NCBI RefSeq assembly: GCF_003932715.1
Contig: NZ_CP020700.1
Location: forward strand, 7,214,501 to 7,278,500
Source: Streptomyces tsukubensis
GTDB taxonomy: Bacteria > Actinomycetota > Actinomycetes > Streptomycetales > Streptomycetaceae
Reading direction: 5' to 3'
DNA length: 64,000 bases
Shown: in pieces, positions 1 through 64,000 of the stretch
Numbering within the stretch: position 1 is the stretch's first letter
How the letters are laid out: each line of letters starts with the position of its first letter
Translations under genes and position numbers: made by a program
The notes under the pieces: model-generated
What the model was told of the DNA's origin: nothing
The model's input: only the letters and a program-made list of their open reading frames with translations
Databases searched by the model: none

Positions 1-3000
1 CTCGACCTCGGCCGGTTCCACCCGGTGGCCGCGGATCTTGACCTGGTCGTCGGTGCGACCCTCGTAGGCGATGCGGCCGTCGGAACGACGCCGGCCGAGG
101 TCACCGGTGCGGTAGAGGCGTTCGCCGGGCCGGAAGGGATCGGGGATGAAGCGCTGGGCGGTCAGTTCGGGCCGGTCGAGGTAGCCGATCGCCAGACCCG
201 GGCCGCCGATGTGGATCTCGCCGGTCTCGTCATCCGCGCAGCGACGCCCGTCCCGGAGGATCTCGACGACGGTGCGCGCAGCGGGGCGTCCGATGGTGAT
301 GTCATCAGGCCGGACCTTCTCGGACAGCGAGTAGACAGAGGTCTCGGTGGGCCCGTAGATGTTCCACACAGCCCTGGCCTGGTCGAGTGACCTGGCCAGA
401 GCAGGCGTCAGTGCCTCGCCGCCGGAGACGATCCGCAGGTGGCGGGGCGGTTGCCAGCCGTATGAGGTCAGTGCGGTGAAGAGGGACGGAGTGCCCATGA
501 GGAAGGTGGCACCGCGTTCGGCGATGGCCTCGTCGAGCAGCCCGGGGTCGCGGGCGACGGCACGATCGACCACATGCACGGTGCCGCCGCAGATCAGCGG
601 CAGGAGGATCTCCAGCTGGGCGAAGTCGAAAGAGAACGGGGCGAGCGCGAGCACCGAGTCCTCTTCGGTGAAGCAGAAGTCGTCCCGGCTGTACTGCAGG
701 ATGTCGGCGATGCCGCGGTGGGTGAGCACTGCTCCTTTGGGGGTGCCGGTAGAGCCCGAGGTGTAGATGACGAAAGCGGCATGGTGGGCTTCGGACGTGC
801 GGTCGAGGGCGGCGGTCCGCTGTCCGTCGCTGCCGGGCCGCTCGTCCGTGTACACGAGACGATGGTCGCCGGGGGGCGATGGAGGCTCGATGCCACGTCT
901 GGTCAGCACGGCTGCCGGTCGGGCATCGTCGATCATGAAGCGCAGCCGGTCCGCGGGGTACTCGGGATCGAGGGGGAGGTAGGCGCAGCCGATCGTCAGG
1001 GCTGCGAGCAGACCCGCGACGAGGTCGCGGGAGCGGTCCAGGTGGATGGCGACCCGGTCGCCGGGACGTACCCCTGAAGCTTCCAGCAGCACTCCCAGCT
1101 CTTCGGCGCGAGCCATGAGCTGGCGGTAGGTCCAGGAGCCGTCCTGGTCTCGGACGGCGATTCGGCCGGGCACCCGGAGGGCCTGTTCACCCACCAGGGC
1201 GTGGACGGAATCGCCGCCCGGACGGCCGTGGCCCGCATCCTGTGCGGTGCTGGTCTGTTCGGTGGCGGTGAAGCACCGCTGGTACAGCGCGAGTTCCGCA
1301 TCCACGCACGCGAGGATCGTTTCGCTGCGCTTGAAGCCGTGCCGTTCCCCGGCGAAGACCCGGTGCAGGTACGGTGCCCTGTCGGGGCGCACACCTGACA
1401 GGAAGAGCTCCGCCTGGGCGGGCGGGCAGATCGGGTCGGCGTCGCCCTGCAGCAGGACGAACGGTCGTTCGACGCGGGCTGCGGCCAGGGCGGGCGACCG
1501 CTCCGCATAGCGCTGCGCGGTCTCGGGCCACGGACCGATGAGGGAGTCGAGATAGAAGGCCTCGAAGCCGCCGTTCTGCGACTCTCGCCAGGTTGCCGGG
1601 TCCAGAACGGGGTAGAGCAGCACGGCGCAGCAGTAGATGTCCTGTGTGGTGAGGGACACGGCTGCGGTCCAGCCACCGGCGCTCGCGCCGCGGATGGCGA
1701 GCCGAGCCGGGTCGGCGGTGCCCTCGGCCGCCAGGGCGCGGGCCACGGCAGCACAGTCGTCGACGTCGGCGATGCCCCAGGAGTGCCTCAGCCGGTTGCG
1801 GTACTCCCGGCCGTACCCGGTCGACCCGCTGTAATCGACGCCGACCACGCCGATCCCTCGGCTGGTGAGGTAGGCGATCTGCAGATCGTAGGCCCGGGGG
1901 AATCGCCCGGTGGGGCCGCTGTGTGCGAAGACGACGAAGGGGGGGCTCTCACCGGGCAGTCCGTTGTGGTCGGGATTGCGCGGCAGGAAGACCGTGGCAT
2001 GCACAGGTCTGTCCCCGGGACCATCGAAAGTCCGGGCCTCGGGCCGTGGCAGATAGGCCCGGTCGACGACGGTGCGCGGCGCAGTGAGCTCGGTGGATGT
2101 TCCGGTGGTGGTGTCGAAGAGTACGGCGGCGAAGTCGCTGTCGGTGCCGGCACCGACAGCGATGAGCCGCTCGCCGCGGGCAGCCAACAACGGTTCCCAC
2201 TCCGTACGAGGTGAGAGCAGGTTGCGGAGTGTGCCCGTGGCCGGGTCGAGCACCGACAGCGTTGTGGTGCGGGTGCTGTGCACCATGACTGCGAGACATC
2301 CGCCCGGCAGCGGAGCGCACCAGCTCAGGCCTACTTTGGTGAGAGCTCCGGCGAACTCCTCCTCTCGCGGGCAGACGTTTGCTCCGGTACGACCGTTGGC
2401 GGTGGTGCGGTGCACATTCCACCAGCCGGACCCGTCCGTGATCGCGTAGAGCTCGCCGTCGTCGGTCCAGACGATCTGTGCGACGGCCTCGTCGGGCCCG
2501 CCGGCAACGACCCGCGCGGGTCCGAGTGTGCCGTCCGGCAGTACGTCCGCGACGAAGGCGCGGCTCGCGTCCCAGGGCATATCCGGGTGGTCCCAGCCGA
2601 TCCAGGCGACCTGTTCGCCAGTGGGCGAGGGCCGTAGGCCGGAAAGGAAGTCGCTGCCGGCCGTGAGGGGGCGCAGTGCGGCGGTGTCCTCGGCAGCACT
2701 GCCGTCCAGGGGAATCGCGACGAAGTCCCGAACGGGGGCCCCGCCGGGCCCGGTACTCTCCCGAATGCACCAGGCCTCGACGGGTGTGTCCCCGCTGCCG
2801 GAGGCCGGCATGAGGACAGGATCGGCGAAGCAGAGGGTGGAGCCGGGGGCCGGCACCGGGGTGAGCGGGCGTGGCCCGGCGCCGGGCACCTGCGATGCGT
2901 AGGCGTACAGGCGCTGGTCTTCGGCTTGGACGAACACCACCAGCGGGCCGTCGGCGCTGATCGTCCCGGCCCAGGCCCGGCCCCCGTACTCCATGAGGCG

Positions 3001-3219
3001 GCTGCGCACGTTCCACGGCGCGGGCAGGACGCTCTGGGCCGGGCCGCCTCCCTCGGTCCAGCGCATCAGAGTCGTGCGGCCGCCCTCGTCCGGCAGGCGC
3101 TCCGACCACCAGACCTCGTCGCCGACGAAGCCCGGCCAGTTCGGGTGGCTGTCCGTGGCGGCCACGTCAGCGGCCGTGATGGGGGAACTCCACGTCCCGA
3201 AGGGAGTGGCCTGCCTCAT
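1..3219 (-). CDS. S9 prolyl-oligopeptidase / NRPS adenylation domain fusion (3' end beyond window)
   Basis: One open frame of at least 1073 codons, read by hand without a stop, starting at the ATG at 3219 behind GGTAGAAGGA and running off the left edge. Residues about 1-400 look like the beta-propeller of an S9 peptidase. Residues about 400-650 are the alpha/beta-hydrolase part with the nucleophile in GASAGG (Ser513), Asp595 in GDADP and His627 in ERHGF. From about residue 665 the frame continues as an adenylation domain: A3 YTSGSTGTPKGA (about 819), A5 NIYGPTE (about 954), A7 YRTGDLG, and the A8 region close to the edge. The A domain should activate an amino or carboxylic acid as an adenylate; a carrier domain may follow outside the window. 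It is the last minus-strand gene seen in the phosphonate cluster, 18 bp after the reductase. What the peptidase does is unknown; trimming or proofreading of a peptide product is a guess. Confidence 0.85.
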   Translation of the reverse strand, partial: MRQATPFGTWSSPITAADVAATDSHPNWPGFVGDEVWWSERLPDEGGRTTLMRWTEGGGPAQSVLPAPWNVRSRLMEYGGRAWAGTISADGPLVVFVQAEDQRLYAYASQVPGAGPRPLTPVPAPGSTLCFADPVLMPASGSGDTPVEAWCIRESTGPGGAPVRDFVAIPLDGSAAEDTAALRPLTAGSDFLSGLRPSPTGEQVAWIGWDHPDMPWDASRAFVADVLPDGTLGPARVVAGGPDEAVAQIVWTDDGELYAITDGSGWWNVHRTTANGRTGANVCPREEEFAGALTKVGLSWCAPLPGGCLAVMVHSTRTTTLSVLDPATGTLRNLLSPRTEWEPLLAARGERLIAVGAGTDSDFAAVLFDTTTGTSTELTAPRTVVDRAYLPRPEARTFDGPGDRPVHATVFLPRNPDHNGLPGESPPFVVFAHSGPTGRFPRAYDLQIAYLTSRGIGVVGVDYSGSTGYGREYRNRLRHSWGIADVDDCAAVARALAAEGTADPARLAIRGASAGGWTAAVSLTTQDIYCCAVLLYPVLDPATWRESQNGGFEAFYLDSLIGPWPETAQRYAERSPALAAARVERPFVLLQGDADPICPPAQAELFLSGVRPDRAPYLHRVFAGERHGFKRSETILACVDAELALYQRCFTATEQTSTAQDAGHGRPGGDSVHALVGEQALRVPGRIAVRDQDGSWTYRQLMARAEELGVLLEASGVRPGDRVAIHLDRSRDLVAGLLAALTIGCAYLPLDPEYPADRLRFMIDDARPAAVLTRRGIEPPSPPGDHRLVYTDERPGSDGQRTAALDRTSEAHHAAFVIYTSGSTGTPKGAVLTHRGIADILQYSRDDFCFTEEDSVLALAPFSFDFAQLEILLPLICGGTVHVVDRAVARDPGLLDEAIAERGATFLMGTPSLFTALTSYGWQPPRHLRIVSGGEALTPALARSLDQARAVWNIYGPTETSVYSLSEKVRPDDITIGRPAARTVVEILRDGRRCADDETGEIHIGGPGLAIGYLDRPELTAQRFIPDPFRPGERLYRTGDLGRRRSDGRIAYEGRTDDQVKIRGHRVEPAEVE

Positions 3220-3237
3220 GATGATTTTCCTTCTACC

Positions 3238-4386
3238 TCAGTGGATTTCGCGGATGGCCTGGAGGACCAGTGATTCGTCCAGCCGCACGGGGTTGTTGAC
3301 GGCCCTGGCGGTGGAGCCCGTCCCGGCCCGGACACAATCCGCCAGATCGGCCTCACGTACCCCGTAGTCGGAGAGCTGCGGGGACCAGCCCAGGTCGGAG
3401 AGCAACCCGGCCAGGTGGTCCGGCACTCCGGCTACCGTCAGGCGCCAGGCGGCGGCCACGGTCTCCAGCTGGACGCGGACGTGATCGGGCCCCCGATCGT
3501 CCTCGCAGTACGCTTCCAGCTGTTGGGCGTTGTAGCCGTACAGCCAGCGGAGGTTGAGCAGACAGGCCACGCCGTGGGGTACCCCGTAGCGGCGTGTCAG
3601 GTGGTAGGCGAACGCGTGTGCTGCGGTGGTCCGGGTCACGTTGATGGCCGCGCCCGCGTCGAGTGCGGCACGGGCCAGCCGCACGCGGACCTCGGGGGAG
3701 TCCTCCTTGAGGCGATTCCCCAGTGGACCGACGAGACCGTCCAGTGCCCGCCGGGCGTCCGTCCGCGAGGCGTCCGTGGAACGCCGTGCCCAGAGCGATT
3801 CCACCGCGTGGCAGAGCGCGTCCATGGCGCAGCTGGTCGCCACGGTGGGCGGGCAGCCGACGGTGAGCTCGGGATCAACGAGGGCATGAGTGGCGGCGGC
3901 CAGCGGGTGGTCGAACGAATGCTTGCGATCACCGTCGAAGACCGTTGCGAACTGAGTGACCTCACTACCGGTCCCGCTGGTCGTGGGGACCAGTACGAGA
4001 GATTCGACACCCGTGACGGGTCCGTTCGGTCCGTCGTCCGCGCCACCGGCCAGACAACGCAGGGCTGCAGGGCGGCCGGCCGGCAGGGCTCGGACGAGCT
4101 TCGCCGTGTCCATCCCGCTGCCTCCGCCGAGGCCGACGACGACCGTCGGACGCCAGGCGTCCCGCAGGGCGCAGCCGGCCAGGACATCGTCCAGGTCGGG
4201 GTTCGACCGGAATCCGGAGAAGATGCGGTGCCGCGGGCTGGCCCGCCAGTGTCCGAACCCGGCTCTGTCCAGACCCCTCTCACTGGATACGACCAGAACG
4301 CGCTCCGCCCCGAGTCCGTCCACCAGGGAATCGAGGCCACGCACCGTGCCGGCGCCGAAGATCACCTTCCCTGTGGTCTCAGCCAC
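3238..4386 (-). CDS. iron-dependent alcohol dehydrogenase, probable phosphonoacetaldehyde reductase
   Basis: Group III Fe-ADH of 382 residues. The dinucleotide-binding GLGGGSGMDTAK lies near residue 86-96. Metal ligands are visible as D and H in MDALCHAVE (about 189 and 193), H in FAYHLTRRYG (about 262) and H in VPHGVACL (about 271). Family members next to pepM and ppd reduce phosphonoacetaldehyde to 2-hydroxyethylphosphonate, as in phosphinothricin, fosfomycin and dehydrophos clusters. Starts: an ATG at 4428 would overlap ppd by 50 bp; I prefer the GTG at 4386, which has GGAG seven bases upstream and overlaps the ppd stop by 8 bp, giving translational coupling. The function rests on family plus context. 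Confidence 0.85.
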   Translation of the reverse strand: MAETTGKVIFGAGTVRGLDSLVDGLGAERVLVVSSERGLDRAGFGHWRASPRHRIFSGFRSNPDLDDVLAGCALRDAWRPTVVVGLGGGSGMDTAKLVRALPAGRPAALRCLAGGADDGPNGPVTGVESLVLVPTTSGTGSEVTQFATVFDGDRKHSFDHPLAAATHALVDPELTVGCPPTVATSCAMDALCHAVESLWARRSTDASRTDARRALDGLVGPLGNRLKEDSPEVRVRLARAALDAGAAINVTRTTAAHAFAYHLTRRYGVPHGVACLLNLRWLYGYNAQQLEAYCEDDRGPDHVRVQLETVAAAWRLTVAGVPDHLAGLLSDLGWSPQLSDYGVREADLADCVRAGTGSTARAVNNPVRLDESLVLQAIREIH

Positions 4387-5494
4387 GGTGCTGCTCCGCT
4401 GCACGCAGCCGCTGTGCGAAGCCCTCACGGATGTCGGTCGTCGTCATCGCGGCCGTCGCCCGCGAGAACACGGACGCACCGCCACTCGACACGCGCGCCA
4501 CCACGCAGTGCGGACCGTTGCCGCGCAGTGCGGTGTCAAGGGCCGATGTGACTTCCTCGACGGTGTGGCACACCTGGGCGGAGACGTATCCGGCCGCCCG
4601 GGCCACTGCGGCCAGGTCCGTGGCGTGCGAGGTGGTGGCCTGTCCGCCGGTGGACTCGTAGGAGCCGTTGTCGAAGACCAAGTGGACCAGGTTGCCGGGC
4701 CTGGCAGCTCCGACCGAGGACAGGGTGCCCATGTGCATGATCGCCGCGCCGTCCCCGTCGAGGACGACCACCGGGAGTCGCGGCGAGCGCAGTGCCGCAC
4801 CCAGTCCGAAGGCGAGTGCATGGCCCATCGAACCCTGCATGTAGAAGTGGTCCTTGGAACCGGTCACCCCGAACAGTTCCCGAGAGGTGTAGCCGGTCGT
4901 GGAGACCACCGCAACGCCCGCGAACAGCGGTTCGATGGCGCGCAGCACTTCGACCCGGCCGAGGCCCGCCACTTCCGGTGCGTCACCGGCGGCGCGGTTC
5001 TGCTCGATGGCACCCTTCTGGGTGAGGACGAACACGCTCCGGCGCTCGGTCAGAAACTCCTCGGCCTCGTCGAGGGCCGGCCCGAGGTCCGTCGCGGTGG
5101 CCGGCACGGTCACATGCGGTACGCCGACAGCGTCGAGGATCTTGTGCGTGGACGTGCCCATCACTGCGTGCTGAGGCTCGTCCTGTGCAGGGTCGGGCCA
5201 GCCGCGCAGGCTCATGAACACCACAACGGGGATGTTGTAGGTCTCGGTGAGCGAGGTGAGCGGATTGACGAGGTTACCCAGGCCCGAGTTCTGGGCGATG
5301 ACTGCGGAACGTCGACCGTGCACCGCTGCTCCGGCGGCCGCGGCGAGGGCGGCGCCCTCGTTGGAAGCCGGAAGGTAGCGGCCCTCACGGGTGAGTCGTT
5401 CGATCGGTCCGGAGAAGTAGGAACAGGGCACGCCTGCTACGAAGTCGATGCCTCGTTCCGCCAGCGTGGTGCAGAAGTTGTCGTTGGTGATCAC
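4379..5494 (-). CDS. ppd: phosphonopyruvate decarboxylase
   Basis: A 371-residue thiamine-diphosphate enzyme that converts phosphonopyruvate to phosphonoacetaldehyde and CO2, which makes the reversible PEP mutase step go forward. The N-terminal half carries the conserved GVPCSYFSGPI segment and an early Glu in ASNEGAA that should activate the cofactor. The C-terminal half has the ThDP/Mg motif beginning VLDGDGAAIMHMG and ending with VFDNGSYES. The length is normal for the family (about 370-400). The GTG start overlaps the pepM stop as GTGA, so the two genes are coupled. The trio pepM-ppd-reductase in this order defines the early pathway to 2-hydroxyethylphosphonate. Confidence 0.95.
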   Translation of the reverse strand: MITNDNFCTTLAERGIDFVAGVPCSYFSGPIERLTREGRYLPASNEGAALAAAAGAAVHGRRSAVIAQNSGLGNLVNPLTSLTETYNIPVVVFMSLRGWPDPAQDEPQHAVMGTSTHKILDAVGVPHVTVPATATDLGPALDEAEEFLTERRSVFVLTQKGAIEQNRAAGDAPEVAGLGRVEVLRAIEPLFAGVAVVSTTGYTSRELFGVTGSKDHFYMQGSMGHALAFGLGAALRSPRLPVVVLDGDGAAIMHMGTLSSVGAARPGNLVHLVFDNGSYESTGGQATTSHATDLAAVARAAGYVSAQVCHTVEEVTSALDTALRGNGPHCVVARVSSGGASVFSRATAAMTTTDIREGFAQRLRAAEQHRG

Positions 5495-6354
5495 GCTTCG
5501 AGTGCCATCCAGTCATCGAGCTTCTGCAGGGCGAAGACGTCGGATATCGGTGCGATGCCGTCCTCGACCCCGAGGGAGGTGCCGTCGGCCAGGATGGTGC
5601 CGAAGGTGTCGCGCAGCGCCTGGACCGTGGCGCGCAGGCCCTGGTTCGCGTAGATCACCACGGAAGCCCCGTGCTTCTCGGCGTCGGCGGCCGCCCACTG
5701 CGGGTAGGTGGTCGGAACGATCACGACGGGGCAGCGGCCGTCCCAACCGTTGAGGAACTCAACGATCTCGCCCTGGTCGCGCCGCTTGGAGTGGATCAGG
5801 ACGGCGTCGGCACCACCCTCCGCGTAGGCGTAGCAGCGTTCCAGTGCCTCGGCCACGCCCAGCTTGTTGATGAGGGCCTCGGTCCGTGCTATGACGTAGA
5901 AGTCCTCACCGCGCTGGGCAGCCTTGGCGGTTTCGATCTTGCGAACGAAATCGGGCAGGGGCAGCAGGTCGTGGGCAGTCTCCGCGAAGCTGTTGACCTT
6001 CGGGTAGACCTTGTCCTCGATGCAGACGGCCGTGATGCCGGCCGCCTCGTACTCACGGACCATGTGCGCGACGTTGAGGTTGTTGCCGTAACCGGTGTCG
6101 ACGTCGGCGACGACCGGGATGTCGATCGCTTTCTGCATGGCTGCGGCGGCCGCGAGGTACTCGGTCATCGTCAGAACGCTGGCATCGGGTAGGCAGCGGG
6201 ATGCCGAGACCTCGAAGCTCGACGCCCAGACCGCCTGGAAGCTGGCCTCCTGGGCGAGCTTGGCACCGAGGGCGTCGTGTGCGCCTGCGATACGTACCAG
6301 TCTGCCGTTCGCCATCACGTCACGGAACGAGCGGTACGAAGGGTGCATGACCAT
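5491..6354 (-). CDS. pepM: phosphoenolpyruvate phosphomutase (PepM)
   Basis: A 287-residue TIM-barrel enzyme of the isocitrate lyase/PEP mutase family. It forms the C-P bond by rearranging phosphoenolpyruvate to phosphonopyruvate. The diagnostic PepM motif EDKxxxxxNS is present as EDKVYPKVNS (about residues 117-126); lyases of the same family have KRCGH-type motifs instead. DVDTGYG (about 84-90) supplies metal-binding acidic residues. The start at 6354 has AGGAG nine bases upstream; an internal ATG two codons later is possible. This gene defines the region as a phosphonate or phosphinate cluster. A 161-bp gap separates it from the upstream dioxygenase gene, so it may have its own promoter. 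Confidence 0.97.
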   Translation of the reverse strand: MVMHPSYRSFRDVMANGRLVRIAGAHDALGAKLAQEASFQAVWASSFEVSASRCLPDASVLTMTEYLAAAAAMQKAIDIPVVADVDTGYGNNLNVAHMVREYEAAGITAVCIEDKVYPKVNSFAETAHDLLPLPDFVRKIETAKAAQRGEDFYVIARTEALINKLGVAEALERCYAYAEGGADAVLIHSKRRDQGEIVEFLNGWDGRCPVVIVPTTYPQWAAADAEKHGASVVIYANQGLRATVQALRDTFGTILADGTSLGVEDGIAPISDVFALQKLDDWMALEA

Positions 6355-6515
6355 CAGCTGTACTCCTGTGGGCAGATCGGATGTAGCCGGGGCCTTCAGA
6401 GGTGCGGGCGCACCCGTGAGCCCCGTGCTCGGGTCGTGGCAAGGTGGGGCGGTGCTGCGCCGGCGGATCCGCTTGTTGCGGTGCGGCGAGATCTGATCCG
6501 CGCCCTGTGGCGGAC

Positions 6516-7358
6516 TCAGGACGAACGTTCGGTGATCCAGGTGCGCAGCATCAGGCGCTGGTGGTCGCCTTGACGGTCCTGGAACTCAACCCGGCCGTGC
6601 AGGGTCCAACGGTTGTCGATGAAGATCATCTCGCCCTCCCGGAGCCGGTCGCGGGACCACAGGTCCGGCGAGTCGAGCAGGGAGTCCAGAAGGTCGAAGG
6701 CCAAAATTTGATGATCCGTCAAAGGCGGTGCCCCCGGCTGGCGGTGGCCGATCTCGATGTACTCCCGGAGGTAGTGGATGCGGTCCCTGCCGTACTTGTT
6801 CTCCAGCACGGGCCGAAGCACAGTGCGCGGTGCGCCGGGAGCGTTGTCGCGGGTGTCGAAGCGCACCGGGAGGCGCAGAGTATCGAGCACCCCGGGGTGT
6901 TCACCGAGCCGTTTCACGAGGTCGGCGAGTCTGACAAGCACCAGGTCGCCACCTACGGCGGCCTGATGAACACATGTCAGGGTGAAGTAGTCGGGCACCA
7001 TGCCGAGGCGGTGCGGCGAGTCGGTGTGCAGATTGCCGCCGCCCCGGGAGTCCGAATAGCGGCCGGTTGCTCCCTCGCCCAACTCCACTCCACGATAGCG
7101 GACTTCGCGCACCAGAGTGCCGGCACTGTCCTGGGGTAGCAGTTCCCCCAGGGCCGTGGAGGCTGTGACTGCGAAGGTGTGCAGCTCGTCCGGCCTCAGG
7201 TCCTCCAGTCCGGTGAGGACGAAGCAGCCGGGATCACCGTCGAGATATCGGCGGGCGTAGGGCATGACCACCTCACGGAGACGGTCATGTGTCGTGTTCC
7301 TGATCATTTGCTCGGGCACTTCGAACCGCACGGGATCGAAGGCGTGGTGCGTGGTCAT
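6516..7358 (-). CDS. Fe(II)/2-oxoglutarate dioxygenase, TauD/clavaminate synthase-like
   Basis: A 280-residue non-heme iron oxygenase. The facial triad is visible: H111 and D113 in LHTDSPH, and the distal His (about 254) in DNRWTLHGR; Arg residues in QRLMLRTW (about 268-272) fit 2-oxoglutarate binding. The start at 7358 is preferred over an upstream start at 7394 because GAGGGG sits six bases before it. First minus-strand gene of the phosphonate cluster, divergent from the CYTH-like gene. It probably hydroxylates, desaturates or rearranges a phosphonate intermediate or its amino acid partner; the sequence does not show which. Confidence 0.85.
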   Translation of the reverse strand: MTTHHAFDPVRFEVPEQMIRNTTHDRLREVVMPYARRYLDGDPGCFVLTGLEDLRPDELHTFAVTASTALGELLPQDSAGTLVREVRYRGVELGEGATGRYSDSRGGGNLHTDSPHRLGMVPDYFTLTCVHQAAVGGDLVLVRLADLVKRLGEHPGVLDTLRLPVRFDTRDNAPGAPRTVLRPVLENKYGRDRIHYLREYIEIGHRQPGAPPLTDHQILAFDLLDSLLDSPDLWSRDRLREGEMIFIDNRWTLHGRVEFQDRQGDHQRLMLRTWITERSS

Positions 7359-7945
7359 GAAAGGCCCCTCGGCAGAACTGAACCATCCGGACACCGCAGC
7401 TGCCGACCAGCTGCTTTATGTCTCGGGCAGTGACGGAGAATGCCGTCTGCATTGATGGACCAGGGTGCACGCTTCGGGGCCGGACGTGCCGGCGCAGCAG
7501 TCCGCGAATGGACCTGTCTCCTGTGCTGCCGGCAGTGCTAAGAGCCGTGCTTTCTCTGACTTCACTATCCCCCCGTGATGACCCCGTGCGCCCCGGATCC
7601 TCCAGAGCAGGCTCGGCGCGATCTTGAGCTTCATTGAGTCGAGGAAGCCTGTCAAGGTAATCGAGCCGGGCGAGCGTCAACATCAGGGCATGTCCGATTT
7701 CAGGTATTTTTTTCGCATGGATCGCGAGCCCCGCGGGTGATCGGCGTTCCGATCGGCAGGGCCGCGTCGAATGAGTGTTGACGATTAGCTTGACCCGGCC
7801 TAGGTTTCTCCCTGATTCCAGCGACTCGCCACTCCGGTGTCACCGGCCTGGCCAACTTCCGTCGCTACTTCCTGGCACCGGAGCAGGCGGTGCGGGTTCG
7901 CGCTCGGCACCGACCGGGCGGAGTGAATGCCTCGGCTACTTTCAG
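7359..7945. promoter_or_regulatory. divergent intergenic region of the phosphonate cluster
   Basis: About 590 bp between the minus-strand dioxygenase and the plus-strand CYTH-like gene. It has clearly lower GC stretches (for example around 7690-7720) than the flanking genes and no open frame with Streptomyces-like third-position GC. It must hold the divergent promoters of both arms of the cluster. I could not assign specific -35/-10 boxes. Confidence 0.5.
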
Positions 7946-9277
7946 ATGATCCTCAACCATCGCGATGCGGAATCCGTTTCCGTTCAACCTGTGGGAGCAC
8001 ATTTGGCTGCGCAGATGATTTCAGAAGGCGAGGAGAACTGTGGGGTCGTCGAACGGCGGCTTGTCTTCGCCGACGTCGCCTACCAGTACTCGGTGGAGCC
8101 GAGCCGCGGGGCGCCGTTTGTGGTGACACTGCTCCACGGGACACCGGACGACCGCACGCGGGCGATGGAGTTCGTCCGCACCGAGCAGAGCTCGGCCCGC
8201 GATATCACCCTGCTGGGCGCCGACGGGTCCGTGCAGGCCGCGGTGCAACCTGCCGAACCGATGGCGACCTGGACCGGAACCGGCTTCAGTACCGAATTCG
8301 AGACCTTCCTGAGGGCCTCGTTCCCGCCGGCCGCCGACCGGGTGGACGGTATGGACCCGACTCCGCTGGCGCCACTGCTCCTGCTGCGCACCCATCGGGG
8401 CGTGCACGCGCACACCGAGGTGCTCCTCTGCGCACGGGTGCGGTCCATCGGGACGCTCTTCGCGCGGGTGGGTGGCTTCGATCACCCGGCGGCAGCGACG
8501 GAGGCCGAGCTGATCCCGTCGGCACTCTCCTTTGCGGATGTCCTGAAGGATCGGATCCGTATAGAGGGGAACGCTTACACCACCTATGAGCAAGGCACTG
8601 AGATCGAGCAAAAAATCACCCTCTCCGACGAGGTGGCGATCTGGTCGCTGACCATGGGGTTATGGACTTCGATCGAGCAGGGTGAATTCTCCGAGTTCAT
8701 CACCGACCCTGGCTATGAGCTCACCCGCTGGCATTTCGTGCAGGAGAATTTCGAAATCATCGGCCCAGCCGAAGAAGTCGGCCATATGGCGTTCCAGGAG
8801 AATCCCGACGGGAAGTACCAGCTAAAACACAAGCGATTCCGTGAGGATTCGCTTCGGCGTACGGAGATGTTCCGCAAGGGAATTGATGTCCCTGAGCGAG
8901 ACTTTGAGGGATTTCTTGCGAGGGAGTATCCGGAATTGAAATTCCGTCGCCTTCCAAGCTTTCGCAGAACGCGTTTCGACATCAACGTCCAATCCGTCCT
9001 GACCGGCCACTACTTCGGCATCGAAACGGACGAGGTCACCGTTGAAACAGATTCTGGCCGGCACAAGCTGCGCCAGGTCGAGATCGAGTACCTGGAGACG
9101 CGTTGGCACGAGGGGATGAACGCGGCCTCGATCGACACCGACCTGGAGAAACTTACTGTTCTGGTCGAAGACCATCTGGCCGCCGTCGGCATCACCGCCC
9201 GGCGTAACCACTACTCGAAGCTGTCGTTTCTGCGGGACTGTCTGAACGGCACCGCCGCGCAGCCGACCGGGTCATAG
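7946..9277 (+). CDS. CYTH-like (triphosphate-tunnel fold) domain protein of unknown function
   Basis: About 443 residues if started at ATG 7946; ATG 8015 is an alternative and neither has a convincing ribosome site. The N-terminal half is unrecognised. The C-terminal half opens with TEIEQKITL, matching the ExExK signature of CYTH/TTM proteins (E219, E221, K223), and later has paired acidic/basic strands such as LRQVEIEYLETR (about 375-388). CYTH proteins bind triphosphates or phosphate-rich ligands in a beta tunnel, as in thiamine triphosphatase and class IV adenylate cyclase. A ligand here could be a nucleotide or a phosphonate, but that is inference. A TTA codon at 8660-8662 suggests bldA-dependent translation. 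The gene is 35 bp upstream of the ArgG-like gene and probably heads that operon. Confidence 0.65.
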   Translation: MILNHRDAESVSVQPVGAHLAAQMISEGEENCGVVERRLVFADVAYQYSVEPSRGAPFVVTLLHGTPDDRTRAMEFVRTEQSSARDITLLGADGSVQAAVQPAEPMATWTGTGFSTEFETFLRASFPPAADRVDGMDPTPLAPLLLLRTHRGVHAHTEVLLCARVRSIGTLFARVGGFDHPAAATEAELIPSALSFADVLKDRIRIEGNAYTTYEQGTEIEQKITLSDEVAIWSLTMGLWTSIEQGEFSEFITDPGYELTRWHFVQENFEIIGPAEEVGHMAFQENPDGKYQLKHKRFREDSLRRTEMFRKGIDVPERDFEGFLAREYPELKFRRLPSFRRTRFDINVQSVLTGHYFGIETDEVTVETDSGRHKLRQVEIEYLETRWHEGMNAASIDTDLEKLTVLVEDHLAAVGITARRNHYSKLSFLRDCLNGTAAQPTGS

Positions 9278-9312
9278 GCGCGGGCTCCTTCTCGAAGCAA
9301 CAGAGCGCAAGG

Positions 9313-10536
9313 ATGTACGCATTGAAGAGCAGCAGGAGAAGCATTCGCTCCATCCGGGAGCTCACCGACGGCGAGGTCGACCTGCACGGTCCCATCGTCA
9401 CGCTGTTCAGCGGAGGATTGGACAGTTCATACCTCCTGTACCGGCTGGTCCAGGCCGGCGCCACCGATGTGCACGCCATCAGCGTCGGTCTGGGAGGTGA
9501 TGAGAGGAACACCCAGATCCAGCGGATCACTGACACCCTCGGCGTTCGGCTCCGGTTCTCGGATGCCCGGGCCGCCTTCGTGGAGGAGTTCGTCCGACCG
9601 GCGATCGCCGCGAGCTCGGTCTATCTCGACACCCACCCGATCAGCTCCTCGCTGAGCCGTCCGCTGATCGCCCGGATCGCCGTGGACATGGCCCGCGAAG
9701 TCGGTGCCCAGGTCATCCTGCACACCGCGAACCGCTCGCAGAACACCCTGCGCCGGCTGAACTGTTCTCTCGAACTCCTGGGATTCGAAGGGTATTTCGG
9801 CAGTCCGTACGAACTCGATCCAGTGGACCGCGAGGTCAAGATCAAGGAACTGCGTGCGGTAGGCCTGGACGAGATGGCCGAACGATCCGCCAGTGGCGAC
9901 TCGAACCTTTGGTGCCGGGAGTTCGAGTCCGGTGCCCTCGACGATCCCGAGGAGCACTCCGTCCCCGAGTCCTATTACCGATGGAGCGCCGTGCGCGATT
10001 CCCCGGTTCCACCGACAGACGTCTCGGTGACCTTCCGGGCCGGTGTACCCGTGGCACTGAACGGCCGTCAGTGCCCGCTGGCCGACATCATCGAGGAGCT
10101 GAACTGGACCGTCGGGGCACACGGACTCGGACGCTACACCGGTCTTGAGCACCTCCCGGGCGGTGCGAAGGTCCTTGAGATCCGGGAGATGCCTGCCGCC
10201 TGGCTTCTGCTGGCCTCGCGCAGACATCTGGAGACGGCCGTCCTCGACGCCGAGACGATTCGCGAAAAGCTGCACGTTGAACAGGTCTGGGTGCGCGAAG
10301 CGTTGGAAGGCCGGTGGTTCGGTGCGCTGCGTGCGGCGTGTCAGGCATTCGTGCTGCAACTCTCCACACCGCTCGACGGGGTCGTCCGGTGGAGGCTGTC
10401 CGGTGGCCGGGCGTCCACCACCTCCATCGTGGCGGACGCACCGCTCTATGTCCGCAACCGTGAAGACTGGGAGCACGCTGCCATCCGCAGTGAGCTCGCC
10501 CACTGGGGAAGGGGGACCGGACAGTGGCACAGCTGA
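9313..10536 (+). CDS. argininosuccinate synthase-like ligase
   Basis: 407 residues with the two-domain layout of argininosuccinate synthase. The N-terminal PP-loop FSGGLDSSYLL (about 33-43) binds ATP for adenylation. Other ArgG-like segments are HTANRSQNTLRR, DSNLWCREFESGALDDPEE, FRAGVPVALNG and EELNWTVGAHGLGR. ArgG activates the ureido group of citrulline as an AMP ester and couples it to aspartate. A second copy inside a phosphonate cluster more likely joins a ureido, amide or carboxylate substrate to an amine in the natural product. Whether an aspartate or an aminophosphonate is the nucleophile cannot be told. It overlaps the next gene by 13 bp. Confidence 0.85.
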   Translation: MYALKSSRRSIRSIRELTDGEVDLHGPIVTLFSGGLDSSYLLYRLVQAGATDVHAISVGLGGDERNTQIQRITDTLGVRLRFSDARAAFVEEFVRPAIAASSVYLDTHPISSSLSRPLIARIAVDMAREVGAQVILHTANRSQNTLRRLNCSLELLGFEGYFGSPYELDPVDREVKIKELRAVGLDEMAERSASGDSNLWCREFESGALDDPEEHSVPESYYRWSAVRDSPVPPTDVSVTFRAGVPVALNGRQCPLADIIEELNWTVGAHGLGRYTGLEHLPGGAKVLEIREMPAAWLLLASRRHLETAVLDAETIREKLHVEQVWVREALEGRWFGALRAACQAFVLQLSTPLDGVVRWRLSGGRASTTSIVADAPLYVRNREDWEHAAIRSELAHWGRGTGQWHS

Positions 10537-11291
10537 CCTCTGCAAGTCCGCGCGCACAACGGCGCCTGGTGGTGATCGACGCGACGGTGCCCGTGGCGGA
10601 GACGGCCCACTCTCTTGACTGTCACACGTTCTTCGTTCAGCAGCCGGGCTCGCCGGCTCGCAGCTTGGTGGACGATACATCGGGCTACTACTCCGTCGAC
10701 TTCACCGGCGACATCTTCGCCGACTTCGTCGACAAGGTCCTGCGCCCGCTGCATCCGACCGCGGTGGTCTCGGTGAGCGCGGGCGGATCGTCTGCCGCCG
10801 CTGTGGCCGGTGAACTGCTCGGCACGCCGGGCGCGTCCGTCGCCGCCCTGGCGGCTCTGGCCACTGTGGCGGACTGCGCCCACGCCGCCGGTGCCGGGGC
10901 ACGGTCGACAACCGCCTACACCCATACCGCCGGGGGCGCCCACCGGCTCGTCGGGCTGTTGCCGACGCCACCGGTTGCCACCGGCCCGCCCGGTCAGGGC
11001 GACCCCGCAGTCTCCCTGTGCCCCGAGGATCAGCAGGCAGCCGAGCGCGCCGTCCGCGACGTCCTCGACCGGTCCCGAATCACACACGGCCCTGTCCGCA
11101 TGGAGCTGTGGCTCACTGCCGACGGCATCCGGGTCGTCCGCGCGGAGCAGCGCGTCGACCAGGACGAGGCCGCTGTCCTGCACCGCCTGACCGGTGTCGA
11201 CTTGGTTCGACAGACTCTCGACCTGTCCCTCGCGGCGGGCGCCGGAGGGCACACCGCGCCGACCGAAGCGCTGGACGGAAGTACACGATGA
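10524..11291 (+). CDS. shortened, degenerate ATP-grasp-like protein
   Basis: 255 residues from the GTG at 10524 (GGAAGGGGG upstream). The first about 90 residues resemble the N-terminal domain of ATP-grasp amino acid ligases (RRLVVIDATVPVAETAHSL, DKVLRPLHPTAVVSVSAGG, AGELLGTPG). The last about 60 residues resemble the end of the ATP-grasp fold (HGPVRMELWLTADGIRVV, LTGVDLVRQTLDL). The middle, where the ATP-binding core should be, is replaced by a short Ala/Gly/Thr-rich stretch, and the usual E-x-N-x-R-x-G-G motif reads AEQRVDQDE. I therefore expect it to be catalytically dead or to serve as a partner of the full-length ATP-grasp protein, whose ATG overlaps its stop (ATGA). Independent substrate binding is also possible. 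Confidence 0.6.
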   Translation: MAQLTSASPRAQRRLVVIDATVPVAETAHSLDCHTFFVQQPGSPARSLVDDTSGYYSVDFTGDIFADFVDKVLRPLHPTAVVSVSAGGSSAAAVAGELLGTPGASVAALAALATVADCAHAAGAGARSTTAYTHTAGGAHRLVGLLPTPPVATGPPGQGDPAVSLCPEDQQAAERAVRDVLDRSRITHGPVRMELWLTADGIRVVRAEQRVDQDEAAVLHRLTGVDLVRQTLDLSLAAGAGGHTAPTEALDGSTR

Positions 11292-12493
11292 AACCAACCG
11301 CCTTGTTCATCAACAAGCATCCGTACTCCCACTTCAACCGCCGTGGACGCTACATCCTGCCCGCCGGCGAGATCGACATCCACATGGTGACGCGCAATCA
11401 GATTCATGGTGGGCTCAGTGGACTGGACGCCCATCCGCTTGATCACGTCGCGGTCTGCGACGCCGAGGAGGAAGGGCGCTGGCGCGCCGTTTGCGAGTGG
11501 ATGCTGCACAACCACCCGATCAGCCGGGTGATTGCTGTCCATGAGCGGGCAGTTCTGCTCGCGGCGGAGATGCGGTCGAAGTTCGGACTGCCGGGCATGC
11601 AGTACGAGACCGCCGAACGCTTTCGCGACAAGCTCCGGATGAAGGAGACCGTTCGCGCGGCCGACGCCGCAGAGTTGCCGGAGTTCGTCGCCCTCGATAC
11701 TCCGGAGGACCTCACCGCTCTCGACTGGGGTGCCGGCCGCAAGGTCATCAAGAGCCGCCGCGGTCTGGCCGCCAAGGACCTCTACATGGTGGATACTCTG
11801 GACGACGCCAGGCGCATAGTCGCCGGACTCGATCTGTCGGGCGGGCGCTACGGGCTGGAAGACTTCGTCACCGGCCAGATCTATCACTGCGACTCGGTCG
11901 TGCAGCAGGGCCGGATCAGGTTCACCAGCGTCGGAAGGTACCTCGCCGATCCCGCGAGCTACGGGCCGGGGCGCACCTTCGGCACCGTTCTGGTCCGGGA
12001 GGGTGAGCTCGTCAAGCGGATCAACGAGCTGAACGAGGCGGTCCTCGGCGCGCTCGGGATCCAGGACGGCACCACTCACCTGGAACTGTTCCATACTCCC
12101 GAAGACCGGCTTGTCTTCTGCGAAGTCGCCGGACGCCCGCCCGGGGGCGTCATCCCGCCCGTGATCGAATGGCAGTACGGATTCGACATCGTCGAGACGC
12201 AGATCAGGATCGACGCCGGGCTGGGCTTCGCGCCGGCTGATCCACCACAGTCCACCGATGACGGCACCTGCGGCTTCATCGCGTTCTACCCCGGCTGTGA
12301 CAACCGCGAGATCCGCCCCGAGCGCTTTGCCGCGCTGGGCATCGTGGAGCACCTCGCTCACCACGGAGCAGGCAATGGCGACGGCGGAGTTCGGCATTCC
12401 ACCGACTTCCAGGACTCGTACGTCGTCAAGGCGCCGGACGATGCCACGCTACTGCGCCGGATCGCTGCGATCGAGGACGAGTACCGGGGCTGA
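11288..12493 (+). CDS. ATP-grasp family ligase
   Basis: 401 residues. ATP-grasp fold indicated by GAGRKVIKSRRGLAAKD (ATP-binding Lys and small loop, about 157-173), the GLEDFVTGQIYHCDSVV segment typical of carboxylate-amine ligases, THLELF and FCEVAGRPPGG near residue 275-300 (Mg/ATP-binding acidic residues). Such enzymes activate a carboxylate as acyl phosphate and join it to an amine, for example in dipeptide formation. As the last gene of the plus-strand operon, ATGA-coupled to the short ATP-grasp-like gene, it is the likely peptide-bond-forming enzyme for the phosphonate product, working with or instead of the S9-A NRPS protein. Confidence 0.85.
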   Translation: MKPTALFINKHPYSHFNRRGRYILPAGEIDIHMVTRNQIHGGLSGLDAHPLDHVAVCDAEEEGRWRAVCEWMLHNHPISRVIAVHERAVLLAAEMRSKFGLPGMQYETAERFRDKLRMKETVRAADAAELPEFVALDTPEDLTALDWGAGRKVIKSRRGLAAKDLYMVDTLDDARRIVAGLDLSGGRYGLEDFVTGQIYHCDSVVQQGRIRFTSVGRYLADPASYGPGRTFGTVLVREGELVKRINELNEAVLGALGIQDGTTHLELFHTPEDRLVFCEVAGRPPGGVIPPVIEWQYGFDIVETQIRIDAGLGFAPADPPQSTDDGTCGFIAFYPGCDNREIRPERFAALGIVEHLAHHGAGNGDGGVRHSTDFQDSYVVKAPDDATLLRRIAAIEDEYRG

Positions 12494-12596
12494 CCGCGTT
12501 CCGGCACGGCCGACCCGCACTAGGCTCATGATCAGAAAGCGCTTCTGTCATGGAAGTTCACGTTCACCGACCATCTACATCCTCCGGAGGCTGGCC

Positions 12597-13025
12597 ATGG
12601 CCGAGCAGGTGCGCTCGCGCATTTCGGCGTACGCGATCGCTACGGCGGGTGAGCAGCTGCTGCTCACCCGGCTCTCCGAAGCATCGCCCGTCTTCCTGCC
12701 CGGGCTGTGGCACCTCCCTGGCGGTGGCATCGACCCCGGGGAGCAGCCCGGCGAGACCCTGGCCCGGGAGATGTGGGAGGAGACCGGGCTCGAACTCGCG
12801 AGCGCCCGGCTCGTCGACGCTCGCAGTTACACGGCTCACCGTCTCGGTGTGCACTGGCATTTGGTGGCCCTGTTCTACCGGGTCGAGCTCAAGTCCGGCA
12901 CTCTCAAGGTCATCGAGACCGGGGGATCTACCGCCGAGGTCCGCTGGTTGCCTCTGCCCGACCTCGTCGATGCGGTGCTGTCCCCCGCCGCGATCGACGC
13001 GCTCGGCATGATCGGCCGCCGCTAG
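12597..13025 (+). CDS. Nudix hydrolase
   Basis: 142 residues from ATG 12597, with GGAGG seven bases upstream. The Nudix box GGGIDPGEQPGETLAREMWE-ETGLEL (about residues 40-65) is intact, including the REMWEETG core that binds the metal. The family cleaves nucleoside diphosphates linked to another moiety; the substrate is not evident. It begins 103 bp after the ATP-grasp gene in the same direction, so it may be the edge of the phosphonate cluster or an unrelated housekeeping gene. Confidence 0.85.
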   Translation: MAEQVRSRISAYAIATAGEQLLLTRLSEASPVFLPGLWHLPGGGIDPGEQPGETLAREMWEETGLELASARLVDARSYTAHRLGVHWHLVALFYRVELKSGTLKVIETGGSTAEVRWLPLPDLVDAVLSPAAIDALGMIGRR

Positions 13026-13695
13026 TGCAGTGACCGGAAAGGTATGCCGTGGGCCCGCGTTCCCCCCAGTCTGCGGCTGGGCGGGCCCCCAGGTGCGATG
13101 TATCGCCAGGCGGAGGTCCACGGCTCGTAGCGGACGTACTTGGGTGGTCCGACCATGCGGCGGGGGTATCACCCGGCCCGCCGGGCCCAGGGGGAGTGCC
13201 GTGCCGGGCGTCGTCGGCCGGTGAACCTTTCCGGTCGTAGCGCTGGCCCCCGAAGGCGCCCGGGGCCGGGGGAGTGGACCGGTCGGTCCGCAGTGTGTGC
13301 AGAGGCGTTCGGCAGCGTCGACAGCGGCCGACGATGATGCCCCCCCGGAAGGCGCTGACCGCCCGCGGCCTGTGCATCCCGCTGGACGACGGATCGCCTC
13401 ACCCCTATCACGTCGTGCTCAACCGCTCGCAGGCGCCGGCTTGGGTGCCGAGCGATTCAGTATTTCAAATCTTCCGGAACGGGGCGCAGCGTGCCGCCCG
13501 TTCCGCCGATTCGGGATGGCGCGATGGCAGAGACCGTCCCGGTATCGGTTGCCTATCCATGCGCTCTCAAGATCAAATTCTGTCATCCCGAGAAGCTCTC
13601 TTCCGCCACTTATGGCGATTCGCCCAAGCTGCTCGATATCAATCGACAAACATCCAGATAACCTGACTGAAGACCTACAGAGAGGCGATCCAAAA
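13026..13695. other. intergenic stretch with no supported gene
   Basis: About 670 bp between the Nudix and I36 genes. Open frames here lack coding-type codon use and match nothing I recognise. The start holds a possible terminator hairpin (arms 13051-13058 and 13081-13088). The last about 150 bp are AT-rich and probably contain the promoter of the I36 gene. Confidence 0.5.
13051..13088 (+). terminator. possible hairpin terminator after Nudix gene
   Basis: Arms GGGCCCGC and GCGGGCCC are perfect 8-bp complements separated by 22 nt, starting 25 bp after the Nudix stop. No U-tract, as is common in Streptomyces. Confidence 0.35.
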
Positions 13696-14052
13696 ATGTC
13701 GAAAATGAAAAACTTTGCGCGTATTGCAGCGACAGCTGGAAGTGCTTCATTGATGTTATTTTCGACCCTGGGGGCAGGCGTTTCACAGGCGGATCAAAGG
13801 GTATCGCAGCCGTGCCCGAGTGATGTTGTGTGCTTCTACTCGCAGCCGAACTATCAAGGTGTCCGGAAGATCGTGAATTTTACTCTGACTCCAGGGTGTG
13901 ACGATAAGATATCCGCGCGCTCTGTGATCAATAATCGCAGTTACCCGGTAGGCCTGTACGTCGATCGAGAGTGTACTCAGTTTCTCGACCAGGTGGACCC
14001 CGGTCACTCTCGAAGCAATCTCATAGCCGGAGTTGTTTCGGCAGAGGCATAG
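13696..14052 (+). CDS. secreted I36-type peptidase inhibitor-like protein
   Basis: 118 residues with an N-terminal Lys-rich, hydrophobic signal peptide and probable cleavage around the Ala/Gln region near residue 34 (GAGVSQADQ). The mature part has the pattern QPCPSDVVCFYSQPNYQG, typical of the I36 (SMPI-like) peptidase inhibitor family, and two further Cys. Codon use is AT-rich compared with neighbours, and a TTA codon lies at 13756-13758, so expression may depend on bldA. It is followed by a strong hairpin. Function as a protease inhibitor is inferred from family; metalloprotease inhibition is known for the founder only. Confidence 0.7.
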   Translation: MSKMKNFARIAATAGSASLMLFSTLGAGVSQADQRVSQPCPSDVVCFYSQPNYQGVRKIVNFTLTPGCDDKISARSVINNRSYPVGLYVDRECTQFLDQVDPGHSRSNLIAGVVSAEA

Positions 14053-14425
14053 CATCTGCGGATTGAATCAGTGGTGCCGTCGAGCCGTGCACGGCGGAGT
14101 CACGACGGCGGTGGGCTCCGGGGAGGTCGCTCCCGGAGCCCACCGTGGCATGCCGTCGGCGCGGTGGCGGTGCAGGCTGTGCCGCGATGACACAGGTGTC
14201 TTCGGTGCTCTGGTCGGTGAGTCCGATCCGTGCGAGGCTCCGCCCCGCAGTGCGAGTGCGCCCCGCGGAGTATCCCTCTGTCTTCGGCACCCTGACCAGC
14301 CGGCCCTTGCCACCCTTGGGGCTGCGCAGTACACCCGAAGCCCCGCGGTGTCCGCCGAGGCTCCGGCACGGCACATGGGTACGCATACTCATGACCCGGG
14401 CCCGGTTCGGTGGTCGTATGGATGC
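14053..14425. other. intergenic stretch containing a terminator
   Basis: About 370 bp between the I36 gene and the membrane protein gene. Apart from the hairpin at 14111-14143 I see no coding region or recognisable site. Confidence 0.5.
14111..14143 (+). terminator. hairpin terminator after I36 gene
   Basis: Perfect 12-bp arms GTGGGCTCCGGG and CCCGGAGCCCAC with a 9-nt loop, 58 bp after the I36 stop codon. Confidence 0.7.
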
Positions 14426-14893
14426 ATGGGAATCACCGCGAAGAACTCGCTGACCGGCGCGGCTCTGGTCTTCGGGGCGCCGCTCGCCCTGTGGGGCCTG
14501 ATGGGCCAGCAGGACGACTCCACCGCCGCACAGTCCGAACTCACCTACGCCCTGGAGCCGATCAGGGCTCTGGAGGGCTGGGCCACCGGGCTCGGTATCG
14601 TGGCGCTGCTGATCACCGGCCTCTCGGCCCTCTACTTGGTGCGCGCCACCTTGAGCGGTGCCCTGGACCCGCGCCGTTGGTTTGTCCTGCTGCCACTGGC
14701 GGCGGCCGGGGTCGTCGTCGCGTGGAGCCACCGTGTGCTGACCGCCGGGACGGCCGACGCCAACATCGGGGCCGGGCTCGCGGTCTTCTTCGGCACCCCG
14801 ATAGCGGCGGGGCTGTTGCTCGCGGCGCTGATACAGACGATCCGCCTCCGTGACGGACGCGGCACCGGGCGCGCCGGACCGGCCGCCTGCTGA
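14426..14893 (+). CDS. small integral membrane protein, unknown
   Basis: 155 residues from ATG 14426 with four hydrophobic segments (about residues 9-25, 50-70, 85-103 and 120-140). It ends in a short Arg/Gly-rich cytoplasmic tail. No motif or family that I recognise. The ribosome site is weak (GGTGGTCG), so the start is uncertain. The pattern looks like an actinobacterial DUF membrane protein. It converges on the S1-domain relic and stands alone. Confidence 0.5.
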   Translation: MGITAKNSLTGAALVFGAPLALWGLMGQQDDSTAAQSELTYALEPIRALEGWATGLGIVALLITGLSALYLVRATLSGALDPRRWFVLLPLAAAGVVVAWSHRVLTAGTADANIGAGLAVFFGTPIAAGLLLAALIQTIRLRDGRGTGRAGPAAC

Positions 14894-15143
14894 ACCACGC
14901 CGACGGCGTTCCGATTCCTGGCGGGCAGGGCGACGCGGTGGCATGTGAGATCGACTTCGATGATCCTTACGGTGATCTCGTCACCCCCGCTCACGATCCG
15001 GCCGGGGTGCTCGACGGGCTCGTCACGGAACTCGGGGTTGTGCACGAGGCCCCGACGCCATCGGCGATGCGGTCAAAGGCTCCGAACGGGATCAGCTGGT
15101 GACCCGGCCGGAGCCCGCTACTGCTGGGGGCAATGTCGGTCAC
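14894..15143 (-). pseudogene. frame-broken relic of an S1-domain RNA-binding protein
   Basis: A GTG at 15143 with AGGAG eight bases upstream opens a frame giving PGHQLIPFGAFDRIADGVG, the start of an S1 (OB-fold) domain. The homology then continues only in another frame: VHNPEFRDEPVEHPGR followed by GDEITVRIIEVDLTCHRVAL, the second half of an S1 domain as in ribosomal protein S1. A single-base loss in the GTCGGGGCCTCGTG region (about 15050) explains the switch. Part of the first strand also seems missing. It is most likely a decayed gene; a sequencing error is less likely because the N-terminal strand is also damaged. Confidence 0.5.
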
Positions 15144-15334
15144 GGCCTGGTTCTCCTGTCGGCGTGCGGACGCGGCTCGTCCGACGGACAGGTGCACCGG
15201 CCGAGCCGTCCGCGACCGCAGTAGGCGACCCCACAGTCCGCTGTGCCCTGCAGTTCCGGCCACGGAGCGGAAGCGGCATCCGGACCAGCCGGTGTTCGAG
15301 GGTGTTCTGCCCGCGCTGCATACCGGGATCGCAG

Positions 15335-16138
15335 CTACCTGTTGCCGTCCCGTGCCGGAGCGGAATCGGTGTCCCGGAACAGGGACCGTACCTCGTTCTG
15401 GGTGAGTACATCCTCGGCGGCTGGGTGGGTGGCCCCGACCGGTTCCCCGTATCCGGAGAAGACGGCCGTGAACGGGCTCTCGCCGCCGGTCCGCTCCATC
15501 TTGTGCAGAGTCGGATTCCTGCCCGGGCCGATGTGCACCGTAAGGGTCTCCTCCTGATCGCGGGCGGTGAACACGACCCGGCGGCCGTCTGCCGTGACAG
15601 TCCCGGGAGCCTCTACTGCCGTGGCCGGCAGCTTCGGGATCATGTTCCGGATATCGCAGAGCTGCAGGGTCTGCCGTACCTGTGGCGCGGACGGGTCGCC
15701 TTTGAGCCACTGGTCGGAGAACAGGCGGACATCGGCATCCACCTGTGCCGGAGTCCGGGATCCCGGCCGGGATCTGATCTGCGCCTCGCTGAGCCGGAGG
15801 TAGGCTGCGCCGTCGCGCGTTCTGATCACATCGACCGTGCCTCCACGGCCGGTGGTCATCTCGGCTCGGCACTCCTTGTCCCGGCCGATCCGCACGGTGC
15901 CTTTCGTCATCCGGCCGTCGCGCTGCCTCGTCAGCCCGATGGTGACCGACGGGGCGTCATGGAGGGCGTCGACTGCCGGAGCACCGATCGCCTCCCACGA
16001 GTACGACCCGTCCGGCCCCGAGCCGTGATCCCGGCTCTCGGACGTTCGTGCGCCCTCGGCGCACCCGGCTGTGCCCAGCGCCAGGAGAACAAAGGCAGTG
16101 AGGGGCCGGTAGGCGCGGCGCGGCAGCGAAGCAGGCAC
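15335..16138 (-). CDS. putative lipoprotein, unknown function
   Basis: About 267 residues from a GTG at 16138 that has GGAG eight bases upstream; a longer frame to 16210 is possible. The N-terminus is a lipoprotein signal: RRAYR, a hydrophobic stretch, then the lipobox LGTAGC. The mature part begins with a Ser/Gly-rich linker and then a mixed alpha/beta region without catalytic motifs that I can name. The layout resembles actinobacterial LppX/LprG-type or LolA-like lipoproteins that bind lipids (FSDQWLKGD, TVTADGRRVVFTARD). That resemblance is weak. Monocistronic. Confidence 0.65.
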   Translation of the reverse strand: MPASLPRRAYRPLTAFVLLALGTAGCAEGARTSESRDHGSGPDGSYSWEAIGAPAVDALHDAPSVTIGLTRQRDGRMTKGTVRIGRDKECRAEMTTGRGGTVDVIRTRDGAAYLRLSEAQIRSRPGSRTPAQVDADVRLFSDQWLKGDPSAPQVRQTLQLCDIRNMIPKLPATAVEAPGTVTADGRRVVFTARDQEETLTVHIGPGRNPTLHKMERTGGESPFTAVFSGYGEPVGATHPAAEDVLTQNEVRSLFRDTDSAPARDGNR

Positions 16139-16344
16139 GGACAAGTCTCCGGGGAAGGGGCTGGCAAGCAGACATGAACGGGAAGACGGTCGGCAGCCAT
16201 CACCTGGCACTGAGCCCGAACCGGAATGATCTTCGCACTCTACGGTGCCCCTGACCAGCGAAATGCACTTCCGGCAGGCTCACACGGTGCACTGCCGACG
16301 ACCAGACCATGTCCGGCCTCGGGGACCGGCGGTCCCACGGGGCC

Positions 16345-16845
16345 TCAGCGGGCGGGCGCCTCCCGTACCGGGTGTTTGCTGAGGATGGACACCCGGTTGA
16401 AGGCGTTGATCGTGATCGCCACCCAGACCACGGCGGCGATCTCGTCGTCGTTCAGCACCTGCCCCGCCTCCGCGTACGCCCGCTCCTGGGCCAGGGCGTC
16501 GGAGGGGTGGGTGGTGGCCTCGGCCAGGGCGAGGGACGCGCGCTCCCGGGGGGTGAAGAGTTCCGTGTCCCGCCAGGCCGCGAGCACCCCGAGGCGCCGC
16601 GTGGACTCCCCGGCGCGCAGTGCGGCCCGGGTGTGGACGTCGAGGCAGAAGGCGCAGCCGTTGAGCTGGGAGACGCGGAGGTTGACCAGCTCGACCAGGA
16701 TCCGGTCCAGGCCGGCCTCGGCGGCCGTCGTACGGACGACGTCCGCGGTCCTGACCAGCGCCTGGTACGCGGCGGGGCTCTGCTTGTCGATGTAGATCCG
16801 TCCCTTGGGCCGGTGGGCTTCCGCGGCCTGTGCGGTCTCGATCAC
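16345..16845 (-). CDS. carboxymuconolactone decarboxylase / AhpD-family alkylhydroperoxidase
   Basis: 166 residues. The AhpD core motif NGCAFCLDVH (about residues 62-71) gives the redox CxxC and the adjacent His. The rest of the helical CMD fold follows, including LALAEATTH and FNRVSI near the C-terminus. Family members reduce peroxides using the CxxC pair; many actinobacterial ones are uncharacterised. It is divergent from the pirin gene across 96 bp, an arrangement that suggests a shared oxidative-stress promoter region. Confidence 0.85.
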   Translation of the reverse strand: MIETAQAAEAHRPKGRIYIDKQSPAAYQALVRTADVVRTTAAEAGLDRILVELVNLRVSQLNGCAFCLDVHTRAALRAGESTRRLGVLAAWRDTELFTPRERASLALAEATTHPSDALAQERAYAEAGQVLNDDEIAAVVWVAITINAFNRVSILSKHPVREAPAR

Positions 16846-16941
16846 CTGTACTCCTCCGTCTGTTGTCCCGGGTTGCCTTCGGATCTATGATCACCCATAA
16901 TTGTTGAAAACGAAACTACTTTGTTCGCGGAGGGCCGGGAG

Positions 16942-17883
16942 ATGGATCACACGGGTATCGGCGTCGAGGCCGGCATCGAGGTCCTCGCGGCCCGGGACGT
17001 CCCGCTGGGCGGACCGCGGGCGATGACCGTACGGCGCACTCTGCCCCAGCGAGCCCGTACCCTCATCGGGGCCTGGTGCTTCGCCGACCACTACGGCCCT
17101 GACCGGGTGGCCGAGTCCGGCGGCATGGACGTCGCGCCCCACCCCCACACCGGGCTCCAGACCGTCAGCTGGCTGTTCGGCGGGGAGATCGAGCACCGCG
17201 ACAGCGCGGGGACGCACGCCTTCGTGCGGCCCGGCGAGATCAACCTCATGACCGGCGGCCACGGCATCAGCCACACGGAGGTCTCCACCCCTGGCACCAC
17301 CGTGCTCCACGGCGTCCAGCTCTGGGTGGTCCTCCCCGGCGAACACCGCCACGCACCGAGCGAGTTCCAGCACCACGCACCTGCGCCGCTCCGCGTCGAC
17401 GGCGCGGAACTGCGGGTCTTCCTGGGCACACTCGCCGGCGCCACCTCTCCCGTGCGCACCTTCACCCCGCTCCTCGGCGCCGAGGTCCTGATCGACGCCG
17501 ATGCCACCGTCACCCTCGACGTCGACCCCGGCTTCGAACACGGACTCCTCGTCGACGAAGGCGACGTACGCCTCGACGGAACCCCCCTGCGCCCCGCGGA
17601 ACTCGGCTACGCCGCCCCCGGGCGTACCACCCTCACCCTCACCAACACCTCCGGCCGCCCGGCCCGGGCGGTCCTTCTGGGCGGTCCGCCGTTCGAGGAG
17701 GAGATCGTGATGTGGTGGAACTTCATCGGCCGCAGCCACCAGGACATCGTCGAGGCACGAGAAGACTGGGAGTGCGCCTCCGGCCGCTTCGGCACCGTCG
17801 AGGGCTACCCGGGCGAGCGACTGCCCGCCCCCGCCCTGCCCAACGCCGTCATCATGCCCCGCAAGAACCCCTCCCCTCGCTGA
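16942..17883 (+). CDS. pirin family protein
   Basis: 313 residues from ATG 16942 (AGGG eight bases upstream). The N-terminal cupin has the pirin signature: DHYGP, DVAPHPHTGLQTVSWLF and GHGISHTEVS supply the metal-binding His and Glu residues. A C-terminal pirin cupin ends with PPFEEEIVMWWNFIGRS. Pirins are nuclear regulators in eukaryotes and quercetinase or redox-linked proteins in bacteria. Upstream is the divergent AhpD gene; 22 bp downstream is a GNAT gene, probably co-transcribed. Confidence 0.9.
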   Translation: MDHTGIGVEAGIEVLAARDVPLGGPRAMTVRRTLPQRARTLIGAWCFADHYGPDRVAESGGMDVAPHPHTGLQTVSWLFGGEIEHRDSAGTHAFVRPGEINLMTGGHGISHTEVSTPGTTVLHGVQLWVVLPGEHRHAPSEFQHHAPAPLRVDGAELRVFLGTLAGATSPVRTFTPLLGAEVLIDADATVTLDVDPGFEHGLLVDEGDVRLDGTPLRPAELGYAAPGRTTLTLTNTSGRPARAVLLGGPPFEEEIVMWWNFIGRSHQDIVEAREDWECASGRFGTVEGYPGERLPAPALPNAVIMPRKNPSPR

Positions 17884-17905
17884 CCCGAACCGGAAGGCCG
17901 CCCTC

Positions 17906-18250
17906 ATGAACGAGCAGAGCCCCAGTGCCCCCGTCGTCCGCCACGCCGACACCCGCCACCGCTACGAGATCCTCGTCGACGAGGACCGCGCCGGCCTGAC
18001 CGCCTACCGCGACCGCGGCGACCAGCGGGTCTTCTTCCACACCGAGATCGACGACGCCTACGCCGGCCGGGGACTCGCCGCGATCCTCGTCGAGCAGGCG
18101 CTGACCGACGTCCGCGCCTCCGGACTGCGGATCGTCCCCGTCTGCCCCTACGTGGCCAAGTTCCTCACCAAGCACCGCGAGTTCGCGGACATCACCGACC
18201 CCGTCACCCCCGAGATCCGCACCTGGCTCACATCCCGGCTGGGCCACTGA
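17906..18250 (+). CDS. GNAT-like N-acetyltransferase domain protein (YjdJ type)
   Basis: 114 residues. It matches the short Gcn5-related family that consists of one domain: FFHTEIDDAYAGRGLAAILVEQAL holds the acetyl-CoA loop (AGRGLA), and VPVCPYVAKFLTKHREFAD is the family's C-terminal signature. The substrate is unknown. It follows the pirin gene by 22 bp in the same orientation and likely forms an operon with it. Confidence 0.85.
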   Translation: MNEQSPSAPVVRHADTRHRYEILVDEDRAGLTAYRDRGDQRVFFHTEIDDAYAGRGLAAILVEQALTDVRASGLRIVPVCPYVAKFLTKHREFADITDPVTPEIRTWLTSRLGH

Positions 18251-18533
18251 ACAAACCGGCTGGAAAAGGGTATCGGTGGGTGAGTGCCGGCGGTGGCGGG
18301 ATTGAGATCACTCACGAGAGTGATGAGTGCGATAGGCAGTTTGTCGGGCTCCGGGCAGGGGAGAGCATCTTTGGCCCTGGCGCCAGGTACAGGGTCCACC
18401 ACCCTCTGATCCGGCGTCACGTCGTCTTCGCTGTTGTGCTGCGGACGCGAGGGGCCGGTTGCGGGACCTCATTGGAATCCCTCCGGATAGGTCTTCCCGG
18501 CAGGGACTTCCCTTGTCTTGAAGGAGGTTTCGA

Positions 18534-19295
18534 GTGCGTAGTTTATTCCGGTCCAGGGCAGTTCCGGCAGTCGGCACCGCTCTGCTGATGCTCGGCGGCG
18601 TGCTGAGCGGGACCGCTGCCGCCGGGGACGAGCCCGAGATCGTCGGAGGCCGGCCCACGACCATCCAGAACCATCCGTACCAGGTCAGCCTCCAGTACAA
18701 CGGCAAGCACATCTGCGGAGGGACGCTGGTCAAACCCGACCGAGTGGTGACGGCGGCCCACTGCACGGACGGGGCCTCCGTGAGCGATCTGGGGATCCGT
18801 GCCGGCTCCAGTTACCACAGCTCGGGCGGGCCGCTCTGCCGGGTCGGTGAGGTCGTTCAGCATCCCCAGTACGACCGGTGGACCACCGACTTCGACGTCA
18901 GCATTGTGAAGATCAACTCGCGGTGCACCGGCCGGCCCGCGCCTCTCGCCGAACGCGAGCCCGCGACCGGATCGCAGGTCACCGTCACCGGCTGGGGCGC
19001 CCTGAGCGAAGGCGGCCCTTCCCCCGACCAGCTCCAGGAGGTCACCGTCGATGTCATCAGCCGTGAGGCGTGCCGACGGGTCTACGGGAGCTATGCCGTC
19101 ACCGGAAACATGATCTGCGCGGGAGGAGGCCAGGACGGCAAGGACGCGTGCCAGGGCGACTCCGGCGGCCCCCTGGTCCAGAACGGTGTGCTCTACGGCA
19201 TCGTGTCCTGGGGAAGCGGCTGCGGCCGCCCCGGCTATCCCGGCGTCTACTCCAACGTTGCGGCTCTCCGCCCCTTCATCGACAGCAACCTCTGA
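18534..19295 (+). CDS. secreted trypsin-like serine protease
   Basis: 253 residues from a GTG with a strong AAGGAGG ribosome site. A signal peptide (about 1-30) and short propeptide precede the activation site before IVGG. The catalytic triad is intact: His in TAAHC, Asp in DFDVSIVK, Ser in CQGDSGGPL. Six or more Cys form the usual chymotrypsin-fold disulfides. Asp in DACQGDSGG at the S1 position implies cleavage after Arg or Lys. Streptomyces trypsins are exported and usually produced during development. Followed by a clear terminator. Confidence 0.95.
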   Translation: MRSLFRSRAVPAVGTALLMLGGVLSGTAAAGDEPEIVGGRPTTIQNHPYQVSLQYNGKHICGGTLVKPDRVVTAAHCTDGASVSDLGIRAGSSYHSSGGPLCRVGEVVQHPQYDRWTTDFDVSIVKINSRCTGRPAPLAEREPATGSQVTVTGWGALSEGGPSPDQLQEVTVDVISREACRRVYGSYAVTGNMICAGGGQDGKDACQGDSGGPLVQNGVLYGIVSWGSGCGRPGYPGVYSNVAALRPFIDSNL

Positions 19296-19312
19296 TATCG
19301 GCCCACCCCTGC

Positions 19313-19341
19313 GGGAGACACCGCTGCCGGCGGTGTCTCCC
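19313..19341 (+). terminator. hairpin terminator after trypsin gene
   Basis: Perfect 12-bp arms GGGAGACACCGC and GCGGTGTCTCCC with a 5-nt loop, 18 bp after the stop. It lies between convergent genes and may serve both. Confidence 0.8.
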
Positions 19342-19408
19342 GGAAGGGGAGGGCCGCACCCATGCCGACGGCGATGGGTGGTTCAGTGCCGTCCCCTGCG
19401 GGACCCTG

Positions 19409-19930
19409 TCATGTTCTCCGCCGAGTGGTTCGTTCCTTCTCGGACACCGAGTGGATGAAGGTCAGGGTGCGGGAACGCATGCCCACGCGGCGTTGCTCGA
19501 TCATTTCCTCGACCGGGGGGTCGAACGGCTGGCGGATCGGTTTGCTGTGCAGCTTCACCGCGCAGTCGAGGTCGGTGCAGAGGAGAAGACCCACCGTGTT
19601 GAGGCGTTTGCGTTTGTCCCGGGACGGGAGGCGGGCGGTGAAGAGGGAAATCTCGTTGAACCGGCGGGTGAAGCGGCACAGGTCGCACATCATCGCGCGC
19701 GAGCCGTGCGCCGCGTCGTTCGGGGCCTGCCGCAGCAGGACTCCCAACGCCTGGTCGTCGGCCTCGGTGACGAGGTAGGCACGCTGCGGGGAGCGCAGGT
19801 CCCGCCAGCCGAGGTAGTCGATCCGGTCCCATCGGACGTCGTCGAACCAGGTGGGCAGCCGGACCTTGGTGTCGGCCGAGTCCGGGTTCACGATCGCGCC
19901 GCGTACCTCTTCCCTGGTCATCGGACGCAT
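19409..19930 (-). CDS. FBP-domain protein (EF-G-binding treble-clef zinc finger type)
   Basis: 173 residues from ATG 19930 with GGGAG close upstream. Cys pairs in MCDLCRF and LLCTDLDC form the treble-clef zinc site; KLHSKPIRQPFD and the preceding RDKRKRLN basic region fit the C-terminal domain of fusidic-acid-resistance FusB-type/EF-G binding proteins, which many actinobacteria carry. Proteins of this group bind elongation factor G and free it from stalled ribosomes; the same role here is inference. Single gene convergent with the trypsin gene. Confidence 0.7.
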   Translation of the reverse strand: MRPMTREEVRGAIVNPDSADTKVRLPTWFDDVRWDRIDYLGWRDLRSPQRAYLVTEADDQALGVLLRQAPNDAAHGSRAMMCDLCRFTRRFNEISLFTARLPSRDKRKRLNTVGLLLCTDLDCAVKLHSKPIRQPFDPPVEEMIEQRRVGMRSRTLTFIHSVSEKERTTRRRT

Positions 19931-20381
19931 GGCAGCTCCCGGCGAGTTGCCTGTGCGCGGATGAACGTGCCGGTCGGGAAGGCGAGTGGAAGGGGAGGGA
20001 GGGCTGGGAGGGTCCTTGGGGTACTGGACACTCGGGGTGCTCCTTGCTGAGAAAACCGTCATGACAGCAAGAGCAGGCCGAGCGGCTCGACGAAGAGGCC
20101 CACCCGTTCGCCGCGACATGGCACGCGGGCGTGGAGGCGTGGGCTGGTTCAGAGCACCGGAGATTCACGTCCGGTCCGCCGCCGGGCAAGGACGGCGTCA
20201 GGGAAACGGACGGCTAGGCGGTGCAGCGAGGCGCGCTCGGCGCGGGCCGAAACATAAAAATCCCTCTTCCAGGGCGCAATGGGCCCAGAACAGATCGACG
20301 GAGCCCGGCCAGGTTAACAACACCTCCCGGAGCAGGGGCAACCGATTTAACGGCCACCTCCTCGGTCCGGTGGAGACCGCG
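19931..20381. other. intergenic stretch with no supported gene
   Basis: About 450 bp between the FBP gene start and the terminator of the S41 peptidase gene. It must hold the FBP promoter. Frames within it have no coding-like codon use, and I see no repeats or RNA structures apart from the hairpin listed next. Confidence 0.5.
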
Positions 20382-20418
20382 GGTGGTGCCGGCCCCGTCC
20401 GTCGGGACCGGCACCACC
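20382..20418 (-). terminator. hairpin terminator after S41 peptidase gene
   Basis: Perfect 11-bp arms GGTGGTGCCGG and CCGGCACCACC with a loop that can pair further (CCCG with CGGG). It begins 16 bp after the S41 stop. Confidence 0.8.
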
Positions 20419-20434
20419 GGGGTGTCGGCGGGGC

Positions 20435-21937
20435 TCAGCGGCGCCGGGTGAGCAGGGTGACCGCCCGGTCGAACGCGGAGTCGCGGTCGGCGGCGAACTC
20501 CTCCGCGGTGAAGACCGGCACGGTGATGTGCGGGGGTACGCCCGGGCCTTCGTGGGAGATTCCGCGCGGGGTGGTGTACCGCTCGTTGGAGAGTCCGAAG
20601 CGCCAGCCGTTGGGCAGGGCCCGGGGCAGGATGTCGGAGAGCGCGCCCTGGGTGTGCTCGCCGATCAGGGTGGTCGGCAGCGGGCGTTCGGCGAGTGCCT
20701 TGACGAAGGTCTCGCCCGCGCTGACGGTGGCTCCCGAGGCCAGGACGGCGATCGGGCCCGTATAGCGGGGCACTCCCTGAGCCGGGGCCACCCGGGCCGT
20801 GTACCGGGGGGTGAAACGGGTGTCGTCACCGGGGTCGTTCCTGGCCTCCTTGCGGTAGGCCGGATAGCCGCGGTCGGTCAGCCGGGCGGCGATCTGCAGG
20901 CCCAGCTCGTCGCTGCCCCCCTGATTGACCCGGACGTCGACGACGAGTCCGCGCCAGGCACCGGGACCCCGGGTGCGGGCCCGGGTGACGATACGGTCGA
21001 GGACCCGGTCCAGTTCGGCGGCGTCGGTCTCGATGGTCGGGGAGCCGGCTGTGTACCCCCCGAACCGGCTGATTCGCAGATAGCCGATGCCGCCCGGGAC
21101 CTCCGCGTAGCCGATGGCCCCCTGGGCATGGGATTCCAGCGCGGTACCGCCGAGATTGCGGCGCTCGACGAAGGTACGGACCCGCTCGTCGTAGGCGTCG
21201 TCGGGCGAGACCGTCCCGGCGCGCTGCCCGGAGGTGTAACGGCCCAGATCGGAGGCCTCCAATCCGACATGGGCGTCCTGGAGGGGCTCGGCCATCGCGG
21301 AGAGTATGCCGAACAGCTCCTCCTGGGTGGTGCCCGCGTGCACCGCCGGGCGGTACCGGGCCCGCACGGCGTCCCAGTCGACGCCCCGGCGCTCGAAGAA
21401 GGCGTAGTTCTCCTTGAAGGTCTGCCAGAAGACGTCGAAGACCGCCACCGGACCGGTGGGCGGGGGCTGTTCGCAGCGCGGCGGCAGTGCGGCGATCCGG
21501 CGCAGGGAGCGGGGGCCCAGAGAGCCGTGGACGCGCAGTGCCGCACGGTCCCCGGCCCGTGGGGTCACCGTGAGGCTGTACTCCGGGCTGTCGAAACGCA
21601 CGGCGCCTCCGGGGCCGGTGCCTCCCGCGCTCCGGGCGGTGGGTCCGGGCAGACAGCTCAGTGCGGTGGTGTCCCAGAACCGCAGATCGCGGCCGTGAAC
21701 GGAGACGACCGTCCCGTATCCGTCCATCTGCCAGACACCCTCGACCGAGAACCCCCCGTACCCGTACCCGGACCCGGATCGCGGTGCCGCGGCGGGGGCG
21801 GGCGCCGCGGCGGCAGTGGACAGGGAGCCCGCGAGGGCGAGTGCCGTCCCGGCGGCGATGAGGACTCCGCGCCGGGACGCCGGACGTCTGCCCCGGCGGT
21901 CCTCGACGGCGGGTGCGGCTGATGTCTCTGGTGTCAC
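20435..21937 (-). CDS. secreted S41-family peptidase
   Basis: About 500 residues from a GTG at about 21937 (GGAGG upstream). A Tat-like N-terminus (RRPASRRGVLIAAGTALALAG) and Ala/Pro-rich linker suggest export. The S41 (C-terminal processing/tricorn-core) domain holds the catalytic Ser in LASGATVSAGETFVKAL, with Lys a few residues later in the same helix, and GLVVDVRVNQGGSDELG upstream. There is no obvious PDZ domain. The N-terminal about 150 residues form a separate beta-rich part. S41 enzymes cleave peptides with nonpolar C-termini. Monocistronic with a strong terminator. Confidence 0.85.
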   Translation of the reverse strand: MTPETSAAPAVEDRRGRRPASRRGVLIAAGTALALAGSLSTAAAAPAPAAAPRSGSGYGYGGFSVEGVWQMDGYGTVVSVHGRDLRFWDTTALSCLPGPTARSAGGTGPGGAVRFDSPEYSLTVTPRAGDRAALRVHGSLGPRSLRRIAALPPRCEQPPPTGPVAVFDVFWQTFKENYAFFERRGVDWDAVRARYRPAVHAGTTQEELFGILSAMAEPLQDAHVGLEASDLGRYTSGQRAGTVSPDDAYDERVRTFVERRNLGGTALESHAQGAIGYAEVPGGIGYLRISRFGGYTAGSPTIETDAAELDRVLDRIVTRARTRGPGAWRGLVVDVRVNQGGSDELGLQIAARLTDRGYPAYRKEARNDPGDDTRFTPRYTARVAPAQGVPRYTGPIAVLASGATVSAGETFVKALAERPLPTTLIGEHTQGALSDILPRALPNGWRFGLSNERYTTPRGISHEGPGVPPHITVPVFTAEEFAADRDSAFDRAVTLLTRRR

Positions 21938-22148
21938 TGTGTTCCTCCGGTGGTCGGTCACCGAGCATCCTTCCGGCGCCGGCGCGGCCACCGCGTCCAC
22001 CTGCGGGCGCCACCTCCGTCAACCATCGGTCGTACAAACCGAGTTGTGTCCCCTAGGGTGCGCGCGGGTGACCGGCCCTTCCGCCGGGGTACGTCCGCCG
22101 GGGACACCGCCGCTCCACCGCCCCGCGCGACGGCCGGGCCCGGGGGGC

Positions 22149-23456
22149 CTACGGTGTGATCACCGAGGCCGGAGATCCGGTTCGCATGATGTGGTCGACG
22201 TGGATACGGCGCGCGATGAAGCGCCCGTTCTCGACATTGGCGCCGATGGCCACCGGGGCGAGGGAGTTCCCGTCCGGGAGTCCGGCGTAGTACAGGCCGG
22301 GGATCGCCCCGAGGATGCCTTTCTGCTGCAGGGGCGCGCCGTGGTCGTCGAGTACGTGCGCCGGGAGAATCCGGTAGTCCGGCCCGAACCCGGTGCACCA
22401 GACGATCGAGGTGATGCCCTCGCGCTCCAGGTCGAGGCGGTCCCCGAACGGGGAGATGCGGTCCAGATCGACACCGGGTGCCGGGTGCTGTTCCGGTACC
22501 GGGTAGCCCCGTGCCCGGATACCGGTGTCAATGGTGTCGATCACCTGCCGGAACGAACGGGCGGACGCCTCGGCGACGGCGACGACGTTGTCCTCCAGGA
22601 GCAGCGTCCGGCCTTCCGCGGCGCGCGCGGAACCGACGAGAACGACTCCCTTCCCGGCGAGTGTGCCGAGATTGAGATCGCCGGTGCCGTCCAGGACAGC
22701 CGCCACCGGCAGACCGGGCAGCACCTCCGCCGGACCGTCTCCGCCGGTGCCCACCCTGACGTACTCCTCCTCCAGGGAGAACACGAACATCCATTCATGG
22801 AGGCTGCGGCCCCGATAGTGGCGTGGCCACGCGCCGTGCCGGCCGACCGACAGGAACACACCCCGCCCGGCGTCCACCAGTTCGTCGGCGATCTGCTGTC
22901 CGCTGATTCCCGCGCCCACCACCAGAACGGCGCCGTCCGGCAGGGATGCGGAATTGCGATAGCGGTGCGAATGCAGCTGTGTGACGGACGCGTCGATATC
23001 GGCCGCGAGGGCGGGGACGCGGGGGGCGGCATAACCACCCACCGCCACGACGAGGTTACGGGACCCGATGGAACCCCCGTCGGACAGATGGGTCCTGAAC
23101 CGCACCTCGTCGTGGTCGGAGGCGTCCGGCGGGCACTCGACCTCCCGGACGGCCGTGTGCTGCCGTACCCGGAGCTTCCGGTCCTCCGCGTAACGGCGCA
23201 GACGGTGGGCGAGTTCACGGCCCGGCATGAAGCCGTCGGGATCGTCGCCGTCGTACTCCCGGCCGGGAAACCGGACCGAGCGGTTTCCGCTCCCCACCAG
23301 CAGGCTGTCCCACCGCTCAAGCCCCCATGCCTGGCCGATCTCCCCCCGTTCCAGAACAACGGATTCCCGGCCCAGCTCCTGCAGGGACGCGGCCACACCG
23401 CACCCCTGCTGGCCGGCTCCGATGACGACGGTCTCCGCGTACTCGACCTCTGACAC
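22149..23456 (-). CDS. FAD/NAD(P)-dependent oxidoreductase (flavin monooxygenase-like)
   Basis: 435 residues from a GTG at 23456 with AGGAGG seven bases upstream. The N-terminal FAD-binding GxGxxG is VVIGAGQQGCG; a second Rossmann motif VLVVGAGISGQQIADEL (about 185-200) binds NAD(P)H. The C-terminal TGFGPDYR and GIPGLYYAGLPDG follow the pattern of YhfX/CzcO-like flavin monooxygenases. It probably oxidises a small molecule; the substrate is unknown. It is divergent from a MerR regulator across 58 bp, which likely controls it. Confidence 0.85.
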   Translation of the reverse strand: MSEVEYAETVVIGAGQQGCGVAASLQELGRESVVLERGEIGQAWGLERWDSLLVGSGNRSVRFPGREYDGDDPDGFMPGRELAHRLRRYAEDRKLRVRQHTAVREVECPPDASDHDEVRFRTHLSDGGSIGSRNLVVAVGGYAAPRVPALAADIDASVTQLHSHRYRNSASLPDGAVLVVGAGISGQQIADELVDAGRGVFLSVGRHGAWPRHYRGRSLHEWMFVFSLEEEYVRVGTGGDGPAEVLPGLPVAAVLDGTGDLNLGTLAGKGVVLVGSARAAEGRTLLLEDNVVAVAEASARSFRQVIDTIDTGIRARGYPVPEQHPAPGVDLDRISPFGDRLDLEREGITSIVWCTGFGPDYRILPAHVLDDHGAPLQQKGILGAIPGLYYAGLPDGNSLAPVAIGANVENGRFIARRIHVDHIMRTGSPASVITP

Positions 23457-23514
23457 GTTCGATCCTCCTGCCGATGGGATGGGCATTCGGAGCTTGCCTG
23501 GTGAAGTCGGCTTG

Positions 23515-24237
23515 ATGTCAACTGGACGTGTGACGCGACAAGGAGTCTCCATCGGTGAAGCAGCGGCACTGTACGGCCTGGCGCCGTCCACGGTGCGGTG
23601 GTGGGAGCGGCAGGGCGTGCTCGACCCACCCGCCCGCGTCGGAGGCAAGCGGCTCTACGACGAGGCCGGCCTCCGCCGGATCGGTCTCGCCTATCTGTGC
23701 TGTGTGGTCGGGCGGATGCCGCTGGACCGGGCAGCCGTCGTCACCTCGGGAAAGGCCGCGCTCAGCACCTGGCAGCACACCATCGACGAGCAGATGGAGC
23801 TGCTGGAGCAGCGGATCGGCGATCTGAAGGCCGCCCTGGAGTACCTCCGCCATCTGCGGCTCTGCGAGGACGACGACATCGTGCGGCAGTGCCCCGTCCT
23901 GGAGTCCGAACTGTCCGTGCACACTCCACGCGGGCACGCCCCCGGTGCCGACCTCGTCACCGCGGCTCGCGCCGCCCGAAGCGGCGGAGCGCGAGGGGAG
24001 GGGACGGAGGCCCGTGACGAAACTCCGGTGATGCATGCGCCGGGTGACGAAAAGCCGGGTGGTGAAAGGCCGGGTGGCGAGATGCCGGTGTGCTGCCCCG
24101 GTTGCCGGGGGCCGGTGGTGCCGTCCCCCCGCGGCCGGCCCCGTACCCACTGTTCGGCCGCCTGCCGGCAGCGCACGTACCGAACACGGCGCAGTGGTAC
24201 AGCCGTTCCGGCTGCCGAAGGGTCCGACCGTTCCTGA
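23515..24237 (+). CDS. MerR-family regulator with C-terminal Cys-rich motif
   Basis: About 240 residues. Start at ATG 23515, with GTG 23530 as alternative. The winged-helix N-terminus SIGEAAALYGLAPSTVRWWERQG is typical MerR, followed by a dimerisation coiled coil around QMELLEQRIGDLKAALEYL. A low-complexity linker rich in Gly, Glu and Pro leads to CCPGCRGPV and RTHCSAACRQRTYR, a Cys4-like zinc motif shared by many Streptomyces proteins. The divergent flavin oxidoreductase gene starts 58 bp away and is the likely target. The inducer is unknown. Confidence 0.85.
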   Translation: MSTGRVTRQGVSIGEAAALYGLAPSTVRWWERQGVLDPPARVGGKRLYDEAGLRRIGLAYLCCVVGRMPLDRAAVVTSGKAALSTWQHTIDEQMELLEQRIGDLKAALEYLRHLRLCEDDDIVRQCPVLESELSVHTPRGHAPGADLVTAARAARSGGARGEGTEARDETPVMHAPGDEKPGGERPGGEMPVCCPGCRGPVVPSPRGRPRTHCSAACRQRTYRTRRSGTAVPAAEGSDRS

Positions 24238-24270
24238 CGGCCGATCGACGTCGCGGTGCCACCGGTGTCG

Positions 24271-24298
24271 CCCGGGAGCCCGGGAGCCCGGGAGCCCG
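24271..24298 (+). repeat. short tandem repeat, unit CCCGGGAG
   Basis: Three exact 8-bp units and a partial fourth just after the MerR stop. Each unit contains a SmaI-type palindrome CCCGGG, so the block can fold on itself. Probably a slipped-strand expansion without function. Confidence 0.6.
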
Positions 24299-24339
24299 GG
24301 CGGCAGGTCGGCCGGTGGCGACGGCCCCCGCCGCTCGTC

Positions 24340-24372
24340 GGTCCCCGTGACCACAACCGGGTCACGGGGACC
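24340..24372. terminator. bidirectional hairpin terminator
   Basis: Perfect 12-bp arms GGTCCCCGTGAC and GTCACGGGGACC with a 9-nt loop between the convergent MerR and I36 genes. Confidence 0.8.
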
Positions 24373-24420
24373 GACGTCACGAGAGCCGATTCCTCTTCCC
24401 CCGCACGGGCGGAAGCCTCC

Positions 24421-24822
24421 TCAGCACGGGCGGAACGAACTGATCTTGTCGTTGATCCACCCGGGAAGCGTGGGCCACCACTCCCAGGGGCCGATCCTGA
24501 ACTCAAGACCGCCGTAGCCGGGGTGCTCGTAGAAGCAGATGGAGTAGGGCGAGTCGTTGACGATGGAGGACACCTGGTCCTGGTACTGGCCGAGGTTCGA
24601 GTGGACGTTGGGCATGCTGAAGGGGAGGGAGTAGCCGCCGTAGTTGTCGTGCTTCCGGAGACACAGGCTGCGCCCGTTCTCCATGCAGCCGGCGGCCTCG
24701 GCGGGGGTCGCGCTCGCGAGGACACCGGCCGATGCGGTGAGGGTGACGACAGCGCCGAGCAGCGCCAGTCGACGCTTGGCGTGCGTCAAGACGGAGATCC
24801 TGTCTTCGACACGGGAATGCAT
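24421..24822 (-). CDS. secreted I36 / crystallin-like inhibitor, copy A
   Basis: 133 residues from ATG 24822. A signal peptide ending near ATPAEAA is followed by a beta-rich domain with CLRKHDNYGGYSL and CFYEHPGYGGLEFRIG repeats. These Y-G-G motifs resemble the peptidase inhibitor I36 / beta-gamma crystallin pattern. The C-terminus PTLPGWINDKISSFRPC is almost the same as in the adjacent paralogue. Family members inhibit proteases or bind Ca2+; neither is shown here. It starts 107 bp after copy B. Confidence 0.7.
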   Translation of the reverse strand: MHSRVEDRISVLTHAKRRLALLGAVVTLTASAGVLASATPAEAAGCMENGRSLCLRKHDNYGGYSLPFSMPNVHSNLGQYQDQVSSIVNDSPYSICFYEHPGYGGLEFRIGPWEWWPTLPGWINDKISSFRPC

Positions 24823-24929
24823 GGCTGCCTTTCTGTCGGCGCGCTGTCCCCTTTCCTCTCCGTTCGGGCACCTCAAGGAGCGGTCGGCCGGCGCGCGGTG
24901 GGCGGTGATGTCGTGCGGATCGCCTTCGG

Positions 24930-25307
24930 TCAGCAGGGCCGGTAGGACGAGATCCTGTCGTTGATCCACCCGGGGAGCGTGGCCCACCATTCGCCGGGGC
25001 CGATCCTGAACTCAAGACCGCCGTAGTTCCCGTGCTCGTAGAAGCACATGCGGAGGTCCGTGCTGTTGCCTATGGAGGACGTGCTGTCCTGCGCCGGGCC
25101 GCCGAGGTTCGCGACCTGTACGGGCGCACCGCTGGGGTACACCGGGATCGAGTAGTTGGGGTTGGCGTAGATGAAGACGCCGGCCAGTGCGGGGGCCGGA
25201 GCGGCGGTCGCCGGGGGTGCGTTCATCACCAGGCCTGCCGAAACGGCCAGGGCTCCCACGGCACCTGCTGCGGCCAGACGCTGCGCGGTCTTCCTCAACA
25301 ACGACAT
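24930..25307 (-). CDS. secreted I36 / crystallin-like inhibitor, copy B
   Basis: 125 residues, ATG at 25307 with AGG upstream. Signal peptide about 1-35 (ends near PPATAA). Shares CFYEHGNYGGLEFRIG and WWATLPGWINDRISSYRPC with copy A, so the two genes are tandem duplicates; the N-terminal parts of the mature proteins differ strongly. Only the C-terminal Cys pair (about 87 and 125) is conserved between them, which suggests one disulfide. Function is inferred from family only. Confidence 0.7.
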   Translation of the reverse strand: MSLLRKTAQRLAAAGAVGALAVSAGLVMNAPPATAAPAPALAGVFIYANPNYSIPVYPSGAPVQVANLGGPAQDSTSSIGNSTDLRMCFYEHGNYGGLEFRIGPGEWWATLPGWINDRISSYRPC

Positions 25308-25541
25308 GAACTTGCCCTTTCCTTACGGGAAGGAGCCCGACGTCGGAGCACATCGGGCCCTGGGACGGAGGTTCGTCATGACGCGATGTTGCAAGATCTT
25401 GCAGAAACCTACAGTAAGGATTTTCTCCAAGGGGGCGGCCGAAGGCAAGAGGTCGGTCCGCGGTGGGGGCCGTCGGCGCGCGATGTCATGGATCGGCGGG
25501 CGCCGCCGCAGTGCCCGCGCCCTTGGGGCGGCGGGGCCGGG

Positions 25542-26129
25542 TCAGCGGGTCAGGCCCGCCAGGAGCAGGTCGACGAGCCTGCTGCTGAGGTGTCCGTCGT
25601 GGGGGCGGCGGGTGAGCAGGGCCCGGAAGTGCAGAGGTGCGATGAGGGTTTCGAGGATGAAAGCGGGGTCGGTGCCCTCGGGGATCTCGCCCCGGGCGAC
25701 GGCCCGGTCGATCATGACCCGGGCCAGGTCGAACCGTGTGTTCCAGAACTCTTCGCGGCTTTGGGCGAGGGCCTGATCGTCGGATGCGGCCGACATGGAG
25801 CGGACGAGGGCCTCGCCGAACGGGGTGTCCAGGTAGCCGGCCAGCGAGTCCGCGAAGCCGACGAGGTCCCCGCGCAGGGTTCCGGTGTCCGGGATATGGA
25901 GCTGTTCCTGGCTGTACGTCAGGAGCGCGTCGACGACGAGACGTTCGCGGGTGCCCCAGCGGCGGTACACCGAAGTCTCGTGGACGCCCGCCCGGCGGGC
26001 GACCTCAGGGATCCTGACCGCGTCGGGGCCGTGCTCGGCCATGGTCTGCAGGGTCGCGTCCAGGACGGCCCGGCGGACCCTCGCGGACCGGCCGCCGGTC
26101 CTGCGGCGGGCGCGCTCTTCGGTCACCAC
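25542..26129 (-). CDS. TetR-family repressor
   Basis: 195 residues. The N-terminal HTH is VRRAVLDATLQTMAEHGPDAV followed by RIPEVARRAGVHETSVYRRWG, a standard TetR domain; the C-terminal ligand domain (GALVRSM, FNTRFDLARVMIDRAV-like helices) is of the TetR_C type without identifiable ligand. It is divergent from an alpha/beta hydrolase gene, and two matching operators lie in the 98-bp gap. It probably represses both itself and the hydrolase. Confidence 0.9.
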   Translation of the reverse strand: MVTEERARRRTGGRSARVRRAVLDATLQTMAEHGPDAVRIPEVARRAGVHETSVYRRWGTRERLVVDALLTYSQEQLHIPDTGTLRGDLVGFADSLAGYLDTPFGEALVRSMSAASDDQALAQSREEFWNTRFDLARVMIDRAVARGEIPEGTDPAFILETLIAPLHFRALLTRRPHDGHLSSRLVDLLLAGLTR

Positions 26130-26136
26130 CGGATGC

Positions 26137-26157
26137 TATCGCAGGTTACTTGCATTA
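26137..26157. promoter_or_regulatory. TetR operator, proximal (imperfect)
   Basis: 21-bp site TATCGCAG-GTTAC-TTGCATTA. It matches the distal perfect palindrome at 15 of 21 positions and sits 8 bp before the TetR start codon, where binding would block tetR transcription. Confidence 0.6.
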
Positions 26158-26185
26158 GCCGTCGGTGCGGCGATACCTTCCGAAT

Positions 26186-26206
26186 TAACGCAGAGTTCCT
26201 GCGTTA
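26186..26206. promoter_or_regulatory. TetR operator, distal (perfect palindrome)
   Basis: TAACGCAG and CTGCGTTA are perfect 8-bp inverted arms around AGTTC. It ends 22 bp before the hydrolase ATG and is spaced 49 bp centre to centre from the second copy. Confidence 0.75.
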
Positions 26207-26227
26207 GCAGTCGTCGGTGGAGGCGTG

Positions 26228-27313
26228 ATGTCGTATCGGTGGCCGTTGGAGGCGAAGGAGTTGTTCGCGGAGCGGTACGCGCAGATGGTCGGCTCCGGTG
26301 TGCCGGTCGCGGACGTGGACGCGGTACGTGCCTCGGTCACCGATATGTGGGCGGACGAGCCCGGCGGTTGGGTGTACGAGTGGTCGGCTCTCGCGGCACG
26401 CCACGCCGAGGCCGGATCGCACGGCCTTTCGGCCCTCGCCTACGGCTGGGCGCGGTTCCCGACCCTGGCCGACGAGGCCAAACGGGCCGCGCTGGCCCGC
26501 CAGACCGAGCAGTACCTGCTCGCGGCGCCCGGATTCGGGGTGTCCTTTCGCAGGGATGTCCTGGACCTGCCCTACCGGGGCGGTGTCACGCGGGTGCCGG
26601 TGCATGTCCTCACCCCGCCCGCTGTCGTGGAGAAGGGGCCGGTGCTGCTGGTCAGCGGCGGCGTCGACAGCTGGAAGATGGATCTGCACGGTCTGCTGCT
26701 GGCGCTCTGCCGATACGTCGGCCTGCCGGCCGTCGCCTTCGACATCCCCGGGACGGGTGACTCGGAGGTGACGATGAGCCCGGACGGCGCGGAGATCGTC
26801 CGCGGTCTGATCGGCCACGCCAGGACCCTGGGCAACGGCATCGTCGTGCATCTGGGCATCTCGATGGGGGGTCACTACTCCGCCCGTTCCGGCCTGGCCG
26901 GTGAGACCGATGCCGCCATCGTGCTGGGCGGCCCCGTCGAGGCGGCGTTCGACCGTGGCCGCCTGGCCCGGTTCGGGATGGACGGCATTGTCGGCAACGC
27001 CCTGGGCTTCGACCGCCGGCCCGGCCGGGACGACCTGTTCGCCGCGCTGGCGGCGTTCTCGCTGAGGCCGCTGCTGGACCTGGACGACCAGGCGCCGATG
27101 CTCGTCGTCAACGGCGCCGAAGACGTCCATGTTCCGCAGGGTGACACCTTGGTGTTCGAAGGCCGCCGCGATACCGAGGTCCATCTGCTGCCCGGGACGG
27201 GGCACTGCGCGGTCACCAGGCTCCCCGAAGTCCTGGGGATCATTTCCGAGTGGCTCCCGCGCACCCTGTCCACCCTCCGGGCGCACCCCGCCACCACTGC
27301 CGGACCGGAGTGA
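26228..27313 (+). CDS. alpha/beta hydrolase (FrsA/DUF1100-like esterase)
   Basis: 361 residues from ATG 26228. An N-terminal helical cap (about 1-100) precedes the hydrolase fold. Key pieces are VLLVSGGVDSWK (oxyanion region), HLGISMGGHYS (nucleophile elbow G-x-S-x-G, about 217), VNGAEDVHVP (catalytic Asp) and GTGHCAV (catalytic His). This resembles the FrsA-type hydrolases of actinobacteria. The substrate is unknown, perhaps an ester sensed by the adjacent TetR. Transcribed divergently from that regulator. Confidence 0.85.
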   Translation: MSYRWPLEAKELFAERYAQMVGSGVPVADVDAVRASVTDMWADEPGGWVYEWSALAARHAEAGSHGLSALAYGWARFPTLADEAKRAALARQTEQYLLAAPGFGVSFRRDVLDLPYRGGVTRVPVHVLTPPAVVEKGPVLLVSGGVDSWKMDLHGLLLALCRYVGLPAVAFDIPGTGDSEVTMSPDGAEIVRGLIGHARTLGNGIVVHLGISMGGHYSARSGLAGETDAAIVLGGPVEAAFDRGRLARFGMDGIVGNALGFDRRPGRDDLFAALAAFSLRPLLDLDDQAPMLVVNGAEDVHVPQGDTLVFEGRRDTEVHLLPGTGHCAVTRLPEVLGIISEWLPRTLSTLRAHPATTAGPE

Positions 27314-27454
27314 GCGGCACCCGGCCCCTCGACGGCAAGGTGCCCCCGGCCCGCGACGCCCGGCGCGCCCACTCTCGCCCTGTGCCCTCGCGGACCGGTT
27401 CGCGGGCGCGCCCCACCGGCGGGCGCCCCGGTGCGCTGAAGGAGACTGTGTCCC

Positions 27455-27859
27455 ATGGCTGATCCGACCGTGCCCGAACGGGCCGCCCACCACCTCTTCT
27501 CCTACGGCACCCTGCAACTGCCCGAGGTCCAGCTCTCGCAGTTCGGCCGCCTGCTCCACGGCACCCCCGACGCGCTGTCCGGCCACCGTACGACGATCGT
27601 TCTGATCACCGACCCGGAGGTGATCAGGGCCAGCGGCACCGACCGCCATCCGATGGTCGTCCCCTCACCGGACCCCGAAGACGACGTGGCGGGGCAGGTC
27701 TTCGCGGTCAGCGACGCCGAACTGGCGATGGCGGACGCGTACGAGGTGGACGACTACACCCGCCGCGAGGTGACGCTCCGCTCCGGGATCCGCGCATGGG
27801 TCTACCTGGAGCGTTCGGGCAGCGCCCCCACCACCGCGGACGATCCGGCGCACCACTGA
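27455..27859 (+). CDS. gamma-glutamylcyclotransferase-like (AIG2/GGCT fold) protein
   Basis: 134 residues. The signature substrate loop FSYGTLQLPEVQ (about 13-24) and the conserved acid in ADAYEVDDYTRREV (about 92-105) mark the GGCT fold. Members remove gamma-glutamyl groups as 5-oxoproline or act on related amides. The start at 27455 follows GAAGGAG. It stands alone, with relics of a HxlR/oxidoreductase pair directly downstream. Confidence 0.85.
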   Translation: MADPTVPERAAHHLFSYGTLQLPEVQLSQFGRLLHGTPDALSGHRTTIVLITDPEVIRASGTDRHPMVVPSPDPEDDVAGQVFAVSDAELAMADAYEVDDYTRREVTLRSGIRAWVYLERSGSAPTTADDPAHH

Positions 27860-27865
27860 CATCCC

Positions 27866-28013
27866 GCCCGTCCGCCCGCGGGGTGCCCCGACCGATCGGG
27901 GTCAGCCGGTAGTCCACCGTTAGTCCACCCGCATCTGCACCGACGCGGTCACCGTCCTGGTGAGCAGACCGTCACGTTCGAGGGCGCGCAGCGTCCGGGT
28001 CGCCATGGCACAC
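27866..28013 (-). pseudogene. C-terminal relic of a HxlR-type regulator
   Basis: TRTLRALERDGLLTRTVT and, in a second frame, DYRLTPIGRG are the two halves of the HxlR winged-helix C-terminus, normally joined as ...PRVDYALTPLG. The break is caused by a short duplication: the 10-bp GGTGGACTAC segment is repeated with an AA instead of AC, which creates a TAA stop. The N-terminal half, including the helix before, is missing. Confidence 0.6.
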
Positions 28014-28030
28014 TTCCGGGTCCGGTAAGC

Positions 28031-28396
28031 ACTCCGAAGTACGTACGTCCCGAGCGCGATGCCGTCGGCCTCGGCCGGGACGTCGCAGGCACCGTCGACG
28101 TCCTCGGCCCCGGTGTCTCCGGTCTCCGCCGCGGCGATACGGTGATCGGCCTCTGCGACCGGCTGCCCCTGTCCTCCAATCCTCCAATCCTCCAATCCTC
28201 CAAGACACAGGCCGAATCCGCCGTACTGGACGCCGCCGCGATCGTCACCGTGCCCGCCGCAATCCTGCCCCTCGGCGGGCTCACCGCCGCCCGGGCACTC
28301 GATATCGCCGACACCCGGCCCGGCGACACACTGCCGGTCACCGGAGCGGCGGGAACCGTCGGCGGCTACACCGTGCAGCTCGCCGTGCGGCGGTAG
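28031..28396 (+). pseudogene. relic of a quinone-oxidoreductase (MDR superfamily) gene
   Basis: In frame, GLGRDVAGTVDVLGPGVSGL, RRGDTVIGL, LPLGGLTAARALDIA and PGDTLPVTGAAGTVGGYTVQLA follow the order of an NADP-dependent MDR oxidoreductase, including the cofactor loop GAAGTVGG. The N-terminus and everything after the cofactor loop are missing; a TAG stop closes the frame. A 4x8-bp tandem repeat sits where the segment between the two halves should be. HxlR regulators are often divergent from such genes, so this and the HxlR relic are the remains of one pair. Confidence 0.65.
28172..28203 (+). repeat. tandem repeat, unit TCCTCCAA x4
   Basis: Four exact 8-bp units inside the oxidoreductase relic. 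As 32 bp they do not preserve the expected MDR sequence and look like a slippage expansion in non-selected DNA. Confidence 0.8.
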
Positions 28397-28429
28397 GTGT
28401 CCGGTTGTCCTGTCGGTCAGGTCCCGGGC

Positions 28430-29683
28430 TCAGCGGGCCCGACGTGGCTCCCGCCGCCCCGGGACCTGCCCGGAGGCGGACGGCCCTCCGGTGTCCGCGG
28501 CCCGCAGTACCTCGGGCTCCACATGCCGGGCGAAGAGGGTCGCCACCAGTTCGCGGCGGCTGCGGACACCCGTCTTGTCGAAGACGGACTTCAAATGCTC
28601 CTGGACGGTGTACGGGGAGAGCCGGGCCAGGCGGGCGATCTCCGCCGTGGGGTGTCCGCGCAGTACCAGGGACACGATCTCGCCCTCCCGGGGCGTGAGT
28701 CCGTGGGCGGCCGTGATCAGGGCCAGATGCTCGCCCGGCCCCGCCGCCTCGACCGATACCGCGATCCGGGCGGGACCACCGCCCTCCATCAGCCACGCGT
28801 GCAGCCGGACCCGACCCAGGGTGGCGGTGTGCGCCCAGGACGCGAGCGAGCCGGAGGAGCCGGGGCCCCGGACCGCCGCGGCGATCCCGTAGACCGCCGG
28901 CGGAAGGATGCGCTCAGCCCAGCCGCCGGAAGCCCCGGTACGCCGCCGGTCCGGCCCGGCGCAGTGCCCGTGCGGCCGGCCGTCGCCTGCGGGACAGCGT
29001 TCGCCCAGGGCGGGCAGCTCGTCCAGCCAGAACTCGGCCGAGGGGCTGAGCTGCACGATGCCGTACTCCTCGTCCAGCAGGACCAGTGCCGGGGCCGGAG
29101 CGTATCCGGCACCCCCGGCGGCGGGCTCCGCCTCCCGGGCCCGCCGGGACAGATGCAGCCGGCGCAGCGCCTCGCCCAGCGGTTCGGTCAGCGACCGGGC
29201 CACGGCATGTGCCTCCGGCCCGAACGGCGGAGCGTCCGGGCCCAGTCCGAGGATCATGATGCCCCAGACGCCGTAGCGGTCGCGCAGCAGCACCCGGACC
29301 TCGTCGGCGAGACCCAGCGGATGCAGAATGTCCCGGTAGCGGGGGCTGCGCCCCCGGACACCGCCGACCGCACGGCCCAGCAGGCCCACCGGCTCCGGTG
29401 CCCGGGCGAGTTCCGCCACTCCGTTGACATCGCCCTCGCGGTACTCGATGTCCAGCATGCGGGCGAGGTACGGACGCGGAACGGCGTGCCGGAAGTTGCC
29501 GCCGGTGTTCATCAGGGTGTCGGGGTCGAGCGTGACACCGGCCCACAGGTCCGACCGGAGCACCGGGCGCATCGCCCCCAGGACGCCGTCGAAGAACCCG
29601 TCCACGTCGGTCGCCGCGGTCGCCGCGCGCACCGCAGCGTCCCGGACCCGGCCGGGATGCACCGTCCCCCCGTAGCGCACCAT
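28430..29683 (-). CDS. LuxR-family transcriptional regulator
   Basis: 417 residues from the GTG/ATG near 29683. A long N-terminal GAF-like sensory part (DVDGFFDGVLGAMRP onward) has no receiver domain. The C-terminal LuxR helix-turn-helix is clear: LTPREGEIVSLVLRGHPTAE followed by IARLARLSPYTVQEHLKSVF. The protein ends in a Pro/Arg-rich tail. Effector and target genes are unknown. It is divergent from a NarL-type response regulator across 179 bp. Confidence 0.85.
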   Translation of the reverse strand: MVRYGGTVHPGRVRDAAVRAATAATDVDGFFDGVLGAMRPVLRSDLWAGVTLDPDTLMNTGGNFRHAVPRPYLARMLDIEYREGDVNGVAELARAPEPVGLLGRAVGGVRGRSPRYRDILHPLGLADEVRVLLRDRYGVWGIMILGLGPDAPPFGPEAHAVARSLTEPLGEALRRLHLSRRAREAEPAAGGAGYAPAPALVLLDEEYGIVQLSPSAEFWLDELPALGERCPAGDGRPHGHCAGPDRRRTGASGGWAERILPPAVYGIAAAVRGPGSSGSLASWAHTATLGRVRLHAWLMEGGGPARIAVSVEAAGPGEHLALITAAHGLTPREGEIVSLVLRGHPTAEIARLARLSPYTVQEHLKSVFDKTGVRSRRELVATLFARHVEPEVLRAADTGGPSASGQVPGRREPRRAR

Positions 29684-29862
29684 GGCCGAATTCTAGGGCG
29701 CTCTTCCGAAGAACAGGGGTTGTTGGAACAGCGGCGTTCGTTCCTCCCGGGCCACCCCCCAGACGTCTGGTATGCCCAGGCCGCCGCCCCCCTGAGACGC
29801 TGCGTCGTGGCCCGGGACGTTGTGGACGTACCGGGGCCGACCGGACGGGGGAGGCACGCACG

Positions 29863-30663
29863 ATGCAGATGATGAGAACGATGCAGACGATGCAGACGAC
29901 GCAGACGACGAGACCGGACACGGCGGCGGCGGACCGGGGGGCCGAGGGGGCCCGTCCCCTGCTGCGCCCGTGGTCGGCGGGAGGGCCGCCCGGCGCGCCG
30001 GGCGCTCCGGCGGAGGTCACCGTGGTGATCGCGGGCGGCGATCCGGTGTTCCGGATGGGGCTGGCGGCGCTGTTCGAGCCGCTGCCGGGTCTGTCGGTGG
30101 TGGCCGAGGCCGCCACGGTGGCGGAGGCGGTCGTGGCGGTGGAGCGCCACGGGCCGCGGGTCGTGGTCATGGACCTGCGCCCGGGCACCGGTGCGGAGTC
30201 GGGAATCGAAGGCACCCGGCGGCTCCGGCGGCTGCGGCCCGGTACGGCCGTGCTGGTCATGGCGGGGGAGGGCGACGATTCGCTGTTCGCCTGTCTGCGG
30301 GCGGGGGCGCTCGGCTATCTGCTGCGGAGCGCGAGCGGTACGGAGGTGGAGCGGGCGGTCCGGGCGGTCGCCAACGGGGAACTCCTGCTGGGGCCCGGCC
30401 CGGCCGGGCGGGTCGTCGCCCGGGTCGCGGGCCTGCCTGCCGGGTCCGCGGCGCCGGTGCTGCTCGGGCTGACCCGGCGGGAGCACGAGGTGCTGGACCT
30501 CGTCGCCCGCGGTCTCGACAACCGGACGATCGCCCTGGAGCTGTCGCTGAGTCAGAAGACGGTGCGGAACCATGTGTCCAACATCTTGATGAAGATCGGT
30601 GCCGCGGGCCGCCCGGAGGCCATCGTCCGGGCGCGCGAGGCCGGACTGGGCCGGGCCGGCTGA
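29863..30663 (+). CDS. NarL/LuxR-type response regulator with atypical receiver
   Basis: About 266 residues from ATG 29863; the first 18 codons are a Met/Gln/Thr repeat, so the real start may be later. The receiver (about 52-165) has the phospho-acceptor Asp in VVVMDLRPG, but the usual acidic pair near its start is replaced by AGGDPVF, and the conserved Lys is Arg/Ser in YLLRSASG. The C-terminal HTH reads LTRREHEVLDLVARGLDNRT then IALELSLSQKTVRNHVSNIL. No histidine kinase gene is adjacent. It may be an orphan regulator that works without phosphorylation. Confidence 0.85.
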   Translation: MQMMRTMQTMQTTQTTRPDTAAADRGAEGARPLLRPWSAGGPPGAPGAPAEVTVVIAGGDPVFRMGLAALFEPLPGLSVVAEAATVAEAVVAVERHGPRVVVMDLRPGTGAESGIEGTRRLRRLRPGTAVLVMAGEGDDSLFACLRAGALGYLLRSASGTEVERAVRAVANGELLLGPGPAGRVVARVAGLPAGSAAPVLLGLTRREHEVLDLVARGLDNRTIALELSLSQKTVRNHVSNILMKIGAAGRPEAIVRAREAGLGRAG

Positions 30664-31347
30664 CCCCCGTCCCGGAGCCCGCCGGACCGGGCCGGGCCCG
30701 GGCTGCTCAGAGGCCCGGGCCCGGCGCCGTCAGCTCAGCCCCGACGGCCTGACGAAGCGCCCCGCCGCCCGGGAGAGCGCGCCGTGCTCGGGGTAGACCC
30801 GGTCGACCCGGTCGACGGCCGTCGCCACGCTCCGGCGGAACCACGGTTCCGGCGCCTGGCCGACGAGAGGGTCGACGAGCCGTTCCTGCAGTGGCTCGGC
30901 CCCGGCGGGGTCCGGCCGGTCGATCAGGATCCGGCCGGTTCCGTACGCCGCTTCGAACGAACCGCGGATCACTGGCAGGGCGCCGTCGTGCGAGAGGCCC
31001 CCCGCGGCCGGTTGACATGCCGGCGCAGCAGCGCGGTCACGGCCCGCTCGCTGGTGAAGACGGTGCCCAAGTCGGCCACCGTACCGTCGTCGTGGAAGGG
31101 GCCCGCGGCCTGCGGCCCCGAGTCGCTCCGGAACGGCCGGCCCAGCAGATCCTGGAGCTGCAGCAGTGGGTTCGGGGCGGGTCTTCGACCACCTTGTGCC
31201 GCCCGGTGTCCCGGGCACCAGGGACATTCCGCAATTCCCCGGGGAGACGGTCGGCAACGGCGTTTCGCGCGGTGACTACACTGACGGCGGCATGAATCGC
31301 GTGCTCACCGCCGGGCCGGACCAGGGACCGTGAAAGAGGTGTGTGCC
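30664..31347. other. stretch with a probable decayed gene
   Basis: Nearly 700 bp between the response regulator and the next plus-strand gene. It holds only the frame-broken minus-strand candidate described separately. Confidence 0.4.
30730..31210 (-). pseudogene. frame-broken gene, not identified
   Basis: Two adjacent minus-strand frames have coding-like composition. The upstream one gives LLQLQDLLGRPFRSDSGPQA and then TVADLGTVFTSERAVTALLR; the downstream one gives RGSFEAAYGTGRILIDRPD and PLVGQAPEPWFRRSVATAVD. They fit one protein broken around 31010. I do not recognise the family. The evidence is composition and plausible secondary structure only. Confidence 0.35.
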
Positions 31348-31956
31348 GTGTTCTCGGACGGGCCGGTGGTCCGGCTCCTCGACCTCGCCGTGTCGGTACG
31401 GGATTCGGCGGGCCGCCTCTCCCTCGACGCCGAGCTCCGGCGGTACGTAAGGCTGGTGCGCGGCGACGCGGTCGCGCAGTGGAACTGCTCGGCGTATGCG
31501 GCGGCGGGCGCCCTGGAAGCGGCCGCCGACGGTCTCGGTGAAGCCCCGGCCGCGTTCCGTGAGAAGGCGGTACGGGCCGCCGGGGACGCGGATCCGGCGG
31601 AATTCCTCAGAACGCTCGCGGAATCGCTCCGCGAAAACGACCGGGCCGGTGCGGCGGAATTCTCGGAACTCCCGATGGAGGGCTGGGAATTCCTCCGGAC
31701 CTTTCCCCTCCTCTTCGGTCTCGACGCCATCCTCATGGACGAGCCGGGACCGGTCGGCGCGACGGTGCGGACCCTCCTCGACAACGAGCATCCGTTCTGC
31801 ACCGCGCTGGCCGCCGGATACGCCGGTGAGGCGCAGCGGGCCCGTGTCCTGTTCCCCGGCGCCGACGGGCTGCGCCCCCGGCTGTCCTGGGCCGCGCGGG
31901 ACGCGCTCCTCGCGATCACGGCCACCGTCGACGACCATATGCGGCGGGAGCACTGA
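31348..31956 (+). CDS. hypothetical cytosolic protein
   Basis: About 202 residues from GTG 31348 (GAGG nine bases upstream); GTG 31330 is an alternative. Mostly helical and acidic, with no transmembrane segments, Cys or recognisable motif. Codon third positions are strongly GC, so it is a real gene. It ends at a strong terminator shared with the convergent CU044_5270 gene. I cannot assign a function. Confidence 0.6.
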   Translation: MFSDGPVVRLLDLAVSVRDSAGRLSLDAELRRYVRLVRGDAVAQWNCSAYAAAGALEAAADGLGEAPAAFREKAVRAAGDADPAEFLRTLAESLRENDRAGAAEFSELPMEGWEFLRTFPLLFGLDAILMDEPGPVGATVRTLLDNEHPFCTALAAGYAGEAQRARVLFPGADGLRPRLSWAARDALLAITATVDDHMRREH

Positions 31957-31979
31957 ACGACCCGCGGGAAAGCCGCGGT

Positions 31980-32024
31980 CCCCACCGCCGGGCCCGTTCC
32001 CGGTCCGGATCTCCGGCGGTGGGG
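31980..32024. terminator. bidirectional hairpin terminator
   Basis: Perfect 12-bp arms CCCCACCGCCGG and CCGGCGGTGGGG with a 21-nt loop, placed between the ends of two convergent genes. Confidence 0.7.
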
Positions 32025-32029
32025 GAAGG

Positions 32030-32980
32030 TCAGCCGATCCGGTCGGCGGGACCCGAGGACAGGTAGGTCGTACGCCTGACCTTGCCGCGTTCGACGCCCT
32101 TGGTCGTGACGCTGCGGGTCTCCAGCAGCACACCGGTACGGGGGTCGACGACCAGATGGTCGGTGGCGACGGCGCCGCGGAACACCAGCTCCGTCCCGGT
32201 ACGCCCGGCACTGTCCCTGACCGGGCCGGTGAGCGTCACCCCGTCGAGGCGGGCGACGGCCCGGTAGAGCGCAGCGCGCACTTCGGGCCGGGCCGGGGTG
32301 CTGCCGAGGAGGGTGCCGGCCTGGAGGAAGGCCGACTGGCCGCCGTACTCCCGGGAGCTGTTCATCAGTGCCACCAGCTTCGCCGGGTCGGTGGGGAGCC
32401 GGTTCAGGGCCTCCCGGCTCTCCAGCTTCCTGGGGCCCAGACGCCAGGAGAAGTCCCCCGGCTTCCTGTGCGTCCGACCGTCCGTGACGACGACGGCGAT
32501 ATCCATGGACCGGTCGAAGTACGTGTCCACGGCGGGGCGCGGCTTCACTCCCGTGTACGCGGACTCCGCCCGCACCTTCCAGTACCGCGCGTCTGCGGTG
32601 GCCGGCCGGGTGTGGGCCACCTGCGCGATGCGTTCCAGGAAGACGGCGGCGGATTCCGCCCGCACCGGGCCGGAGGGTTCCCCGGCGGGCCGTGCGGTCT
32701 CCGTGCCGGTGCCGTGGAAGGTGATCCCGGCAGCGACGGCGGCCACCGTCACCGCGGCGGCCAGGACTCCCCGCCGGCGGGTGAGATGCCACCACCTGAG
32801 CGGGGCCGTGGTGCGGCCGTGCGATGCGGTCTCCCGGGCGGCCGCCGACTGCACCATGGTCAGGGCCCGGGCGACTGCCCACGGGGCGGGGGGCTCGACG
32901 CTTCCCGCGTTCCGGAGCGCTCCGGCGCCGGGGAAGTCGAGCGGATCGACGTGGTCGAGTTGCTTCTGCCGTTCGGTCAT
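32030..32980 (-). CDS. CU044_5270-family protein (sigma-factor-linked membrane protein)
   Basis: 316 residues from ATG 32980, which overlaps the stop of the sigma gene frame as ATGA, with GGAAGG upstream. One membrane segment (RRRGVLAAAVTVAAVAAGITF, split by position about 90-110) follows a cytosolic N-terminus; the rest is extracytoplasmic and contains YWKVRAESAYTG and a MucB/LolA-like C-terminal half (TELVFRGAVATDHLVVDPRT). Such proteins commonly sit next to ECF sigma genes in Streptomyces and may act as anti-sigma or sensor partners. No zinc motif is seen. Confidence 0.75.
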   Translation of the reverse strand: MTERQKQLDHVDPLDFPGAGALRNAGSVEPPAPWAVARALTMVQSAAARETASHGRTTAPLRWWHLTRRRGVLAAAVTVAAVAAGITFHGTGTETARPAGEPSGPVRAESAAVFLERIAQVAHTRPATADARYWKVRAESAYTGVKPRPAVDTYFDRSMDIAVVVTDGRTHRKPGDFSWRLGPRKLESREALNRLPTDPAKLVALMNSSREYGGQSAFLQAGTLLGSTPARPEVRAALYRAVARLDGVTLTGPVRDSAGRTGTELVFRGAVATDHLVVDPRTGVLLETRSVTTKGVERGKVRRTTYLSSGPADRIG

Positions 32981-33574
32981 GCCGGTTCCTTCCGGTCGGT
33001 GTCCAACGGGATGGCGGGCGCCAGGGCCGGGCGGTGCAGCGGGGCGAGGCGTTCGCGGAGCCGGCCGCGGGCCCGGTGGAGACGGGAGCGGGCCGTACCG
33101 GCCGGAATCCCGACCACGGCGGCGGCTTCCGTCGGCGTCAGCTCCTCCCACGACACCAGCAGCAACAGTTCCCGCTCCTCCGCGGGCAGTCCGGCGAGCG
33201 CCCGCCGCAGTTTCGGGCGCCAGAGCCGCGGCATCGAGCCGCTGGTCCACCGCCTGCCACGGATCGACCACGGCCTCACCTGCTACGGCGACCGCCTGTC
33301 CGGCCCGCCGGAGGTACCCGGCGAGCACATGGCGGGCCACCCCGAACAGCCATCCGCGCGCCGATCCCCGCGAGGCGTCGAACGTGCGGCGCGCCGCGAA
33401 GGCCTGCAGCCATGCCTCCGCGAGCAGATCGTCCGCCGCACCGGGAGCCCGGCGGGCCAGATACCCGTGCAGCGCGGGAGACACCTCCTCCACCAGCACC
33501 GCGAACGCGTCCGGATCACGCGCGGCGCGCTTCAACAGCGCATCGCCGCGGCCGTGTTCGTCGTTCGATTCCAC
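32977..33574 (-). pseudogene. ECF sigma factor gene with a frameshift
   Basis: Region 2 is in the first frame from GTG 33574 (GGAG upstream): DPDAFAVLVEEVSPALHGYL, DDLLAEAWLQAFAARRTFD and ARGWLFGVARHVLAGYLRR. Region 4 is in another frame: KLRRALAGLPAEERELLLLV, SWEELTPTEAAAVVG and PAGTARSRLHRARGRLRERL. The switch falls at about 33205-33215 (GCGCCCGAAACTGCGG), where removing one A restores a standard ECF sigma factor of about 198 residues. The second frame ends in the TGA that overlaps the CU044_5270 start. Either the gene is dead, or the base is a sequencing error or a programmed slip. Confidence 0.75.
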
Positions 33575-34045
33575 AGAGTCTCCGTTCCTGATCACTCGGT
33601 GGCGGTCACACCCCCTACTTGTCGCCGGGCCCCCGCAGCGTTCGCACCGTCCGAGGATGCCCGGGCCGGAACGGGGCCCGGAGTGCCGGGCGGATGGCCG
33701 GAAGCCGCCGCGGACTCCCGCCCTGAACGGGCGGGACGAGAGCGCTTACCCGCTGCGGGCCGCGTCCGTCGCCGTGGGAGCGGAAGCGCTGCTGGGGCGC
33801 CGTCACCCGGCGGTCCGGCCTGCCCCTGGGGCGCGGCGGGCGTGTCGGCGCACGTTGAGGCGAACAGGTGTATGAATTCGGCCGTTGTGGAGATCGGGCT
33901 GCCAACCGGCCGTGCGGACCCGGAAACTTGGCTGCGGTTCGGGACCCCTGCCTGGCCTGGAACAGACGAAATGCCCATGCATGTGTACGTCTGCATCTGT
34001 CTGCATTTGCACGTCGATGTCACTGAAGAGATCAGGAGTCTCCGG
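33575..34045. other. divergent intergenic stretch
   Basis: About 470 bp between the ECF sigma gene and the HAF-repeat gene. It must contain promoters for both. The part at 33975-34015 has an uneven run of tgca/catg-like words, but no repeat or RNA structure that I can support. Confidence 0.4.
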
Positions 34046-35263
34046 ATGGCCCGCTTGCGCGTCCCCCGAACTGCCACCCTTGCCGCCGCTGCGGCAACCA
34101 CCCTCCTCCTGCTGGCCCCGGCGCCCGTGGCGGTGGCCGAATCCTCCGACCGGCCGCCGAGCTCACGGCTGCTCCCGATCCCGCCCGGAGGAATCCACAG
34201 CTTCGTCAGAGGGCTGAACAGCAGCGGCACGGTCGTGGGCGACTATTACGTGGAGGGCTCCGACGGACCGCTCGCGATCCGGTGGAACGCCCACCGCCCC
34301 GGCTACACCCGTCTGGCGCCGCTGCCCGGAGAGCAGTTCAGCCGCGCGACCGGGCTCAGCGACCACGGATGGGCGGTCGGCCTCTCCTACAACACCCTGC
34401 CCGATACCCACCCCGTCCGCTGGACACCCGGCGCCACCCCGACCCGGCTGACGCTTCCCGCAGGGTCCCGCGGCGGCAACGCGTCGGCCGTCAACAACTC
34501 CGGTGTCGCCGTCGGCGACGCATCCGGGGAGAACAACCGCTCCCGGCCCCAGCGCTGGCGGCCCGACGGCAGCAGGACCGACCTGCCCGTGCTCCCGGGC
34601 GACAACAGCGGCACCGCGACCTCGGTCAACCATGCAGGCACGGCGGTCGGGTGGACCGAACAGCGCGACGGCAGCACCACCGGCCCCGCGCACCCCGTCC
34701 GCTGGAACGCTGCGGGCGCCGTGAGCGCGCTGCCCCTCCCGGCGGGCTTCGTCGGGGCCAGGACGAGCCGGATCACCGACAGCGGCACGGTCCTCGGCCA
34801 CGGGCGGCTCGCCGGGAGCACGGAGTACGACCGGGTCCTGGTGTGGGCGGCCGACGGCACCGTCCGCGACGCCGGGCGCGGCCGGGGATACGACGTCAAC
34901 CGGGCGGGCACCGCCGTGGGGGCTTCGCTGGACGACAACCCGTACGGAGACACGGCCCGCTGGAACGCGAACGGCACCCGGACCGTGCTCGCCAATCCGG
35001 CGGAAGCGGCCGGGGAAGTGCTGTCGATCAACAACCGGGGCACCGCCGTCGGATACGCGTGGCCCCCGGCAGGCAACCCCGCCCTGGACAAGGCCCTGCT
35101 GTGGAAGCCCGACGGAACGGTCGTCCCGCTGCCGCCGACCCCTCTCGGACCCTACGCGGCGGCCTTCGAGGTCAACGACGCCGGAGTGGTCTCCGGATTC
35201 GCCGTCGGCACCGACGGCGCGGGCAACGCGACGACCTGGCGCGCGACCGTCTGGAAGCGCTGA
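34046..35263 (+). CDS. secreted HAF-repeat protein
   Basis: 405 residues from ATG 34046 with AGGAG ten bases upstream. A signal peptide (about 1-33, ending PVAVAE) is followed by about eight repeats of the type N-x-x-G-x-A-V-G-(x)n-R-W, for example ATGLSDHGWAVGLSY, ASAVNNSGVAVGDAS, ATSVNHAGTAVGWTE and VLSINNRGTAVGYAW. These are extracellular HAF repeats, predicted to form a beta-propeller-like surface protein. The function is unknown. Followed by a hairpin. Confidence 0.85.
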   Translation: MARLRVPRTATLAAAAATTLLLLAPAPVAVAESSDRPPSSRLLPIPPGGIHSFVRGLNSSGTVVGDYYVEGSDGPLAIRWNAHRPGYTRLAPLPGEQFSRATGLSDHGWAVGLSYNTLPDTHPVRWTPGATPTRLTLPAGSRGGNASAVNNSGVAVGDASGENNRSRPQRWRPDGSRTDLPVLPGDNSGTATSVNHAGTAVGWTEQRDGSTTGPAHPVRWNAAGAVSALPLPAGFVGARTSRITDSGTVLGHGRLAGSTEYDRVLVWAADGTVRDAGRGRGYDVNRAGTAVGASLDDNPYGDTARWNANGTRTVLANPAEAAGEVLSINNRGTAVGYAWPPAGNPALDKALLWKPDGTVVPLPPTPLGPYAAAFEVNDAGVVSGFAVGTDGAGNATTWRATVWKR

Positions 35264-35274
35264 CACCCACCCGC

Positions 35275-35310
35275 GCCGCCCCCTCGACGGGAACCCCGGC
35301 AGGGGGCGGC
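35275..35310 (+). terminator. hairpin terminator after HAF-repeat gene
   Basis: Perfect 10-bp arms GCCGCCCCCT and AGGGGGCGGC with a 16-nt loop, 11 bp after the stop. Confidence 0.7.
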
Positions 35311-35395
35311 CGGGGAAATCCACTGCCGATTCACAGGCGGTATCGGAGAACATTCGGAGGGATTCGGGTACGGAGACCCTCCGGAAGCCACGGCG

Positions 35396-35560
35396 TCAGT
35401 GGCCGAACCGGGCCGCCGGCTCGCGTTCGAGGATCTTTCCACTGGGGCCGAGAGGGAAGCCGTCGACGAACTCCACCACCCGGGGATACTTGCAAGCTGC
35501 CGGCTTCTGTTTGCTCCAGGCCACGATCTCTTCGGCCGGTATCGTCTCGGTCGGCTTCGG
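35396..35560 (-). pseudogene. C-terminal remnant of an acyl-CoA synthetase (AMP-binding)
   Basis: Only the last about 54 codons match the family: TIPAEEIVAWSKQKPAACKY, PRVVEFVDGFPLGPSGKI and LEREPAARFGH correspond to the C-terminal lid domain with its catalytic Lys (PSGKI). Upstream the frame loses all similarity. Truncated relic. Confidence 0.6.
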
Positions 35561-35894
35561 CCCTGCCGGCGATGGTGGGTAGCCGTTCGCCGGAGGGCTC
35601 GTCGCGCGGTACGGGGAAGGGGGCCCGGCCCTCGGTGGGGGTGCCGGACGATGTGTGGGTACGGATCGAACCGCCGCTGCCGGTGAGTCAGGGGCTCTTG
35701 AGGAGTCCCGTCCGGCTGCCGTGGGCCACCTGCGGTGCGTACTGTTCGTGCCGCACACCGGGGGCCGGGGGAGAGCCTGAATCCCCGTCGACGCGGACCC
35801 CGCTGCGTCCTTCGCGTCGACACCCCGGCCGTCGAAGTCCGGTGAGAGGTCTTCGGCGGTGTCGATCGCCTTCGGCACGACAGCCCGGTGGTGG
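35561..35894. other. stretch without supported gene
   Basis: About 330 bp upstream of the acyl-CoA synthetase remnant. The frame remains open through it, but the translated sequence is Pro/Ala/Arg-rich and unlike any adenylating enzyme, so I treat it as non-coding or rearranged DNA. Confidence 0.4.
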
Positions 35895-36698
35895 TCAGCG
35901 GAGCAGGAGGAGGACGGCCAAGGCGAGGAGGAGTGAGTCGATGCGGTCGAGCAGACCCCCCGAGCCCGCCAGCCACCGAGCGGAGTCCTTCACCTGCGCT
36001 CCTCGTTTGATCATGGATTCGAGGAGGTCCCCCGCCGGGGCGCCGACCGCGACCGCGACCGCCATCGGCAGGCTCAGCGCGGACAGTGCGGTGAGGACGC
36101 CGAGAGCGGCTGCGGCACCGCAGAGGGTGCCGCTCCACCGCTTGGCCGGGGAGAGCGGCGACAGCCTTGGCCCGCCCAGCCGCCGGCCCGCGAAGTACGC
36201 GACGATGTCACCCACCGAGACGGCGATGAACAGGGCCAGCGCGGTGGCGCCGAGTGGCGCCAGGGCGGCGAGCACGCTCAGCCAGACCAGCCCGAGCAGA
36301 CCCGCCCCGAGCCGGCGCAGACCATGGGTGGCGTCACCCGACAGCAGAGGGACCGCGGCGACGGCCAGCGCACCGACCGCGACCGCCCGCACCTCGTGTC
36401 CGGGTGCCAGCCAGGACGTCAGCACCACCCCGGAGACCGCCGTGGCCAGTACCGCCCGATCCGGCCGGGACAGGCCCATCAGCCCGCCGAACTCCGCCGT
36501 CGCGACCACCCCGACCACGAGCGCCAGGGCCGTCACGCCCGGGCTGCCCCACCAGAACGCCCCGGTGACCAGGGGGATCCCGACCGCCCAGTAACACCAC
36601 CGGACCAGCATCTCCCGGCGCCCGGAGAGTGCCGCGGCGATCCCGCCGAGCGCCAGGGCCCCACCGAGAAAGGGCACGAGAGAGGAGACACCGGTCAC
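35895..36698 (-). CDS. CdsA-like phosphatidate (CDP-alcohol) cytidylyltransferase
   Basis: 267 residues with about eight transmembrane helices. The CTP-transferase signature is at the C-terminus: GDLLESMIKRGAQVKDSARW followed by LAGSGGLLDRIDS, matching S-x3-KR-x4-KD...G-x-GG-x2-DR-x-D. The protein makes a CDP-activated lipid or alcohol from CTP and a phosphate. Its GTG overlaps the stop of the upstream GNAT-aminotransferase by 4 bp (GTGA), so it is coupled to it and is not the usual housekeeping cdsA (normally linked to frr/pyrH). The real substrate may be an amino-phosphate made by that enzyme. Confidence 0.8.
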   Translation of the reverse strand: MTGVSSLVPFLGGALALGGIAAALSGRREMLVRWCYWAVGIPLVTGAFWWGSPGVTALALVVGVVATAEFGGLMGLSRPDRAVLATAVSGVVLTSWLAPGHEVRAVAVGALAVAAVPLLSGDATHGLRRLGAGLLGLVWLSVLAALAPLGATALALFIAVSVGDIVAYFAGRRLGGPRLSPLSPAKRWSGTLCGAAAALGVLTALSALSLPMAVAVAVGAPAGDLLESMIKRGAQVKDSARWLAGSGGLLDRIDSLLLALAVLLLLR

Positions 36699-38476
36699 CG
36701 GGCACGGCTCGCGGCGGCGTCGGTCGGGACCTCGGTGGAGCGCCGGGAGGGCGAACCGGGCCGCAGCGATTCCAGTGCGGCTCCGTACGCCGCGACGATG
36801 CGCGCGTTCTCCGCGGTGTCCCTGACCGCGACACGTACGGTGCGCCCTTCGTACTGCGGTGAGAGCGGAGACAGATCACGCAGGTAGACGTCGTGCCGGC
36901 GGCACTCCCGCACCAGCCGGGCAGCGGTCGGTCCGTCGTGCGGAAGGGTGATGCTGAGAAAGTTCGCCACACCTTCCTCGACCACGGCGGTGTCGGTCAC
37001 CCCGGCCAGGTCGGAGGCCAGTTGACGGCGCAGCACACGGGTGCGGTTCCAGCAGGAGCGGTAGTGCCCGGGGTCCCGCAGGGCGGCCACGGCGGCGAGC
37101 TGCGCGGGCAGGCTCACCGCCCAGGGCGGCGTCCAGCGGCGCAGCGGCGCCGCGGTGCCGGGCTCGGCCACCAGGTACGCCGCGCGCACCCCGGACAGTG
37201 CGTACATTTTGGACAGCGAGGTGCAGACGACGACCCGCGGGTCCACCGCGGCCAAGGGGGCGAGTGACTCCGCCGGGTCCACATAGCCGAGATAGGCCTC
37301 GTCGATCCACCAGCGGGTCCCGGCCGGGGCGGCCGCGATCAGAGTGCCCAGCTCGGCCGCGGCTGCATGGCGTCCGGTGGGGTTGTTCGGGTTGACCACG
37401 ACCACCAGGTCGTAACGGCCCGCCCCGACGACCGAGGCCAGCCGGGCGAAGTCGATCCGCCACCCGTCCTTCCGCTGCAGCCGGAAGCGGTCCACCCGGC
37501 ACCCGATCACCCGTTCGGTGACATGGGCGTACTCGCCGTACCCCGGGTCCAGCAGAAGCACCCTGCTCTCCGGGGTCAGCCACCGGCCGAACGCCCTGAA
37601 GATCAGATCCGACGAGCCGGCCCCGGCCACGAGCGTCTCCACCGGCAGCGCCCGGTCCTTCGCGAGCTCCGACATCAGGCCCTCGGCGCCGGTCGGAGGC
37701 GAGGTCCTGGCGGTCCAGGCCGGGTCTTCCGCGATGGCCGCACCGGCCCCCGGAGCGGGCGGGAACCAGGCGTCCAGCACATCGGCGGCGACCACTTCAT
37801 GGCGCCGGTGCAAGGTGCGGAAGTCCGCCCCGATGGCGGTGAAGGAGGCGCCGCCGTGTTCACAGCCGTCCGGCCCGGGAGCCCACTCCATGTCCAGCTG
37901 CCAGTCGACCATGGAGCCGAACCGCTCCGACACGGTGCGATAGCGGGTGGTGGCCGTGCGCGTCAGCTCGGCCACCTCGCCCGTCAGCACCTCGAAGGAG
38001 ACCGCGCCGCTGCGCACGGTACGTCCGACGGGCCGCAGGCCCACCGCCAGGTACAGGCCGAGCAGTTCGGTGCGGCCCATCGCCACCACCGTGCGGCCTC
38101 CCCGGGAGGAGACCCAGCGCAGGGCCGCGTACATCAGAAGTGCTGCCGCGACGGTGCCTCGCCGGCTCGGCTCCACGGTCAGGATGCGTACCTCGAAGAC
38201 TCCCCCCTCGGAAAGCAGCGGCAGCTCACCGCGGGTCAGGTACTTGTCCAGGCCGTACCGTCCCAGCCACGGCGGGGTCAGACTGACGAATCCGATCCGG
38301 GCCGCTCCCCGGGCCGCGACGAGATAGACGTTGTCGCCGTCCAGCGCGTCCTCCAGCCGCTGGTCCGGCCGTGGCGCGTGCTGGCCGAGCTCCTCGGCGT
38401 ACACACGGTGCCTCAACTCGTGGATCCAGCGCATGTCGTCAGGGGTGGCGGCTCGTATCTGAAGGTCGCGACTCAC
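36695..38476 (-). CDS. GNAT domain / class I aminotransferase fusion
   Basis: 593 residues from the GTG at 38476 (AAAGAGA upstream). Residues 1-190 form a GNAT-like acyltransferase (RAATPDDMRWIHELRHRVY; EVRILTVEPSRRGTVAAALL). Residues about 210-590 form a PLP fold-type I aminotransferase of the HisC/CobD group: AGAGSSDLIFRAF, NPNNPTGR, WIDEAYLGYVDP and the PLP Lys in CTSLSKMYALSGVRAAYL. CobD and HisC act on phosphorylated substrates (threonine phosphate, histidinol phosphate). Coupling to a cytidylyltransferase suggests that the product is an amino-alcohol phosphate, then CDP-activated. That is an inference. Confidence 0.8.
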   Translation of the reverse strand: MSRDLQIRAATPDDMRWIHELRHRVYAEELGQHAPRPDQRLEDALDGDNVYLVAARGAARIGFVSLTPPWLGRYGLDKYLTRGELPLLSEGGVFEVRILTVEPSRRGTVAAALLMYAALRWVSSRGGRTVVAMGRTELLGLYLAVGLRPVGRTVRSGAVSFEVLTGEVAELTRTATTRYRTVSERFGSMVDWQLDMEWAPGPDGCEHGGASFTAIGADFRTLHRRHEVVAADVLDAWFPPAPGAGAAIAEDPAWTARTSPPTGAEGLMSELAKDRALPVETLVAGAGSSDLIFRAFGRWLTPESRVLLLDPGYGEYAHVTERVIGCRVDRFRLQRKDGWRIDFARLASVVGAGRYDLVVVVNPNNPTGRHAAAAELGTLIAAAPAGTRWWIDEAYLGYVDPAESLAPLAAVDPRVVVCTSLSKMYALSGVRAAYLVAEPGTAAPLRRWTPPWAVSLPAQLAAVAALRDPGHYRSCWNRTRVLRRQLASDLAGVTDTAVVEEGVANFLSITLPHDGPTAARLVRECRRHDVYLRDLSPLSPQYEGRTVRVAVRDTAENARIVAAYGAALESLRPGSPSRRSTEVPTDAAASRAR

Positions 38477-38776
38477 GCAGGTCTCTTTCGACAGAGGGGG
38501 GAGTTCCCCCGGTGGCAGGGGAACGGCCGGCCCCGGAGCTCCTTCCCGGGGAGCGTCGATGCGCACAGCCCTTCCCGTCCAGGGCTGTGCACCATGGGGT
38601 CCATGCTCGGAGGAGTCCGGCGGGTGCACATGAGTACGCGTACGTGAGTACCCGAGGCTTGCCGTGGTGCCGCTTCGGGCCCGGTGCGAAGAGCGTCCGA
38701 CTCCACGGCCCGGGCGCGGCCGCGGAAATCAAACTGCTGATCCAAAAACGTGACGTCTATGACTATGATCACCGCA
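38477..38776. other. intergenic stretch before tRNA-like sequence
   Basis: About 300 bp between the fusion gene start and the tRNA-like element. It should hold the promoter of the aminotransferase operon. Nothing else is recognisable. Confidence 0.4.
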
Positions 38777-38852
38777 GCAAGGCCGTAGCGCAGAGGTCGT
38801 CGCGCCCACGCATCGAGCTGGAGGACGTCGGTTCGAATCCGACCGGTCTTGC
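38777..38852 (+). tRNA. tRNA-like sequence, anticodon arm imperfect (possible pseudo-tRNA)
   Basis: A cloverleaf can be drawn. The acceptor stem AAGGCCG pairs with CGGTCTT (one G-U) and extends by two pairs at the outer end; T8-A9 follow; the D stem is GCGC/GCGC around a loop with AGAGG. The T arm is perfect: GTCGG-TTCGAAT-CCGAC. The variable loop is AGGAC. The anticodon arm CCACG-CATCGAG-CTGG pairs only if one base is bulged, and position 33 is not T; a lost base in the 3' strand would explain it. There is no encoded CCA (3' GCC). Either a decayed tRNA or an unusual one. Confidence 0.45.
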
Positions 38853-38908
38853 GCCTTCTTGATGTCGACGCGGACGCCGGGCCCCGGCGGAGGACCGGTG
38901 GAGTGGTG

Positions 38909-40063
38909 ATGGACCAGCCGACAACGCCCGTACGCTGCCCCGCGATCGAGCACCCCGATCTGCCGCTCGCCGATCCCGCACTGCTCACACCGCTGCTGGC
39001 CCGGCTCGCCGACGCGCGGCCCGTCACCGGGGACGAGACGTTCCCGCTGGGCACCCTGCGCGCCGACGGGCGGGTGGACCTGTGCAAGCAGGGACTCGGC
39101 CCCGGGGGCGCGGCGCACCTGCTGCCCGCGGCCACCGGCTCCCCGCACGCAGCGCACCTGCTCCTCGGCACCAACTCACTCGGTGACGAAGGCGTGCGGT
39201 CCGTCGCCGGTGCCCTGACCGCCGCACGGGACGCCGGAACCCCGCACGGCATCCGGACCCTGTACCTCGGCTGCAACCGCATCGGCCCGGACGGCGTCAC
39301 CGCCCTCGCGGACGCCCTCGCGGAGGACACCACGGTGCGCGCCCTGTGGCTCAAGCGGAACCCGGTCACGGTGACCGGCGCCCGTACCCTCGCCGTACTG
39401 CTGCGCCGCAACAGCGCGCTGCGCACCCTGGACCTCGTCAACTCCGGGATCGGTCCCGAGGGCGTACGGATCCTCCTCGACGCCCTCCTGGACCGCGGGT
39501 CCCCGCTCGAACGGCTCTTCCTCGGGGGCAACGGACTGACCGCCTCCCACGCCCCGCTCCTGGCCGCCCTCGTGCGCGACGCCGGGGTCCGCGAGCTCTA
39601 CCTGCCGGCCAACCACCTCGGTGACGAGGGCACCGCCGTCCTGGCCGCCGCCACCGACCCGGCCCGGCCCGTACGCCTCGGCCTGGGCGGCAACGGCATC
39701 GGCCCCGCCGGAGCCCGCGCCCTGGCCGACGCCCTCGACGGCATCGAAACCCTCGACCTCGGCCGGGCGATGTCCGAACGCAGCCTCGGCTCACCCGGCA
39801 ACACCACCGGCGACGACGGCGCCCGGACCCTGGCCGCCGCCCTGCCCGGAAGCCCCCTGCGCCGCCTCGAACTGCGCCACACCGGCATCACCGGCCGAGG
39901 CGCCAAGAGCCTGCTCGCCGCCCTCCCCGCAGCACACCGCCTCGAATACGTGGGCCTCGGCCCCGGCACACCCCGCCGGGTCAAGCGGTCCTTCACCGAA
40001 CGACTGCGGCCCGCCCTGCCGACCCACCCCGACCTGCTGGCGATCGGGAGCGTGTACCGGTGA
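38909..40063 (+). CDS. leucine-rich-repeat protein (ribonuclease-inhibitor type)
   Basis: 384 residues from ATG 38909 (GGAG six bases upstream). At least eight repeats of about 28 residues of the form LxLGxNxIGPDGVxALADAL occur from about residue 60 to 340, for example TLYLGCNRIGPDGVTALADA, TLDLVNSGIGPEGVRILLDA and LGLGGNGIGPAGARALADAL. This is the horseshoe LRR type of ribonuclease inhibitor and RanGAP, used for protein binding. No signal peptide. First gene of a four-gene operon; its stop overlaps the next GTG. Confidence 0.85.
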   Translation: MDQPTTPVRCPAIEHPDLPLADPALLTPLLARLADARPVTGDETFPLGTLRADGRVDLCKQGLGPGGAAHLLPAATGSPHAAHLLLGTNSLGDEGVRSVAGALTAARDAGTPHGIRTLYLGCNRIGPDGVTALADALAEDTTVRALWLKRNPVTVTGARTLAVLLRRNSALRTLDLVNSGIGPEGVRILLDALLDRGSPLERLFLGGNGLTASHAPLLAALVRDAGVRELYLPANHLGDEGTAVLAAATDPARPVRLGLGGNGIGPAGARALADALDGIETLDLGRAMSERSLGSPGNTTGDDGARTLAAALPGSPLRRLELRHTGITGRGAKSLLAALPAAHRLEYVGLGPGTPRRVKRSFTERLRPALPTHPDLLAIGSVYR

Positions 40064-41868
40064 CCACCCGTCCGGACCTGCCCGGCGGCCTCACCCCCGA
40101 GGAGCTCTCCTCCTGGGCCCGCGTCCGCCGCTACGCCGTACCCCGCTGGATGATCGAACAGGCCACGGAGGCCCGGGAAGCGGGCGACTGGCGGACCGCC
40201 TGCGCCGTGGCGGCCGTGGACGTGCCCGACGACCTCGACCCCGAGCGGATCGCGGTCCGGTACGGCACCGAGGTGGCCGCCCGCGTCACCGACGACCTGC
40301 GGCACCTGGCGCCCGACCTGCTGCGCTGGCACCTCCCGCGCACGCTCGGCGGCCACACCACCCTGGCCTGCTGCCGCCGCGTCGTCCTCGCCGCCTACGG
40401 GCACCGCGGCCCCGTACTGTCGCTGACGAACACTCCGATGCTGGCCGGGCCGCAGCGGCTCCGCCTGCACTTCGGCCCGGCCGTCGAGCCCGGCGCAGAC
40501 GACCTCCACGGAGTGCGGTACCTCACCGAGGACTGGACCGCCGCCCGCCGCTTCTGGGACGCCCGCCGCAGCGGCGAACTGCGCCTCAGCGCGGGCGGCG
40601 TCGACTCCGCTCCCCACGGCCGGCTGCCGTTCTTCCACCTCGACGGAACCCCCCTCACCCCCGAGGAGCTCCCGGACGAGCACCCCGGCGGCTCCGACCC
40701 GGCCGCCCTCGCGGAATGGGTCGCCGTCCTCCAGGCACGCGGCGAGCACACGGAGGCGTACGCCGCGGCCGGACTCGGCCCCACTCCGCCACCGGAGGGC
40801 CCGCACGACCTCCCCCGGCCCGATATCGCCGGGTCGACCTCGTTCCTCGTCCCCGACCTGACCCGGCTGGCCGGAGAGATACGCCTCCTCGCCCGTGCGG
40901 GACGCGGGGCGCGCTTCCTCCTCACCCGCAGATGGCGCGCCCGGCTGCGGGCCGAGCTCGACCCGGCCGACCCCGACGGCGCCCCGCCGCACGTCACCGG
41001 CCACCAACTCGACGTGGAGGACGGCAGCCCGCGCCTGCCCCTGTACGCCCGGGAGCGGCTGCCCGACATCGGTCTGCTGCGGGCCGGCCGGATCCGGCCC
41101 GAGGAACTGCACCCGCTGGTCGCCGCCGCCCTGTTCCCGTCCGCCGGGCCCGTCCCCGGCCCGCCCGGGCCGCGGCTGCCCGAACCCGTGAGGGTCCGCT
41201 GCGGCAGCGCATGGCACGAGGTCGTGTCCCGCGACGGCGTACTGGCGGGCCCGCACACCGAACAGGAACGGCAGCGCGAACTGGCGCTGCGCGCCTTCGG
41301 CGGCACCATCAGCGGCTGCTTCGCCGCACAGGCCGCGTGGACCAGCGGCAAGGGGCCCCTGCCGAAGGCCCTGCGGGAACAGCGCAACGCACTCTTCCTG
41401 CACGCCCAGCACGGCGACACGCCCGCCGTGACGGCACTTCTGGACGCCGGAACCGACCCGCATGTCCGCGACCGCAAGGGCCGCGGTCTGCTGCACGTCC
41501 TCCATCTCCTCGACCACCGCGAACTGCTGCCGCGCCTGCTGGCCGCCGGACTGGACCTGGAGGCGAGGGACGCGGCCCGGCGCACCCCCCTCCACAGCGC
41601 CGTCCACGAGGGCGGCTCCGCCGAACTGGTCGGGGATCTGCTCGCGGCCGGCGCCCGGATCGACGTCGTCGACGAGCTGGAACTGTCCATCGCCCAGTCG
41701 ATCCGCCGCTACGAGCGCACCGACCTGGCGTTCCTGCGCCGCCGCGTACTGCGGGAGCACCCGGGCATCGGCTCCGCGTGGTTCGACGACTACATGGACC
41801 AGAAGGACTCCTCCCTCGTCGACTGGGACGAGGCCGACGCCGAGGAAGACGAGGCCATCCAGCCGTGA
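40060..41868 (+). CDS. ankyrin-repeat protein with long N-terminal part
   Basis: 602 residues, GTG at 40060 (GTGA overlap with LRR stop). The first about 440 residues are unrecognised, with low but steady secondary structure (LLRWHLPRTLGG; VRYLTEDWTAARRFWDARRS). About 445-560 contains ankyrin repeats: RNALFLHAQHGDTPAVTALL, DAGTDPHVRDRKGRGLLHVL and RRTPLHSAVHEGGSAELVGD. A short acidic C-terminus follows (WDEADAEEDEA). Likely a binding or specificity subunit. It overlaps the MoxR gene by GTGA. Confidence 0.8.
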   Translation: MTTRPDLPGGLTPEELSSWARVRRYAVPRWMIEQATEAREAGDWRTACAVAAVDVPDDLDPERIAVRYGTEVAARVTDDLRHLAPDLLRWHLPRTLGGHTTLACCRRVVLAAYGHRGPVLSLTNTPMLAGPQRLRLHFGPAVEPGADDLHGVRYLTEDWTAARRFWDARRSGELRLSAGGVDSAPHGRLPFFHLDGTPLTPEELPDEHPGGSDPAALAEWVAVLQARGEHTEAYAAAGLGPTPPPEGPHDLPRPDIAGSTSFLVPDLTRLAGEIRLLARAGRGARFLLTRRWRARLRAELDPADPDGAPPHVTGHQLDVEDGSPRLPLYARERLPDIGLLRAGRIRPEELHPLVAAALFPSAGPVPGPPGPRLPEPVRVRCGSAWHEVVSRDGVLAGPHTEQERQRELALRAFGGTISGCFAAQAAWTSGKGPLPKALREQRNALFLHAQHGDTPAVTALLDAGTDPHVRDRKGRGLLHVLHLLDHRELLPRLLAAGLDLEARDAARRTPLHSAVHEGGSAELVGDLLAAGARIDVVDELELSIAQSIRRYERTDLAFLRRRVLREHPGIGSAWFDDYMDQKDSSLVDWDEADAEEDEAIQP

Positions 41869-43067
41869 ACGCCCCCGCACCCGCCCCCGTACCACCGGCC
41901 CTCGCGGCCGCCGACGCCCTCAACATCCGCCTCGGCGCCACCAGAACCGAACCGGCCGCGAACCCCCAGCTGGAAGCCCTCGCCCTGGCGGTGACGGCCA
42001 ACCAGCCCGTCCTGCTGTGGGGTGAGCCCGGCATCGGCAAGTCCGCGGGCATGGAACAGCTCGCGGACGCCCTCGGCGTACATGTGGAAACGGTCGTCGC
42101 CAGCGTCCACGAACCGTCCGACTTCGCCGGACTCCCCATCGTCGGCGAGGACCCGGCCGCCTCGGGCGTGCCGATGGCGCCGCCCGACTGGGCCGTCCGC
42201 CTCGCCCGCACCGGACACGGCCTGCTGTTCTTCGACGAACTGTCCTCCGCGCCGCCCGCCGTACAGGCCGCCCTGCTGCGCGTGGTCCTCGAACGCCGGG
42301 TCGGCAGCCTGGCGCTCCCCGCTTCGGTACGCATCGTCGCCGCCGCCAACCCGCCGTCCAGCGCCGCCGACGGCTGGCACCTCAGCCCGCCGCTCGCCAA
42401 CCGCTTCGTCCACATCGACTGGGTGCACGACCCGCGCACCGTGGCCCGCGGCATGGCCGGCACCTGGCCCGAAACGGTCCTGCCGACGGTGGATCCGGCA
42501 CGTGTGTCCGGGTCGGTCGCCCGCGCCCGCGGCGTCGTCAGCGGTTTCCTGACCGCCCGTCCGGGCCTCGTCCACCATCTGCCGAAGGACGCCGAGAGCC
42601 GCGGCCGCGCCTGGCCCTCACCCCGTACCTGGGAGATGGCGCTGCGGCTGCTGGCCACCGGATACGCATCGGGCGCCGGGCGCGAGGCCCAGGCCACCGC
42701 CCTGATGGGCGCCGTCGGCGAGGGCGCAGGCATCGAATTCCTTACCTACCTGGAGAATCTGGACCTCCCCGACCCCGACCGGGTGCTCGCCGACCCGTCG
42801 GCCTTCGCCCTGCCCGAACGCGGCGACCGCCAGCTGGCGTTCCTCATCGCCGTGGTCGCCGCCGTACAGAGCGAACCGACCCGCCCCCGCTGGGAAGCGG
42901 GCTGGGAGGTCCTCGCCAAGGCCGTGGACGCCGGAGTGCCCGACGTTGCGGCGCGGGCCGCCCGCGACCTGGCCGCGATGCGCGAACCGCAGTGGCCCAT
43001 CCCGCCCGGTATCGACGCCTTCCTCGAACTGCTCCGGCTCGCCGGTGCGCTGCCGGGCGCCCGCTGA
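41865..43067 (+). CDS. MoxR-type AAA+ ATPase
   Basis: 400 residues from GTG 41865. Walker A GEPGIGKS at about 53-60, Walker B LLFFDEL, sensor 1 VAAANPPSS, and a downstream helical lid with WPSPRTWEMALRLL. MoxR ATPases usually activate metal-cofactor enzymes or act with VWA partner proteins as chaperones. Upstream LRR and ankyrin genes may provide substrate binding. The next gene, 11 bp downstream, encodes the VWA partner. Confidence 0.9.
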   Translation: MNAPAPAPVPPALAAADALNIRLGATRTEPAANPQLEALALAVTANQPVLLWGEPGIGKSAGMEQLADALGVHVETVVASVHEPSDFAGLPIVGEDPAASGVPMAPPDWAVRLARTGHGLLFFDELSSAPPAVQAALLRVVLERRVGSLALPASVRIVAAANPPSSAADGWHLSPPLANRFVHIDWVHDPRTVARGMAGTWPETVLPTVDPARVSGSVARARGVVSGFLTARPGLVHHLPKDAESRGRAWPSPRTWEMALRLLATGYASGAGREAQATALMGAVGEGAGIEFLTYLENLDLPDPDRVLADPSAFALPERGDRQLAFLIAVVAAVQSEPTRPRWEAGWEVLAKAVDAGVPDVAARAARDLAAMREPQWPIPPGIDAFLELLRLAGALPGAR

Positions 43068-43078
43068 CCGGCCACCAC

Positions 43079-44278
43079 ATGACCACCCCCGTCCCCCTCG
43101 ACCGCGCCAAACTGCTGGCCGCCCGCTACCGGGCCGCCGAGGCACGCCCGTACCTCGCCTCCGCCCTGTACGCCCTCACCGTCGTACTGTCGGAACGAGT
43201 GAGCACGATGGCGGTGGACCGGTACTGGCGCTGCTACGTCGCGCCCGCCTTCGTCGACGCGACCCCCGTCGACGAACTGGCCGGGGTGTGGATCCACGAG
43301 GCGGCCCATCTGCTGCGCGACCACCACGGCCGCGCCGACCGGCTGCCCGCCGCCGAACAGCGGGACCACCGGCGGGTCAACATCGCCCAGGACTGCGAGA
43401 TCAACGACGACCTCCTCACCGACGGCCTGCGGCTGCCGCCCGGACGGATGGAACCGCGGCTGTTCGGGCTGCCGGGAGGCCGGCTCTTCGAGGAGTACCT
43501 GCGGAACCTTCCGGTGTCCCTTCCGCACCCCCCGGACTGCGGATCCGGCGCCCACGGCGTGCCCGCCCCATGGGACCTGGGCGAACCTTCCGGCACCGGT
43601 ACGGCCGGACTCGGCCCGGTGGAGGCCGAGGCCCTGCGCCGGACGACCGCCCAGGCGGTCCGCGCCCACACCCGTACCCGGGGAACGGTCCCGGCGGGCT
43701 GGCGGCGCTGGGCGGAAGAGGTCCTGGAACCCACCGTCGACTGGCGCAAGGCACTCACCGGCGCCGTCCGCGAAGCCGCGGCGTGGGCGGGCGGCGCGGT
43801 CGACTACACCTACCGCCGGCCCTCGCGCCGCACCCCCGCCCTCGGCGGCCGGGTGGTCCTGCCCAGCCTGCGCCGCCCGCTGCCCCGCGTCGCCGTCGTC
43901 GTCGACACCTCCGGCTCGATGGGCGACGACGACCTCGCCGCCGCCCTCGCCGAAGTCTCGGGCGTCCTGCGCGAAGTGGGCGTCGGCGGGAACCGGGTCA
44001 CCGTCCTCGCCTGCGACGCGGACGTCCACGCCGTAGCCCGCGTGACCGCCGTCGACCAGGTCGAACTCGCGGGCGGCGGCGGTACGGACATGACCGTCGG
44101 CATCCGCAGGGCCCTCGCCGCCCAGGACCCGCCGAACATCGTCGTCGTCCTCACCGACGGCTACACCCCCTGGCCCCCGGAACCCGTCTCCGCCCGCCTG
44201 ATTGCCGCGCTCATCGGCCAGGACGCCCCGGAGCCCCCGCCGTGGGCCGAAACCGTACGCATCCCCACCACCCGCTGA
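43079..44278 (+). CDS. VWA domain protein with N-terminal metallopeptidase-like segment
   Basis: 399 residues from ATG 43079. The N-terminal half (DUF2201-like putative metallopeptidase) carries HEAAH at 73-77, an HExxH motif, then LLRDHHGRAD and RRVNIAQDCEINDDL. The C-terminal half is a VWA domain with the MIDAS motif DTSGSM (about 277) and the second metal site GGGGTDM and LTDGYTP. VWA-metallopeptidase proteins are the usual partners of MoxR ATPases. A 158-bp gap follows before the next gene. Confidence 0.9.
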   Translation: MTTPVPLDRAKLLAARYRAAEARPYLASALYALTVVLSERVSTMAVDRYWRCYVAPAFVDATPVDELAGVWIHEAAHLLRDHHGRADRLPAAEQRDHRRVNIAQDCEINDDLLTDGLRLPPGRMEPRLFGLPGGRLFEEYLRNLPVSLPHPPDCGSGAHGVPAPWDLGEPSGTGTAGLGPVEAEALRRTTAQAVRAHTRTRGTVPAGWRRWAEEVLEPTVDWRKALTGAVREAAAWAGGAVDYTYRRPSRRTPALGGRVVLPSLRRPLPRVAVVVDTSGSMGDDDLAAALAEVSGVLREVGVGGNRVTVLACDADVHAVARVTAVDQVELAGGGGTDMTVGIRRALAAQDPPNIVVVLTDGYTPWPPEPVSARLIAALIGQDAPEPPPWAETVRIPTTR

Positions 44279-44446
44279 CGGCCGCCCGGCCCGCGGCGAT
44301 GCCGTATCGGTACACCTGTGTGCTGCCCGGTGTTCGGTTCCCGCCGCCACTCCGACGACGTAGCTTGCGGTCAAGCGGAGATCCTTCCACGGACCCTCGG
44401 ATCGCGCAGGGCGGCGGACGGAAGACCCACGAGAACAGGAGACCTC

Positions 44447-45007
44447 ATGTCACAGGACTTGCTGCTCCGGAAAATCCAGCACGGCTTCGACCGGTTCGAC
44501 GCGGACCGCAGCGGCGAACTGACCGAGGCCGACCACGTACTCATGGGCGAGCGGTCGGCGCGGGCGCTCGGGCATGCGCAGGGCTCGGACGCCGAGGCAC
44601 GCATCGTGGACGCCTATGTGGCCGTCTGGCGCCGTCTGCACCTTCCCCGGCTGCAGTCCGGTGCCGATGCGATGACCCGGGAGCAGTTCGTGGAATCCAT
44701 GCTGCGCCTGACCGACGACCCCGCGGCGGGGGAGGCCACCGTGGGGGCGCTGGCCGAGGCCTTTCTGTCCGTCGCCGACGCGGACGGCGACGGCGTGGTG
44801 GATCCGCGGGAGTACTTCTGCTTCCTCAGCGGCCACTTCCCCGGGATCACCCGCGAGGAGACGGACCTCGCCTTCCGCCGTCTGGACCGGGACGGGGACG
44901 GCACGCTGTCGCACTCCGAGTTCACCTCGGCCATCGTCGAGTTCTGGTCCAGCCGGGATCCGCAGGCTCCGGGCAACTGGTGGACGGGCCGGGACTTCAG
45001 CGAGTAG
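44447..45007 (+). CDS. EF-hand calcium-binding protein
   Basis: 186 residues from ATG 44447 with AGGAG eight bases upstream. Three EF-hand loops are clear: DADRSGELTEAD (about 19-30), DADGDGVVDPRE (about 107-118) and DRDGDGTLSHSE (about 142-153); a fourth is degenerate. Sarcoplasmic calcium-binding (calerythrin-like) proteins of actinobacteria have this layout and buffer or sense Ca2+ in the cytosol. No neighbour suggests a specific partner. Confidence 0.9.
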   Translation: MSQDLLLRKIQHGFDRFDADRSGELTEADHVLMGERSARALGHAQGSDAEARIVDAYVAVWRRLHLPRLQSGADAMTREQFVESMLRLTDDPAAGEATVGALAEAFLSVADADGDGVVDPREYFCFLSGHFPGITREETDLAFRRLDRDGDGTLSHSEFTSAIVEFWSSRDPQAPGNWWTGRDFSE

Positions 45008-45085
45008 CGTTCCGCGCGCTTGTTCCGCGCATCGCGCCGCGGCAATCCGTTTGGTGCCGCGGCGCCGGACCGGCATGCTGTCCGG

Positions 45086-45574
45086 ATGCTGATCAGGGAA
45101 GCCACCGCCGAGGACTGGCCCGCCGTCTGGCCCTTCTTCCACCGGATCGTCGCCGCGGGCGAGACCTTCACCTACCCGACGGACCTCGGTGCGGAGCAGG
45201 GCCGCGACTGGTGGCTGCTGCCGGCCCCGAACCGTACCGTCGTCGCCGTCGGCGAGAGCGGTACGGTCCTGGGCACGGCGAAGATGAACAACAACCACAT
45301 GGGCAACGGCTCACATATCGCCAGTGCCAGCTATATGGTCGACCCGGCGCACTCCGGGCACGGCGTCGGCCGGGCCCTGTGCGAGTACACCCTGGAGTGG
45401 GCGCGCGCCGCCGGTTACCGGGCGATGCAGTTCAATGCCGTCGTCGAGACGAACACGCCCGCGGTACGGCTCTACCGGTCCCTGGGCTTCGAGGTGCTGG
45501 GCACCCTGCCGGAGGGCTTCCGGCATCCCGTGGAGGGCTATGTGGGGCTGCACATCATGTACCGCACTCTCTGA
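45086..45574 (+). CDS. GNAT N-acetyltransferase
   Basis: 162 residues from ATG 45086. REATAEDWPAVWPFFHRIVA is the usual GNAT start, and YMVDPAHSGHGVGRALCEYT contains the acetyl-CoA loop (HSGHGVGR). Later VETNTPAVRLYRSLGFEV is the GNAT C-terminal signature. Substrate unknown. Its last 20 bp overlap the end of the convergent citrate synthase gene. Confidence 0.9.
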   Translation: MLIREATAEDWPAVWPFFHRIVAAGETFTYPTDLGAEQGRDWWLLPAPNRTVVAVGESGTVLGTAKMNNNHMGNGSHIASASYMVDPAHSGHGVGRALCEYTLEWARAAGYRAMQFNAVVETNTPAVRLYRSLGFEVLGTLPEGFRHPVEGYVGLHIMYRTL

Positions 45575-46760
45575 TGCCCGGGCCGGGAGCGGCGCCGACG
45601 GCCACCGGTACGGCGGCCACTGGTACGGCGGCCACCGGTACGGCCCGCTGCTCGGGCCCCGCGTACGAGGCCAGGGGCCGGATCAGCGCATTGTCGGCGA
45701 GCTGTTCGGTGATGTGGGCGGTCCAGCCCGTGATCCGGCTCATCACGAAGATCGGTGTGAAGGTGGGGGTGTCGAAGCCCATCAGCCGGTAGGCGAGACC
45801 CGCGGGGTAGTCCAGATTGGGATGGATGCCCTTGCGCTGGAGCATCGCGTGGCGCAGGGCCGCGTGGAGGGTGGCCTTGCGGGTCGTCTCGGGGTCGGCG
45901 GCCCGGGCGACCAGACGGTCCAGCGCGGCCTGCATGATCGGCACCCGGGAGTCGCCGTGTTTGTAGACGCGGTGGCCGAAGCCCATGATCCGGCGCCGGG
46001 CGGAGAGGGCCTCGTCCAGCCAGTCCCCGGCGCGTTCGGGATCCCCTATCTCGTCCAGCATGTGCATCACGGCCTCGTTGGCGCCACCGTGTAAGGGGCC
46101 CTTCAGGGCGCCGATCGCGGCGGTGACGGCGCTGTAGAGGTCGGAGAGGGTGGAGGTCACCACGCGTGCGGTGAACGTCGACGCGTTGAAGCTGTGTTCC
46201 GCGTAGAGCGTGAGGGATATCTCGAAACAGCGGACCACATCGGGATCGGGAACGGCACCGAAGCACATGTGGAAGAAGTTCTCGGCGTAGCCGAGCCCGG
46301 GGTCCGGGGGGATCGGGCCGAGCCCCCGGCGGCGGCGCTGGTCGGCGGCGACCACCGTGGGCAGCTTCGCCAGCAGCGTCATGGACTTGGCCCGGTTGGC
46401 GGCGGGACTGCCGTCGTCCTCCGTCGGGTCCTCGGCGCCGAAGAAGCTCACGGCGGTCCGCAGCACGTCCATGGGGTGACAGGTGGCGGGCAGCCGGGCG
46501 AACAGCTCGGAGGTGGTGCGGTCCAGGGGCCGCAGGGCGCGTTCACGAGTCCGGAAGTCGCGGAGCTGGTCCGGATCGGGCAGATCCCCGTACCAGAGGA
46601 GATGGGCGACCTCCTCGAAGGAGCGGCGGGCGGCCAGCTCCTGGACCGGGTAGCCGCGGTAGGTGAGGGAGTTGGTCTCCTGGATGACCGTGGAGATCTC
46701 GGTGGTGTCGACCACGACACCGGCGAGACCCCGGTGGATCACGGGGGGTGGGCTGGACAT
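45555..46760 (-). CDS. prpC: 2-methylcitrate/citrate synthase
   Basis: 401 residues from ATG 46760 with GGAGG upstream. Catalytic residues are visible: His in GPLHGGANEAVM, His in GFGHRVYKHGDSR, and the substrate Arg region FTPIFVMSRITGW. It condenses propionyl-CoA (or acetyl-CoA) with oxaloacetate. The C-terminal about 25 residues are a low-complexity tail VPVAAVPVAAVPVAV from a 15-bp DNA repeat, absent from normal family members. Last gene of the prpDBC-like operon, which supports the methylcitrate role. Confidence 0.85.
   Translation of the reverse strand: MSSPPPVIHRGLAGVVVDTTEISTVIQETNSLTYRGYPVQELAARRSFEEVAHLLWYGDLPDPDQLRDFRTRERALRPLDRTTSELFARLPATCHPMDVLRTAVSFFGAEDPTEDDGSPAANRAKSMTLLAKLPTVVAADQRRRRGLGPIPPDPGLGYAENFFHMCFGAVPDPDVVRCFEISLTLYAEHSFNASTFTARVVTSTLSDLYSAVTAAIGALKGPLHGGANEAVMHMLDEIGDPERAGDWLDEALSARRRIMGFGHRVYKHGDSRVPIMQAALDRLVARAADPETTRKATLHAALRHAMLQRKGIHPNLDYPAGLAYRLMGFDTPTFTPIFVMSRITGWTAHITEQLADNALIRPLASYAGPEQRAVPVAAVPVAAVPVAVGAAPGPGIRECGT
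45600..45644 (+). repeat. tandem repeat, 15-bp unit x3, in the prpC 3' end
   Basis: Units of the type GGCCACCGGTACGGC (one base differs in the middle copy) encode the VPVAA tail of the citrate synthase. Slippage has probably lengthened the C-terminus up to the convergent GNAT gene. Confidence 0.7.
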
Positions 46761-46785
46761 GGGTGCCTCCGGTGCGGCGGATGCG

Positions 46786-47691
46786 TCAGGTTCCGTGCGG
46801 AAGGGTGAAGTCGAAGACGGCCGAGTCGAAAGCCGTGTACTCCTCGTAGCCGAGGAGCCGGTAGAGCCGGGAGCGGGTCTGCATACGGGGCAGCAGGGAT
46901 TCCTGGGTGCCCTCGGCCGAGAGCGTGCGCAGTCCGTCCTCGACGGCCCCCATGGCCAGGCGCAGCAGGGTGACCGGATAGAGCGCGATGTCGTAGCCGA
47001 GGTCGTGCAGGGTACGGGCGTCCAGCAGTCGGCCCTTGCCGAACTCGGTCATGTTGGCGAGCAGGGGAACGTCGATCGCGGCGCGGAACGCCGCGAACTC
47101 GGCCTCGTCCGCGAGCGCTTCGGGGAAGATCGCGTCGGCTCCGGCGTCGACGTACGCCCTGGCCCGGTCGATCGCCGCGTCCAGCCCCTCGACGGTACGG
47201 GCGTCGGTGCGGGCCATCAGGAGGAAGCCGGGGTCGCGGCGGGCGTCGACGGCGGCCCGGATGCGGCGGACCATGTCCTCGCGCGGTACGACCGACTTGC
47301 CGTCCAGATGGCCGCAGCGCTTCGGGTTGACCTGGTCCTCCAGATGCAGCCCGGCCAGTCCCGCGTCCTCCATCAGCTGGACGGTCCGCGCGGCGTTCAC
47401 GGGCTCGCCGAAGCCGGTGTCGGCGTCGACGAGGACCGGCAGATCGGTGGCCCGGGTGGTCTGCTGGGCGCGGGCGGCCACCTCGGTGGCCGTGGTCAGC
47501 CCGATATCGGGCAGTCCGAGGTCGGCGGCGAGAACGGCGCCGGAGAGATAGGCGGCCTCGAAGCCGGTGTCCTGGATGAGCCGGGCGGAGAGCGGATTGA
47601 GGGCGCCGGGCATCATGAGCAGCCGGTCCTCGGTGAGCCGTTTCCTCAGGGCGCTGCGGCGTTCCGCGGGGGTGGTGCGGGTGTGCAGCAT
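46786..47691 (-). CDS. prpB: methylisocitrate lyase
   Basis: 301 residues. Metal-binding DADTGFG and the diagnostic KRCGH motif (in NPKRCGHLDGK) mark methylisocitrate/isocitrate lyases, unlike the EDK motif of the PepM elsewhere in this window. It splits 2-methylisocitrate into pyruvate and succinate. Its ATG overlaps the prpD stop by one base (TGATG). Operon order prpD-prpB-prpC on the minus strand. Confidence 0.9.
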   Translation of the reverse strand: MLHTRTTPAERRSALRKRLTEDRLLMMPGALNPLSARLIQDTGFEAAYLSGAVLAADLGLPDIGLTTATEVAARAQQTTRATDLPVLVDADTGFGEPVNAARTVQLMEDAGLAGLHLEDQVNPKRCGHLDGKSVVPREDMVRRIRAAVDARRDPGFLLMARTDARTVEGLDAAIDRARAYVDAGADAIFPEALADEAEFAAFRAAIDVPLLANMTEFGKGRLLDARTLHDLGYDIALYPVTLLRLAMGAVEDGLRTLSAEGTQESLLPRMQTRSRLYRLLGYEEYTAFDSAVFDFTLPHGT

Positions 47692-49226
47692 CAGAAGACG
47701 CCCTTCGGCAGGCCCGCGTCGTACGCGGCGACGGCCTCAGTCTCGACGGCGGGAAACAGGCTGTCCAGGTCCGAAGTGGCCAGCTCGGCCAGGCGTTCGG
47801 CGGCGTCGAGGAAGCGATCCTGGTCGGCCGGGGTGACAACGTTCTCGGTGAGAGTCCGGAATTTGTCGGCGTACCCGGGGCGGTCGAAGGGCCGGGCGCC
47901 GGCCGGGTGGGCGTCCGCGACGGCGAGTTCGTCCTCGATGGCCGTACCGTCGTCCAGGGTGATCACCGCGCGTCCGCCGAAGGCCCTGCGGCGGGGGTCG
48001 GGATGGTGGTAGCGGTGGGTCCACTCCGGGTCCTCGACCGTGGTGATCCGGCGCCACAGTTCGACGGTCCCTGCCCGGCGGGCCCGCTCGGGGGCGTAGG
48101 AGCGTTCGTGGTGCCAGGTGCCGTCCTCCAGGGCGACGGCGAAGATGTACGGCAGCGAGTGGTCGAGGGTCTCGCGGCTGGCTTCGGGGTCGTACTTCTG
48201 CGGATCGTTCGCACCGGAGCCGATGACGTGGTGGGTGTGGTGGCTGGTGTGCAGGACGACGGAGCGGATCCGCCCCCAGCCCCCGGCCGGGGGTGCGCCC
48301 ACCAGTGACACGGTCTTCTCCCGCAGCCGCCGGGCCAGGTCGATGACTGCCTGGGCCTGGTACTCGGCGGAGTGCTCCTTGGTGTACGTCTCCAGGATCG
48401 CGCGCCGCGGCTCGCCGGGTGCGGGGAGACGGACGGTGTAGTCCGACTGCGGGCCGTCGAGCATCCAGGCGAGGAAGCCGTCCTCGCCCTCGTAGACGGG
48501 GGACGGTGAGGTCTCGCCGCGCATGGCCCGGTCGATCGCCTCGACGGCGGCCTTGCCCGCGAAGGCCGGGGCGTACGCCTTCCAGCTGGAGATCTCGCCC
48601 TTGCGGGACTGCCGGGTCGCGGTGGTGGTGTGCACGGTCTGCTGGACGGCCTGGTGGACCGTCTCCGTCGGCAGCCGCAGCAGGGCCCCCAGACCGCAGG
48701 CCGTCGCCGCGCCGAGATGGGCGACATGGTCGATGCGGTGCTCGTGCAGGCAGATGCCCTTGACGAGGGCGACATGGACCTCGTACGCGGCGATGATGCC
48801 GCGCAGCAGGTCGGCGCCGGTCCTGCCGGTGTGCTGGGCGACGGCCAGCAGGGGCGGGATGTTGTCGCCCGGGTGGGAGTAGTCGGCGGCGAGATAGGTG
48901 TCGTGGAAGTCCAGTTCGCGTACCGCGGTGCCGTTCGCCCAGGCCGCCCACTCCGGGGAGACCCGGGCCGGGGTGCCGAAGACGGATGCCCCGGGAGCGG
49001 CGCCGGTATGGGCGGTGGCCTGGGCCCGGGCGACGGCGACGGGGCGGCGCACCAGGGACGCGACGGCGACCGCGGCGTTGTCGATCACGCGGTTGACGGC
49101 CATGGCGGCGGTATCGGCGTCCGGTTCGCCGGTGGCGGTGGCCACGGCCGCGAGTTTCCAGGCGAGCTGGTCCTCGCGAGGCAGCCGGTCGGCGCTGGGG
49201 TGGACACGGACGTGGTGCTCGATCAC
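47691..49226 (-). CDS. prpD: 2-methylcitrate dehydratase
   Basis: 511 residues of the MmgE/PrpD family. Typical segments: [37 protein letters not shown] and [17 protein letters not shown], with the substrate-binding His and Asp in [10 protein letters not shown] and YSHPGDN. It dehydrates 2-methylcitrate to 2-methylaconitate (with an aconitase completing the rehydration). First gene of the operon, divergent from a GlxA-type regulator across about 260 bp containing three 13-bp repeats. Confidence 0.9.
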
Positions 49227-49443
49227 GGGACTCCTCGTGGATATCGGGCTGTCCTTGCGGAAGTGATGTGATCGAGCCTGCCCACGCGGACGCCCGCGGT
49301 CACCGGTCCCCGCCGGGAAATCCGTGCACCGCCGGATCCGCGCTCACGTCCCGCCCGGAGCCTCCGGTGCGCCGCAGGGTGAGGATTGCCGGGACGGCGC
49401 AGGGGGCTGCGGATTCGGTGCCGACCGGAGCGGACCGGCCCCG

Positions 49444-49482
49444 CCGGTGTCCCGAACCGGTGTCCCGAACTGGTGTCCCAAA
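49444..49482 (+). repeat. three direct 13-bp repeats upstream of the GlxA-type gene
   Basis: CCGGTGTCCCGAA occurs twice exactly and a third time as CTGGTGTCCCAAA, head to tail, ending four bases before the first possible ATG of the regulator gene. AraC-type regulators bind direct repeats, so this may be its operator in the prpD/glxA divergent region. Confidence 0.6.
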
Positions 49483-49486
49483 AGAT

Positions 49487-50509
49487 ATGAGTGGGTACTT
49501 TGACGCCATGACACCCCGCCCCCTGCCGAAGTCCCCGGACCTGCACCGGGTCGTGGCCCTGCTCGGGTCCCCGCAGCCCGCCTTCCCGCTGGCCTGCGCG
49601 AGCGAAGTGTTCGGAGATCACGGACCGGCGGTCCCCGCCCGCTACTCGTTCGGGGTCTGCACCGAGCACCCCGGTCCGGTGCGCACCGAATCCGGTTACG
49701 ACATGCTGGTCACGGCGGGCCTGGACGCGCTGGAGCGCGCCGACACGGTGGTGGTCCCCGGCTGGCGGCAGCCGACCGGCGCCGAGGTGCCGCCGGCCGT
49801 GACCGACGCGGTCCGCCGGGCGCACGGGCGCGGCGCGCGGATCGTCGGTATCTGCTCGGGCGCCTTCGTACTCGCCGCCGCGGGGCTGCTGGACGGCCGA
49901 CGGGCCGCCACCCACTGGGCCCGCGCCGCCGAACTGGCCTCCCGTTACCCGAAGGTCCGGGTCGACCCCGCGGTGCTCTACGTGGACCACGGCGATATCG
50001 CGACCAGCGCCGGGGCGGCGGCCGGTGTGGACCTCTGTCTGCATCTGGTGAGCGCCGACCAGGGCGCCGCCCACGCGCTGCGGATCGCCCGGCAGATGGT
50101 GACGTCGCCGCACCGCGAGGGCTGTCAGCTGCAGTACGCCGAACTCCCCGCGTCCGGACCGGTCGGAGACTCGCTGGCACCCCTGCTGGACTGGCTTTCC
50201 GGGCAGTTGGACCAGCCGGTCGGCGTCGCCGATATGGCGGCCCGCACCGGGGTCTCGTCCCGCACCCTGACCCGGCGCTTCACCGAACAGCTCGGTATCA
50301 GCCCCGGCCGCTGGCTGCTGGACCGCCGGATCGCCGCCACCCGGGCGCTGCTGGAGGAGACGGATCTGCCGGTGGAGACCATCGCCCGCCGGGTCGGCCT
50401 CTCCTCGGCCGTCAATCTCCGCCGCCGTTTCCACGAGGCCCTGCGCACCACCCCCGCCGCCTACCGGCGCCAGTTCCGCGCGAACAGGACCGGACAGGGC
50501 GTGCGGTGA
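49487..50509 (+). CDS. GlxA-family AraC regulator (DJ-1/PfpI + AraC HTH)
   Basis: 340 residues from ATG 49487, or 333 from ATG 49508; neither has a good ribosome site. The N-terminal DJ-1/PfpI-like domain contains RIVGICSGAFVLAAAGLLDG with Cys in the nucleophile-elbow position. The C-terminal AraC domain has VADMAARTGVSSRTLTRRFT and ETIARRVGLSSAVNLRRRFH. Divergent from prpDBC, so a role in regulating propionate metabolism is possible; this is context only. Confidence 0.85.
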   Translation: MSGYFDAMTPRPLPKSPDLHRVVALLGSPQPAFPLACASEVFGDHGPAVPARYSFGVCTEHPGPVRTESGYDMLVTAGLDALERADTVVVPGWRQPTGAEVPPAVTDAVRRAHGRGARIVGICSGAFVLAAAGLLDGRRAATHWARAAELASRYPKVRVDPAVLYVDHGDIATSAGAAAGVDLCLHLVSADQGAAHALRIARQMVTSPHREGCQLQYAELPASGPVGDSLAPLLDWLSGQLDQPVGVADMAARTGVSSRTLTRRFTEQLGISPGRWLLDRRIAATRALLEETDLPVETIARRVGLSSAVNLRRRFHEALRTTPAAYRRQFRANRTGQGVR

Positions 50510-50531
50510 GACGGCCCGGCGGTCCGGGGTT

Positions 50532-50972
50532 TCAGGAGGAGCTTCCCGGGGCCCGGGACGGCAGCGGCTCCACACCGATCACATGGCTGACGCGCAGGGG
50601 CTCGACGAGGACGATGACGCGCTGTTCGCCCGGGATGCGCCACTCGAAGCGGTCGGTGCCCAGATAGCTGCGGGCCAGTTCGTCGATGTTCCGGTCGGCC
50701 TCCGGCCCCTCGACGAAGCGGACCACACGGCCGCTGATCCGGATGCGGTCGTACGGGTTCGAGGGGGACGCGTGGCAGAGGGCGACCCGGGGGTCGCGGT
50801 GGAGGTTGCGCTCCTTGACACGCCCGACGGCCGTGTTGAACAGCACCAGGTCCCCGTCGAGGCCCACCCACATGGGGCTGATATGAGGGGAGCCGTCGGC
50901 GTTGACCGTGGCCACGTACCAGATGTTCGGACCGGCGATCCTGGGGCGCAGATCATTCGGCAGGACGTCCAT
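50532..50972 (-). CDS. PPOX-class F420/FMN-dependent oxidase-like protein
   Basis: 146 residues from ATG 50972. The split-barrel pattern IWYVATVNADGSPHISPMWV, then VLFNTAVGRVKERNLHRDPR, then RISGRVVRFVEGPEADR matches pyridoxamine-phosphate-oxidase-like (TIGR03618-type) proteins, which in actinobacteria often use F420. Substrate unknown. Single gene convergent with the GlxA-type gene. Confidence 0.85.
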   Translation of the reverse strand: MDVLPNDLRPRIAGPNIWYVATVNADGSPHISPMWVGLDGDLVLFNTAVGRVKERNLHRDPRVALCHASPSNPYDRIRISGRVVRFVEGPEADRNIDELARSYLGTDRFEWRIPGEQRVIVLVEPLRVSHVIGVEPLPSRAPGSSS

Positions 50973-51112
50973 GGGGAAGGACGGTAGCCGCTGCCGCCGC
51001 TGAGACCGAACAGCCGTGCCGGGTGGTCCGCGTGGTTGCTCCTGTGGCCGGTGAGGAAGGATGGCGATCACTCGTACGGCCGTACGGCATGGAGATGCAG
51101 GGGGAGACACCG

Positions 51113-51913
51113 ATGGACGCGCAGAAGACCCGGGTGCTGCCGGAGCAGATCGACACCGGCACACCCCATTCGGCGCGCGTCTGGAACTTCTGGCTCGGCG
51201 GGCGCGACAACTACGCCGTCGACCGGGCGCTCGGCGCCCGGCTCGGGAAGAGCTATCCGCAGATCGTCGACATCGCGCGGGAGTCGCGGCGGTTCCAGAC
51301 CCGGGCCGTACGCCATGTGGCCCGGCAGTGGGGTATCCGGCAGTTCCTGGACCTCGGCACCGGGCTGCCCACCGCCGACGCGACGCACGAGACCGCCCAG
51401 GACGTCGACCCCGGTGCGCGGATCGTGTACGTCGACAACGACCCGATCGTCCTGGCCCATGCCCGGGCCCTGCTCGTCGGCCACCCCGACGGCGTCACCA
51501 CCTATGTCCACGCCGACTTCGGCGATGCCGAGACGGTGCTCGCGGAGGCGGCGACCGCGCTGGACCGGGAGCGGCCCGTCGCGGTGATGCTGCTCTCCAC
51601 CCTGGGGCACATCACGGACGACGACCGGGCCGCCGGACTGATCCGCGCCTATCTCGGGGCCTTTCCGCCGGGGAGCGCGCTGATCCTGTGCGACACGGTG
51701 GAGACACCGGAGACCCGGGCCGCTTCGGAGGACTACGCCAGCGGGGGAGCCGCGCCGTACGTGTCACGGCCCGCCGAGACCCTGCGGTCCTTCGGCGACG
51801 GGCTCGAACTGGTCGACCCGGGCTTCGGGTCGATCAGCCTGTGGCGCCCCGACGCCCCGCCGTCCGGCACCCCCGTCGACCAGTGGGGCTTCGTCGGGAT
51901 AACCACCCCTTGA
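51113..51913 (+). CDS. SAM-dependent methyltransferase, DUF574 family
   Basis: 266 residues from ATG 51113 with GGGGGAG seven bases upstream. The family signature is HSARVWNFWLGGRDNYAVDR near residue 20-40. SAM binding: QFLDLGTGLPTAD and VYVDNDPIVLAHAR (Asp that holds the ribose). DUF574 enzymes are very numerous in Streptomyces, and few have known substrates. Convergent with the oxidoreductase gene. Confidence 0.9.
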   Translation: MDAQKTRVLPEQIDTGTPHSARVWNFWLGGRDNYAVDRALGARLGKSYPQIVDIARESRRFQTRAVRHVARQWGIRQFLDLGTGLPTADATHETAQDVDPGARIVYVDNDPIVLAHARALLVGHPDGVTTYVHADFGDAETVLAEAATALDRERPVAVMLLSTLGHITDDDRAAGLIRAYLGAFPPGSALILCDTVETPETRAASEDYASGGAAPYVSRPAETLRSFGDGLELVDPGFGSISLWRPDAPPSGTPVDQWGFVGITTP

Positions 51914-51956
51914 CGGCGAGCGGCGAGCGGCGGACGGACGGTCAGGGGATGGGCGG

Positions 51957-52928
51957 TCAGGGGACGACGATCGCCTTCCCGCAGAGTGCGCCCGCGCGGA
52001 AGCGGTCGATCAGCTCCGGTACCTCCGCCAGCGGATGGACCCCGCTGAGCACCGGGGTGAGTTCGCCGCGTTCGGCGAGCCCGGTGACGTACGCGAGGTC
52101 CTCCGTCCGCTCCGATGCCATCAGACCGAGCAGCCTGTGGCGGGTGAAGGGGGAGAGCAGGGCGGCGCGGAGCACCCGGTCGGTGCCCCCGAGCAGCCGT
52201 CCGGCGGTCTCGCCGCCGACGATGACCAGGGTGCCGCCCGGGGCGAGCATCCGGCGCAGTCCGCGCAGCGGCCGGCTGCCGCCGGTGTCCACGATCAGGT
52301 CGTACCGTTCCGGGCGGGCGGTGATGTCCTCGGCGGTGTAGTCGAGTACGGTCTCGGCGCCCAGCGAACGGACCTGCTCCGTCTTGCCGGTGCTGCACAC
52401 CCCGGTGACCCGCGCGCCCGTGGCCACGGCCAGCTGGACCGCGTACGTCCCCACTCCGCCGCCCGCGCCGATCACCAGCACCCGCATGCCCGCCGCCACC
52501 CGGCCCCGGTCGCGGACCGCCTGGAGCGCGGTCACGGCGGAGATCGGGAGCGCCGCGGCCTGTTCGGCGGTGAGCCCGGCGGGCCGCGGCAGCAGCCGGT
52601 CCTCGGGGACGGCGGCGTACTCGGCGAACGCCGACTCGCAGTAGCCGAACACCTCGTCACCGGCCTTGAACCGGGTCACCCCCGGGCCGGTCGCCACGAC
52701 CCGGCCGGCCGCCTCCCGGCCCCGGACCGCGATCCTGGGGGCCCGGAGTCCGTACCCCATCAGCCGCAGCAGCAGGGGCAGCCCCGTCATCAGATGCCAC
52801 ACCCCCGCGTCGAGCCCGGCGGCCGCCACCCGGACGAGCACCTCGCGCTCCCCGGGCTCCGGTTCCGGGATCTCCCGCAGGGCGAGGACACCGGTGTCTC
52901 CGTAACGGTTCTGGACGACGGCCTTCAT
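51957..52928 (-). CDS. NADP-dependent quinone oxidoreductase-like (MDR) enzyme
   Basis: 323 residues. The N-terminal GroES-like part includes GREAAGRVVATGPGVTRFKAGDEVFGY; the cofactor motif VLVIGAGGGVGTYAVQLAVA (about 145-165) is NADPH-binding. No zinc ligands, so it is a quinone-reductase/enoyl-reductase type. ATG 52928 preceded by GGAGG-like GGGAGGAACAC. Substrate unknown. It is a complete version of the broken MDR gene elsewhere in the window, but only distantly similar to it. Confidence 0.9.
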   Translation of the reverse strand: MKAVVQNRYGDTGVLALREIPEPEPGEREVLVRVAAAGLDAGVWHLMTGLPLLLRLMGYGLRAPRIAVRGREAAGRVVATGPGVTRFKAGDEVFGYCESAFAEYAAVPEDRLLPRPAGLTAEQAAALPISAVTALQAVRDRGRVAAGMRVLVIGAGGGVGTYAVQLAVATGARVTGVCSTGKTEQVRSLGAETVLDYTAEDITARPERYDLIVDTGGSRPLRGLRRMLAPGGTLVIVGGETAGRLLGGTDRVLRAALLSPFTRHRLLGLMASERTEDLAYVTGLAERGELTPVLSGVHPLAEVPELIDRFRAGALCGKAIVVP

Positions 52929-53003
52929 GTGTTCCTCCCGGGGGGAACGGCCCGCCGGAGGGCCCGGCGGGACTTCGACGGACGGGTGCGGGGGCCAGGG
53001 GGG

Positions 53004-53219
53004 TCAGGACTCCGGATACTGGAAGACCTCGTCGAGCGGGACCCCGAAGACCCGCGCGATCCGGAAGGCCGTCTCCAGAGAAGGGGAGTAGCGGCCCTTC
53101 TCGATGGCGATCACCGTCTGCCGGGTGACGCCCAGCCGGTCCGCCAGCTCGGCCTGGGTCATATCGCCGTGGGCCGCGCGCAGCGTACGGATGCTGTTGG
53201 TGATGCTGGTCGGCTTCAC
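53004..53219 (-). CDS. small XRE-family (Cro/CI-like) regulator
   Basis: 71 residues from GTG 53219. Almost only a helix-turn-helix: TQAELADRLGVTRQTVIAIE followed by KGRYSPSLETAFRIARVFG and VPLDEVFQY. Such short YozG-type regulators are usually coupled to a small membrane protein gene, as here: the GTG overlaps the membrane gene stop by 4 bp (GTGA). Confidence 0.9.
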   Translation of the reverse strand: MKPTSITNSIRTLRAAHGDMTQAELADRLGVTRQTVIAIEKGRYSPSLETAFRIARVFGVPLDEVFQYPES

Positions 53220-53641
53220 CACGGCAGTCCCCGCCGGTAGGAGACGATCCTGGCCGCCGAGCCGAGCAGGGCGGAGAGCACGAAGGCCAGATACAGGGTC
53301 TGCGCGATCCAGAACCGGTCGGCCTCGGCCATCGCGAGGGCGAGCGCCCCGACCGCCCCGACGACGAGGAACGACTGTCCGACGTGCTCGCCGAGCCGGC
53401 CGATCTCGCGGTCCCTCATATCGGTCCGGTGTCCCGCACCCGGCGCGATCACCGCGGCGGCGATCTCCAGCAGGACGGCCGCGGCGATCGCGCAGCCGAC
53501 GGTCCACAGCAGCACCGGCGCATACCGCACGGCGGTCAGCGGCCCGCCGTCCGCCCGGCCGAGGACGACCAGCAGATAGACCGTGTACCCGGCCACCGCC
53601 ACCAGCGCGGTGATCCAGGCGCGCCGCTCTCCGAGACCCAT
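53216..53641 (-). CDS. small four-helix membrane protein, partner of XRE regulator
   Basis: 141 residues with four transmembrane segments (about 10-28, 38-63, 88-108 and 113-130) and a charged central loop HRTDMRDREIGRLGEHVG. The pattern is shared by membrane proteins (DUF2178/DUF2975-like) encoded just upstream of small XRE regulators. It probably senses a membrane state and shares an operon with the regulator. Confidence 0.75.
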   Translation of the reverse strand: MGLGERRAWITALVAVAGYTVYLLVVLGRADGGPLTAVRYAPVLLWTVGCAIAAAVLLEIAAAVIAPGAGHRTDMRDREIGRLGEHVGQSFLVVGAVGALALAMAEADRFWIAQTLYLAFVLSALLGSAARIVSYRRGLPW

Positions 53642-53655
53642 GACCACACCCCCGT

Positions 53656-53724
53656 CATGTAAAAGAAACCTGACATGACGACGGTAGGGCCATCCCGGTC
53701 CCGAGGTCAAGAATTCTTTACATG
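53656..53724. promoter_or_regulatory. promoter/operator of membrane protein-XRE operon
   Basis: On the minus strand TTGACC (53710-53705) and TACCGT (53686-53681) are spaced 18 bp, a plausible vegetative promoter. It is enclosed by inverted CATGTAAA (53656-53663) and TTTACATG (53717-53724), with a further ACATG half-site (53672-53677) between them. The XRE protein is the likely binder. Confidence 0.5.
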
Positions 53725-53862
53725 GCCGGGGGTGACGTCCGGGGGGCGGGTGCGTCGTCACCCGATCGGACCGGCCCGGGGCGCGGCCCGCACCGGCAGG
53801 CGGTCGGCTGCCAGTGCCGGTCCCGTCCGCCGGGCGGGCGCCCCTCGCCGAAGGAGAGCAGC

Positions 53863-54069
53863 ATGCCCACGCAGACCGTCGAGCGCTTCCTCGCCGCCCT
53901 GGACCCGGAGCACCGGGACGACGTCGCCCGGCGGCCGCGGGAGGAGCAGGAGCGGCTCGCCGCCGCCTGGGAGTCCGAGCTGGCGAAGGACGACCTCGAC
54001 ACGCTGGACGAACTGTCGCCGCCCGCGGCCGAGCGGGAGGCCGCACGGCGCGTGGTGGCGGGAGAGTAA
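53863..54069 (+). CDS. small acidic hypothetical protein
   Basis: 68 residues from ATG 53863 with the strong ribosome site AAGGAGAGCAGC. Helical and rich in Glu, Asp, Ala and Arg (RFLAALDPEHRDDVARRP; WESELAKDDLDTLDEL). No motif I recognise. The 3' end lies 10 bp from the convergent beta-propeller gene. Confidence 0.6.
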   Translation: MPTQTVERFLAALDPEHRDDVARRPREEQERLAAAWESELAKDDLDTLDELSPPAAEREAARRVVAGE

Positions 54070-54079
54070 CCCGCCCGGA

Positions 54080-55282
54080 CTACAGCACCGCGATGCCCAG
54101 GGGGCGTTCGCCGCCCGGGAGGCGGCGGGTCGCTGCCGTCGTCAGATCCACGACCGTGATGCCGTTCCAGTAGCCGTCGCGGGTGAAGCCGCCCGTCACA
54201 TAGGCCGTACGGCCGTCCCGGGCCACCGCGACGTCCTCGTGCGGGCCGTCGAGCGGCACGATCCGCTCACGCCCGTCCGCCGTACGGATCGTCAGCGACG
54301 CCTCCTCGTCGGACGAGCCGATCGGGCCGGTCCCCACGGCGAGCAGCGTGCCGTCGGGGGTGAGCGCCGCGCCGTGCTGATGGGTGTTCGCGGTCATCCT
54401 CTCGACGGTGACCCGCCCGGTCCGGGGGTCCAGCACGGCCAGCCGCTCCCCCTCGAAGGGCAGCAGTAGCCTGCCGTCCTCCCGTACCACCGCGTAGTGC
54501 GGCTTGAGCCAGGAGCCGAGACCGCCCTCGGTGCCGTACGGCGCGACCTCGAAGCGCCGGGGCGCGAGGGTACGGGTGTCGACGGCCGTCACATCGAACG
54601 AGTCGTGGTTGGTGGCGTACACCGCGGAACCGTCGCGCGCCACGTCCACATCGAAGGGGCGGCGGCCCACGGGGACGGCGGCGACGGTACGGCGGGACGC
54701 GGTGTCGATCACCTCCAGGGTCCCCGGCCCGTCGGGCACGTTGACGCCCACGTAGAGCCGCTTGCCGTCGGGGGCGAGCGCGATGCCCATACCGCCGCCC
54801 CGGTACTCGCCGCCGGTCACCGGGCCGGTCGCCGTCCGGTACGGGATCCGGCCGAGGCTTTTGCGGGTGCGGGTGTCCACGATCGCGACGCCCTCGGCGG
54901 TGGCGACCCACGCCCGGCCGTCCGCGCCCACGGCCAGTCCGTACGGGGCCGTGCCGACCGGCACGGAGCCGAGCGGGCCCCGGGCGGGGTCGACGAAGGT
55001 GACGGTGTCGGCGCCGAAGTCCGCGACGAGGAGGGTGCCGGGCGGGGTGCCGGTCCCGGCGGGCAGCGGGGACGGCCGCGGCGCCGATGCCGATGCCGAT
55101 GCCGGGGCCGGTGGTGCGTCGGCCCCCGGCGCCGGGTCGGCGGACCCCGTACCGGCGCATCCGCTCAGCACCGCGGCGGCGAGAGCGACGGCCACGGCGG
55201 TGCGGCGGACCCCCGGGCCGGGGCGGTGTGCTTCCGCCCCGGAGCGGCGGCCGTCGGCGGACGGGGCGTTCTCGGCGTTCAC
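54080..55282 (-). CDS. YncE-like beta-propeller lipoprotein
   Basis: 400 residues from GTG 55282 (AGGAGG upstream). Lipobox LSGCAG after a hydrophobic stretch (about 30-48), then a Pro/Ala/Ser-rich linker. The rest is seven propeller blades, with repeats such as VGTAPYGLAVGADGRAWVAT, GRRPFDVDVARDGSAVYATN and GPHEDVAVARDGRTAYVTGG. These fit the YVTN/NHL-like fold used for ligand or metal binding outside the cell. Function unknown. Confidence 0.8.
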   Translation of the reverse strand: MNAENAPSADGRRSGAEAHRPGPGVRRTAVAVALAAAVLSGCAGTGSADPAPGADAPPAPASASASAPRPSPLPAGTGTPPGTLLVADFGADTVTFVDPARGPLGSVPVGTAPYGLAVGADGRAWVATAEGVAIVDTRTRKSLGRIPYRTATGPVTGGEYRGGGMGIALAPDGKRLYVGVNVPDGPGTLEVIDTASRRTVAAVPVGRRPFDVDVARDGSAVYATNHDSFDVTAVDTRTLAPRRFEVAPYGTEGGLGSWLKPHYAVVREDGRLLLPFEGERLAVLDPRTGRVTVERMTANTHQHGAALTPDGTLLAVGTGPIGSSDEEASLTIRTADGRERIVPLDGPHEDVAVARDGRTAYVTGGFTRDGYWNGITVVDLTTAATRRLPGGERPLGIAVL

Positions 55283-55603
55283 GGGCAGCCTCCTGGGGTC
55301 GTGCGGGCGGTGCAGGAGGGCACCGGCCGCCGTGGCCTCCAGCCTGCCCCCGCGGCCACCGGGCGCCCGTCGCCGCTCCGGTCGCCATCCTCTCCCCGGC
55401 CGGAGGACGCCCGTGTCGTCCGATCGTCGGATGCGCACCGCCGGGCCGTCCCGGTACTCCCCGGTCACAGGCCCGCTCACCCGCTTGATATGTCATGTGC
55501 ACGTCGCCATGCTGTTGCCCGGCGCTCACCCCCGAACAACCGTGCGCCTTCAGCATGTTTGTGCGCCAGACGATCGTGCTCCCCCTGTCGAAGGAGTCCC
55601 CGC
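55283..55603. other. divergent intergenic stretch
   Basis: About 320 bp between the propeller lipoprotein and the nuclease genes. It must carry both promoters; I cannot assign them. No repeats or RNA elements seen. Confidence 0.4.
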
Positions 55604-56296
55604 ATGTCCGGTAACACCCTGCGCAACCTCATACGCACCTCGCGACCTGTGCGTCACGTCCGTATCGCGCGCCGTACGGGAGCGCTCGCCGCGGCCGGCG
55701 CGCTCGCCGCCACCGCTCTTCTCGCGGGCGCCCCCGCCGCCCAGGCCGCCCCGCCCACCCCGGTGAGCGCGGCCACCGCCCGTACCTACCTCGGTCAGCT
55801 GGCCGAACGCCCTGAGGGCTCGGGCTCCGGATACAGCCGGGACCTCTTCCCGCACTGGATCACCCAGTCCGGTGCCTGCAACACCCGGGAGACCGTACTC
55901 AAGCGGGACGGCACCGGCGTCGTCCAGGACGGGTCCTGCGCCGCCGTCTCCGGCAGCTGGTACTCCGAGTACGACGGGGCGACCTGGTCCGCGGCATCCG
56001 ACGTGGACATCGACCACGTCGTCGCCCTCGCCGAGGCCTGGCGCTCCGGCGCCGACGCCTGGACCACGACCCAGCGCCGGACCTTCGCCAACGACCTCGC
56101 CCGGCCCCAGCTGATCGCCGTCACGGACAACGTCAACCAGGCCAAGTCCGACCTCGACCCCGCCGAATGGCTGCCCCCGCGCACCGCGTACCGCTGCACG
56201 TACGCCCGGATGTGGGTCCAGGTGAAGCACCACTACCAGCTGAGCGTCGACACCGCGGAGAAGAACGCGCTGGCCGCCGTGCTCAACGGCTGCTGA
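55604..56296 (+). CDS. secreted HNH-family nuclease (DUF1524/GmrSD-C-like)
   Basis: 230 residues from ATG 55604 with AAGGAG eight bases upstream. A long signal peptide (about 1-48, ending AAQAA) precedes the nuclease domain. DIDHVVALAEAWRSGADAW contains the catalytic DxxH/H core; ANDLARPQLIAVTDNVNQAK and SDLDPAEWLPP contain the downstream Asn and the NxxKxDxDPxxW signature. Cys residues (about 97, 118, 203, 230) may form disulfides. Extracellular DNA/RNA degradation is the expected role. Confidence 0.9.
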   Translation: MSGNTLRNLIRTSRPVRHVRIARRTGALAAAGALAATALLAGAPAAQAAPPTPVSAATARTYLGQLAERPEGSGSGYSRDLFPHWITQSGACNTRETVLKRDGTGVVQDGSCAAVSGSWYSEYDGATWSAASDVDIDHVVALAEAWRSGADAWTTTQRRTFANDLARPQLIAVTDNVNQAKSDLDPAEWLPPRTAYRCTYARMWVQVKHHYQLSVDTAEKNALAAVLNGC

Positions 56297-56457
56297 CGCG
56301 CCGTCGCGCGAGCCGCCGTCCGCGCGGCGGACGCCCCGGGCCGCACGGCCGGGGTGAACGGCCCCGTCCCGATGCGGTGTTGGCCACCGCTCCCGGCGTG
56401 GCACGATGCCGGCATCCGTGTGCCGAGAGGTGCGCACGGGACGGGAGAGGAGCAGTC

Positions 56458-57036
56458 GTGACAGACGACGACCGTACGGGGACCGCGGCGGACGGAACCG
56501 GCGACAGGGCGTTGGACCGGGTACTCGCCCTCGGCACCCTGCCCGTCGCGGCGGCCGTGCTCACGGCCGTCGTCGCCGGATACATGGCGCTCGTCGCCTT
56601 CGGGAACATCACCGACTTCGGGACGAACAGGGAGTTCGTCCGCCATGTGCTGGCGATGGACACCACGTTCCGCGACGAGGACGTCATGTGGCGGGCCGTC
56701 GAGTCCCGTACCGTCGCCGATATCGCCTATGTCGCGATCATCGTCTGGGAGACCCTGGCCGCCGTCGTACTGCTCGTGGCGGTGGGGCTGTGGGCCGGGG
56801 CGCTGCGCCGCGGCCGCCACCCGGAGCGGGCCCGCCGGGCGACCACCCTGGGCCTGATCATGGTCCTGCTCCTCTTCGGGCTGGGCTTCATCGTCATCGG
56901 CGGCGAATGGTTCCAGATGTGGCAGTCCGCCGACTGGAACGGTCTGGAGCCCGCGGGCCGCAATGTGATGGTGGCGGCCTTTGTGCTGATCGTCGTGCAT
57001 CTGCCCGGCGGGCAGGGCGGGGAGGGGCGGCGCTGA
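56458..57036 (+). CDS. DUF2165-like integral membrane protein
   Basis: 192 residues from GTG 56458 (GGAGAGGAG upstream). Four transmembrane segments at about 28-48, 100-122, 140-160 and 172-187. The segment AFGNITDFGTNREFVRHVLA followed by MDTTFRDEDVMWRAV, and GGEWFQMWQSADWNG later, match the DUF2165 family. Function unknown. Convergent with the RNHCP genes. Confidence 0.85.
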   Translation: MTDDDRTGTAADGTGDRALDRVLALGTLPVAAAVLTAVVAGYMALVAFGNITDFGTNREFVRHVLAMDTTFRDEDVMWRAVESRTVADIAYVAIIVWETLAAVVLLVAVGLWAGALRRGRHPERARRATTLGLIMVLLLFGLGFIVIGGEWFQMWQSADWNGLEPAGRNVMVAAFVLIVVHLPGGQGGEGRR

Positions 57037-57074
57037 GCCGTCCCCTCCCGGCCCTCACCGGGCGGGCGGAACCC

Positions 57075-57527
57075 TCAGAGGGTGAGCAGTGCCCGGAACG
57101 GCGCACCGCTGTCCGCGAGGGGGCGGGTCGCCAGCCTGATCAGGGGGAGCGGATGGTCGTCCCCGGCGATCCGGTTGGCGCTGAGCCCCTCGCAGGACAG
57201 ACAGAGGTGGATGATCAGCCACTCGCCGTCCGGCCGGACCGACAGCCCGACGGCCGTCATCCGGCCCCGGCACGCCGAGGCGCGGTCGCCCGGTATCCGG
57301 GCGTCCAGATGCAGGCTCGCCAGACACTGGGGGCAGTGGTTGCGGTGGGCGGTGCCGGGGGCGTCCACGGACACGTCCAGCCGGCACGCGACACAGCGGA
57401 ACGACTCGCCCCGCTCGCCGCCGCGGCCGTGCAGGACGTCCTTGGGCCGCTGGCGGCGCGGCCCCCGCTGCCGTCCGCGGCCGCCGTCGTCCGGCCCGCC
57501 GGCGGCTCTTCTCATCCGTCGTGGCAC
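57075..57527 (-). CDS. RNHCP-domain protein, copy A
   Basis: 150 residues, GTG at 57527 with AGGAAAG upstream. The family's naming motif RNHCP is present (in GTAHRNHCPQCLASLHLD), after CVACRLDV; later CEGLSANRI and CLSC add further Cys. Six Cys suggest two zinc sites. The N-terminal about 40 residues are Arg/Gly-rich and may bind RNA or DNA. A very similar gene lies 43 bp upstream. The molecular function of RNHCP proteins is not established to my knowledge. Confidence 0.85.
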   Translation of the reverse strand: MPRRMRRAAGGPDDGGRGRQRGPRRQRPKDVLHGRGGERGESFRCVACRLDVSVDAPGTAHRNHCPQCLASLHLDARIPGDRASACRGRMTAVGLSVRPDGEWLIIHLCLSCEGLSANRIAGDDHPLPLIRLATRPLADSGAPFRALLTL

Positions 57528-57570
57528 GAGAGCTCTTCCTTTCCTGGAGTGAGCGGGTGGGGAGGCGGGT

Positions 57571-57975
57571 TCACAGTTCGCCGAAGACTTCGAGCGGGAA
57601 CGGCGGGGAAGCCAGTGGCCTGACCGCCATCCGCATCAGGATCAGATGGTTGTCGTCGGGGCTGATCGGACTGGACGTCAGTTCGCCGCAGCGGGTGCAG
57701 CGGTGGACGACGGTCCAGTCGCCCCCGCGCAGTACGGCGATGGCGATGGGGCTCATCCGCGACCGGCAGTCGGACGGGCCGCCGTCCACGTGGCCGTCGA
57801 GGTGCTGCGAGTGCAGACAACTCGGGCAGTGGTTGCGGACGGCGCCGTCGGGGTCGAGGACGCCGACGGTCAGCCCGCAGCGCACACAGGTGAAGGTGTT
57901 GGTGCGCTGCACGGGGTGCGGCCGTGGTGCGGAACGGTGGCCGGACGGATGGTGCGGACCCTGGTGGGTGGACAC
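57571..57975 (-). CDS. RNHCP-domain protein, copy B
   Basis: 134 residues from ATG 57975. Same architecture as copy A: CVRCGLTV, then AVRNHCPSCLHSQHLDGHVD, then CRSRMSPIAIAV and HRCTRCGELTSSPISPDDN. The N-terminus is His/Pro-rich instead of Arg-rich. The tandem pair probably arose by duplication and is co-transcribed. Function unknown. Confidence 0.85.
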   Translation of the reverse strand: MSTHQGPHHPSGHRSAPRPHPVQRTNTFTCVRCGLTVGVLDPDGAVRNHCPSCLHSQHLDGHVDGGPSDCRSRMSPIAIAVLRGGDWTVVHRCTRCGELTSSPISPDDNHLILMRMAVRPLASPPFPLEVFGEL

Positions 57976-59192
57976 GGTGGTCTCTCCTGGCTGGATGCAT
58001 GGGCGATGACAGCGCGAGGAGGCCGGGCGGCACTCGGGGAGCGATGGCCGGAGCGGTCCGCGGACGGCGTACGGGGGCGGCCGGATGCGGGGCGCACCAC
58101 GGCAGCCGTACGGCGACGGCGGACGGAAAGGGGCCGGCGGGACACCGGAGGGCGGGCGGAAGGACCCGTACGACGGGTACCGGCGGAGCGGCCGGGGACC
58201 GATCGGTCCCGGACGTCCGCAGGGGACGGTCGGGGGGTCAGCTGCCGGACGCGCTCATGGTGTTACGAGGCACGCTCGGCCCGGGCCGGGGCATACATCA
58301 GGCCTTTCCAGGGCCGTGAGGCCCGAACAGTGATACCCCGAACGGGGTGCCACAACAGCGAGGACGCCCCACCGCAGGGCGCGCCGGAACGCTAACAGGC
58401 AGGTGGAGCGGCGGACAACGGATTTTCCGGCGCGGTCACTCCGGTCCCGTACGGCGCTCCGAACCCCTCAGACCCTGCCGTGTTCGCGCACGGTCGGCGG
58501 GAAATCGGCGGCTGCCGCGGGGAAGTGGCAGAACTGGACACGGCGCCGGTGAGGTAAGAAGGTCAATCCGCCCATACGGGCACCGGGGGCGTCGGGGTGC
58601 CGGGATATTTTTTGCCGCCACCGCGTCGGAGCGGGGCGCCGGTCTCCGCGGTGCCGCTGCGGGTGTTGGGGCCCCCGGGGCAGAAGACCTGTGTATGTGT
58701 TCTGCATCACAAGGCAGAGCGGAATCCTTTGCCGTGCCTTGGTGAACCGGACTCGCGTTCCTTGCGTGGGGGAAAGGGGTCGCTTCACGTCGGCCCGCCT
58801 TCGCCGCCCTGAGCTGCCGGTGCCGGGCGCCCGCTGCCGCCGCCGGGCCCATGGCGGCCCCCGGGCCCGTGCGCGGGCGGGGCGCCGCGACGGTCGGCTA
58901 GCGGAACGGGGAAAGCGGTTGCTCGTGAAAGCGGGCGGCCCCTGTGCCGCGGTTCCGCCCCGCGGCCGCCGTCGGGCCGGGGCAAGAGCGTGTTCCTGCC
59001 ATCAGTGACCGAGTGTGTGCGGTCATGAGCGGCGCGTCCAAAAGTCGAGCTTGTTGCAGAGGGCCGATCCGGCCCAGGATCCCCATCACGTGATTTGGCA
59101 GGCACATGACCGAAGCATGGTCTCCGGGTCCGCCGGTCGCGTACTGAGGGGCCCGTACACCGGACGGGCCCCGGACTCCCGATGGAGGATCC
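57976..59192. other. 1.2-kb stretch without a supported gene
   Basis: Open frames in both strands are Arg/Gly/Pro-rich shadows without start-site support. The part 58250-58780 has lower GC than its surroundings. It should contain the promoters of the RNHCP pair and, near the right end, of the streptogrisin-type gene. No rRNA, CRISPR or IS sequence is seen. Confidence 0.5.
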
Positions 59193-60104
59193 GTGAAGGT
59201 CAAGTCGCTGCTGTCACCCCTCGTCAAGCGGCCCGTCGGCCGAAGAGGCTCCGCCGCCGTGATCGCCGGTCTGGCGACCATCGCCGCCCTCGTCGCCCCC
59301 ACCGCGGTGGCCGCCGAAGCACCCGCGGGCAAGGCGTCCGCCGCCCAGTTGGCCACGGCCAGCAAGGCCGTGCTCACCGCCGATGTGGCGGGCACCGCGT
59401 GGTACACCGACAAGGCGTCGGGCAAGATCGTCGTCACCGCCGACAGCACGGTCTCCCAGGCGGCGATAGCCAAGATCAAGAAGACCGCCGGTTCCCAGGC
59501 GGGCAATCTGGTCGTCAAGCGCACCCCCGGCAAGATCAGCCGGCTGATCGCGGGCGGCGAGGCCATCACCTCCGCCGGTGTGCGCTGTTCCCTCGGCTTC
59601 AACGTCATCGGCCCCGGCGGCTACCACGCCCTGACCGCGGGTCACTGCACCGTGGGCCGCCCGAGCTGGAGCATCGGCACCACCGTCACCTCGCCGAACC
59701 AGCAGGTCTTCCCGGTCTACGACCACGGCGTCATCCGTCACTCCAACCCGGCCGCCGCCGACGGCCGGGTCTACCTGTACAACGGCACCTACCGCGACAT
59801 CATCAACTCCGGATACCCCAGCGTCGGCACGCGCATCGAGCGCTCCGGCAGCACCACCGGCTACCGCACCGGCAGCGTCACCGCCCTCAACGTGACCGTC
59901 AACTACGGCGGCGGGCAACTGGTCTACAACACGATCCAGACCAACGCCTGTGCCCAGCCCGGTGACAGCGGTGGCCCGCTGTTCACCGGCAACACCGCCC
60001 TCGGGCTGCTCTCCGGCGGCAGCGGCAACTGCTCCATCGGCGGCACCACCTTCTACGAGCCGGTGCAGCGGCCGCTGAGCCTGTACGGCTACAGCGTCTT
60101 CTAG
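59193..60104 (+). CDS. streptogrisin/alpha-lytic type secreted serine protease with propeptide
   Basis: 303 residues from GTG 59193 (GGAGG-like GGAGGATCC upstream). Signal peptide about 1-41; propeptide about 42-115 (VLTADVAGTAWYTDKASGKI, the alpha-lytic pro-domain pattern). The mature protease has His in ALTAGHCTVG, Asp in PVYDHGVIRHS, and Ser in QPGDSGGPLFTG. The fold is S1E, with Cys pairs at CSLGF/GHC and NAC/GNC. It is exported, and the pro-part guides folding. Confidence 0.95.
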   Translation: MKVKSLLSPLVKRPVGRRGSAAVIAGLATIAALVAPTAVAAEAPAGKASAAQLATASKAVLTADVAGTAWYTDKASGKIVVTADSTVSQAAIAKIKKTAGSQAGNLVVKRTPGKISRLIAGGEAITSAGVRCSLGFNVIGPGGYHALTAGHCTVGRPSWSIGTTVTSPNQQVFPVYDHGVIRHSNPAAADGRVYLYNGTYRDIINSGYPSVGTRIERSGSTTGYRTGSVTALNVTVNYGGGQLVYNTIQTNACAQPGDSGGPLFTGNTALGLLSGGSGNCSIGGTTFYEPVQRPLSLYGYSVF

Positions 60105-60243
60105 GCACTCCCCGCAGCACGGAGGTACGGACCGCCGGTGGCCACGGACCCGTCAGGGCGTGACACCGGCGGTACGGCCCCGGTGCACGACCGGGCGCGG
60201 AACGGACCGCGGCCGGACCGGCGGACCCCGACTCGGGCGGGCC

Positions 60244-60283
60244 GGTGCGAGAAGGGGCGCACACCCCCGGCCCTTCTCGCACC
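60244..60283. terminator. bidirectional hairpin terminator
   Basis: Perfect 13-bp arms GGTGCGAGAAGGG and CCCTTCTCGCACC with a 14-nt loop between the convergent protease and double-TetR genes. Confidence 0.75.
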
Positions 60284-60361
60284 GCCCGCCTCGTCCGCGT
60301 TCCGGGGGCCGGGCGGCGCGCCCGGAACAGTGCGGAACGCCCCGGGACCGCCGGGACGGGG

Positions 60362-61627
60362 TCAGTGCGACCGCAGCAGAGCCGTACCGAGCTCCACGAG
60401 CCGGTCACCGAGATCCGGCCGGGCACCCAGCCGTCCCGTCCGCACCGTGTTGTCCACCACCGTCAGCACCGCGCTGACCACGATCCGGGCCTCCGCCGGA
60501 TCGGTGCCGGGCCGGGTCTCCTCGTAGAGCCGCCCCCACAGCGCCAGATACTCGCGCTGCGCCTGACGGGACGACCGGCGCTCCTTCTCGGGCAACTGGT
60601 CCAGCTCACCGAGGATCAGCCCGATCAGATGCCCGTGCCCGAGCGCGAAGTCGACGTACGAGCGCAGCAGCCGGACCAGCGTCTCCTCGGGAGTGCCCGG
60701 CGTCCGCAGCGCCCGCTCGGTCCCGGCCCGCCGCTGCTCGCCACCCCGGACGACCCCGGCGATCAGCAGATCGGTCTTGGTGGGGAAGTGCTTGTAGATA
60801 CTGGGGCCCGAGGCTCCCGCCGCCTCCCCGATGTCGTCGGTGCTCACCGACTGGAAGCCCCGCTCGTCGAAGAGCCGGATCGCGGCGCCCAGGATCTCCT
60901 CGCGCCGGGAGACCGCGAGTGCCGCGTACGCCCCCGGCCCGGCCGTCGCTCCGCCGCCTTCCGCCGCGGCATCCGCGGTGCCCAGTTCGCAGCGGACCGC
61001 CGCGGACGCCAGCCGCCGCAGCACTTCCTCGAACCGCCGGCGCGGCAGCGAGGTCCGGTGCCACGAGATGGACCCGGCCACCGAGAGCACCGCCCAGGCG
61101 AGCAGGGTGCGGTCCTCGGCGGTCAGCTCCGGGCGCTCGGTGCCGATGAGTTCACCGAGCCGCCCCGCCGCCGCGCTGAGCTCCTGCCGCGACCGCTCCC
61201 GGTGCTCCTCGGGCAGATGACGGGCCTCCCGCTGCCAGATCACGGCCGCGCCCCGGCGTTCGATGCTGTGGGCGGCGGCCGCGGCGAGATACGCGTCGAG
61301 GTCCGTGGCGTCGGAGGTGGCCGCGGTGACCGTCCCGACGGTCCGGTCGACGACCTGCGCCAGCAGATCCGGCTTGCCGCGGAAGTGGCGGTACAGCGCG
61401 GGCGCGGTGATCCCCACGGCTCCGGCGACATCGGCCACCGAGACATTGTGGTAGCCCCGGTCGCGGAAGAGCTCCGCGGCGGCCGTGACGATCCGTTCCT
61501 TGCGGTCCGGCGGCCTGCGCGTGACCGCGCGCCGGGTGCTCCCGGCCCGTACGGCCGACCGTCCCCCGCCCGGCTCGGCCGTTGCGGGGGAGGTACGGGG
61601 ACCCGTGCGGTCGGCGGCGTCGTTCAT
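60362..61627 (-). CDS. double-domain TetR-type regulator
   Basis: 421 residues from ATG 61627. Two TetR DNA-binding domains: RIVTAAAELFRDRGYHNVSV with VADVAGAVGITAPALYRHFR (about 50-90), and REEILGAAIRLFDERGFQSV with STDDIGEAAGASGPSIYKHF (about 245-285). Each is followed by a helical ligand domain. Tandem TetR proteins occur in mycobacteria and Streptomyces, often near lipid or alcohol oxidation genes. Here it is divergent from the outward genes but lies beside an ADH/ALDH pair, which it may control. Confidence 0.85.
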   Translation of the reverse strand: MNDAADRTGPRTSPATAEPGGGRSAVRAGSTRRAVTRRPPDRKERIVTAAAELFRDRGYHNVSVADVAGAVGITAPALYRHFRGKPDLLAQVVDRTVGTVTAATSDATDLDAYLAAAAAHSIERRGAAVIWQREARHLPEEHRERSRQELSAAAGRLGELIGTERPELTAEDRTLLAWAVLSVAGSISWHRTSLPRRRFEEVLRRLASAAVRCELGTADAAAEGGGATAGPGAYAALAVSRREEILGAAIRLFDERGFQSVSTDDIGEAAGASGPSIYKHFPTKTDLLIAGVVRGGEQRRAGTERALRTPGTPEETLVRLLRSYVDFALGHGHLIGLILGELDQLPEKERRSSRQAQREYLALWGRLYEETRPGTDPAEARIVVSAVLTVVDNTVRTGRLGARPDLGDRLVELGTALLRSH

Positions 61628-61853
61628 CCGCACAACGTACCCCAATCGGTGGCTGCGGTGACCCGTTCTTCACCTGTGGTCGGCGGGTCCGGGAGGGCGC
61701 TCCGGCTCCAGGAGCCTTGTCCGGACGGGAGTCGCGGCGGAACGTCCCGAGGGAAGTGAAGCGGACATAACGTCGGGCCCGGTGTTCCGGGGTGCGGCAG
61801 GTCCGGACCGCCGCCGCGGTCCGGACCGGGTTCCCGCCGCCGCGGGCGGTCCG

Positions 61854-62930
61854 TCAGACGATGTCGACGACCGTGCGCAGCGCCTCGCCGGAGTGCATCT
61901 GGCGGATCGCCTCGTTGATCCCGTCCAGCGGGACGTGGTGGGTGATCATCGACTCCAGGTCGATCCGGCCCGACCGCCACAGCCGGGTGATGGTGGCGTA
62001 CGTCCGCCGGATGTCGCCGCCGCCGTAGAACGACGGCAGTACCTTCTTCTCGTTCATCACCAGTTCGGCGAGGTTGAGGTCGGTGAGGTCGCTCCGGCTG
62101 CCCGCGCCGACCAGACAGACCGTGCCGCCGGGCCGGGCCGCGTCGTAGGCGGCACGAAGGGTTCCCGGCCGGCCGACGGCCTCGAAGGAGTAGTCCGCGC
62201 CGAGGCCCCCGGTGGCCCGCTTGACGGCCTCGGCCAGTTCCTCCGGAGCGACCGCCTCGTCCGCGCCGAAGCCGAGCGCCATGCGCCGCCGGTTGGCCGT
62301 CGGGTCGACCGCGATGATCCGGGCGGCCCCCGCGACCCGGGCGCCCTGGAGGATGCTCACCCCGACGCCGCCGAGACCGATGACGACGACCGTCGAACCG
62401 GGCCGTACCCGTGCCGTGTTCAGGGCGGCACCGATCCCGGTGGTCACCCCGCAGCCGATCAGCGCGGCGATGTCGTACGGCATGTCGTCGGGCACCGGGA
62501 TCGCGGCGTACCCGGCTATCACGGTCTCCTCGGCGAAGGTCCCGGCGCCCATCATGCCGGGCAGCGGACGGTCCCCGGCCCGGAAGTTGGGGACGGCGAG
62601 ATTGCCGAAACCGCTGCGGCACAGATGGGTGTCACCGGTCGCGCAGACGGCGCATGTGTCGCAGGGCGGCATCCAGCAGACGATGACCCGGTCGCCCGGC
62701 TTCACATGGGTGACGCCCTCGCCGACCTCGACGACCTCGCCCGCGCCCTCGTGTCCGGGCACGAAGGGCGCCGGATGGGCCAGTACCCCGCTCATCGCGG
62801 ACAGGTCCGAGTGGCAGAGCCCGGCCCGGTGCATCCGGACCCGGACCCGGCCCGGCCCGAAGGAGACCGGGGTCACCTCGGTGACATCGAGGTTCTCGTC
62901 CCCGGTGGTGTGAAGAACGGCTGCGCGCAT
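61854..62930 (-). CDS. zinc-dependent (NDMA-type) alcohol dehydrogenase
   Basis: 358 residues from ATG 62930 with GGGAG seven bases upstream. Catalytic zinc ligands are Cys in GLCHSDLS and His in PGHEGAGEV; four structural-zinc Cys lie in CDTCAVCATGDTHLC. Cofactor motif IGLGGVGVSILQGA. The pattern (GHEGAGEVVEVGEGV, MMGAGTFAEE) matches class III-type and NDMA-dependent alcohol dehydrogenases of actinobacteria. It follows the aldehyde dehydrogenase gene by 48 bp, so the two likely convert an alcohol to a carboxylic acid. Confidence 0.9.
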   Translation of the reverse strand: MRAAVLHTTGDENLDVTEVTPVSFGPGRVRVRMHRAGLCHSDLSAMSGVLAHPAPFVPGHEGAGEVVEVGEGVTHVKPGDRVIVCWMPPCDTCAVCATGDTHLCRSGFGNLAVPNFRAGDRPLPGMMGAGTFAEETVIAGYAAIPVPDDMPYDIAALIGCGVTTGIGAALNTARVRPGSTVVVIGLGGVGVSILQGARVAGAARIIAVDPTANRRRMALGFGADEAVAPEELAEAVKRATGGLGADYSFEAVGRPGTLRAAYDAARPGGTVCLVGAGSRSDLTDLNLAELVMNEKKVLPSFYGGGDIRRTYATITRLWRSGRIDLESMITHHVPLDGINEAIRQMHSGEALRTVVDIV

Positions 62931-62977
62931 GAAACGTCTCCCGGTGTACGGAGTGGATGAACGATGGGTCGGGGAAA

Positions 62978-64000
62978 TCAGGCCGACGGGGCCGGGGCCG
63001 GGGCGGCGGGCTGCGGCAGATTGACCGTCTGGTACTCGACGTACGCCGACAGTCCCTCCGGGCCGAACTCGCGTCCGATCCCGGAGTTCTTGAAGCCGCC
63101 GAACGGCGCGGCGAGGTCGAGCCGGAAGCCGTTGACGGAGATCGTGCCGGTGCGCACCCGGCGGGCCACCCGCGCCGCCCGCTCCGGGTCGGCGGAGAAC
63201 ACCGCGCCGGAGAGCCCGTACGCGGAGTCGTTGGCGATCGCCACCGCCTCGTCCTCGGTCTCGTACCGGATCAGACAGACCACCGGGCCGAAGATCTCCT
63301 CCCGGGCCACCCGCATATCGTTGGTGACATCGCCGAGCAGGGTCGGGGACACGTACCAGCCGGTGGTGCGGTCCTCGGGCACTCCGCCGCCGGTGAGGAC
63401 GGTCGCGCCCTCCTTCTTCCCGGTCTCTATCCAGTCGAGGTTGCGCTGCTGCTGGGCCCGGCTCACCATCGGGCCGACGACCGTCTGCGGGTCGGCCGGG
63501 TCGCCGACCCGCAGCCCGGCGAAGGCCCGGCCGAGCGCGGCGGCCACCGCGTCGTAGCGGGACGAGTGGACCAGGACCCGGGTCAGCGCGACACAGGCCT
63601 GGCCGCTGTTGGCGGCGCAGGTGCCCGCGACGATCGCGGGCAGGGCCACGGCGAGGTCGGCGTCGTCGAGGAGGATCGCCGCCGATTTGCCGCCGAGTTC
63701 GAGGGAGACCCGGGTCAGCCGTTCGGCGGCGGCGGCCATCACGGCCCTGCCCGCGGCCACCGAACCGGTGAACGCGATCTTGTCGACGCCGGGGTGGGCC
63801 ACCAGCGCGGCGCCGGTCTCCCGGCCGCCGGTGACGACGGAGAGCACGCCGTCGGGCAGCCCCGCCTCCGCGCACAGCTCCGCCAGCCAGTTGGCGTCGA
63901 GCGGGGTCTCGGCGGCGGGCTTGAGGACCACGGTGCAGCCGGTGAGCAGGGCGGGTGCCAGTTTGGCGGCGATCGTCAGCTGCGGCACGTTCCACGGGGT
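62978..64000 (-). CDS. aldehyde dehydrogenase (5' end beyond window)
   Basis: At least 340 residues, open to the right edge (frame begins TPWNVPQL). Catalytic Glu in LELGGKSAAI and Cys in ANSGQACVALTR; the NAD-binding FTGSVAAGR follows the KPAAETP segment. The C-terminal FGGFKNSGIGREFGPEGL and EEIFGPVVCL are normal. About 130 N-terminal residues are missing from view. It precedes the ADH gene in the same operon and would oxidise the aldehyde produced by it. Confidence 0.95.
   Translation of the reverse strand, partial: TPWNVPQLTIAAKLAPALLTGCTVVLKPAAETPLDANWLAELCAEAGLPDGVLSVVTGGRETGAALVAHPGVDKIAFTGSVAAGRAVMAAAAERLTRVSLELGGKSAAILLDDADLAVALPAIVAGTCAANSGQACVALTRVLVHSSRYDAVAAALGRAFAGLRVGDPADPQTVVGPMVSRAQQQRNLDWIETGKKEGATVLTGGGVPEDRTTGWYVSPTLLGDVTNDMRVAREEIFGPVVCLIRYETEDEAVAIANDSAYGLSGAVFSADPERAARVARRVRTGTISVNGFRLDLAAPFGGFKNSGIGREFGPEGLSAYVEYQTVNLPQPAAPAPAPSA

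Follow-up and report, generated by a model that had tools for sequence, protein, structure and literature searches.

The window analysed here, 64,000 nt of Streptomyces tsukubensis DNA (GCF_003932715.1, NZ_CP020700.1, positions 7,214,501-7,278,500 of the forward strand), includes part of a gene cluster that probably directs synthesis of a phosphonopeptide or an aminoacyl phosphonate, and that is made up of two parts composed of intact genes. It looks like a real orphan cluster, the structure of its product not having been described, with close relatives elsewhere. The cluster is truncated by the window edge and extends 8.1 kb farther left, where five more genes lie beyond F (G000:C1 7206355-7212679). 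In leftward order these predict a biotin-carboxylase-like ligase (E), a P-loop kinase (D), a flavin N-hydroxylase (C), an MFS protein (B) and a FemAB-like GNAT (A). A, B and C are on the left and K to N on the right, with D to J between them. Every gene named in the initial annotation is present: those for PepM, Ppd, an Fe-dependent alcohol dehydrogenase (Fe-ADH), a TauD-family dioxygenase, an S9-peptidase/adenylation fusion, two proteins related to ATP-grasp enzymes, and one each resembling CYTH proteins and ArgG. Every reading frame of the 15 genes A to O is open with GC3 of 0.78-0.91, and the only TTA among them is codon 216 of K. The GC-frame gene caller shortened G and H and skipped M, and coordinates of these three were taken independently; in locus L077 it gave one gene only.

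The pepM gene (I; 5491-6354, reverse strand) predicts a phosphoenolpyruvate mutase (PF13714, 2.7e-55) containing EDKVYPKVNS. Among solved chains the PEP phosphomutase 5unc is closest (3.5e-86), and the EDK..PKVNS residues align with it. The EDK..NS motif is a mark of mutases. The best NCBIfam model for PepM, TIGR02320, scored 281.5 bits, below the cut-off of 319.55. The adjoining phosphonopyruvate decarboxylase gene, ppd (H; 4379-5494, reverse strand), exceeds the cut-off of TIGR03297 (348 versus 312.5 bits), and a PepM with a mutase-type motif linked to Ppd is characteristic of a PepM-pathway phosphonate cluster. G (3238-4428, reverse strand) predicts an Fe-ADH (PF00465, 2e-27), presumed to be a phosphonoacetaldehyde reductase, that is 67-68% identical in three relatives (tblastn); its best NCBIfam model, TIGR03405 (PsrA), gave 177.3 bits, below the cut-off of 423.7. 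J (6516-7358, reverse strand) predicts a TauD-family 2-oxoglutarate dioxygenase (PF02668, 3.8e-16), presumed to hydroxylate C1 of 2-hydroxyethylphosphonate. It retains HTD...H and shares 44-48% identity with the TauD proteins of three dehydrophos-like loci, versus 29-31% with those of three other PepM loci.

Families, motifs, linkage, recurrence and composite make-up are observed in the sequences; we infer all substrates, the order of steps, the peptide character of the product and the roles of E, K, L and M. PepM would convert phosphoenolpyruvate to phosphonopyruvate, Ppd would convert this to phosphonoacetaldehyde, the Fe-ADH would reduce that to 2-hydroxyethylphosphonate, and hydroxylation by J would yield 1,2-dihydroxyethylphosphonate. 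The phosphonate supply is thus probably 2-hydroxyethyl- and then 1,2-dihydroxyethylphosphonate, and the gene set supports the earlier prediction that PepM, Ppd and the ADH lead to the former. D, a thymidylate-kinase-like P-loop protein by weak Pfam matches only, may act after J in a phosphorylation. The other PEP_mutase-family match in the window (46786-47691) is the methylisocitrate lyase PrpB, and a second phosphonate pathway there was rejected.

The S9/adenylation fusion seen by the initial annotation crosses the window edge. Its gene, F, occupies positions 1-3219 and a further 1764 bases to the left (to G000:C1:7212737; reverse strand), and the full-length product of 1660 aa has the Pfam order Peptidase_S9 (4.5e-37), AMP-binding (5.7e-79), PP-binding (1.6e-12) and Condensation (2.3e-27). 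GASAGG and HHLVADG motifs are present, and the adenylation, PCP and condensation domains, the last with HHxxxDG, identify F as an NRPS. The adenylation pocket residues, read by eye, gave no confident match to a known code. F would load an amino acid, which the C-terminal condensation domain may hand to a soluble acceptor. The product of C belongs to Pfam Lys_Orn_oxgnase (flavin) and would N-hydroxylate an amine; its best NCBIfam model, histamine N-monooxygenase, scored 266 bits against a cut-off of 700. The scores below cut-off for TIGR02320, TIGR03405 and the best model of C were counted against the main reading, as was the absence of a code match for the adenylation domain. When E is aligned with chain 9yx0_D, QVEH is replaced by PLAY, while the Arg two residues before is kept. 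The Gln and Glu of this region, which we take to be the bicarbonate site (Gln294 and Glu296 of E. coli AccC), are therefore missing, and E is not expected to be a biotin carboxylase. B may export the product.

K (8015-9277, forward strand) predicts a CYTH/triphosphate tunnel metalloenzyme (TTM)-like protein that had no match in Pfam, NCBIfam or PDB-sequence searches. Its AlphaFold model (pLDDT 85.5) has TTM enzymes as the best two Foldseek matches (7nsf, 2.4e-6; 5a60, 2.7e-6; best TMt 0.63), with a Mediator Med18/20 subunit nearly as good in third place (2.9e-6). E196, E198 and K200 of the EIEQK segment are unchanged in an alignment of 11 sequences. K has the modelled tunnel fold and the ExExK motif of the CYTH/TTM group and is a putative enzyme of this kind. 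L (9313-10536, forward strand) predicts an argininosuccinate-synthase-related protein that belongs to the argG_rel family (NF038212, 580.8 bits, cut-off 425) and not to the ArgG equivalog (TIGR00032, 179.4 bits, cut-off 268.2). The PP-loop is retained, and the GKGNDQ of ArgG is replaced by RSQNTL in all ten argG_rel sequences listed. GKGND is presumably the aspartate site of ArgG. L may activate a carbonyl by adenylation for coupling to an amine, the latter probably being other than aspartate. Amidine formation, as proposed in the initial annotation, would be a tentative assignment for L, in which the GKGNDQ motif is changed.

Both ATP-grasp-related proteins reported earlier are present, and the first is probably not a functional ATP-grasp enzyme. 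M (10524-11291, forward strand) appears to be a degenerate remnant of an L-amino-acid ligase, as on alignment it lacks the central ATP-binding segment of the 404-405-aa homologues of loci L096 and L097; a role as a second working ATP-grasp enzyme was rejected on this ground. In four relatives M and N form one fused protein. N (11288-12493, forward strand) predicts an ATP-grasp ligase of the L-amino-acid-ligase type by profile search, with best chain 4wd3 (1.4e-27), an L-amino acid ligase that we take to be RizA of rhizocticin, and is 66-73% identical in nine relatives. Together with A, presumed to depend on aminoacyl-tRNA, N would attach further residues. In favour of this reading, dehydrophos is built by GNAT-fold aminoacyl-tRNA transferases (PMC12945691), and the amide bonds of argolaphos have ATP-grasp and GNAT proteins as candidates (PMC8976061). 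The NUDIX hydrolase gene that follows (O; 12597-13025, forward strand; PF00293, 1.3e-18) probably lies outside the cluster. It has no tblastn match in the nine relative loci, and membership is not supported; blastp gave one match in S. regalis, of 34 residues and to a gene lying some kb off. Three enzyme types in the cluster are not known to have a role in phosphonate biosynthesis: the CYTH protein, the ArgG relative in which a motif is altered, and the biotin-carboxylase-like ligase that lacks the bicarbonate-site Gln and Glu.

Ten loci, chosen because they carry N or L, were compared, and A, B, L, M and N occur together in all ten, with Ppd and PepM in five. The relatives with PepM (82-84% identity, tblastn) are in four named Streptomyces. 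S. aureocirculatus, S. alboflavus and S. typhae have near-complete clusters that share a right flank, and the cluster of Streptomyces sp. CB01881 is shorter. The CB01881 stretches compared gave no match to the ADH, J, D and E and matched F at only 36%, and E was not found anywhere in that genome at E<=1e-75. Either the steps assigned to the ADH, J, D, E and F are not family-wide or the CB01881 warhead differs. N-hydroxylation is not common to all, since of the five genomes with phosphonate clusters three give no match to C at E<=1e-90. All five PepM proteins fall in one clade (support 94, tree of 23 sequences).

The other five loci, in K. xanthocidica, S. regalis, Streptomyces sp. PTY087I2, S. 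luteolifulvus and the genome G335, carry the GNAT, MFS, ArgG-like, M and N genes at 40-74% and no linked pepM. No PepM, Ppd, ADH, TauD or NRPS match was found in the stretches fetched, and four of these genomes have no PepM match at E<=1e-30, the fifth having a 30% match elsewhere. K is present in three of the five, and tblastn did not find it in the sequence retrieved for S. regalis and K. xanthocidica. A K-like N-terminus, seen by eye, begins at the extreme end of locus L093. The loci of S. luteolifulvus, PTY087I2 and G335 include genes for a class II aldolase, a HisC-like aminotransferase, a nucleotidyltransferase and a thymidylate-kinase-like protein (Pfam for G335, tblastn for the others). 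Kinship of D with this last gene was rejected, as only 29 residues around the P-loop align (E 2e-4). The five loci without linked pepM indicate that the cluster is a composite of a portable coupling and export module and a phosphonate supply, and A, B, L, M, N and usually K would form the portable core. The proposal that the ArgG-like and ATP-grasp proteins are phosphonate tailoring enzymes as such does not stand, since these loci have both. A tree built on four core proteins, concatenated for each of the ten loci, rejected the grouping of the five phosphonate-bearing clusters as one clade (p-AU 8e-62), but the grouping was not rejected when S. regalis was left out (p-AU 0.34). As the rejection depends on S. 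regalis alone, repeated exchange of the phosphonate part among loci bearing the module is suggested only.

Phosphonates are a productive class of antibiotics and herbicides, and PepM is often used to classify the clusters that make them. As similar coupling and export genes occur at loci with and without PepM, comparisons should also follow the coupling module. A speculative and rather doubtful extension is that this module is a Streptomyces carrier cassette to which exchangeable warheads are attached. The cassette would combine an L-amino-acid ligase and a transferase dependent on tRNA with an ArgG-like ligase that uses a new acceptor and a CYTH enzyme recruited to biosynthesis. The warhead would in this case be a phosphonate that mimics a glycolytic triose phosphate, and elsewhere one derived by aldolase and aminotransferase. 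If true, a triphosphate tunnel enzyme would take part in making a natural product, a role for which no earlier case is known from the open PMC literature.

The open PMC literature yielded no described phosphonate cluster of this composition, no combination of phosphonate with argininosuccinate-type or phosphoglycerate mutase genes, and none of argininosuccinate synthase with an N-hydroxylase and an ATP-grasp enzyme; no related case of a CYTH domain in a biosynthetic gene cluster was found there. The view that the combination is undescribed is upheld to that extent, but four further species carry the set and one is a published phosphonate producer whose compound has no assigned structure. S. 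aureocirculatus NRRL ISP-5386, presumably the same type strain as DSM 40386 by ISP numbering, has relatives of A, B and D to N at 50-83% (loci L151 and L089). It differs in having a phosphoglycerate mutase (iPGM) gene and in lacking C from the genome at E<=1e-90. A single match to the PepM query at E<=1e-30 was detected in this genome, inside the cluster. DSM 40386T is reported to yield a phosphonate detected by 31P NMR and is placed in a likely-novel group (PMC12723261), so that work on the structure could begin immediately.

The final product could instead be a 3-phosphoglycerate mimic, a reading that we consider unlikely. D would phosphorylate dihydroxyethylphosphonate, an analogue of glycerate, to 1-hydroxy-2-phosphoryloxyethylphosphonate, the peptide part would be a carrier for cell entry, and a phosphoglycerate mutase would either duplicate the target in resistant form or isomerise the mimic. 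In three relatives, S. aureocirculatus, S. alboflavus and S. typhae, an iPGM gene above the TIGR01307 cut-off does adjoin J, with no second match in any of these genomes, the cut-off being exceeded in 9 of 101 sampled genomes of the genus (26 have any match at E<=0.001). Between S. tsukubensis and these three, D is as conserved (83-84%) as PepM (82%), and J resembles the TauD enzymes of loci L032, L033 and L034. The label dehydrophos-like for these three loci is our own and presumes the dehydrophos gene set, in which glycerate kinase, a dehydrogenase and an aminotransferase come after a TauD hydroxylase; L034 was so classed by eye from the opening residues of its gene products. PepM, Ppd and the ADH are also common to these loci, but the glycerate kinase, Ldh_2 and class-V aminotransferase found by Pfam in L032 and L033 have no counterpart among the Pfam matches of A to O, which have only the TauD. 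Against the mimic, the S. tsukubensis and CB01881 genomes have no iPGM match, and the weak thymidylate-kinase-like matches of D would allow another substrate.

Quite improbable is an argolaphos-type product, in which N couples a phosphonate amine to an arginine-like residue, the GNAT adds a residue, and L and C make an N-hydroxylated or altered guanidine. The argolaphos (alp) locus of S. monomycini NRRL B-24309 has relatives of PepM (54%), Ppd (45%), the ADH (40%) and the ATP-grasp protein (31%) by tblastn, and shares GNAT and NUDIX genes at Pfam family level, the NUDIX gene being probably outside the cluster here. The published gene table (PMC8976061) adds an MFS gene, so that a PRK02186-type ATP-grasp, a PF13480 GNAT and an MFS are common to both. 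The best solved relative of N, an L-amino acid ligase, also fits. However, L, K, F, J, C, D and E have no match in the 21 kb argolaphos locus (tblastn, 1e-5), which instead has AlpG, a YqcI/YcgG protein, an aminotransferase, a nucleoside diphosphate kinase and a nucleotidyltransferase according to the same table (PMC8976061). Conversely, the Pfam results for A to O include no AlpG-type (HepD/HppE-type) dioxygenase, AlpK/AlpL route to aminomethylphosphonate, aminotransferase or YqcI/YcgG haem arginine N-hydroxylase, a flavin Lys_Orn_oxgnase gene being present instead of the last. N is only 31% identical to AlpC and L has lost GKGNDQ, and identity with argolaphos was rejected on direct comparison with the S. 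monomycini locus (L102).

That two independent clusters simply adjoin, a phosphonate pathway (D to J) beside an unrelated peptide pathway (A, B, C and K to N), is very unlikely. The five loci with the core and no linked pepM, four of them in genomes without a PepM match at E<=1e-30, are what it would predict, but A-B-C and K-N flank D-J on opposite sides, the combination recurs in five species and at least three genomic settings (S. tsukubensis, CB01881 and the other three), and the five PepM proteins are one clade. A decayed or silent cluster without a product, to which the degenerate M and the TTA codon of K might point, is highly improbable. All 15 frames are open with the GC3 given above, and motifs are present in I, J, L and F. 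Phosphonate production is reported for S. aureocirculatus, whose own cluster is closely related (PMC12723261).

The gene set designated A to N is a real and recurrent phosphonate cluster, structurally unassigned, whose assembly module is unusual and portable. It extends over ∼20.6 kb of the 8.02 Mb S. tsukubensis genome, partly inside the window (G000:C1:7214501-7278500), and every gene named in the initial annotation is present in the sequence. On the minus strand are F, which predicts an S9-A-PCP-C NRPS and is cut by the window edge, and genes for an Fe-ADH (G), Ppd (H), PepM (I) and a TauD protein (J). K (CYTH-like), L (ArgG-like), and M and N (ATP-grasp related) are on the plus strand, divergent from F-J. 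Left of the window, where coordinates fall below 1, the minus strand carries E (biotin-carboxylase-like, -3074..-1821), D (P-loop kinase-like, -4020..-3148), C (Lys/Orn-type flavin N-hydroxylase, -5373..-4105; PF13434, 4.9e-102), B (MFS, -7158..-5959) and A (GNAT/FemAB-like, -8145..-7198; PF13480, 2.4e-5).

The likely right end is N, as the same run of other genes, with the same first residues, follows it in S. aureocirculatus, S. alboflavus and S. typhae. The NUDIX gene after N, designated O, was not matched by tblastn in any of the nine relative loci, and its sole match is a 34-residue blastp alignment in S. regalis. On the left side, genes past A differ, with DUF309 and TP_methylase in S. 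tsukubensis and DUF2252 in S. aureocirculatus. The sole TTA codon among the 15 genes A to O is codon 216 of K (window 8015-9277), and K may therefore be under bldA control. A second PEP_mutase-family gene (window 46786-47691, minus strand) was rejected as a phosphonate gene because it encodes the methylisocitrate lyase PrpB (TIGR02317, 409.9 bits, cut-off 354.4).

PepM retains EDKVYPKVNS and aligns over 265 residues with PEP phosphomutase 5unc. Its TIGR02320 score of 281.5 is below the cut-off of 319.55, and the family call thus rests on the best match, the motif and the linked Ppd, which scores above its own family cut-off. J retains the HTD and distal His. It shares 44-48% identity with the TauD genes found at three loci having PepM, Ppd and ADH, and 29-31% with those of three other PepM loci. 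Two of the former three, L032 and L033, also contain glycerate kinase, Ldh_2 and class-V aminotransferase genes, and L032 carries an aminotransferase-GNAT fusion; this is the make-up known for dehydrophos, where DhpA converts 2-hydroxyethylphosphonate to 1,2-dihydroxyethylphosphonate. A gene set that we label dehydrophos-like occurs in all of L032, L033 and L034, the L034 assignment being based on the first residues of its genes.

K has no sequence-family match. Its predicted model is confident (mean pLDDT 85.5, pTM 0.85) and the two top Foldseek matches are triphosphate tunnel enzymes; since TM-scores are modest (best TMt 0.63) and Mediator Med18/20 subunits come next with almost equal E-values, the ExExK motif matters for this assignment. 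L exceeds the NF038212 (argG_rel) cut-off, and was aligned as the window copy with 15 relatives (55-74%), the ArgG of the same genome (G000:C1:1334464-1335630) and a 36% relative. Among the 16 L sequences, the 10 rows inspected retain the PP-loop SGGLDS, with RSQNTL at the position of GKGNDQ in ArgG and Arg at the Tyr position of EVYEAPG; in ArgG, these positions bind aspartate and citrulline. At the biotin-carboxylase bicarbonate site, E keeps the Arg and not the Gln/Glu. N is closest to the L-amino acid ligase 4wd3. M aligns with 404-405-residue Nonomuraea and Micromonospora ligases without their central ATP-binding stretch, and in some relatives is reduced to little beyond its N-terminal domain. 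C scores under the cut-off set for its top NCBIfam model, and is closest to 6xbb (named Monooxigenase; DesB), 5o8p (desferrioxamine lysine N6-monooxygenase) and 7us3 (putrescine N-hydroxylase).

With gene families, motifs, linkage and recurrence as observed here, PEP would be converted via phosphonopyruvate, phosphonoacetaldehyde and 2-hydroxyethylphosphonate to dihydroxyethylphosphonate. F, N and A would perform aminoacylation or peptide formation, C an N-hydroxylation, L the joining of an amine to a carbonyl, and B export. GNAT-fold enzymes that draw on aminoacyl-tRNA act in dehydrophos and also in valanimycin, where the acceptor is a hydroxylamine (PMC12945691), and such chemistry fits the pair of C and A. 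There are also hints that the product is a phosphoglycerate mimic. Three of the ten compared loci contain a gene for iPGM (2,3-bisphosphoglycerate-independent phosphoglycerate mutase) between J and K (L089:4932-6251, and the same place in L091 and L092), which is the sole match in those genomes, and in a sample of 101 same-genus genomes 9 carry an iPGM above the cut-off. However, the S. tsukubensis genome has no iPGM, and a mimic is therefore treated as a rival reading rather than the main one.

A single scan with the N alignment, covering 84,980 species, yielded 55 loci, eight with N at 66-73%; named loci with N of at least 66% are from Streptomyces and Kitasatospora. Ten loci were compared, each chosen for its N or L: these eight, G335 and the S. 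tsukubensis locus. All ten carry A, B, L, M and N; K is found in eight, Ppd and PepM in five, C at 52-100% in five (leaving uncounted a 32% match in PTY087I2), and ADH, J, D, E and full-length F in four (CB01881 has just a 36% match to F). The genomes of G335, K. xanthocidica, S. regalis and S. luteolifulvus, whose loci are pepM-free, have no match to the S. tsukubensis PepM at E≤1e-30, and that of PTY087I2, also with a pepM-free locus, has one (30% identity). ArgG-like matches at E≤1e-60 occur in 27 of 392 sampled same-genus genomes, four of them at ≥74% (S. tsukubensis, G335, G097 and G382). PepM at E≤1e-70 was found in 20 of 295 sampled genomes, and the 20 kb PepM neighbourhoods from 16 of the 19 other genomes include no K or L match at 1e-8 and no N match above 35%. 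The cluster is plainly composite in gene content. The five PepM form a single clade (support 94); in the core-module tree the five phosphonate clusters do not come together, but the rejection of such a grouping hinges on S. regalis.

S. aureocirculatus NRRL ISP-5386 (L089), taken to be the same strain as DSM 40386T, has one PepM at E≤1e-30, inside this cluster. In a screen of 940 actinomycetes (PMC12723261), DSM 40386T is reported to make a phosphonate, by 31P NMR, and is placed in the likely-novel producer group; the passages on it give no structure. The cluster family has thus probably been noticed already, by strain, as an orphan. No paper naming its genes was found in the open PMC literature. 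Argolaphos differs from this cluster in both its published gene table (PMC8976061) and its S. monomycini locus (L102).

In S. eurythermus (L135:5280-7172), a 50% relative of F residues 6-646, the S9 part, lies near an ATP-grasp gene, with no matches to other cluster genes. In all six of the small argG_rel loci L082-L087, the ArgG-like gene has as neighbours a dioxygenase of the 2OG-Fe_Oxy_2 family, an EamA transporter and a regulator of the LuxR type; the same dioxygenase family is also in L072 and L088. NRPS-like genes adjoin argG_rel in L073, L075, L076 and L078-L081, and six of these seven also carry genes resembling an M18 aminopeptidase and a thioesterase; neighbour families in both sets are from Pfam searches of one member of each family. 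L069:3422-17097, with no linked pepM, includes a class II aldolase, a HisC-like aminotransferase, a nucleotidyltransferase and a desaturase-family gene; the best NCBIfam match of the last, GntB, is far under cut-off (47.9 of 380 bits) and thus implies no product. Nonomuraea and Micromonospora loci L096:3954-12264 and L097 hold relatives of K, M and N. Pfam families in L096 are AAA kinase-like, dCTP-deaminase-like, an AurF-type N-oxygenase and a DCD-PPDK fusion, and the matching genes of L097 have near-identical first residues.
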